From: a virus
DNA length: 26,787 nt
Virus record (IMG/VR): IMGVR_UViG_3300035670_001083
Coordinates: 1-26,787 of that record
Reading direction: 5' to 3' (one strand)
Below are positions 1-26,787 of the stretch, one piece after another. The first letter of the stretch is position 1. The number at the start of each line of letters is the position of its first letter. The notes beneath the pieces were generated by a model. The model saw only the letters and a program-made list of their open reading frames with translations. It ran no database searches and was not told the DNA's origin. The translations under genes were made by a program, and so were the position numbers.

Positions 1-119
1 GTAAAGCTGTGGATGATGTCGGCAGCGTAGGACTGCACGGCAGCCTGCTGGGCCTCGAGGCCGAGGCCAGAGGCACCTTGCTTGTCGGTACTGACACGAT
101 AGTAGGCAATGTAGTTCAT
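1..119 (-). CDS. Serine recombinase (resolvase/invertase family), N-terminal fragment
   Basis: Partial gene reading leftward off the window edge; only the first 39 residues are visible. They read MNYIAYYRVSTDKQ, then SGLGLEAQQ. The Y-x-R-V-S-T motif is the N-terminal catalytic motif of the resolvase/invertase serine recombinase family, with Ser10 as the expected nucleophile, and the following G-L-G-L-E-A-Q is also typical. Such enzymes cut and rejoin DNA at specific sites through a covalent phosphoserine link. Its start codon lies 3 bases after the stop of the small upstream ORF (123-296), so the two are probably co-transcribed. Whether it is a short resolvase or a large phage integrase cannot be told from this fragment. 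In a phage it would suggest integration or DNA inversion. Confidence 0.85.
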   Translation of the reverse strand, partial: MNYIAYYRVSTDKQGASGLGLEAQQAAVQSYAADIIHSF

Positions 120-122
120 GGC

Positions 123-296
123 TTAGGCCTCCTGGCTCAAGCGAGCATCAACGATGCCCTCAGCATCGGAGTGGTCACAGCCCAGTTCTTCCATCACGGC
201 CTCGACCATTGCGTCATACTCAGCCCATTTGGCAGCCTCGATCTCAGCGGGTGACTTGCCGGGGAACATCTGATTGAAGGTGGTTTGCTTTGTCAT
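123..296 (-). CDS. Small hypothetical protein upstream of the recombinase
   Basis: A 57-residue ORF starting at ATG 296 and ending at TAA 123-125 on the minus strand. It has a strong ribosome binding site: the minus strand reads CTAAGGAGAGATCG directly before the ATG. The sequence begins MTKQTTFNQMFPGKSPAEIE and is acidic and helix-prone, with no membrane segment or recognised domain. It is the first gene of the leftward operon and sits 3 bases before the recombinase start, so it may be an accessory or regulatory partner, which is inference from position only. The promoter candidate at 341-369 would serve it. Confidence 0.7.
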   Translation of the reverse strand: MTKQTTFNQMFPGKSPAEIEAAKWAEYDAMVEAVMEELGCDHSDAEGIVDARLSQEA

Positions 297-340
297 TCGA
301 TCTCTCCTTAGAGAAGTTGAAGTTAAGTACTACGGTTCCC

Positions 341-369
341 ATTCTCTTTAGGCAGATATCTCTTGTCAA
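341..369 (-). promoter_or_regulatory. Candidate sigma70-type promoter of the leftward recombinase operon
   Basis: On the minus strand TTGACA (369-364) is followed after 17 bases by GAGAAT (346-341). This is a perfect -35 and a 4-of-6 -10 at ideal spacing, about 45 bases upstream of the first leftward start codon. The palindrome AGATATCT falls inside the spacer, where a bound repressor would block polymerase. Confidence 0.5.
354..361. promoter_or_regulatory. AGATATCT palindrome, candidate operator 1
   Basis: A perfect 8-base palindrome in the spacer of the leftward promoter candidate. The same octamer recurs at 425-432 and 3097-3104, each time in a non-coding upstream region. Short palindromes like this are typical half of the binding signal of ribbon-helix-helix repressors, and such a protein is encoded at 441. 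Binding is inferred, not shown. Confidence 0.4.
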
Positions 370-403
370 GTGGAATCTGCTCATCATTGAAAAATAGTAT
401 TGC

Positions 404-433
404 TTGCCATCCTCTGATAGTCTGAGATATCTT
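404..433 (+). promoter_or_regulatory. Candidate promoter giving a leaderless transcript of the RHH gene
   Basis: TTGCCA (404-409), an 18-base spacer and TATCTT (428-433) make a moderate sigma70-like promoter. The expected transcription start would be about base 440-441, which is the A of the ATG at 441. The bases before that ATG show no Shine-Dalgarno sequence, which fits a leaderless mRNA such as that of lambda cI from PRM. The second AGATATCT (425-432) overlaps the -10, suggesting autoregulation. Confidence 0.4.
425..432. promoter_or_regulatory. AGATATCT palindrome, candidate operator 2
   Basis: Second copy of the octamer, 71 bases from the first and 9 bases before the regulator start codon. 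It overlaps the candidate -10 element. Two copies of an 8-base palindrome within 80 bases of a divergent intergenic region are unlikely by chance. Confidence 0.4.
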
Positions 434-440
434 CCCTTGC

Positions 441-641
441 ATGGAAGAACAACAGACAGAACCACCCTATACCGGGTTCTATATCAGGCTGAGGCCTGGG
501 GCTAGGAAGCTACTGGACGAGGCCACAGAGGCGCAGGGAAGGTCACGCATGGCCATCATCCATGATCTTATCCATCAGCACCTGCAGCCTGCTAGAAGCC
601 TGGAAGACAGGTTGGATCAGTTGATCAGGGGGAGAGAATGA
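441..641 (+). CDS. Ribbon-helix-helix (Arc/CopG-like) DNA-binding regulator
   Basis: A 66-residue protein. After a short N-terminal arm, residues about 13-18 (FYIRLR) can form the DNA-contacting beta strand. Residues about 20-46 (from ARKLLDEATEAQGRSRMA through HDLIHQHL) fit the two helices of the ribbon-helix-helix fold, a family of dimeric repressors that insert a two-stranded ribbon into the major groove. The C-terminal tail (SLEDRLDQLIRGRE) is a charged helix. The start has no Shine-Dalgarno, and the promoter candidate implies a leaderless message. It is divergent from the recombinase operon with AGATATCT sites between, so a lysogeny-type or early-gene repressor role is plausible but inferred. 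Its stop overlaps the next start (ATGA at 638). Confidence 0.7.
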   Translation: MEEQQTEPPYTGFYIRLRPGARKLLDEATEAQGRSRMAIIHDLIHQHLQPARSLEDRLDQLIRGRE

Positions 642-820
642 TTAACGCTGAGTTACGCAGGGTCTTTAATGACGAGCTATTGCAGCAGGCCAAGAAGAGG
701 TTTCTGGCTGCCAGGGAGAAAGAGACAGACCCGGTGAAGGTGGCTTATCTCGATGGCTGGTGGGCAGGCTACCTGGATGCCGTGAGGATTGTCACCAAGA
801 TTGAGGATCAATACCTATGA
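638..820 (+). CDS. Small hypothetical protein
   Basis: A 60-residue ORF with ATG overlapping the previous stop (ATGA) and a good ribosome binding site (GGGGGAGAG just before it). The sequence is charged at the N-terminus and has an aromatic centre, YLDGWWAGYLDAVRIV, at about residues 38-53. I recognise no domain. Four-base overlaps on both sides place it in a translationally coupled early operon with the regulator and the nuclease. Confidence 0.65.
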   Translation: MINAELRRVFNDELLQQAKKRFLAAREKETDPVKVAYLDGWWAGYLDAVRIVTKIEDQYL

Positions 821-1137
821 CAGGCAAGATGGCCAGGAACAAGGGAGCTGCCGGGGAGCGAGAGCTGTCCAAGATCCTCACCGATGAGCTGGGGTTTGAA
901 GTTAAGCGGAAGTTAGGCCAGGCTCGGGATGGTGGAGACGACATCCAGGTTGGGAAGTACCGCATCGAGGTGAAGCGCAGGGAAGCTCTCAGGCTGGATG
1001 ACTGGTGTCAGCAGATTGAGAAGGTCTGTGATCCCAGGGAAGTGCCAATAGTGGCGTACAGGCGCAATGGGCAACCCTGGCGAGCTGTAGTACCCATGGC
1101 CTGGTTGATTGCACAGATCAGGGAAGACCTTGAGTGA
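817..1137 (+). CDS. PDDEXK-type nuclease, Holliday-junction-resolvase-like
   Basis: A 106-residue protein with the layout of a small restriction-endonuclease-fold nuclease. It has an N-terminal basic segment with a conserved Glu (NKGAAGERELSKIL), then a GDD pair (ARDGGDDIQV) and a beta strand with E-x-K (YRIEVKRRE), followed by a Trp-containing helix and a further strand (VPIVAYRRNG). E, D and ExK are the metal-binding catalytic set of this fold. Archaeal Hjc-type resolvases and many phage resolvase-like nucleases share this arrangement. The likely job is cutting branched DNA before packaging or during recombination. The start at 817 overlaps the upstream stop by 4 bases; ATG 829 is an alternative. 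Fold assignment is fairly sure, substrate is not. Confidence 0.7.
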   Translation: MTGKMARNKGAAGERELSKILTDELGFEVKRKLGQARDGGDDIQVGKYRIEVKRREALRLDDWCQQIEKVCDPREVPIVAYRRNGQPWRAVVPMAWLIAQIREDLE

Positions 1138-1399
1138 AGATCTCAAGTGCGAAGCCTGTGGAGAGCTGCACCCAAACGCCAGGCTCATCAAGACCGAGGA
1201 TGGGAGACACCTTGCCCTTCAATCAGAGGCCTATACCAGGTATTGCCAAGCGAGATGGGTACTTAGGACCTACAGATCCAAGCGAACCCGGCAAGCCTTT
1301 CTGGGGAAATGGAGAGAATCAAAAGGGGAAGCAGAGTGGGCAAAGCTGAGGGAAGAGATGCTCAGACTCTACAACTACAGGCAATCCCAGTCACGCTAA
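1130..1399 (+). CDS. Small hypothetical protein with a CxxC motif
   Basis: About 89 residues from TTG 1130, chosen because it overlaps the nuclease stop and follows AGGGAAG; a longer form from TTG 1109 is possible. The N-terminus has one CEAC pair and a later Cys in YTRYCQARW, which could be part of a zinc site but is incomplete. The rest is basic and helical (QAFLGKWRESKGEAEWAKLR), suggesting nucleic-acid contact. No family recognised. It overlaps the next gene's N-terminal region by about 90 bases if that gene starts at 1309, so one of the two starts may be later than drawn. Confidence 0.5.
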   Translation: MSEDLKCEACGELHPNARLIKTEDGRHLALQSEAYTRYCQARWVLRTYRSKRTRQAFLGKWRESKGEAEWAKLREEMLRLYNYRQSQSR

Positions 1400-1824
1400 A
1401 AGAGGCTAAGGAGTTTGTGGATAACTTTCACAGACATAACAAAGCACCCATTGGTGGGCTGTTTGCAGTCGGGTGTTCTGACGGTCAAAACCTGGTCGGG
1501 GTAGCAATAGTCGGCAGGCCCGTAGCTAGAAAGCTGGATGACAGCACAACAGCAGAAGTGACTCGGTGCTGTGTCTTGGAAACCGCACCTAAGAATGCTT
1601 GTTCGTTTTTATATGCTCGATGCTGGCAAGCAGCTAAAGCACTGGGTTGGACCCGTTTAATTACCTACACCTTGCAAGAAGAATCTGGTGCCAGTTTGCG
1701 TGGTGCGGGTTGGAAATGCGTTGCCCAGCTAAGGGCCAATAAACCAGAAGCCTGGATGACAAGACCGGGCAGAGAATGGCAACCTGTTGTTGGTCAGGCG
1801 AAACTCAGATGGATAGCAGCGTAA
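1309..1824 (+). CDS. XF1762-family protein (GNAT-like fold)
   Basis: A 171-residue ORF. From about residue 25 the sequence matches the phage and prophage XF1762 family as I know it: EAKEFVDNFHRHNKAPIGG, then VGVAIVGRPVARKLDD, TRCCVLE, CSFLYARCWQAAKALGW and GASLRGAGW. The strand-turn-helix order resembles an acetyltransferase fold, but the biochemical role of the family is not known to me. The conserved part begins at about base 1384, so the first 25 residues, which overlap the upstream gene, may be untranslated and the true start may be internal. The last 16 bases overlap the next gene. Confidence 0.6.
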   Translation: MERIKRGSRVGKAEGRDAQTLQLQAIPVTLKEAKEFVDNFHRHNKAPIGGLFAVGCSDGQNLVGVAIVGRPVARKLDDSTTAEVTRCCVLETAPKNACSFLYARCWQAAKALGWTRLITYTLQEESGASLRGAGWKCVAQLRANKPEAWMTRPGREWQPVVGQAKLRWIAA

Positions 1825-2534
1825 TTACCAAGTTCCAGCTCCCAAACCCGCTAGACAAGATCAAGAAGGCACCACTACAGGACAAGAGAACCTATTGCGT
1901 TATCCCCTCAAGAATCCTGTCAGACAAGACAGTAAGACCTACACAGATCAAAGTACTGGCAGCCTTTGCCAGCTACGCTAACCCGGCTGGCGTAACCTGG
2001 GTCGGACTCAAGCGTGTCGGCCAAGACCTCGGGATCAGCGGCCAGGCAGTCCACAAGCACCTCACCATCCTAAAGAACCGAGGCTACATCGAGGAAATCA
2101 GCAAGGCATTCGCCAGGGAAAAAGCAGCAACCAGGCGAATCATCTACGACTCAGACATCTCTGCTGACGATGCCATCAGCATCAACTCAAGCCGGGAAGA
2201 CTGCCGACCACCAGAGCAAATCAGAAAGGAAGAAGCAATGGCTAGGAAGAAGAAAGAACCAATAGTTACAGAAAAGATATTATATGAAGACCGTAGTTTA
2301 CATAACATGGCGCAACCTCAGAGCGTTGAGGAACCAGGCAAGCTGAGTCTGGATGAGGCGGTACGGGTGCTGAGTTCTTATGTAATCAATGTTGATGAGA
2401 CTGCCGTGCGGTGGCTGGAGATGGCCCTGGAACTGGGTGCCAGCCGTGCCATGTTGGAGACCTGCGCCCGTGAGGGTGACCCGGTGGCTGCCTTGAAGGT
2501 GCTAGTAACCAGGCTAGACCGTGCTTGTCGGTGA
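1809..2534 (+). CDS. Winged-helix DNA-binding protein, possible replication initiator
   Basis: A 241-residue protein from ATG 1809; a longer frame opens at 1776 but its extra residues lie inside the upstream gene. Residues about 44-97 form a winged helix-turn-helix: PTQIKVLAAFASYANPAG, then LKRVGQDLGISGQAVHKHL as the recognition unit and ILKNRGYIEEI as the wing. A basic linker (MARKKKEP) and a helical C-terminal domain follow. Phage replication-O-like proteins and DnaA-recruiting initiators have this form, with a DNA-binding N-terminus and protein-contact C-terminus. The next 584 bases are non-coding, AT-rich in part, and contain dyads and repeats, which is where such an initiator would act. 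Plain transcription factor is the main alternative. Confidence 0.6.
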   Translation: MDSSVITKFQLPNPLDKIKKAPLQDKRTYCVIPSRILSDKTVRPTQIKVLAAFASYANPAGVTWVGLKRVGQDLGISGQAVHKHLTILKNRGYIEEISKAFAREKAATRRIIYDSDISADDAISINSSREDCRPPEQIRKEEAMARKKKEPIVTEKILYEDRSLHNMAQPQSVEEPGKLSLDEAVRVLSSYVINVDETAVRWLEMALELGASRAMLETCAREGDPVAALKVLVTRLDRACR

Positions 2535-2669
2535 TGCAAAGGTTCGTATGCACGGCATCCAGCTTGGCTGGGGCTGGCTTGTTGCCGCCCCGCCAGCGAA
2601 AGGCACCTTATGCCCCCCCCGGTCTCGCCATATAGCGTGGGTGTTCCTCTGAATTTTTGGCTAGGTTTT

Positions 2670-2697
2670 TCCCAATAAGGGAGACCCATTTTTTTTT
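2670..2697 (+). terminator. Weak intrinsic terminator candidate
   Basis: TCCC-AATAA-GGGA (2670-2682) followed six bases later by nine T. The stem is only 4 base pairs and is not adjacent to the T run, so termination efficiency is doubtful. Its place after the early operon's last gene is sensible. Confidence 0.3.
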
Positions 2698-2779
2698 ATT
2701 TGAGGTTTTGAGGTCTTGCTAAGTGGGATTGTGATGCAGGCGGGAGACTTCCCATTGATACGCAGTCTTACTTCTCTAC

Positions 2780-2799
2780 ACTGTACCTATAACTACAGT
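2780..2799. promoter_or_regulatory. Dyad ACTGTA-N8-TACAGT
   Basis: A perfect 6-base inverted repeat around an 8-base AT-rich centre, inside the AT-rich part of the intergenic region and overlapping the first TATAACTAC repeat. It could be a protein-binding site for the upstream winged-helix protein or a small hairpin. Confidence 0.3.
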
Positions 2800-2839
2800 A
2801 TTACTCTCTTATAACTACTTCTCTGCTGGTGGGCAAGAC

Positions 2840-3067
2840 TCAGCCATCCCTGTCATAGAAGATGAAAGAGTCCTTTACGATACTTCTCCGCCGGAGCCGC
2901 TCGACTCGCCAGTCGTCTGTTGTTGAGGCACTAGCTTCGCCACCTCTGCCGATGTTTAAACAACAATCCCCCAGTATCGGATCTTTGGTTTGTGCGCTGG
3001 CGTTGAGACCCCGTCCACACAACCCGCAACCTTTCGGTGAATGAATAATACTCCACTTGCCAAACAA
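2840..3067 (-). CDS. Possible small Cys-rich protein on the minus strand
   Basis: A 75-residue open frame starting with TTG at 3067. It contains KGCGLCGRGLNAS and GDCCLNIGRGG, a four-Cys pattern that could bind zinc, then TDDWRVERLRRRSIVKDSF. The opposite-strand frame over the same bases is rich in Ser, Arg and Pro, as antisense shadows often are, which mildly favours the minus strand as coding. Against it, there is no clear ribosome binding site, it is isolated between rightward genes, and its start overlaps the promoter candidate for the gene at 3119. No family is assigned. Confidence 0.3.
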   Translation of the reverse strand: MFGKWSIIHSPKGCGLCGRGLNASAQTKDPILGDCCLNIGRGGEASASTTDDWRVERLRRRSIVKDSFIFYDRDG

Positions 3068-3086
3068 AAGACAAGTACCTTAGACT
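3057..3086 (+). promoter_or_regulatory. Candidate promoter for the SSB-like/terminase operon
   Basis: TTGCCA (3057-3062), an 18-base spacer and TAGACT (3081-3086). The -35 hexamer and spacer length are the same as in the promoter proposed for the regulator gene at 441. The AGATATCT copy at 3097 would then lie just after the transcription start. Confidence 0.35.
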
Positions 3087-3096
3087 TCAATTTCAT

Positions 3097-3104
3097 AGAT
3101 ATCT
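3097..3104. promoter_or_regulatory. AGATATCT palindrome, candidate operator 3
   Basis: Third non-coding copy of the octamer, two bases before the strong Shine-Dalgarno AAAGGAGG of the gene at 3119 and just after the proposed transcription start. This placement would suit repression of the rightward packaging operon by the same regulator. Confidence 0.35.
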
Positions 3105-3118
3105 AAAGGAGGTGCCAC

Positions 3119-3388
3119 ATGGCCTATGAAAAGAGAAACAATGAAGGAACCCTGTTTCCCAACAACAAGGGTGACAATCCCAAGAGACCCGATTACAAAG
3201 GTGCATTAGTCTTACCTGATGGCCATGAGGTGGAGTTGGTGGCCTGGCTCAAGACTGGCAAGAACTCGGGTAAAGAGTTTCTGAGTTTGAAGATTGGGAA
3301 TTACACCAGCCCCCAACAGGGATCTGCGCCTCCCAAGGCTAGGGCCAAGACCTTTGATGACATTCAGGACAATGAGGTGCCGTTTTAG
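3119..3388 (+). CDS. Small SSB-like/DUF736-like protein
   Basis: An 89-residue protein with a very strong ribosome binding site (AAAGGAGGTG, 5 bases before ATG). The middle (about residues 22-62: PDYKGALVLPDG, VELVAWLKTGKNSGKEFLSL) has alternating strands and the K-x-G-K-x-F-L-S-L pattern of DUF736-like proteins, thought to be small single-strand DNA-binding or OB-fold proteins. The C-terminus is an acidic tail ending in hydrophobic residues, FDDIQDNEVPF, much like the DDDIPF tip that bacterial SSB uses to recruit partners. Likely coats single-stranded phage DNA. It overlaps the next gene by one base, so it belongs to the packaging operon. Function is a fair inference, not certain. Confidence 0.55.
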   Translation: MAYEKRNNEGTLFPNNKGDNPKRPDYKGALVLPDGHEVELVAWLKTGKNSGKEFLSLKIGNYTSPQQGSAPPKARAKTFDDIQDNEVPF

Positions 3389-3831
3389 TGGCTAGACAGC
3401 AGTCGAGGATGGCCAACCAGATCCCCAGTCTTAATGGCTGGGGTGGGGTTCGGGCTATTCAAAAGAGGCTGGAACGGTCAGACACACTGGTGCAGAACCG
3501 GGAAGCAGTGGCCTATACGCTGCTTTGCATGGCCAACACCAAGATCACAGACATTATGAGCTGGGATTCCCAGGGTAATGTGCAGATTAAAGCCAGTGAA
3601 GACATCCCTGAACACGCTCTGCAGGCTATTAAAAACATCAAGCAGCGCACAGACAAGGATGGTAACAGTTACTTGGACATTGAGCTGCACGACAAGATCG
3701 GGGTGCTAAGGCTATTGGCTAAGGCCTCGGGTCTGCTGGATAACCCGGATGATGGTTCTGACAAGCCTAGTGTTATTGGTATCAATGTACAAGCACCAGA
3801 AACAATAGAAGCGGAGATAAAAGATGCCTAA
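3388..3831 (+). CDS. terS: Terminase small subunit
   Basis: A 147-residue protein starting with GTG 3388, overlapping the previous stop; ATG 3409 is an alternative. It recognises phage DNA and hands it to the large subunit. The N-terminal half is helical and basic (VRAIQKRLERSDTLVQ). The middle has the strand pair and helix seen in this group, NVQIKASEDIPEHALQAIKN, then NSYLDIELHDKIGVLRLLAK with the K-I-x-x-L-x-x-L-A-K-x-x-G-L-L pattern common near the end of phage small terminases. The acidic C-terminus is expected to contact the portal or the large subunit. Location two genes before the large terminase supports the call. Confidence 0.7.
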   Translation: MARQQSRMANQIPSLNGWGGVRAIQKRLERSDTLVQNREAVAYTLLCMANTKITDIMSWDSQGNVQIKASEDIPEHALQAIKNIKQRTDKDGNSYLDIELHDKIGVLRLLAKASGLLDNPDDGSDKPSVIGINVQAPETIEAEIKDA

Positions 3832-4036
3832 TTGGGCCGTAGGGTTTGCAATGGGAATACTGGTCTGCCTGGCGTATGACAGGCTCACAGATGCCCCGGT
3901 GATTGTGAAGCAGCGGATTACACCCACAGACATTATTGACAGCTACAACCGTGGGCGCACGGATGCCCTGAAGACCAACCCTGTCTCTATGGAGCTGGAG
4001 CAGTCATGCCTGGAAATATGGACAAACAAACAGTGA
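3824..4036 (+). CDS. Small single-span membrane protein
   Basis: A 70-residue protein overlapping the small terminase stop by 8 bases. Residues 4-18 (WAVGFAMGILVCLAY) form one hydrophobic segment at the N-terminus, followed by a soluble tail (PTDIIDSYNRGRTDALKT). That topology is typical of small phage membrane proteins, including spanin or holin-like ones, but no family match is recognised and it stands away from any lysis gene. It may be an inner-membrane anchor of unknown purpose. Confidence 0.6.
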   Translation: MPNWAVGFAMGILVCLAYDRLTDAPVIVKQRITPTDIIDSYNRGRTDALKTNPVSMELEQSCLEIWTNKQ

Positions 4037-4239
4037 ACCTGAAACAAGTCGGTGGTGACCACTACACCAGGCTCGACATCCAGCCCTGGGATGCCATGGA
4101 GTGCTGGCTTACCAAAGAAGAGTTCAAAGGATTCTTAAAGGGCAATGTCATTAAGTACATGGCCAGGGCCAAGAACCCCAAGCAGGACTACTTGAAAGCC
4201 CAGCATTACTTAGAGAAGTTGAACAGCCTTGAAGACTAA
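4006..4239 (+). CDS. DUF3310 family protein
   Basis: A 77-residue protein; ATG 4006 overlaps the upstream gene, and ATG 4018 is a possible later start. The sequence is a clear DUF3310 match: VGGDHYTRLDIQPWDAM, then FKGFLKGNVIKYMARAKNP and LKAQHYLEKLN. This family is widespread in phages and is sometimes annotated as SaV-like or as a nucleotide-kinase-like protein, but its role is not settled. The start codon of the large terminase lies inside its last codons. Confidence 0.8.
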   Translation: MPGNMDKQTVNLKQVGGDHYTRLDIQPWDAMECWLTKEEFKGFLKGNVIKYMARAKNPKQDYLKAQHYLEKLNSLED

Positions 4240-6736
4240 GGAGCAGTCCACCAAGACCATTGGCGCAGGCCTGAACCTGGATTTCAGAAGCAGCCCGATT
4301 GTCTACAACTTCCTGCAAAGCAATGCCTTTGTCAGGGGTATTCGAGGGCCAGTAGGCTCTGGCAAGTCCTACGCCTGCGCTGCCGAGATTATGTTAAGAG
4401 CAGTCAAGCAGGCACCTAGTCCCATTGATGGGATCAAGTACACCCGGTTTGCCATTGTGCGTAACAGCTACCCCATGCTGAAGACCACCACAATCAAGAC
4501 CTGGCTCGACTTATTCCCAGAGGCCACCTTTGGCCCACTGCTCTGGACTCCACCCATTACCCACCATATAAAGCTGCCTAGCCGAGGTGATGCTGCAGGT
4601 ATTGACTGTGAAGTCATATTCCTGGCTCTCGACCAGCCCAAGGATGTCCGAAAGCTACTTTCCCTGGAATTAACAGGTGCCTGGGTGAATGAGGCCAGAG
4701 AGCTGCCAAAGGCAGTCATTGATGGCCTTACACATCGAGTTGGCCGGTATCCCACTAAGCGTGACGGTGGCGCAACCTGGCACGGCATCTGGATGGACAC
4801 CAACCCCATGGACGATGACCATTGGTGGTTCAGGATGGCCGAGAAGGAAAAGATGTCGGGTGCCTATGCCTGGAAGTTCTTTAAGCAGCCAGGCGGCATT
4901 GTGCCTGTTGATCCTGCTGATCTGCCTGAAAACCCCGAGGCACAAGACCATATCTTCTCTGCTGGCAAGTGGTGGAAGCTGAATGAGAAGGCCGAGAACA
5001 TTGGCAACCTACCGGCAGGCTACTACCAGCAGATGTTACTGGGTAAGAATCTCGACTGGATTAGGTGCTATGCAGCAGGCGAGTACACTTATGTGCAAGA
5101 GGGCAGACCCGTCTGGCCAGAGTATGACGACAGCATCATGTCGGGTGAAGTAGAATACGATCCTGCCCTACCCATTCAGGTGGGCGTTGACTTTGGTTTG
5201 ACCCCGGCTGCCATCATTGGCCAGAAGCTACCCAATGGCCGGTGGCAAGTCCTGCACGAGATTGTGACTTTCGATATGGGCCTGGAGCGGTTTGGCCAAC
5301 AGCTCCTAGCGGAATTGAACACCCGCTACCCAAAGGCTCAAATACTGGTCTGGGGTGACCCAGCCGGTATGGCCAGAGATGCCATCTACGAGGTGACAGC
5401 GTTTGACCACCTCAGAACCCTTGGGCTGCGTGCCCAGCCTACCCACAGCAATGACTTCAAGGTCAGGCGTGAAGCTGCAGCCATGCCCATGCAACGACTG
5501 ATCGCTGGCAAGCCCGGTCTCATTGTGAATAGAGAATGCAAGCTCCTCCGCAAGTCACTTGCCGGCGGTTATCATTTTAAGCGAATTGCCATTGGAGCGG
5601 GGCAAGAAAGATTCCGAGATGCCCCGAATAAAAATGAACACTCCCACTGCTTTGTCGCTGGCACACTTGTTAGCACTCCATTGGGCCAGCAACCCATTGA
5701 ATCAATCGAGGTCGGAGATTATGTCAACACCCCTGCTGGATCACGACTGGTCACGGCCACCATGTCTAGGCAAACCAATGAACTAATAGAGCTGACCTTT
5801 AACAATGGTGCTGTCCTAGTCTGCACAAAAGATCACCCATTTATAACCAATGATGGTGTATGTATTGCAGATGCGTTAAACTACTCTCACTTATTCTTTA
5901 GTGAGGAAACATCATGCAAGCCAAGAACCCGGTACAGCAATTTAATGGAGTTCGGTTTTATTGCAAACCCAATGGGTACTACAAAGCGGATTGGAAAAAA
6001 CATCGTGGCGTTTATATGCACCGATTTGTTTGGGAAAGCATTAAAGGCCCGATCCCACCTGGCTTCCATATCCACCACAAAGATGGAGACCGAAGAAACA
6101 ACGCCATTGAGAACCTGGAGCTTATCAGTCATTCAGAACACTCTCGACTGCATTATGCCGAGAGAAAAGCAACTGACCCCAATTGGTGGCTTAATGGTGC
6201 AGAGCAGCGACAGGCCGGGGCAAAGCAGTGGCATCAGTCCGATGAAGGCCGAGCCTGGCACAGTAAGCACGGCAAAAAGAGCTGGAAGGATCGAGAGATA
6301 CTTTCAAGGAACTGTGACCATTGCGGTGTTGAATACCAATACTTGGCTGGATCGCTTAAAAATGGCATTGGGTTTTGCAGCAAAAACTGTGTGTCGGCTG
6401 CCAGGCGCAAGGCCGGGGTCGATAACATCCAAAGATCATGCGTTATGTGCGGATCAATCTTCTCTGTCAACCGATACCGCAAAACAAAAACCTGTAGTGC
6501 GACTTGCAAGAAAAAGGTACTTTCAGAGTCACGCAAGAGTCTACGATCTAACAGTGGATGACCAGCACCAGTTCTACGCTAACGGCATTCTTGTCCACAA
6601 TTGCGGGGATGCCTTTGGATATCTCTTGCTTGGTGGTGGGGAACATCGCAGGCTAACCAAGACTCCAATCGGTGCGGGTGGCCAGCCCATTTTCCAGGCC
6701 AATGCCATGACTGATTTCGATGTCTTTGCTAATTGA
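4229..6736 (+). CDS. terL: Terminase large subunit interrupted by an intein
   Basis: An 835-residue frame; removing the 318-residue intein leaves 517 residues, a normal size. The ATPase pumps DNA into the prohead and the nuclease cuts concatemers. Walker A is GPVGSGKS at residues 40-47; Walker B ends in GAWVNEARE with Glu155 as likely catalytic acid. Nuclease acids are Asp321 (VGVDFGLTP), Asp377 (VWGDPAGMARD) and Asp794 (CGDAFGY). The intein runs from Cys474 to Asn791, two residues before Asp794, so the unspliced protein should lack a functional nuclease centre. The start is TTG 4229 inside the end of the DUF3310 gene; no better start exists before the conserved region. The spliced junction would read NEHSH-CGDAFGY. 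Confidence 0.9.
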   Translation: MKTKEQSTKTIGAGLNLDFRSSPIVYNFLQSNAFVRGIRGPVGSGKSYACAAEIMLRAVKQAPSPIDGIKYTRFAIVRNSYPMLKTTTIKTWLDLFPEATFGPLLWTPPITHHIKLPSRGDAAGIDCEVIFLALDQPKDVRKLLSLELTGAWVNEARELPKAVIDGLTHRVGRYPTKRDGGATWHGIWMDTNPMDDDHWWFRMAEKEKMSGAYAWKFFKQPGGIVPVDPADLPENPEAQDHIFSAGKWWKLNEKAENIGNLPAGYYQQMLLGKNLDWIRCYAAGEYTYVQEGRPVWPEYDDSIMSGEVEYDPALPIQVGVDFGLTPAAIIGQKLPNGRWQVLHEIVTFDMGLERFGQQLLAELNTRYPKAQILVWGDPAGMARDAIYEVTAFDHLRTLGLRAQPTHSNDFKVRREAAAMPMQRLIAGKPGLIVNRECKLLRKSLAGGYHFKRIAIGAGQERFRDAPNKNEHSHCFVAGTLVSTPLGQQPIESIEVGDYVNTPAGSRLVTATMSRQTNELIELTFNNGAVLVCTKDHPFITNDGVCIADALNYSHLFFSEETSCKPRTRYSNLMEFGFIANPMGTTKRIGKNIVAFICTDLFGKALKARSHLASISTTKMETEETTPLRTWSLSVIQNTLDCIMPREKQLTPIGGLMVQSSDRPGQSSGISPMKAEPGTVSTAKRAGRIERYFQGTVTIAVLNTNTWLDRLKMALGFAAKTVCRLPGARPGSITSKDHALCADQSSLSTDTAKQKPVVRLARKRYFQSHARVYDLTVDDQHQFYANGILVHNCGDAFGYLLLGGGEHRRLTKTPIGAGGQPIFQANAMTDFDVFAN
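5903..5908 (+). promoter_or_regulatory. Ribosome binding site of the nested HNH gene
   Basis: GAGGAA with a 5-base spacer to ATG 5914, inside the intein coding sequence. An in-frame TGA (5902-5904) closes the HNH frame just upstream. The endonuclease therefore has its own initiation signal and does not read on from the terminase N-terminus without a frameshift. Confidence 0.65.
5914..6561 (+). CDS. HNH homing endonuclease nested out of frame within the intein
   Basis: A 215-residue protein. The HNH core at residues about 36-81 reads VYMHRFVWE, then IHHKDGDRRNNAIENLEL and ISHSEHSRLH; His54/His55, Asn63 and His76 are the expected metal and catalytic positions (HNH_3-like). Two zinc-binding modules follow: Cys134-x2-Cys137 with Cys155-x3-Cys159, and Cys176-x2-Cys179 with Cys194-x3-Cys198; these would bind DNA. 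The enzyme would cut intein-free terminase genes to spread the element. Its last codons overlap intein block F. No inactivating change is visible. It lies one frame away from the host terminase, so the two proteins share about 650 bases. Confidence 0.9.
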   Translation: MQAKNPVQQFNGVRFYCKPNGYYKADWKKHRGVYMHRFVWESIKGPIPPGFHIHHKDGDRRNNAIENLELISHSEHSRLHYAERKATDPNWWLNGAEQRQAGAKQWHQSDEGRAWHSKHGKKSWKDREILSRNCDHCGVEYQYLAGSLKNGIGFCSKNCVSAARRKAGVDNIQRSCVMCGSIFSVNRYRKTKTCSATCKKKVLSESRKSLRSNSG

Positions 6737-7136
6737 TTTCCAGCCAGAACACATCCCACTGATCGGTGACCCAACCCCGATTGCGGTTGCCCACCACCTT
6801 GCCGAGCATAGCCAGGCAAGCCTTTCCCTGATCAAAGACGATAAATACCTGGCTGCCTTTGGCCTCTATGCCTTGCACCCAACTGCTGCCCAGGCATGGA
6901 TGCTGGTTAACCCTGATTATCGCCACACTTACGCAAAAACGATATTGAGGCACGCCCAAGAAGAATTAGAGCGATGGCAGATATCTGAGGGTTTCAATCG
7001 AGTTCAAATAACGATAGAATTTGTTAATGCCGGTTTTGTTCGGTGGTCAAAGCTTTTAGGATTTGAGATGGAAGGCTTGATGCGATGTTATGGACAGGAT
7101 GGGCAGGATCACTTCTTAATGGCTAGGATTCGATAG
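6720..7136 (+). CDS. GNAT-like phage protein (T7 gp13-like position)
   Basis: A 138-residue protein whose ATG overlaps the terminase end by 17 bases. It has an acetyltransferase-like order: LSLIKDDKYLAAFGLYAL, AQAWMLVNPDYRHTYAKTIL, and VQITIEFVNAGFVRWSKLLGFEMEGLMRCYG. The last part, N-x-x-x-x-x-W-x-x-x-L-G-F-E-x-E-G, is typical of GNAT proteins. Similar proteins occur beside terminase or portal genes in T7-like phages, where gp13 is an early-assembly internal protein needed for normal virions rather than a known enzyme. The acetyl-CoA pyrophosphate loop is not obvious. A structural or assembly role is more likely than catalysis. Confidence 0.65.
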   Translation: MSLLIDFQPEHIPLIGDPTPIAVAHHLAEHSQASLSLIKDDKYLAAFGLYALHPTAAQAWMLVNPDYRHTYAKTILRHAQEELERWQISEGFNRVQITIEFVNAGFVRWSKLLGFEMEGLMRCYGQDGQDHFLMARIR

Positions 7137-7146
7137 GAGAATACTT

Positions 7147-7590
7147 ATGTCTGCTGTTGTCCCTTATATTGTTGCTGCTGCCTCAGTGGCAGCAGTAAGT
7201 GAAGCACAAAAGGCAAGAAGGCAGGCATCACGCCAGGCTTCTGCTGCACAGGCCCAGGCTGCCGAGCAGTCTGCTGCGGTTGAGCGACAAATGCAGGCTC
7301 AGGCTGCTGCCCAGCAAGAACAGGCTCAAATAGCCCGTGAGCGTTTGCAGGCCGAAACAGAGCGTGCATCCGCAGAGCGTGCAAAGCTTGAAGAGGAAGC
7401 AAAGAGGCGATCTGCCGAGCTTGAGGCTGCCCAGCGTGAAATGGGTGAGCGTGAGTCCTCTCGGCTGCGTGCCACTCGCAGGTCAGGCCGTAGGTCACTG
7501 CTTTCCCAGGCACGCTTGTCACCTGAGCTTGGTCTTGGTGCTGGTGGTGCAAGCTTAAATTCCACTGAGCAAACCACTCAAATGATGTGA
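7147..7590 (+). CDS. Coiled-coil virion-associated protein
   Basis: A 147-residue protein with a good AGGAG site upstream. A short hydrophobic Ala/Val N-terminus (VVPYIVAAASVAAV) is followed by a long Ala-Gln-Glu-Arg helix at residues about 20-105 (for example QAETERASAERAKLEEEAKR) that should form a coiled coil. The C-terminus has RRSLLSQARLSPELGLGAGG, a motif I associate with small proteins between terminase and portal genes in many phages. Function is unknown; a minor head or packaging-linked component is the best guess from position. Confidence 0.6.
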   Translation: MSAVVPYIVAAASVAAVSEAQKARRQASRQASAAQAQAAEQSAAVERQMQAQAAAQQEQAQIARERLQAETERASAERAKLEEEAKRRSAELEAAQREMGERESSRLRATRRSGRRSLLSQARLSPELGLGAGGASLNSTEQTTQMM

Positions 7591-7597
7591 GGACACT

Positions 7598-7756
7598 ATG
7601 CCAGACAAATCCAAAATGCAGAAAAAGGTAGCCATGGTTATGCGTGAGTATTCCAAGGGCAAACTGAAATCCAGCTCAGGCGGCAAGGTGAAATCCGAGC
7701 AACAGGCCAAGGCCATTGCCATGAGCGAGGGCAAGAAAGCGGGTGGCTACAAATGA
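7598..7756 (+). CDS. Small DUF6496-like phage protein
   Basis: A 52-residue ORF found by reading the gap. Start ATG 7598 follows TGAGGACACT, and the stop is TGA 7754-7756. The sequence is MPDKSKMQKKVAMVMREYSK, then GKLKSSSGGKVKSEQQAKA and IAMSEGKKAG. This is the K-x-M-x-E-[YF]-x-x-G-x-L-x-S-x-S-G-x-x-V pattern of small basic proteins (DUF6496-like) found in phages and bacteria. The role is unknown. It overlaps the next small gene by 4 bases. Confidence 0.75.
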   Translation: MPDKSKMQKKVAMVMREYSKGKLKSSSGGKVKSEQQAKAIAMSEGKKAGGYK

Positions 7757-7905
7757 AAGCTGGCCTCTACGCAAATATTCATGCCAAGCGCAAACGCATT
7801 GCAGAGGGTTCTAAAGAAAAGATGCGTAAGCCAGGCACCGAGGGTGCGCCCACTGCCGATGCATTTAAGAAGGCAGCCAAGACAGCGATGCGGAATAAGA
7901 AGTGA
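7753..7905 (+). CDS. Small conserved basic phage protein (GLYANIHAKRKRI family)
   Basis: A 50-residue ORF, ATG 7753 overlapping the previous stop (ATGA) and ending TGA 7903-7905. It begins MKAGLYANIHAKRKRIAEGS and continues KEKMRKPGTEGAPTADAFKK. This is a very common small protein in phage structural clusters. It is strongly basic and may bind DNA or the capsid interior; the function is not established. Overlaps on both sides show translational coupling. Confidence 0.8.
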   Translation: MKAGLYANIHAKRKRIAEGSKEKMRKPGTEGAPTADAFKKAAKTAMRNKK

Positions 7906-8486
7906 CCCTTATCGTCACCCGTGAGTCACTGACCACAGAAACCCAGCACACCTCGCCCAGCTTTATTGCAAACAGTGGCAGCCAAGTGCTGGTGGGCGTG
8001 GACGATCCAATGCCACAGATTAGTTACGGGGCGCAGAAACTCAATGATGGAAAGGTCTATGGGGCTGGGGTGGTGTATGACTTTTCTAACCCTTTAGCAG
8101 ATGGTGCCTCGATTGATATTGGTATTGCCTGGAATGCAGGCATTACCCCGGTGGTGTCATTCTTTGGTTTGTGCCAGGGCGATGCCTTGGGTTTTTTGTA
8201 TGAGGGTGCCACCATGACAGGTGGAACTGCTGCAACTGCGGTCAAGCTTAATCGCAATTCCACTGTGGCCAGTGGTTCGGCCATCACCATTGGCCCAACT
8301 GTCACCAATGTTGGCACCCTGGTTTTGAAGCAGATCCTTATTGGTGGTTCAGGTAAGAAGGCCGGTGGTGGTGATGTCGGCTCAAGCAATCTGATCTTAA
8401 AGCCATTGACTTCTTATCTGATCAGACTCACCAATGTGAATGGCACTGCACACGCTGCTGAGGTTATTGTGGAGTGGAGCGAATGA
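7902..8486 (+). CDS. Putative minor virion protein, beta-rich
   Basis: A 194-residue protein from GTG 7902, overlapping the upstream stop by 4 bases. It is rich in Gly, Thr and Ser with alternating strands and ends LILKPLTSYLIRLTNVNGTA followed by VIVEWSE. Phage proteins with this ending (an L-K-P-x-T-x-Y-L-x-R-x-T strand and a closing E-W) are often found in marine and freshwater podovirus head or neck clusters and appear to be beta-sandwich structural components. No catalytic motif is seen. Head fibre, decoration or neck protein are all possible. Confidence 0.5.
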   Translation: MTLIVTRESLTTETQHTSPSFIANSGSQVLVGVDDPMPQISYGAQKLNDGKVYGAGVVYDFSNPLADGASIDIGIAWNAGITPVVSFFGLCQGDALGFLYEGATMTGGTAATAVKLNRNSTVASGSAITIGPTVTNVGTLVLKQILIGGSGKKAGGGDVGSSNLILKPLTSYLIRLTNVNGTAHAAEVIVEWSE

Positions 8487-8812
8487 GCGAACCCATTAAA
8501 GACCCAAAGGGTGGCCTGACTGCTGCTGGCCGCAAGTATTTCAAGCGCAAGGAAGGGGCAGACCTCAAGCCTGGCGTGAAGGGTGCAGCCGACACCCCAG
8601 AAAAAATGAGAAGGAAAGGCAGTTTCCTTACCCGGTTTTACACCAACCCAAGCGGGCCTTTGACCAAAGATGATGGTGAGCCTACCCGCCTCGCACTGGC
8701 AGCTAGAGCCTGGGGCGAAGCAGCCCCCACGACTCGATCTGCTGCCGCAAGACTGGCCGAGAAAGGCCGTAACCTGTTGAAGCGATACGAGGCGCAAAAA
8801 GAAAATGGCTGA
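8483..8812 (+). CDS. DUF6321 family phage protein
   Basis: A 109-residue protein from ATG 8483, chosen over GTG 8474 because it forms an ATGA overlap with the upstream stop and follows GTGGAG. The sequence matches DUF6321: PKGGLTAAGRKYFKRKEGAD, LKPGVKGAADTPEKMRRKGS, FLTRFYTNPSGPL, PTRLALAARAWGEAAP and AARLAEKGRNLLKRY. It is a conserved basic protein next to portal genes in many phages and sits 8 bases into the portal start. Role unknown; a head-assembly or DNA-packaging accessory is possible. Confidence 0.8.
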   Translation: MSEPIKDPKGGLTAAGRKYFKRKEGADLKPGVKGAADTPEKMRRKGSFLTRFYTNPSGPLTKDDGEPTRLALAARAWGEAAPTTRSAAARLAEKGRNLLKRYEAQKENG

Positions 8813-10433
8813 AATCTACGACAAGAACAGTAAGTACATGGGCAAGAAGATGCCCGTGGAAGAGATCATTAAACGAGCTGAGGTTGCCCAAAGGCGCAAA
8901 GATCTCTTTGAGGAACTCTATCGGGATGCCTACGAGTTTGCCCTGCCACAGCGGCAGCTCTATGGTTACTGGGAAGGCAACAGCCAGGGCCAGAAGAAGA
9001 TGACCCGAGTCTTTGACTCCACGGCCATCACATCCACCCAGCGGTTTGCCAACCGTCTGCAGTCTGGCATCTTCCCCCCGCAGCGCAAATGGTGCAGGCT
9101 TGAGCCTGGCACCGACATCCCGCCAGACCGTAAAGCTCAGGCCCAGGCTGTGCTGGATGCCTACAACGACAAAATGTTTGCAGTCCTGAAGCAGTCCAAC
9201 TTTGACATTGCCATTGGTGAGTTTCTGCTCGACCTGGCCGTGGGCACTGCTGGAATGCTGATCCTGCCGGGTGATGATGTTGCGCCCATCAACTTTATTC
9301 CTGTGCCCATGTTCCTGATCTCTTATGAAGAGGGTGCCAATGGGATGGTGGACAAGGTCTACCGCAGGATGCGGATGAAGGGCGAATCCATTACCCAGCA
9401 ATGGCGTGATGCTGAGATTCCTATTGAAGTAAAACAGCGCATCGACCAGAAACCCACAGACGAGGTGGAGCTGCTTGAGGCCACCGTATACGATGCCGAG
9501 CGTGGTGACTATTGCTACCATGTGATTGACAAGACCTCAAAGCTTGAACTGGTCTACAGGCGCACTAACAGCAGTCCATGGGTGATCTCCCGCTATATGA
9601 AGGTGGCAGGCGAGATCTATGGCCGTGGCCCCTTGCTCACTGCTTTGCCAGACATTAAGACCCTGAACAAAACCCTTGAGCTGCTGCTCAAAAATGCAAG
9701 CTTGGCCGTGGCCGGGGTCTACACTGCTGCCGATGATGGCGTGCTAAACCCACAGACGGTCAAGCTTCTGCCGGGTGCCATCATCCCGGTGGCTAGGAAC
9801 GGTGGCCCCCAAGGGGAAACCCTTAGACCATTGCCCCGGTCAGGTGACTTCAATGTAAGCCAGATTGTGATTAACGATCTGCGCCAGAACATTAAGCGAG
9901 TCTTACTTGATGAGTCTTTGCCACCCGACAACATGAGTGCCCGATCTGCCACCGAGGTGGTCGAGCGCATGAAGGAGCTGGCCCAGAACCTGGGTTCAGC
10001 CTTTGGCCGCCTGATCAACGAGACCATGGTTCCCCTGGTTGGCCGCATCCTAGGTGTGATGGACGAGAAGGGCTTGATTGATATGCCCCTGCGTGTCAAT
10101 GGCCTAGAGGTTAAGGTTTCCCCAGTGGCACCTCTGGCCATGGCCCAGAACATGGAAGAGGTTAACGCCATCCTTCAGTTTATGCAGATCACTGCTGGCA
10201 TGGGCAATGAAGGTCAGATTGCGATCAAGACCGGGGATGCCATCGACTTTATTGGCGAGAAGCTGGGTGTGCCTGCCTCGGTGCGTACTACGGCAGCCGA
10301 GCGTGCCTACCTTATTGAAGAGCAGCGCAAGCTGATGATGGAAGACCAGGCCATGATGGCCATGGCGGGCCAGCAGCAGATGGTGGCTCAAAATCAACAG
10401 GCAGCGGTTGGGCCTGATCAGGGAGCAGCTTAA
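8805..10433 (+). CDS. Portal protein (head-to-tail connector, T7 gp8 family)
   Basis: A 542-residue protein, the usual length for T7-type connectors. It should form the dodecameric ring through which DNA enters and leaves the head. Family features include an N-terminal helix region (RRKDLFEELYRDAYEFALPQ), VFDSTAITSTQRFANRLQSG-type segment with IFPPQRKWCRLEPG, the stem-wing region (SSPWVISRYMKVAGEIYGRG, LLTALPDIKTLNKTLELLLK) and a Gln/Met/Ala-rich C-terminus after about residue 500 that would line the channel exit. It overlaps the next gene by one base. The assignment is secure from sequence pattern and gene order. Confidence 0.92.
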   Translation: MAEIYDKNSKYMGKKMPVEEIIKRAEVAQRRKDLFEELYRDAYEFALPQRQLYGYWEGNSQGQKKMTRVFDSTAITSTQRFANRLQSGIFPPQRKWCRLEPGTDIPPDRKAQAQAVLDAYNDKMFAVLKQSNFDIAIGEFLLDLAVGTAGMLILPGDDVAPINFIPVPMFLISYEEGANGMVDKVYRRMRMKGESITQQWRDAEIPIEVKQRIDQKPTDEVELLEATVYDAERGDYCYHVIDKTSKLELVYRRTNSSPWVISRYMKVAGEIYGRGPLLTALPDIKTLNKTLELLLKNASLAVAGVYTAADDGVLNPQTVKLLPGAIIPVARNGGPQGETLRPLPRSGDFNVSQIVINDLRQNIKRVLLDESLPPDNMSARSATEVVERMKELAQNLGSAFGRLINETMVPLVGRILGVMDEKGLIDMPLRVNGLEVKVSPVAPLAMAQNMEEVNAILQFMQITAGMGNEGQIAIKTGDAIDFIGEKLGVPASVRTTAAERAYLIEEQRKLMMEDQAMMAMAGQQQMVAQNQQAAVGPDQGAA

Positions 10434-10687
10434 TGGCGGGATGGGATGACATTGATGCAATGCAACGGGCGTTAGAACCCGTAGTGATTAACGACATTGA
10501 CAAATTGTGCTTGCAAGTCTTTGGCACAGACGAGGGGCAAAAGCTGCTGAAGTGGATGCGAGAGCAGACGGTTGAGCAGCCTTGCTGGAACCCAGGCTCA
10601 GATCCGAGCGTGGGATATTTTTTAGAGGGGAGATGTTCTCTGGTTAAGGAGATCGAATCCCGCATTCAACGAGCAAGGAAACCATGA
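10433..10687 (+). CDS. Bbp19-like small phage protein
   Basis: An 84-residue protein starting on the last base of the portal stop codon. It reads as MQRALEPVVINDIDKLCLQV, then EGQKLLKWMREQTVEQPCW and ends VGYFLEGRCSLVKEIESRI. The last motif, E-G-x-x-x-L-V-x-x-I-E, is typical of the Bbp19 group placed between portal and scaffold genes in many podoviruses. The function is not known. It overlaps the scaffold gene by four bases. Confidence 0.65.
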   Translation: MAGWDDIDAMQRALEPVVINDIDKLCLQVFGTDEGQKLLKWMREQTVEQPCWNPGSDPSVGYFLEGRCSLVKEIESRIQRARKP

Positions 10688-11463
10688 GCGAAGAAAATCA
10701 AGCAGTCGAGCCTAGTGAAAGCACTGGCCTACTCGATAGCGTCACTGCTGAAGAGGAGAGCCAGACCCCAGAACCATCTGAAGTCACTATTGAGCATCGA
10801 GCCACTGACTCGATCCCAGACGATGAACCCTTAGAACGACCTGACTGGTGGCCAGAGAACTTCTGGCGCAAAGAAGAAAATGAGCCAGATCTAGAGGCTA
10901 TTGCCAAGAGCTGGACGGACATGAGAAAGATTGTGTCCCAAGGCAAGCACAAAGCACCACCCGATGGTAAGTACGACACAAGCCTGCTTGGCGAGAACCT
11001 CGACAGCAACCCCTTGGCTAACCCGGTGCTGGAATGGGCCAAGGATCACGGCATAAGCCAGGCAGCCTTTGATGCCTTGGTTACTAGGGTTAACGAGGTG
11101 GCCGGTGAGCTAAACCCGGTAGGCGCAGAAGTTGACCCTGCTGCCGAGCTGAAGGCACTTGGCCCCAATGGCCAGGCAGTGGTCAATGGCATGGTCAACT
11201 GGGCCAGGGGATTGGTCAGCAAGGGTGTCTGGGGTGCAGAAGACTTTGAAGAGTTTAAGGTGATGGGTGGAACTGCCAAGGGTCTCAAAGCACTAATGAA
11301 GGTGCGTGAGGCTTACGAGGGGCGCATCCCTGTAGAGTCTGCCCCGATTGATGGTGGTGAGTCCGATGAGGAACTAAGGGCCATGATCAATGATCAGTAC
11401 TACAAAGATCCAGCTTACCGTGCTAAAGTAGAGCGCAAGTTCCAGCAGCGTTACGGTACTTAA
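10684..11463 (+). CDS. Scaffolding protein (T7 gp9-like)
   Basis: A 259-residue acidic protein. The first 60 residues are rich in Glu, Ser and Pro. They are followed by the conserved phage scaffold segment RPDWWPENFWRKEENEPDLE with an aromatic W-W-x-x-x-F-W core, then a helical middle (PVLEWAKDHGISQAAFDALV, AVVNGMVNWARGLVSKGVWG) and a basic C-terminus (AKVERKFQQRYG), which in scaffolds contacts the coat. It should form the internal template for capsid assembly and then exit. Position between portal and capsid genes agrees. A strong terminator follows within 30 bases. Confidence 0.85.
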   Translation: MSEENQAVEPSESTGLLDSVTAEEESQTPEPSEVTIEHRATDSIPDDEPLERPDWWPENFWRKEENEPDLEAIAKSWTDMRKIVSQGKHKAPPDGKYDTSLLGENLDSNPLANPVLEWAKDHGISQAAFDALVTRVNEVAGELNPVGAEVDPAAELKALGPNGQAVVNGMVNWARGLVSKGVWGAEDFEEFKVMGGTAKGLKALMKVREAYEGRIPVESAPIDGGESDEELRAMINDQYYKDPAYRAKVERKFQQRYGT

Positions 11464-11491
11464 CTTCTCCTCCTCCAAGGTCACTTGGTTT

Positions 11492-11517
11492 GCCCACCAT
11501 CCGGTGGGCTTTTTTTT
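11492..11517 (+). terminator. Intrinsic terminator after the scaffold gene
   Basis: GCCCACC-ATCC-GGTGGGC, a perfect 7-base-pair GC-rich stem with a 4-base loop, followed directly by eight T (11510-11517). It separates the early morphogenesis operon from the capsid unit, whose own promoter begins 3 bases after the T run. Confidence 0.9.
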
Positions 11518-11519
11518 GC

Positions 11520-11549
11520 TTGCATTCTTAAATAGTCTCATCCTATAAT
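11520..11549 (+). promoter_or_regulatory. Sigma70-type promoter of the major capsid operon
   Basis: TTGCAT (11520-11525), an 18-base spacer and a perfect TATAAT (11544-11549). It is directly after the scaffold terminator and 150 bases before the capsid start. A separate strong promoter for the coat protein fits the high demand for this product and indicates use of host RNA polymerase. Confidence 0.75.
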
Positions 11550-11699
11550 CGGGGCAAGGCTAATTCAGATATCCTATCTGAACCCGGAGATGGTGGTAAT
11601 CCACCGGCTGGCACCCTACTGCAAGCAGGACGGCCCAGGCAACTGGCTAACCGGCAGGCGAGAAACTTACTTTTTTAATTTTCTCGAAAGGAAAGCAAA
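11550..11699 (+). ncRNA. Structured 5' leader of the major capsid mRNA
   Basis: A leader of about 140 bases with at least three separate hairpins. These are TTCAGATA-TCC-TATCTGAA (11564-11582, 8 pairs), GGTGG-TAAT-CCACC (11592-11605, 5 pairs) and CCAG-GCAA-CTGG (11635-11646), a GNRA tetraloop. CCGG and CTGCAAGCAG segments between them allow further pairing. It ends in a U/A-rich stretch (TTTTTTAATTTT, 11671-11682) and the Shine-Dalgarno AAAGGAAAG close to ATG 11700. Such leaders can stabilise the message or control capsid translation. I could not assign it to any known riboswitch or phage RNA class. Confidence 0.5.
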
Positions 11700-12536
11700 A
11701 TGGCTATTCAGTTATCTTCAGCCTTTGTAACCCTGTTCGATGCCGAAGTTAAGCAGGCCTATCAAGGCCAGTCCATGCTCCGTGGTGCTGTTCGGCTTCG
11801 TTCTGGTGTAGAAGGTTCTACCTATAAGTTCCCTAAAGTCGGTAAGGGTGTTGCACAAGTTCGTGTTCCCCAGTCCGATGTTTCGCCTCTCAATGTCACC
11901 TACTCGCAAGTTACTGCGACTCTTGAGGACTGGATTGCTGCTGAATACAGCGACATCTTCATGCAGGCCAAAGTTAACTTTGACGAGCGGCGTGAGCTTG
12001 TTCAGGTTCTCTCCAACGCTATTGGCCGCCGCCACGATCAGCTCATTCTTGATGCGCTGAACGCTGCTTCGGGCACCAGCACAACCACAACCGATGTTGG
12101 TGGTACGGCTTCTAACCTTAATGTTGCAAAGCTTCGTGACGCTAAGGGCAAGCTTGACACCAAGAATGTGCCGATGGACAACCGTCACATCATCATCCAT
12201 GCCTCTGGCTTGCAGTCCCTGCTCTCCGAGACCTCGGTTACGAGCAGCGACTTCAATACGGTTAAGGCCTTGGTTGCTGGTGAGATCAACACCTTCCTCG
12301 GGTTCACCTTCCACACCCTGGGTGACCGTGATGAGGGTGGCTTGCCTAAGCCTTCGACACGCACTTCGTTTGCGTTCCACCGTGATGCAATTGGTATGGC
12401 AGAGGGAATTGCTCCCAAAACCGAAATCAATTACATCCCCGAGAAGACTTCCTTCTTGGTGTCCTCGATGTTCTCTGCCGGTGCGGTTGCGATTGATGCT
12501 GAAGGCATCGTCAAGATCTCCACGACAGAAGCTTAA
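11700..12536 (+). CDS. Major capsid protein
   Basis: A 278-residue coat protein of the HK97-fold group, somewhat shorter than T7 gp10. Features include the N-terminal helix MAIQLSSAFVTLFDAEVKQA, an E-loop-like segment (GSTYKFPKVGKGVAQVRVPQ), the spine helix (DERRELVQVLSNAIGRRHDQ), RHIIIHASGLQSLLSE, and the A-domain and P-domain end (TSFAFHRDAIGMAEGIAP, SFLVSSMFSAGAVAI). Its own promoter, leader and good Shine-Dalgarno point to high expression. The following gene encodes the usual small companion. No decoration domain is fused to it. Confidence 0.9.
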   Translation: MAIQLSSAFVTLFDAEVKQAYQGQSMLRGAVRLRSGVEGSTYKFPKVGKGVAQVRVPQSDVSPLNVTYSQVTATLEDWIAAEYSDIFMQAKVNFDERRELVQVLSNAIGRRHDQLILDALNAASGTSTTTTDVGGTASNLNVAKLRDAKGKLDTKNVPMDNRHIIIHASGLQSLLSETSVTSSDFNTVKALVAGEINTFLGFTFHTLGDRDEGGLPKPSTRTSFAFHRDAIGMAEGIAPKTEINYIPEKTSFLVSSMFSAGAVAIDAEGIVKISTTEA

Positions 12537-12552
12537 GGAAAGGAGCTAGATC

Positions 12553-12855
12553 ATGGCTTTTGATAAAGAAGGTTTGAACCTGGTTGCTGGTTCCAAGCGT
12601 GGTAAGGCACCCCAGATCTGGGCGTACCGCACCAATGACTTGGTTACGGCAGTTGATGGTGCCGGTTATTTTGACAACGGCAACACGACCAACACGGGTA
12701 TGCGTAACAGCATGAATGTGGGCGATTTGATTTATGTCCACGCTAATGCTGCTGGCACCACCCCGACTTATGGTCTTGTGATTGTGACATCGAACACATC
12801 AGGCATTATTGATGTGACCAATGCCACGGCCTTGGGTGCTATTGATTCCGACTAA
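12553..12855 (+). CDS. Small capsid-companion structural protein
   Basis: A 100-residue protein with a strong AAGGAG site (12539-12545 area) 17 bases after the coat gene. It reads MAFDKEGLNLVAGSKRGKAP, QIWAYRTNDLVTAVDGAGYF, VGDLIYVHANA and a strand-rich end with TYGLVIVTSNT. Proteins of this pattern (D-x-x-x-x-V-x-x-x-G-Y-F and V-G-D-x-I-x-V) follow the major capsid gene in very many phages and are taken to be head decoration or head-completion proteins. The exact role is unproven. Confidence 0.7.
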   Translation: MAFDKEGLNLVAGSKRGKAPQIWAYRTNDLVTAVDGAGYFDNGNTTNTGMRNSMNVGDLIYVHANAAGTTPTYGLVIVTSNTSGIIDVTNATALGAIDSD

Positions 12856-12857
12856 TT

Positions 12858-13463
12858 TTGCCGGTTGAGTACACTCAGAAGCATGGGGGCTGCGCCATTG
12901 TTTGTGGTTCAGCCCCCTCTTTGCATGAAGACCTAGCCAAAGCTAAGAAGCTGCGGCCAGGGGCAACAGTATTAGGGGCCAATTACACAGCCCAGTTGGT
13001 GCCAGAGATTGAACATATTTGGACATTGCACAATGCCGAGGCCCACATTATTAAGCGGCGCATTGGCCGCAAAGTGTATGTGCATACTCGGCCAAGGAAG
13101 TACAGTAACGGTGGTGGCCTGTGGTTGGTTCCCACGCCTGATGAAGCATGGAATGAGGTGGACTATGTGTGGAAAAGTTTGCACTGGGTTACCGGGTCAA
13201 GTGGGCCATCAGCAGCTTTATGGGCAAAGCATGGCCTGGGGTTTGACGAGGTGATCATGGCAGGCATTCAGTTGTCCACCGATGCCCAGCACTATGTGCC
13301 AGGCTACATGGACACGAAAAAGGCAGACAAGACTTTGTTTGCCGAGGAACACAATATTCTGCACTGGCAGGCCTGCATGATCTCGCATCGAGATCAGGGT
13401 AAGTACGAGGGTATTTATTCGATGTCTGGCTTTACTGCTGGTTTGTTGGGGATGCCGCAGTGA
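12858..13463 (+). CDS. DUF115/MptE-like Rossmann protein, probable surface-sugar modification
   Basis: A 201-residue protein from TTG 12858, with a weak ribosome binding site and only 2 bases after the companion gene. It starts with GGCAIVCGSAPSLHEDL, the G-x-A-P-S-L nucleotide-binding loop of DUF115-like proteins, then a strand and acid (GATVLGANYTAQLVPEIEHI) and a central GSSGPSAALWAKHGLGFDEV. Related proteins act in flagellin or surface glycosylation and are also carried by phages. It overlaps the next gene, a glycosyltransferase, by four bases, so both probably act on the same glycan, perhaps decorating virion proteins or altering the host surface. That role is inference. Confidence 0.6.
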   Translation: MPVEYTQKHGGCAIVCGSAPSLHEDLAKAKKLRPGATVLGANYTAQLVPEIEHIWTLHNAEAHIIKRRIGRKVYVHTRPRKYSNGGGLWLVPTPDEAWNEVDYVWKSLHWVTGSSGPSAALWAKHGLGFDEVIMAGIQLSTDAQHYVPGYMDTKKADKTLFAEEHNILHWQACMISHRDQGKYEGIYSMSGFTAGLLGMPQ

Positions 13464-14119
13464 TTACGGTGGCCTGCGTTTTGAAGTCAGGCAAATTTGG
13501 CGGTGCCATCTACAAAGATGGTTATGTTGCGGATGATGTGCTGCGGCTGCGTAACATGGTGGCCGACCATTTAGGTGAGCATCGTTTTGTGTGTTTTTCG
13601 GATGTTGAAGTGCCGTGCGAAAGAATCCCTTTGAAGCATGGCTGGCCAGGTTGGTGGTCTAAGATTGAATTGTTCTCAGAGGTCTTTGAGGGCAATGTGG
13701 TTTATTTTGATCTGGATACGGTGATTTCTGGTGACTTAAATGACCTGGCAAACTTTCCGCATCAGTTCACTATGCTACGAGACTTTGGTAGCTGGAACAT
13801 CCCTAACAGTGGGATGATGGCGTGGAATGGAGATTACACACATCTGTATCACAGGTTTATGCAAGACACAGAAAAGTACATGGCAGAGTATCGAGTTGTT
13901 CCCAGGCTGGGTGATCAGGCTTATATTTCTGAGCATCAAAAGCCTGTGCATTTATGGCAAGACGAGTTTCCTAATCAGATTTTTTCATACAAGTTGCATT
14001 GCAGGGACAAGCCACGGCCAGATGATCCTCGGGTGGTTTGCTTTCATGGCGAACCCAAGGGAGCTGGTTCCACGGGTTGGGTAAAAGAGATATGGAGTAA
14101 CGCAAATGGCAGCCGGTGA
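13460..14119 (+). CDS. Glycosyltransferase with a DXD motif (GT-A fold)
   Basis: A 219-residue protein from GTG 13460, forming a GTGA overlap with the preceding gene. It begins with a strand MITVACVLKSGKFGG, then a FVCFSDVEVP strand, and the key VVYFDLDTVISGDL with Asp84-x-Asp86, the metal and nucleotide-sugar site of GT-A enzymes related to the GT8 group. NIPNSGMMAWNGDYTHLYHR and GDQAYISEHQ follow, both familiar in this group, and FHGEPK is close to the C-terminus. It should transfer a sugar from a nucleotide donor; donor and acceptor are unknown. The last 14 bases overlap the tail tubular A gene, an unusual place for an enzyme. Confidence 0.75.
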   Translation: MITVACVLKSGKFGGAIYKDGYVADDVLRLRNMVADHLGEHRFVCFSDVEVPCERIPLKHGWPGWWSKIELFSEVFEGNVVYFDLDTVISGDLNDLANFPHQFTMLRDFGSWNIPNSGMMAWNGDYTHLYHRFMQDTEKYMAEYRVVPRLGDQAYISEHQKPVHLWQDEFPNQIFSYKLHCRDKPRPDDPRVVCFHGEPKGAGSTGWVKEIWSNANGSR

Positions 14120-14720
14120 TACCAGCGTTTCAATCTGTTCAGACGCACTCATTTTGCTGGGTGCTAAACCCATCAGCTCATTCAACGATGGCACCGATGA
14201 GGCCAACAGTTGTGACCGTCTGTACCCAGATGTGCGTGACATGATGCTGATGATGTATCCCTGGTCTTTTGCGTATAAGAAGACGCAGCTTGCCAAGTTA
14301 GTCACCACACCCACCAATGAATGGGAATATGAGTATCAGTTGCCTGGTGACCGTTTGGGCAACCCCAGGGCGGTCTACCGTAGCAACAAGATCAATGAGC
14401 TGCCGATCAAGCAGTGGGAAATCATTGGCGATAAGCTAATGACTAATGAAGAAGAGATCTTCATTGACTACCCCTATCAGACCCCTGAATTTGCAATGCC
14501 CAAGTTCTTTGTGCAATTGCTCAAGTATTCGATGGCCTGGCACCTTGCCTACCCGGTGACTGAGCAGACGGACAAGACGCAATACTGGCAACAGGTGGCA
14601 GTGGGGACGGTTGCAGAAAATGGCCGTGGTGGTTACTTCAGGCAGGCGATCCAGATGGATTCTCAGGGCCAGCCACCCAAGGTCATGGAAGACTATGCCT
14701 TGTCGGATGCGAGGTTCTAG
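14106..14720 (+). CDS. Tail tubular protein A (T7 gp11-like)
   Basis: A 204-residue protein, close to the T7 gp11 length. It should form the ring between portal and nozzle. Features include SVSICSDALILLGAKPISSF at the start with a conserved L-x-x-L-G, then RLYPDVRDMMLMMYPWSFAY, the family hallmark Y-x-x-x-R-x-x-x-L-x-x-x-P-W-x-F-A, and EWEYEYQLPGDRLGNPRAVY in the middle, followed by FVQLLKYSMAWHLAYPVT. The C-terminus is Gln-rich. It overlaps the next gene by one base. Confidence 0.9.
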   Translation: MAAGDTSVSICSDALILLGAKPISSFNDGTDEANSCDRLYPDVRDMMLMMYPWSFAYKKTQLAKLVTTPTNEWEYEYQLPGDRLGNPRAVYRSNKINELPIKQWEIIGDKLMTNEEEIFIDYPYQTPEFAMPKFFVQLLKYSMAWHLAYPVTEQTDKTQYWQQVAVGTVAENGRGGYFRQAIQMDSQGQPPKVMEDYALSDARF

Positions 14721-16930
14721 TGGCCCGTTTTGTTTCCTTCCAGACCAACTTCAGCACGGGTGAGCTTGATCCCCGGCTGCGTGCGAGGGTTGATCTCGAC
14801 CAGTACAACAATGCCCTGGAGCAGGCCACTAATGTGGTCATCCAGCCCCAGGGTGGTCTGAAGCGCAGGCCTGGCATGAAGCACATCCTAGAGCTGCCCA
14901 ACACCAGCACAGACTCGGCTGGCAATGGTGTGCGACTGATTCCTTTTGAGTTCAATGTTGATGACTCTTATATGTTGGCGTTTACTCACCAGCGGATGTA
15001 TGTCATCAAGAATGGTGCTGTGGTTACGGCCATCAACGGTGGAGCTAATGATTACCTGTCCACCAGCATTACCTCGGCCATGCTCAATGATATTAGCTGG
15101 ACGCAGTCTGCTGACACGCTGATTGTTGTGCATCCTGATCTGCAGCCCACTCGGATTGTCCGGGGTGCAAATGATGCGGCATGGACTGCCAGCACGATTA
15201 CCTTTGACAGTGTGCCGCTTTATGCCTTTACCATCACGGCCACCAATCCCACGGGCACATTAACGCCCAGCGCAGTCAGTGGCAATATCACCCTGACTGG
15301 TTCTGCTAGTGTGTTCCATGATGGCCGCACCGGGACAGCGCAAGCTGGGGCATCGACCACGATTACTTTGGATGCCAGCGCATCTGCGACTGATGACATC
15401 TACAACGGCTCGACCATCACGATTACAGGCGGCACAGGGTCTGGCCAGGTGCGAGTGATCTCCGACTATGTTGGCTCGACCAAGGTGGCCACGGTGTCTG
15501 TAGCGTTTGCCACTACACCTGACAACACCTCGACATTCTCTGTGGCTAGCCAGGTTGGCCAGTATGTGAATGCTGTGCCGCAGGGTAGGGCTAGGATTAT
15601 CAGCATTACTTCAGCCACAGTGGTCAATGCCATTGTTGAGTATCCCTTCTTTAGTGCTGTTGCTATTGCCAATGGCAACTGGGAGCTGGAGCAGGGATAC
15701 GAAAATGTCTGGTCTGCCTCTCGGGGCTGGCCCAGGACTGCCACTTTCCATGAGGGCAGGCTTTACTTTGGTGGCTCCAAGTCTCGGCCTGCAACGATCT
15801 GGGGTTCCAAGGTCGGTATCTTCTTTGACTTCAAACCTGAAGAGAATCTCGATGATGATGCGGTAGAGGCTACGCTAGACACGAACCAGCTCAATGTCAT
15901 TACTGACATGATCTCTGGCCGTGACTTCCAAGTCTTTACTACGGGTGGTGAGTTCTATGTGCCGCAGTCTGGATCGCAACCGATCACGCCACTGGACTTC
16001 ATCTTTAAGGCTGTTAGTCGGAATGGCATGAAGCCTGGCACCCGAGTGCAGGCCTTTGAGTCTGGCACGGTGTTTATCCAGCGGCAGGGCAAGGCACTTA
16101 ATGAGTTCTTGTTCTCTGATGCCCAGCTTACCTACATCACCCAGCGCATCTCGCTACTGTCTGGCCATCTGCTCAAGACTCCCAAGCGCATGGCATTGCA
16201 CAAGGCTACCGAGACTGACCAGGGTGATCTGCTGCTGCTGACCAATGATGACGATGGCACCATGGCGGTCTACTCGATTCTGCGTAGCCAGAATGTGATT
16301 GCACCCAGCGAGTTCACCACCGATGGTGAGTTTCTCGATGTTGGCGTGGATGTGACTGACATCTATGTGGTGACCAAGCGGGTCTTTGATGGCACCACCC
16401 GGTACTTTGTTGAGCTGCTGGATTACAACCGATTTACCGACTGTGCCTTTACGGGTGCCAATGCAGCGGGTGCTACGGGTTTACCCCATATTGGCAAGTC
16501 TCTCAATGTGATCACCGATGGCGTGCCGCAGTCCAATGAGACTGTTGATGGCAGCGGAGAGGTTACCTTTGACCGGGCATCAGTTACGAGCTACGAGGTA
16601 GGCCTGCCGTTTACAGTTACGGCCAAGACCATGCCTGTAGAGCTGCGACTGCAAAGTGGGTCTCGGGTGTCGTTTAAGAAGCGCATCTCCCAGGTCAATG
16701 CCATTGTGTATGAAAGCCAGCACCTCAACATCAATGACCAACCTGTGCCCTTTAGAAACTTTGGCAGTGAGCTGCTTGATGAGCCTGTGCCTGAGTTCAG
16801 TGGCATCAAGCGACTGGATGCGGTGCGTGGCTATGCAAGGGAAGCGCAGATCACGGTAACCCAGACCCTGCCATTGAAGATGAATCTACTAGGCCTAGAG
16901 TACAAAGTGGCCGTGCATCAGGGGACATAA
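14720..16930 (+). CDS. Tail tubular protein B (T7 gp12-like nozzle)
   Basis: A 736-residue protein from GTG 14720. The start RFVSFQTNFSTGELDPRLRA, then NVVIQPQGGLKRRPGMKHI, is the hallmark of podovirus nozzle proteins. The middle has repeated phrases of the family (RGWPRTATFHEGRLYFGGSK, IWGSKVGIFFDF, VITDMISGRDFQVFTTGGEF). Residues about 181-276 look like an inserted Thr/Ser/Gly-rich beta domain (ASTTITLDASASATDD, TITITGGTGSGQVR) that T7 gp12 lacks to my knowledge. The nozzle caps the tail and holds the fibre; an inserted domain may add surface contacts. Followed without gap by the internal proteins. Confidence 0.9.
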   Translation: MARFVSFQTNFSTGELDPRLRARVDLDQYNNALEQATNVVIQPQGGLKRRPGMKHILELPNTSTDSAGNGVRLIPFEFNVDDSYMLAFTHQRMYVIKNGAVVTAINGGANDYLSTSITSAMLNDISWTQSADTLIVVHPDLQPTRIVRGANDAAWTASTITFDSVPLYAFTITATNPTGTLTPSAVSGNITLTGSASVFHDGRTGTAQAGASTTITLDASASATDDIYNGSTITITGGTGSGQVRVISDYVGSTKVATVSVAFATTPDNTSTFSVASQVGQYVNAVPQGRARIISITSATVVNAIVEYPFFSAVAIANGNWELEQGYENVWSASRGWPRTATFHEGRLYFGGSKSRPATIWGSKVGIFFDFKPEENLDDDAVEATLDTNQLNVITDMISGRDFQVFTTGGEFYVPQSGSQPITPLDFIFKAVSRNGMKPGTRVQAFESGTVFIQRQGKALNEFLFSDAQLTYITQRISLLSGHLLKTPKRMALHKATETDQGDLLLLTNDDDGTMAVYSILRSQNVIAPSEFTTDGEFLDVGVDVTDIYVVTKRVFDGTTRYFVELLDYNRFTDCAFTGANAAGATGLPHIGKSLNVITDGVPQSNETVDGSGEVTFDRASVTSYEVGLPFTVTAKTMPVELRLQSGSRVSFKKRISQVNAIVYESQHLNINDQPVPFRNFGSELLDEPVPEFSGIKRLDAVRGYAREAQITVTQTLPLKMNLLGLEYKVAVHQGT

Positions 16931-17578
16931 ATGGCGATATCACCAGCAACACTAGGAGCGTTAACAACCGGGGCCACTTCGGTTGCAGGCTTGTTTGCAG
17001 GCCAAGCTTCTGCTTACGCCCAGAGAGCTTCTGGGTTCCTGCAGCAGGCAGGCTATGCAGCTCAAGCCCAAGAGAATCTTCGCCTGGCTGGCCTGCGTGC
17101 TGACAAAGAGATTGAGTACGCAGACATCCAGTTTAGGCGCAAGCAGTTCCAGACGCAGATGGAGGGCATCAACTACAAGGTGGCCACTAATCGCCTGCTG
17201 TCGGATCTGCGTAAGGCTAATGCCTCTGCTAGAGCTAGGGCTGCTGCCAACGGTGTGGCCATTGGTGAGGGTTCGGCCATGGCGGTGCAGACTGCCAATG
17301 TAATGGACACCTACCGTGATATTGGCCTGATGGATTTGAGCGCACTGGCTGCTCGAATCTTCGGGCTAGAGGATGCCACTAACATTCTAAAGGCTGGCTA
17401 TGATTCTGCCTTCTATGAGCGTGAGGCTGCCATCTCCAATGCCCGTGCAATGACGACAGCAGGTACTGCGGCTGCTCGACAGGGTGGCTTGCTGGGTGGT
17501 GTGCAAATGGCTCAGAGTGGTATTAAGTTCTTGCAGACTTTCCCTTTTGAAGCATTGACACCGACAAAGAAGACTTGA
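16931..17578 (+). CDS. Internal virion protein, gp14-like
   Basis: A 215-residue Ala-rich helical protein starting directly after the nozzle stop. The N-terminus is a hydrophobic helix (LGALTTGATSVAGLFAGQAS). A long helix follows with YAAQAQENLRLAGLRADKEI and RRKQFQTQMEGINYKVATNR. The segment ARAAANGVAIGEGSAMAVQT is a strong signature of gp14-type proteins, which are ejected from the head and form a pore in the outer membrane at infection. Gene order (nozzle, gp14, gp15, gp16, fibre) agrees. Confidence 0.75.
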   Translation: MAISPATLGALTTGATSVAGLFAGQASAYAQRASGFLQQAGYAAQAQENLRLAGLRADKEIEYADIQFRRKQFQTQMEGINYKVATNRLLSDLRKANASARARAAANGVAIGEGSAMAVQTANVMDTYRDIGLMDLSALAARIFGLEDATNILKAGYDSAFYEREAAISNARAMTTAGTAAARQGGLLGGVQMAQSGIKFLQTFPFEALTPTKKT

Positions 17579-17579
17579 G

Positions 17580-19310
17580 ATGGCCGAGCTAACTAGAACC
17601 CAAGGATATCGAACTCAGGTGCAAGGCGTGCCTGGGGCTGCGACACCAGGCGTGAGCTTCGGCCAGCAGCGTAGACCCGACATTGCTTTTCAAGCGCAGG
17701 CTAACTACCAGCAGACCTTGGGACAGTCCATTGATCGCATGAGTAACACTCTGTTTGGATTGTCCGAGACCTTTGGCCAGGAGGCTGGCAGGCAGTATGT
17801 GATTGAGAACGCAGTCACGCAGGATCAGCTTGATGCCATGGTGCGTGGCGAGATGCCATCAGACTTGGCTACCGGGTCACCCTTTAATGTGTTCTCTGCT
17901 GCGGTGCGTAAGGCTAGGTCAATTGAGGTTTCTGGTCATGTACTAGCAGAAGGACGCAAACTTGCTAACGATTTGATGATTCAGGCCGAGCAGGGCCAAG
18001 TCGATACTGAGCAAGCCACATCCAAGCTCACTGCCTTTATGGACAATGCAGGGTCTGCACTCTCTCAAATTGACCCTGATGCCTCGCTACAGTTTAGGGC
18101 CAACATGGCCACGATTGGCTCAAGCGTGGTGGACAAGGTGGCTAGGGTTGAGCTGCAACGCAGGCAAGCGATTAACCGTGCCAAGACAGATCTAACCTAC
18201 GAGGCCACCCTGGCCGTGATGAACAACTTCCTGACCAAAGAGCAAGTTGATCCCAATATCTATGACATCCTTGGGGCACTGGAAGAGCGATTCTATGAAG
18301 AGGCTGGGGTTATGGTTTCTGGTGAGGCTGCCGAGGGCTACCGCACCCAGTTCCGCAAGGACATCGAGAAGCTCAAGCTAAACCTAGTGGCAGGCTATGT
18401 GACTGGTGCAGAAGACCCGATTGCAGCCTTTGATCAGATCCGCAAGGGCAAGACCAATAACGAGTTCATTAACTCGCTGGTAGCACCTGGTGCTACTAAC
18501 AGGATGGCCATGCTGGATGCGGCACGCAAAGAGGTTGCGGCCTTCAATACCCTGGAAGAGCAGCGCATTGCCCAAGGCCAGCGCATGAGCCTTGACCTTG
18601 AGGTGGATTTTGCAGATGCCTTGGCGAACAATGACCAGGCAACCATGAACAGCATTCTTGATAACATCCGCTACCTAGACCGTGCCAAGTATGTGGAGCT
18701 GAAAAAGGTTATGGCCGAGGGCGGTGGCGTGTTTGCAGCCACTGACAATGGCAATGTGGTGGCAGACCTTGAGCGCAAGCTAAACAATCCCTATGGCCCC
18801 AAGGTCACCGTGGATCAGGTCTTTGCCCTGCGTGGCCAGCTTACCCAGGCAAGCTACAGCAAGTACATCAATGCGGCCAAGGCCATGGAAGATGAGCAGA
18901 TCAATCTGATGGTTGACCAGGCTGCTTCCCAGCTTGGCATGATGCGTGGTGCAGTGCTGGTGCCTGGTGCCGAGCGTGCAAGGCAGGAGCGTGTTATTTC
19001 TGACCTTAAGGTCAAGTTCTTTAATGAGCGCAGGCGCAACCCAGATGTGGATGTCTTTGACTTTCTTGATCGCAACTTTGAGAAGACTAAGCGCATCTCA
19101 TCCCAAGCTTCTGACAATGAGACTTTTGCCAAGATCCAGAGCTTTACTTACAAGTCATCCGCTGCTTTTGATGATGCAATACGCAATGCCCAGCGCACCA
19201 AGAACACGGCCACCTATGATCTGCTGGTGCAGCAGCGCACTGAGTTTCTAGATGCCGTGAAGGCAGGGATTATTGACGAGAATGGCAAACGCATTAACCG
19301 AGGGCAATGA
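17580..19310 (+). CDS. Internal virion protein, gp15-like
   Basis: A 576-residue helix-rich protein, starting one base after the preceding stop codon. It begins ELTRTQGYRTQVQGVPGAAT and has RRPDIAFQAQANYQQTLGQS, followed by SNTLFGLSETFGQEAGRQYV. Long helices fill most of the rest (for example RVELQRRQAINRAKTDLTYE). No enzyme motif is visible. T7 gp15 is about 750 residues, so this is a shorter equivalent, expected to form part of the periplasmic ejection tunnel. Four-base overlap with the next gene. Confidence 0.7.
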   Translation: MAELTRTQGYRTQVQGVPGAATPGVSFGQQRRPDIAFQAQANYQQTLGQSIDRMSNTLFGLSETFGQEAGRQYVIENAVTQDQLDAMVRGEMPSDLATGSPFNVFSAAVRKARSIEVSGHVLAEGRKLANDLMIQAEQGQVDTEQATSKLTAFMDNAGSALSQIDPDASLQFRANMATIGSSVVDKVARVELQRRQAINRAKTDLTYEATLAVMNNFLTKEQVDPNIYDILGALEERFYEEAGVMVSGEAAEGYRTQFRKDIEKLKLNLVAGYVTGAEDPIAAFDQIRKGKTNNEFINSLVAPGATNRMAMLDAARKEVAAFNTLEEQRIAQGQRMSLDLEVDFADALANNDQATMNSILDNIRYLDRAKYVELKKVMAEGGGVFAATDNGNVVADLERKLNNPYGPKVTVDQVFALRGQLTQASYSKYINAAKAMEDEQINLMVDQAASQLGMMRGAVLVPGAERARQERVISDLKVKFFNERRRNPDVDVFDFLDRNFEKTKRISSQASDNETFAKIQSFTYKSSAAFDDAIRNAQRTKNTATYDLLVQQRTEFLDAVKAGIIDENGKRINRGQ

Positions 19311-19900
19311 TGAATAATCTTGACGAAATGTACGCTACAGCCCTGGTCAACCGGCAGTCTGCCGAGCCTATTGATGTCATGCGTGATGGGTCTGAAGCGA
19401 TCCACCTTGCCCAAGCTGATGACTTGACGCAGATGGCCACAGAGATGGCCGGTGGCACTGAGCCTGAAGGTACGCAACCCATGAGTCTGCAACAGCTTGG
19501 CGAGACCATTGCCGATGTTCCTGCTGGCTTACTGAAGGGTGCGATACAGGGCACGATAGGCCTGCCTGGTGATATTGAGGCCTTGACCTACGGTATCAGG
19601 GAATTGATTGGCCGTGGTGCTGATGAGTCCATGCTGGATGCGTTTGTGCGTGGCATTGAGACCAAGACCATCCTGCCCACCACAGAGAATGTAAAGCAAT
19701 GGCTAGACACCAATGTTGGGCCACTGGTGCCCGAGGGTGCAGACCAGCGTAGGGTAGAGGCAGCCAGGACTGCTGAGTTTGTCGGTGAAATTGGCGGTGC
19801 TGGCCAGACAATTACCGAAACTGCTAGAGCTGCCGCCCGTGGCGCAAAAGAAGTTGGTAGGGCAACAACTCGCAGACGCAAAGTAAAGGAAGCTAACTAA
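19307..19900 (+). CDS. Putative internal or ejected virion protein
   Basis: A 197-residue protein starting in the ATGATG overlap with the gp15-like gene. The middle segment ADVPAGLLKGAIQGTIGLPG followed by DIEALTYGIRELIG is an amphipathic, Gly-rich stretch often seen in small proteins beside podovirus ejection genes and could insert in membranes. The C-terminus is basic (RAAARGAKEVGRATTRRRK). I do not know its exact role; position between gp15-like and the large ejection protein suggests it leaves the head with them. Confidence 0.6.
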   Translation: MMNNLDEMYATALVNRQSAEPIDVMRDGSEAIHLAQADDLTQMATEMAGGTEPEGTQPMSLQQLGETIADVPAGLLKGAIQGTIGLPGDIEALTYGIRELIGRGADESMLDAFVRGIETKTILPTTENVKQWLDTNVGPLVPEGADQRRVEAARTAEFVGEIGGAGQTITETARAAARGAKEVGRATTRRRKVKEAN

Positions 19901-22900
19901 TGGCAGTCAAACCTATTGATCAGCGCATTGACGACATGGCCATTGCGGCTGCCGAGGAAACCACCGAGACCGGCAATGTACTGACAGACCAGCAGGCCAT
20001 TGAGCCACCAGTCAGCGTGATGCCCGAGGAGGGCGTGCAAGTGGCTGGCAAGCTTGAGGCACTCAAAGGTCTGGGCGCAGTTATCAAGGAAATCACCAAG
20101 ACTGAGCCACCGGCTGTCACTGATCCGCTTAAGCGCATTGAGAAGCCCACGCCTGATGCCCCGGAGGTAACGCCAGGCGATATCCCTGCGGATGTCAAGA
20201 AAGAGCTGCGTAAGTCTGCACCTGTGCGTGTGGTGGGCGATAAGGTCATTGTGCAGCCTGAGTCTGCTGAGACCATGTCGAGGATTGTGGAGATTATGGA
20301 GACTGCCCCGGTTGCTGGTAGGCCACCAGAAGTCAGGCCCAATCTGGATATGTTCAGGTCTGAGGATGATGTTAAGAAGTTTGCCGTGGCCGCCACCGAG
20401 CATTGGAAGGACTGGGTGGATGTGCAGCGCAGGGCTGGCAGAACCATTGAAGACATTATTGATGAGGCCGAGCGATTTCTAGTAGTCGAGGGTGCAGGCA
20501 AGGCCTTAAGGATGCTGATTAACCGCAAGCCCGGGGACAGACCCTTTACCGATGTGGAGTCTGCTGCCGCTATGATTGCTAGGCTTGACCTGGCCAATGT
20601 GGTGAACAAGGAAATTGACCTGGCCCTGGAGAGCAATGACCCAGACCAGATGCTCAAGGCCACTAGGCTTATGACCACCTTTGGCTATGTCAATGCTGCC
20701 GAGCTGGGCAATGCTGCTGATTATGGCCGTGGCATGGCATTAAGGCGCATGATCCCTGGGCCTGATGAGGGTAGGGTCAGAAGGATGCAGGCCATCGTAG
20801 AACAGGTTAGGCCTGCTGCTGGGCCTGCCACCCCGGTGCCTGGGCAAGAGGGCATCATGCCTGCTACTGCCACACCCGTGACCTCTGCCATGGATCAGCT
20901 TGCAGAGATGGGTGGTGCTGACAATGTCAAGCTTGCCTTGCAGGCTTTCCGAGCATTGCCAGATCAGGATGCTAGGGCTTCTTTTGCAGCTCGACTAAGC
21001 AGGGCAACCCTGGACTCTGTGGCTGAGATCTACACCAGTTCCCTGGTATCAAACCCGGTTACCCATGCCTATAACTTCCTGGGCACGCCTATCCATGTCA
21101 GCATGATGCTGGCCGAGCGATACGCTGCTGCCAAGTTTACGGGTGACAAAGAGCGTGCTGCTGCGATTATGTCTGGTCTGCGTGCCATGCCCAAATACTT
21201 CAACCAGGCACTTGCTGCCGGTGCTAGGGCATGGAAGACTGAGATGCCCTCGGACATGACTAGCAAGTTTGACCAAGATCGGATTGCTGTAACGCCACAA
21301 AACTTTGGCGTGGCACCTGACACCATGCTTGGCAAGACCATCGACTACTGGGGCCAGGGCATGAGGCTGCTAGGCTTCCGCATCCTGACCACCACAGACG
21401 AGACCTATAAGGCTTTACTGCGTGGCATGGAGATGGAGATGCAGGCTTCTTACGAGGCAGGCAAGGCTTTCAACTTCAAGCTTGATGAAGGTGGCACGGT
21501 TGATGATGCTACGAACCTGGCACGGGATGCCTATCAGCGTGCCATGGCCTCAGATGCCAACTACGACCAGGCTGCCGAGTTTGCCAAGATTGCCACCTTC
21601 CAAGACGATCTGCCCGGCAAGTTCTTAGCTGGGGCGCAACAGGTGATGACGCACCCTGTGGCCAAGCTTATGGGCTTCCCATTCTTCAAGACTCCCATGC
21701 AGATTGCCTTACGCATTCAGGAGCGCACACCACTGGCCGTGATCATGCCCAGGTTCTGGAAGGCTATTACTGCACCTGACACAGAGACCGAGCGCAGCGT
21801 GGCATTGGCCAAGTTCGGCATGGGGTCGATGATCGGCACCAGCATTATGACTGCCCACTATGCAACGGGCGAGGATGTCATCTTTACAGGCTATGGCCCA
21901 AGCAAACCCACAGAGCGTAACCGCTGGCTGGAGAAGCATGACCCTTATTCGATTGGCGTGAAGCAGCCTGATGGCAGCTACAAGTGGGTGAGCTATGCCA
22001 GGTACGATCCTATCTCTGGAATCCTGGCAGGCTGGGCAGATACCCGTGACACCATCCTGAAGATGGACGATCCAGAGGCAGAAGAGAATCTGCTGATGGA
22101 CATGAGCCTAGCCACCTTCCATTACATGACCGAGACACACCCCATGATCGACTTTGTCTCGGAGCTGAACTACACACTAGGCCCAAGCTTTGACCCGGCT
22201 GCCGATAAGTTTGAGCGCATCCAAGAGCTGCTGCAGAAGCAAGTCACCGATGTTGCCATGAATGTCGGCCAGAGCATGGTGACTGGTGGACTATACCCAC
22301 AGTCATTGGCTGCCACCCTGGAGCGATACAACAACCCCTTTGCCAGGTCTACCCTGCCCGAGGATCAGTATGCTTACCTCGATGGCCCTGGCTTTAGGAT
22401 CAGTCTGCGTGGTGCCTATGAGTCTATCCAGAAGGCACGGGCCAGGAACCCCTTATTCTCGGATGCTACCTTTGTGCGGCACAACGAGTGGTTTGAGCCT
22501 GTCCAGATTGGCACGGGTGATCTCACCACCTTCCTGCCGATGCGGGTGCAGACCAAGCGATTCAATGCGATTAACACCGAACTGGAATCCTTGGGTGCTG
22601 GGTTTGAACCACTACGCAAGAGCATGGGCGAATCCATGATTAAGCTCAATGACCAGCAGTTTGAAAGATACAAGGAGTTGTATAACCACCCCACCCGATC
22701 TGCCTTTGCCTTGCAGGCCTTGGCCGGGTTCAGCAATGAAGAGGTGGCTGCCATGACCGAAAAGCAGAAGGCTGCTGCCATCAAAGACCTGGAGCAGGAC
22801 TATCCCACCAGGGCGCAGTTCCTCATGGGCCTGATCAATTCTGAGGAATATCAGATGACCGTGGATGCTGACACGGCAGAGTTCAGGGGCATGGAGAAGG

Positions 22901-23088
22901 GTGAGAAGCTTGATGCCCTGAAGAGCTACAACAGTGTCTATAAGTCTATGGCCAAGCAGCTCATGATCATGGAGTTCCCAGAGCTGCAGCGTCTGATCGA
23001 ACAGCGTGACGAGTTCCAGAAGAAGGAAGGCAAGCTGCCAAGGGCACTGCCACTGTCACAAAAAACACTTCAAAGACTTGAGCAATGA
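19900..23088 (+). CDS. Large internal/ejection protein, gp16-like position
   Basis: A 1062-residue protein starting on the last base of the previous stop. It is the largest gene here and sits where T7 gp16 lies. Residues about 1-130 are Glu/Pro/Val-rich and flexible. Helical stretches follow, and about residues 380-440 contain SLVSNPVTHAYNFLGTPIHV and AIMSGLRAMPKYFNQALAAG, a segment common in large phage virion proteins. A hydrophobic region near residues 635-655 (KFGMGSMIGTSIMTAHYATG) could cross the membrane. I see no lytic transglycosylase or other muralytic motif, unlike T7 gp16. It should be ejected first or last into the host and help DNA entry; that function is inferred from position and size. 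Confidence 0.65.
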   Translation: MAVKPIDQRIDDMAIAAAEETTETGNVLTDQQAIEPPVSVMPEEGVQVAGKLEALKGLGAVIKEITKTEPPAVTDPLKRIEKPTPDAPEVTPGDIPADVKKELRKSAPVRVVGDKVIVQPESAETMSRIVEIMETAPVAGRPPEVRPNLDMFRSEDDVKKFAVAATEHWKDWVDVQRRAGRTIEDIIDEAERFLVVEGAGKALRMLINRKPGDRPFTDVESAAAMIARLDLANVVNKEIDLALESNDPDQMLKATRLMTTFGYVNAAELGNAADYGRGMALRRMIPGPDEGRVRRMQAIVEQVRPAAGPATPVPGQEGIMPATATPVTSAMDQLAEMGGADNVKLALQAFRALPDQDARASFAARLSRATLDSVAEIYTSSLVSNPVTHAYNFLGTPIHVSMMLAERYAAAKFTGDKERAAAIMSGLRAMPKYFNQALAAGARAWKTEMPSDMTSKFDQDRIAVTPQNFGVAPDTMLGKTIDYWGQGMRLLGFRILTTTDETYKALLRGMEMEMQASYEAGKAFNFKLDEGGTVDDATNLARDAYQRAMASDANYDQAAEFAKIATFQDDLPGKFLAGAQQVMTHPVAKLMGFPFFKTPMQIALRIQERTPLAVIMPRFWKAITAPDTETERSVALAKFGMGSMIGTSIMTAHYATGEDVIFTGYGPSKPTERNRWLEKHDPYSIGVKQPDGSYKWVSYARYDPISGILAGWADTRDTILKMDDPEAEENLLMDMSLATFHYMTETHPMIDFVSELNYTLGPSFDPAADKFERIQELLQKQVTDVAMNVGQSMVTGGLYPQSLAATLERYNNPFARSTLPEDQYAYLDGPGFRISLRGAYESIQKARARNPLFSDATFVRHNEWFEPVQIGTGDLTTFLPMRVQTKRFNAINTELESLGAGFEPLRKSMGESMIKLNDQQFERYKELYNHPTRSAFALQALAGFSNEEVAAMTEKQKAAAIKDLEQDYPTRAQFLMGLINSEEYQMTVDADTAEFRGMEKGEKLDALKSYNSVYKSMAKQLMIMEFPELQRLIEQRDEFQKKEGKLPRALPLSQKTLQRLEQ

Positions 23089-23121
23089 TCGTAAAATCTA
23101 ATTATCTAAAGGAGTTAGGCG

Positions 23122-24951
23122 ATGGCCGTACCTATTAGCAATGTAACCAGGCGCACGGTGTTTGCCCCATCAGGCACGGGGCCATACGCCTTTACCTTCG
23201 AGATTCTGGCTGCCACCGATATCGAGGTCTATAAGGGAGATACCCTGCTGACCTTGACCACCGATTACACGGTCACGATTAACCCAAATGGCACAGGGTC
23301 TGTAACGCTGGTGCTTACAGCAGGCACATCGAACATCACCATTGTGGGTGCCAGGGCGATTGAGCGCACCACAGACTTTGTGACGGGTGGTGACTTCTTT
23401 GCTAACACCGTTAACACTGAGCTGGACAGCTTAACAATTTTTGCACAGCAAAACTCAGAGGCAGTCACTCGATCTATTCAGGCACCTGTCACTGACCCGA
23501 CCACCATTGACATGACCCTGCCGGTGAAGGCAAGCAGGGCTGGCAAATACCTGTCGTTTAATGCCAGCACGGGTGATCCAGAGGTGGTGAATACTGTGGT
23601 GGATGTCACTACAGTGGCAGGCATTGCGGCTAATGTAACCACCGTAGCGGGCATCGCAGCTAATGTAACCACAGTGGCAGGCGTGAGTGCTGATGTCACG
23701 ACTGTTGCGGGTATCGCTGCAAATGTCACGACTGTTGCTGGGATAAGTGCCAATGTAACGACAGTGGCCGGGATCAGTGCTGATGTCACTACGGTTGCTG
23801 GCGATGCTGCAGACATTGCAACGGTGGCCGGTATCTCTGCCGATGTGACTGCGGTGGCTGCGATTGACTCGGATGTTACTGCTGTGGCCGGGGATGCAAC
23901 AGACATTGGCACGGTGGCTGCAGACCTGGCTGGATCGGACACCATTGGCACAGTAGCAGGCATTGCCGCTGATGTATCGACAGTGGCTGGCATCAGCGCA
24001 GATGTGACGACAGTGGCAGCCGATGGCACAGACATAGGCACGGTAGCTGGAATCAGTGCGGATGTGACAACAGTGGCTGGTATATCAGCTAATGTCACAA
24101 CGGTTGCAAACATCAGTGCGAATGTCACCACCGTGGCTGGGATCAGTTCGGATGTCACCACTGTGGCCACCAATGTGGCAGACATCACAAACTTCTCAGA
24201 TGTCTACCTTGGGCCTAAGACTTCTGACCCGTCTACCAGGAATGACCTCAGTGCATTGCAGGCCGGTGATCTTTACTTTGACACGGTCAATGATGTAATG
24301 AAGGTGTATGACGGTGCTGCCTGGGTGGCTGCCTATGCTTCCCTTGCTGGTGCATTGGTGGCTACCAATAACCTCTCAGACCTTACAGACACCTCTGCTG
24401 CTAGGACAAACTTAGGCCTATCTGCCCTGGCCACTACAACGCCAGGCACGGGTGTTGCCACCTTTTTGGCCACGCCATCCTCTGCCAATCTTCTTTCTGC
24501 TTTGACCGATGAGACTGGTACAGGCGTTGCGGTGTTTGGTACAAACCCGACACTGACGGGTGCAACCATGGCAGGCGAGCTGGCCTGTGCAGATCAGATT
24601 GTCAGCAGGCCTACACTCAAAGACTACGCAATTGAAGGGCAGGCAGTAGGTAACACAGGTGCGACCAGGACGCTGGATCTCAATGATGCTAACTTCTTCA
24701 GTGCAACCTTGGATCAGGCTTGTACCTTTACCTTCTCTGATCCCCCTGCCTCTGGTGACTTTGGTGCCTTTGTGCTGGAGCTAACGAATGGCGGTGCGTT
24801 TGTAGCCACATGGCCTGCTGCTGTGGACTGGCCTGGTGGTGTAGCACCAACACTGACTGCTGCTGGCGTGGATCAGCTTGTGTTCACCACTAGGGATGCT
24901 GGCACAACATGGCTAGGGTTTGTAGCTGGCCTTGACATTAAATCGCCTTAA
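23122..24951 (+). CDS. Tail fibre protein with T7-type N-terminus and decapeptide repeats
   Basis: A 609-residue protein with a good AAAGGAG site. Residues about 1-150 are the tail-attachment domain: FAPSGTGPYAFTFEILAATD, IEVYKGDTLL, NITIVGARAIERTTDF with the R-T-T-D-F hallmark, then NTELDSLTIFAQQNSEAV. Residues about 162-354 are nearly pure decapeptide repeats. A short domain (DVYLGPKTSDPSTRNDLSAL, GDLYFDTVNDVMKVYDGAAW) follows, then NNLSDLTDTSAARTNLGL and a C-terminal beta region ending FTTRDAGTTWLGFVAG. No chaperone or enzymatic domain is visible at the end. It should form the trimeric host-recognition fibre. The spacing region before it (23089-23121) has TCTAATTATCTAAAGGAG, possibly with a weak promoter. 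Confidence 0.88.
   Translation: MAVPISNVTRRTVFAPSGTGPYAFTFEILAATDIEVYKGDTLLTLTTDYTVTINPNGTGSVTLVLTAGTSNITIVGARAIERTTDFVTGGDFFANTVNTELDSLTIFAQQNSEAVTRSIQAPVTDPTTIDMTLPVKASRAGKYLSFNASTGDPEVVNTVVDVTTVAGIAANVTTVAGIAANVTTVAGVSADVTTVAGIAANVTTVAGISANVTTVAGISADVTTVAGDAADIATVAGISADVTAVAAIDSDVTAVAGDATDIGTVAADLAGSDTIGTVAGIAADVSTVAGISADVTTVAADGTDIGTVAGISADVTTVAGISANVTTVANISANVTTVAGISSDVTTVATNVADITNFSDVYLGPKTSDPSTRNDLSALQAGDLYFDTVNDVMKVYDGAAWVAAYASLAGALVATNNLSDLTDTSAARTNLGLSALATTTPGTGVATFLATPSSANLLSALTDETGTGVAVFGTNPTLTGATMAGELACADQIVSRPTLKDYAIEGQAVGNTGATRTLDLNDANFFSATLDQACTFTFSDPPASGDFGAFVLELTNGGAFVATWPAAVDWPGGVAPTLTAAGVDQLVFTTRDAGTTWLGFVAGLDIKSP
23605..24183 (+). repeat. About 19 tandem decapeptide repeats in the tail fibre
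   Basis: Consensus V-T-T-V-A-G-I-S-A-D/N, 30 bases per unit, covering residues about 162-354. Most units are exactly ten residues; two near the middle carry one or two extra (around AADLAGSDTIGTVAG). Val, Ile and Ala recur at fixed spacing, so the region likely forms a regular trimeric coiled coil or beta-helix shaft. Codons differ between units (for example GTAACC, GTCACG, GTGACA for V-T), so the array is old or protein-selected rather than freshly duplicated. Confidence 0.9.
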
Positions 24952-24959
24952 GGACTGAC

Positions 24960-25976
24960 ATGGCAGACTTAACAGGAATGTTGCAAGCGGCTGCTGGTGC
25001 GGCTGGCGGTGCAGGGGGTGGAAGTTATATTGGTGTAGCACATGAAACCTCTCCTTTTTTCACTCTTCTCGATCACACCACTCCGGGAACGGTCAGTCTA
25101 GCCGCAACTTATACATTGGAAAGTAGTGGTCAAAAAAATGCTTTTAGCCCATTAGGCGACTATATCGCTGTAGCGAACAGTTTTCTCGCTCCATATTTTA
25201 CTCTTTTAGACCACACGACCCCCGGAACACTTAGTTTAGCCGCAACTTATACTTTCGTTAATAGTGCGATTACAACTGCTTTTAGTCCATCAGGTGATTA
25301 CATCGCCGTAGGAAATTCTCCCTCCCCTCCCGGTTTTACTCTTCTCGATCACACCACACCCGGAACAGTCAGCCTAGCTACAACTTATACGTTAACGGGT
25401 GGTGGTCGAAGTGTCTCCTTTAGTCCAGATGGTAATTACATAGCTGTTGCAAACACCGCTGTAGCGCCCTATTTTACTCTTCTTGATCACACCACACCCG
25501 GAACAGTCAGTTTAGCCGCAACTTATACGCTACCAAGTAATGGTGATGGCGTTGCCTTTAGCCCAGATGGTAATTACATCGCTGTAGCGCACAATGTCAT
25601 CGGTTTTACTCTTCTAGACCACACTACTCCCGGTTCTGTTAGTTTAGCAACAACGTATACGTTATCCAATGGTGCTGGAACTGGAACCGCTTTTAGCCAA
25701 TCAGGCGACTATATCGCTTTAGTGTTCGCCGCCGCCCCCTACTTCATACTTCTAGACCACACTACTCCCGGTACGGTTACCGTAGCTGCAACTTACACGC
25801 TAGCGGGCAATGGTAACAGCGCTGCTTTTAGTCCTTCTGATGAGTACATCGCTGTAGCGCACAACGCTTCTCCCTTCTTTACTCTTTTAGACCACACGAC
25901 ACCCGGTTCTGTTAGTTTAGCTGCAACTTATACATTAGCGGGTAATGGTCGAGGCGTTGCTTTTAGCCCCAACTAA
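24960..25976 (+). CDS. Seven-bladed beta-propeller protein, probable tail or receptor-binding accessory
   Basis: A 338-residue protein. A short N-terminus (MADLTGMLQAAAGAAGGAGG) looks like a virion-attachment tag. Seven tandem repeats of about 42-47 residues follow, each with F-T-L-L-D-H-T-T-P-G-T-V-S-L-A-A-T-Y-T-L, then A-F-S-P-x-G-D-Y-I-A-V-A-N. The A-F-S-P-D-G-x-Y-I-A-V phrase is the hallmark strand pair of WD40/YVTN-like propellers. The protein starts with a lone strand (SYIGVAHE) and ends with AFSPN, so the first strand would complete the last blade, the velcro closure of propellers. Synonymous codons appear AT-richer than in the fibre gene, which hints at separate origin. Propellers bind sugars or proteins, so host contact is likely but unproven. 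Confidence 0.7.
   Translation: MADLTGMLQAAAGAAGGAGGGSYIGVAHETSPFFTLLDHTTPGTVSLAATYTLESSGQKNAFSPLGDYIAVANSFLAPYFTLLDHTTPGTLSLAATYTFVNSAITTAFSPSGDYIAVGNSPSPPGFTLLDHTTPGTVSLATTYTLTGGGRSVSFSPDGNYIAVANTAVAPYFTLLDHTTPGTVSLAATYTLPSNGDGVAFSPDGNYIAVAHNVIGFTLLDHTTPGSVSLATTYTLSNGAGTGTAFSQSGDYIALVFAAAPYFILLDHTTPGTVTVAATYTLAGNGNSAAFSPSDEYIAVAHNASPFFTLLDHTTPGSVSLAATYTLAGNGRGVAFSPN
25059..25973 (+). repeat. Seven DNA-level repeats encoding propeller blades
   Basis: Seven units of roughly 130-140 bases, each containing a near-identical core such as CTTCTCGATCACACCAC or CTTTTAGACCACACGAC, followed by GGAAC or GGTTCTGTTAG and GCAACTTATAC. The DNA similarity is high enough for unequal recombination, which could add, remove or swap blades. 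Confidence 0.85.
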
Positions 25977-25977
25977 T

Positions 25978-26787
25978 ATGCAAACAGCCATCTACACCAT
26001 CGCAAAAAACGAAGTTCATAATGTTGCGGCTTTTATGAAGGCCGCTGACGGTGCGCCTGTCTATGTTCTTGACACAGGCTCAACGGACGACACAGTTAGC
26101 CTTCTTAAACAACACGGGGCCAGTGTCGAACAACAAGTTATAACCCCTTGGCGGTTTGATACGGCCCGTAATGTGGCCCTAGAAATGGTGCCGAGCAAGA
26201 CCGACGTTTGTGTTTCGTTGGACATGGACGAGGTGATTGAGCAGGGCTGGCAGACGAAGTTAAAAGCGCAATGGCATGGCAACATTGGCAACTACAAATA
26301 CATTGCTGAATGGAAAGACGAAGCCAAGACAATCCCTGCGGTGACAGCACCAAGAACTCGGCTTCATGCAAGACAAGGTTTTGAGTGGCATCGCAAGATT
26401 CACGAAGTCATTCGGCCTCTACCCGGCGTTCAGCTTCAAGACTGCGACACCGACATTTGGGTGCGGCATTACCAAGACGGCAAGCAACGGCATTACAGCG
26501 GTGCGCTGGATGAGTTAATAGCAGAAGACCCAAACGATCTGGATGCAAGACTGCAACGGGCTGGCGAGATGTTTCAAAAGAAAGAATGGGCCAAGGCACT
26601 TGTTGACTACACCTATTATGTCCGAGCATTAGCAGACGACCAGCGGCCTGTGTTGCGGCACCGTAAAGCAACAAGCTGGATTGCAATGGCCTACTGCTAC
26701 CATCATCTTGGCAACAACGATATGGCTTACCGTTCGTTTATTTATGCGGCGGCTGAAGAGCCGGGATGCCGTGAGGCATGGGGCAAT
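25978..26787 (+). CDS. Glycosyltransferase family 2-like protein with TPR-like C-terminal part, incomplete
   Basis: An open frame from ATG 25978, one base after the propeller stop, running off the window after 270 codons. It begins with a strand TAIYTIAKNEVHNVAAFMKA, then VYVLDTGSTDDTVSLL with Asp32 in the L-D-x-G-S-T-D-D-T loop of GT2 enzymes. Next come WRFDTARNVALEM and CVSLDMDEVIEQGW with Asp82-x-Asp84, the metal-binding DXD equivalent. From about residue 160 on, DELIAEDPNDLDARLQRAGE and AWIAMAYCYHHLGNNDMAYR-like segments look like helical TPR repeats. It should transfer a sugar; the acceptor is unknown. The C-terminus is missing here. Confidence 0.8.
   Translation, partial: MQTAIYTIAKNEVHNVAAFMKAADGAPVYVLDTGSTDDTVSLLKQHGASVEQQVITPWRFDTARNVALEMVPSKTDVCVSLDMDEVIEQGWQTKLKAQWHGNIGNYKYIAEWKDEAKTIPAVTAPRTRLHARQGFEWHRKIHEVIRPLPGVQLQDCDTDIWVRHYQDGKQRHYSGALDELIAEDPNDLDARLQRAGEMFQKKEWAKALVDYTYYVRALADDQRPVLRHRKATSWIAMAYCYHHLGNNDMAYRSFIYAAAEEPGCREAWGN

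Follow-up and report, generated by a model that had tools for sequence, protein, structure and literature searches.

The window, a 26,787-nt stretch of viral DNA (IMG/VR virus record IMGVR_UViG_3300035670_001083), contains a terL gene that is a single open frame of 835 codons on the plus strand (4229-6736). The frame begins at a putative TTG start at 4229, where a sister gene (L142) has an ATG at the matching place (MKTKEQS), and spans both halves of an intein (Table 1). The excised 318-aa intein matches Pfam Intein_splicing (6e-10), PT-HINT and Hint_2 as well as the NCBIfam model intein_Cterm (TIGR01443; 5e-8), and its block G reads H317-N318 followed by Cys+1 (HN/C). In particular, C1, T60, H63 and N318 are invariant across 33 aligned inteins. 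The host gene is not fractured, as no split into separate N and C ORFs was found in the window. An earlier note, made from the letters alone, had placed all splicing blocks in the TerL frame of one contiguous intein, and the HMM and Pfam matches within the single 835-aa ORF bear this out. The gene is followed by an ORF (6720-7136) that overlaps the 3′ end of terL by 17 nt.

Table 1. Features of the terL locus, with positions in the window
Feature	Position	Strand	Evidence and remarks
TerL N-extein (large terminase, TTG start)	4229..5647	+	PHROG terminase large subunit 8e-20; Pfam Terminase_3
Intein in TerL frame	5648..6601	+	318 aa, Cys1 to Asn318, Cys+1; TerL residues 474-791
N-terminal splicing blocks A + B	5648..5860	+	C1; T60-K-D-H63 (TxxH); HMM E 8e-26
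Shine-Dalgarno-like GAGGA of HNH gene	5903..5907	+	6 nt upstream of ATG 5914
HNH endonuclease gene	5914..6561	+	215 aa, different frame from TerL; Pfam HNH_3 8e-19; PHROG HNH endonuclease 2e-39
Segment absent from sister mini-intein L142	5915..6480	+	blastn blocks
HNH_3 catalytic module	6010..6147	+	HIHHKDGDRRNN; Pfam HNH_3
First zinc module	6313..6390	+	C134/C137/C155/C159; invariant in 18-25 aligned relatives
Second zinc module	6439..6507	+	C176/C179/C194/C198; >90% conserved
C-terminal splicing blocks F + G	6536..6601	+	VYDL..HQFYANGILVHN; HMM E 7e-13
TerL C-extein	6602..6736	+	begins CGDAFGY...

A complete HNH endonuclease gene with two Cys4 quartets occupies the interior of the intein in another frame. 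The HNH frame is closed by a TGA (5902-5904) just 5′ of its ATG, its stop codon is contained in the C-terminal splicing block (the block-C match at 6536-6601), and its residues H54, H55 and N63 are invariant in aligned relatives. The description given in the earlier note (an HNH protein with two zinc modules, its own Shine-Dalgarno site and ATG, a TGA directly upstream, and an end within a splicing motif) thus holds throughout. When the two frames were searched separately with profiles, the HNH frame matched HNH_3, and the TerL-frame linker of the intein had no endonuclease match in Pfam. Two open stretches on the minus strand (5887-6132 and 6234-6536) also overlie the overlap; they have no Pfam match and are probably by-products of a stop-poor composition.

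Structure predictions assign different folds to the two frames. AlphaFold2, run with an intein-frame alignment, models residues 1-89 and 280-319 with a pLDDT of about 93-96, and intein residues 90-277 mostly with a pLDDT below 45. This TerL-frame linker, predicted to be disordered, coincides with the HNH-coding interval. The best PDB matches of the intein model are mini- and split inteins, led by the gp41-1 intein (6QAZ, E 9e-8). Over the same DNA, the HNH frame is modelled with a mean pLDDT of 92; its profile has a single match among solved structures, to the homing endonuclease I-HmuI of the HNH type (1U3E, E 3e-4), an entry that Foldseek also matches weakly to the HNH model (E 0.035).

Further, intein-free and HNH-deleted alleles of this gene exist. 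The intein-free TerL alleles L062 and L063, which belong to the lineage of the window gene and have about 86% nucleotide identity, read ..NEHSHCGDAFGY.. straight through, joining NEHSH directly to CGDAFGY and presenting an exact empty site. Together, Cys1, TxxH, HN/C, the modelled HINT fold and this empty site confirm the insert as an intein, whose splicing is predicted. The sister gene L142 carries an intein with 80% amino acid identity to that of the window and without the HNH gene. The two are homologous up to the HNH ATG and again from 6481 onward, within the HNH 3′ end, and L142 retains the HNH-frame tail RKTKTCGMACKKKVLSEYRKSLRSNGG, up to its stop, with cysteines conserved in the family. 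Because this tail is retained, L142 is read as an in-frame deletion of HNH and not as an ancestral mini-intein; such a deletion is consistent with a homing cycle, where the endonuclease degenerates while the intein is still obliged to splice.

Relatives of the HNH gene and their architectures

IMG/VR, GTDB genome contigs and annotated phage records were surveyed with the HNH protein alone as the query, so that no intein was required, and splicing blocks were sought afterwards around each match. With redundancy included, 128 of 198 HNH ORFs lie out of frame within an ORF bearing intein blocks. After removal of near-copies, 103 loci are nested in this way, 94 in the register of the window (the main register) and 9 in a second register, in which HNH is shifted the opposite way (L022-L035, L194, L198, L214, L217, L222 and L235). 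The non-redundant remainder consists of 6 loci that are probably nested but have unrecognised N blocks, 17 fractured loci, where the N and C intein halves are in separate ORFs with HNH in between, 29 loci without a detectable intein, and one in-frame case (CL131).

The nested relatives come from metagenomic viruses, phage genomes, and bacterial and archaeal proviruses, and their host genes are mostly terL: all 10 spanning ORFs that were checked are terminase large subunits, from several families. The nested inteins are positioned just 5′ of a conserved (C/S)xDAxRY-like segment. For example, the same layout is found in L001, which is 92% identical to the window, in the complete haloarchaeal plasmid pGSL19_54.9, and in the records of Tetrasphaera phage TJE1, Rhodobacteraceae phage LS06-2018-MD07 and Acinetobacter phage Highwayman, where the terminase alone is annotated at the nested locus.

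Relatives of this HNH in the fractured form occur in Lactobacillus phage CL2, Vibrio phage 1.238.A and L037. In phage CL2 (L155:455-2771), the annotated terL ends in the N intein half and is followed by HNH and then by a C-intein ORF; the annotated terminase is probably a split-intein precursor. In the terL region of Vibrio phage 1.238.A (L152:200-3928), an in-frame LAGLIDADG intein is followed further on by a fractured intein, between whose halves lies an unannotated HNH gene; annotation treats the terminal piece as a hedgehog/hint protein of its own. Free-standing HNH relatives adjoin terL in the cultured phages PAE1, SN1, EauM-23, PhiSTP1 and BP10, which suggests that the endonuclease recognises terL DNA.

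The family is deeply divergent, with a median terminal branch of 0.63 in the HNH tree. The best topology contains at least 26 changes of architecture, a number that falls when weakly supported branches are discounted. The distances of HNH, intein and extein are all correlated (Mantel r 0.27-0.47), a pattern that fits vertical descent and joint transfer alike.

Constraint on the two reading frames

To quantify the openness of the intein frame, a null model held each HNH protein fixed, resampled its synonymous codons from its own usage, and counted the resulting intein-frame stops. Across the 103 nested genes, 0 stops are observed versus 347 expected (0 versus 257.7 in the main register, n = 94; 0 versus 89.4, or about 10 per gene, in the second, n = 9), where the expected counts are not fully independent because the nested loci share ancestry. 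The controls are at expectation, with 196 stops versus 190.5 in free-standing HNH genes and 122 versus 111.2 in fractured ones (pooled, 318 versus 302), and so is the third frame of the nested genes (1749 versus 1714). The intein frame is therefore kept open by selection. The reading of the locus as a dual-coding intein, put forward in the earlier note from this one sequence, thereby gains a family of about 103 non-redundant relatives; intein-frame stops, which that note had named as evidence against it, are absent from the nested relatives and present in the fractured ones.

For the window alone, the probability of finding no stop is between 0.0005 (extein codon usage) and 0.007 (own usage). 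The frame is indeed open, but the earlier estimate of 3 in 100,000 overstated the improbability by one to two orders of magnitude, and the family-level evidence is far stronger than this single-locus probability. With the HNH protein held fixed, the main register is naturally stop-poor, with about 2.7 expected stops per HNH gene versus about 18 in the other frame. The dominance of the main register, 94 to 9, may arise because the HNH family makes few stops there.

Substitutions were compared in both frames for eight close pairs, including the window and L001 (94% nt identity). Those that are silent in HNH and change the intein are about 2-fold enriched over expectation, and those that change both frames are depleted; HNH is therefore a conserved protein under purifying selection. 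Changes silent in both frames are too few (about 11 over the eight pairs) to judge amino acid constraint on the overprinted linker, and the contrast between the HNH-changing classes is confounded by codon position. This comparison, suggested in the earlier note, supports conservation of HNH, and no amino acid constraint beyond openness was found in the linker, which appears to be constrained mainly to stay open. Overall, the layout, its recurrence and the selection on both frames are well supported.

Decoding, mobility and alternative explanations

Shine-Dalgarno matches of at least 4 nt precede 54% of the first ATGs of nested HNH genes, versus 20% of other ATGs in the same ORFs; for matches of at least 5 nt, the proportions are 34% and 5%. 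The starts of free-standing relatives are similar (49% and 39%, respectively), and in nested genes the HNH frame has a stop at a median of 12 nt upstream of the first ATG. This enrichment and the close upstream stop make internal initiation the most likely route to the HNH protein, although initiation within a translated ORF could be weak. For the 46% of nested starts without a match of at least 4 nt, another start mechanism may operate in some lineages. A leaderless or -10 promoter was considered, since TGATATAAT was seen by eye near the HNH starts of several loci, and was set aside; no promoter-like site, sigma-70-like promoters ahead of the HNH gene included, was found in window positions 5500-6700.

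The architecture, its recurrence, the stop depletion, the HNH-frame conservation, the fold assignments, and the intein-free and HNH-deleted alleles are established directly. From them we infer splicing, HNH translation, the cutting site and homing, and the locus is very probably a mobile composite element whose terL mRNA is decoded in two frames, yielding an intein and a separate HNH protein. The TerL frame would produce an 835-aa precursor, from which the intein would remove itself to leave an intact 517-aa terminase. Splicing would use the N-terminal 89 and the C-terminal ~40 intein residues, with the ~190 between them serving as a disordered read-through linker. Ribosomes would begin separately at the internal Shine-Dalgarno site and ATG 5914 to make the 215-aa HNH/zinc endonuclease, which would most likely cut intein-free terL at or near NEHSH/CGD, and repair of the break would copy intein and endonuclease jointly. 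Selection would act on the HNH frame to preserve its protein sequence and on the intein frame mainly to exclude stops, since any stop there would abolish the essential terminase.

Other explanations were weighed against this composite element. Ribosomes might slip by programmed frameshifting from the TerL into the HNH frame and make an N-intein-HNH fusion instead of a free HNH protein. In the main register, HNH is indeed read in the -1 frame, and a canonical -1 heptamer (A_AAA_AAC) lies in the correct phase at 5995 and is conserved in L001. However, a slip there would cost the first ~27 HNH residues of the window, a heptamer precedes the domain in only 21 of 92 main-register loci (29 sites, where phase predicts 18.7), and for the second register +1 slippage would be needed, beyond the reach of -1 heptamers. 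The enrichment of Shine-Dalgarno sites and ATGs at the HNH start also speaks against frameshifting, which is regarded as unlikely. Marginally less probable still is a dead overlap, in which a mini-intein would carry HNH as a degenerating passenger, with the intein frame open by chance or recent insertion. The chance of an open frame at a single locus is non-negligible, and one sister intein, L142, lacks HNH; yet variation is absent or nearly so at the catalytic and zinc positions, purifying selection on the HNH frame is evident in close pairs, and 103 divergent nested lineages are all free of stops.

That the insert leaves at the RNA level, as an ORF-containing group I or group II intron, is highly improbable. 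Phage HNH endonucleases are often intron-encoded, and the nearest solved relative, I-HmuI, is one of them; against this, positions 4200-6800 have no Rfam match at E 0.5, conservation of the splicing blocks is at the protein level, and every nested relative keeps the frame open. Finally, paired indels from assembly or sequencing could imitate an out-of-frame domain and mask a normal in-frame bifunctional intein. This concern, raised in the earlier note, carries next to no weight: it is excluded by family-wide recurrence, as the layout is the same in L001, in the three named phage records and in the complete haloarchaeal plasmid, and two distinct registers recur.

Traces of the proposed homing were sought at the insertion site. 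No rise of identity to the intein-free alleles was found at the junction, as a co-conversion tract beside the insertion would leave. An I-TevI-like operator or invasion scar is not supported, as the similarity between the terL insertion site and the DNA 5′ of the HNH ATG is barely above that for mismatched loci (mean scores 7.30 and 6.92, with p 0.014 by permutation; the mean rank is 0.53 and that of the window 0.71); the DALNY/DALRY resemblance is probably an ordinary intein segment after block B. The free-standing relatives beside terL also suggest that HNH may have entered terL inteins through collaborative homing, as has been proposed for introns (PMC2988022).

Relation to known elements

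Inteins normally carry their endonuclease in frame, as an HNH or LAGLIDADG domain; unlike such bifunctional inteins, that of the window has an intein-frame linker predicted to be disordered. Fractured genes, in which a free-standing endonuclease gene lies between split intein halves, were reportedly described by Dassa et al. (2009). The likeness to these, pointed out in the earlier note, extends to actual relatives (CL2, Vibrio phage 1.238.A and L037): the endonuclease is its own gene between the N and C intein parts, but in the window the intein frame runs uninterrupted through it. The dCTP deaminase intein of Aphanizomenon phage CL131 (L153), whose splicing was demonstrated in E. coli (PMC6293099), is likewise a phage-gene intein with an HNH_3 endonuclease between its N and C splicing blocks. 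Its endonuclease is in the intein frame, as part of the same polypeptide, whereas the HNH of the window is a separate ORF with its own start.

The ShiLan domain, described in mycobacteriophage methylases (Arsenault et al. 2025, PMC11855218; see also Applejack, PMC12613952), is an inserted HNH in a different reading frame and shows a homing-like distribution (PMC11855218). As in the window, an HNH with zinc modules occupies the second frame of an insertion whose host frame stays open. ShiLan is without splicing blocks, its authors expect the insertion to stay in the protein, and its host methylase is dispensable (PMC11855218); in contrast, the carrier in the window has intein splicing motifs and its host gene is a terminase. 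ShiLan also has no recognisable ribosome binding site, whereas the window HNH has GAGGA. The elements of I-TevI (a T4 intron endonuclease) and I-HmuI similarly place an endonuclease ORF inside a self-removing element; there, unlike in the window, removal is at the RNA level from a non-coding intron and thus puts no constraint on a second coding frame. In the open full-text literature, which largely excludes subscription papers and preprints, no description of an endonuclease lying out of frame in a contiguous intein was found, so priority is uncertain.

It seems reasonably likely that these terminase inteins form a large, unrecognised class of mobile elements with a stably overprinted endonuclease, which arose or changed register at least twice, interconverts with free-standing and fractured forms, and in which the splicing partner has only to keep its frame open under selection. 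An advantage of overprinting may be that the endonuclease dose is uncoupled from splicing, yet the endonuclease is tied to an essential gene. It would be a third route to a bifunctional mobile intein, next to in-frame fusion and gene fracture: a single DNA segment would encode an insert that excises itself from the protein and also what probably drives its spread. The presence of all three forms in one endonuclease family opens the assembly and breakdown of mobile inteins to stepwise study. Moreover, the nested loci are a large natural set of overlapping genes, in which constraint falls on the protein in the HNH frame and mainly on the avoidance of stops in the other. The records of TJE1, LS06-2018-MD07 and Highwayman indicate that homing endonucleases are being missed in annotation.

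Two terL genes in the survey contain additional insertions. That of L142 has a second intein-like insertion (L142:2832-3700) in the ATPase P-loop (GPVG/CVAP...HHN/SGKS), where no convincing hidden endonuclease ORF was found in any forward frame. That of L013 contains two separate inteins (1953-2846 and 3222-4148), each with an out-of-frame HNH gene.
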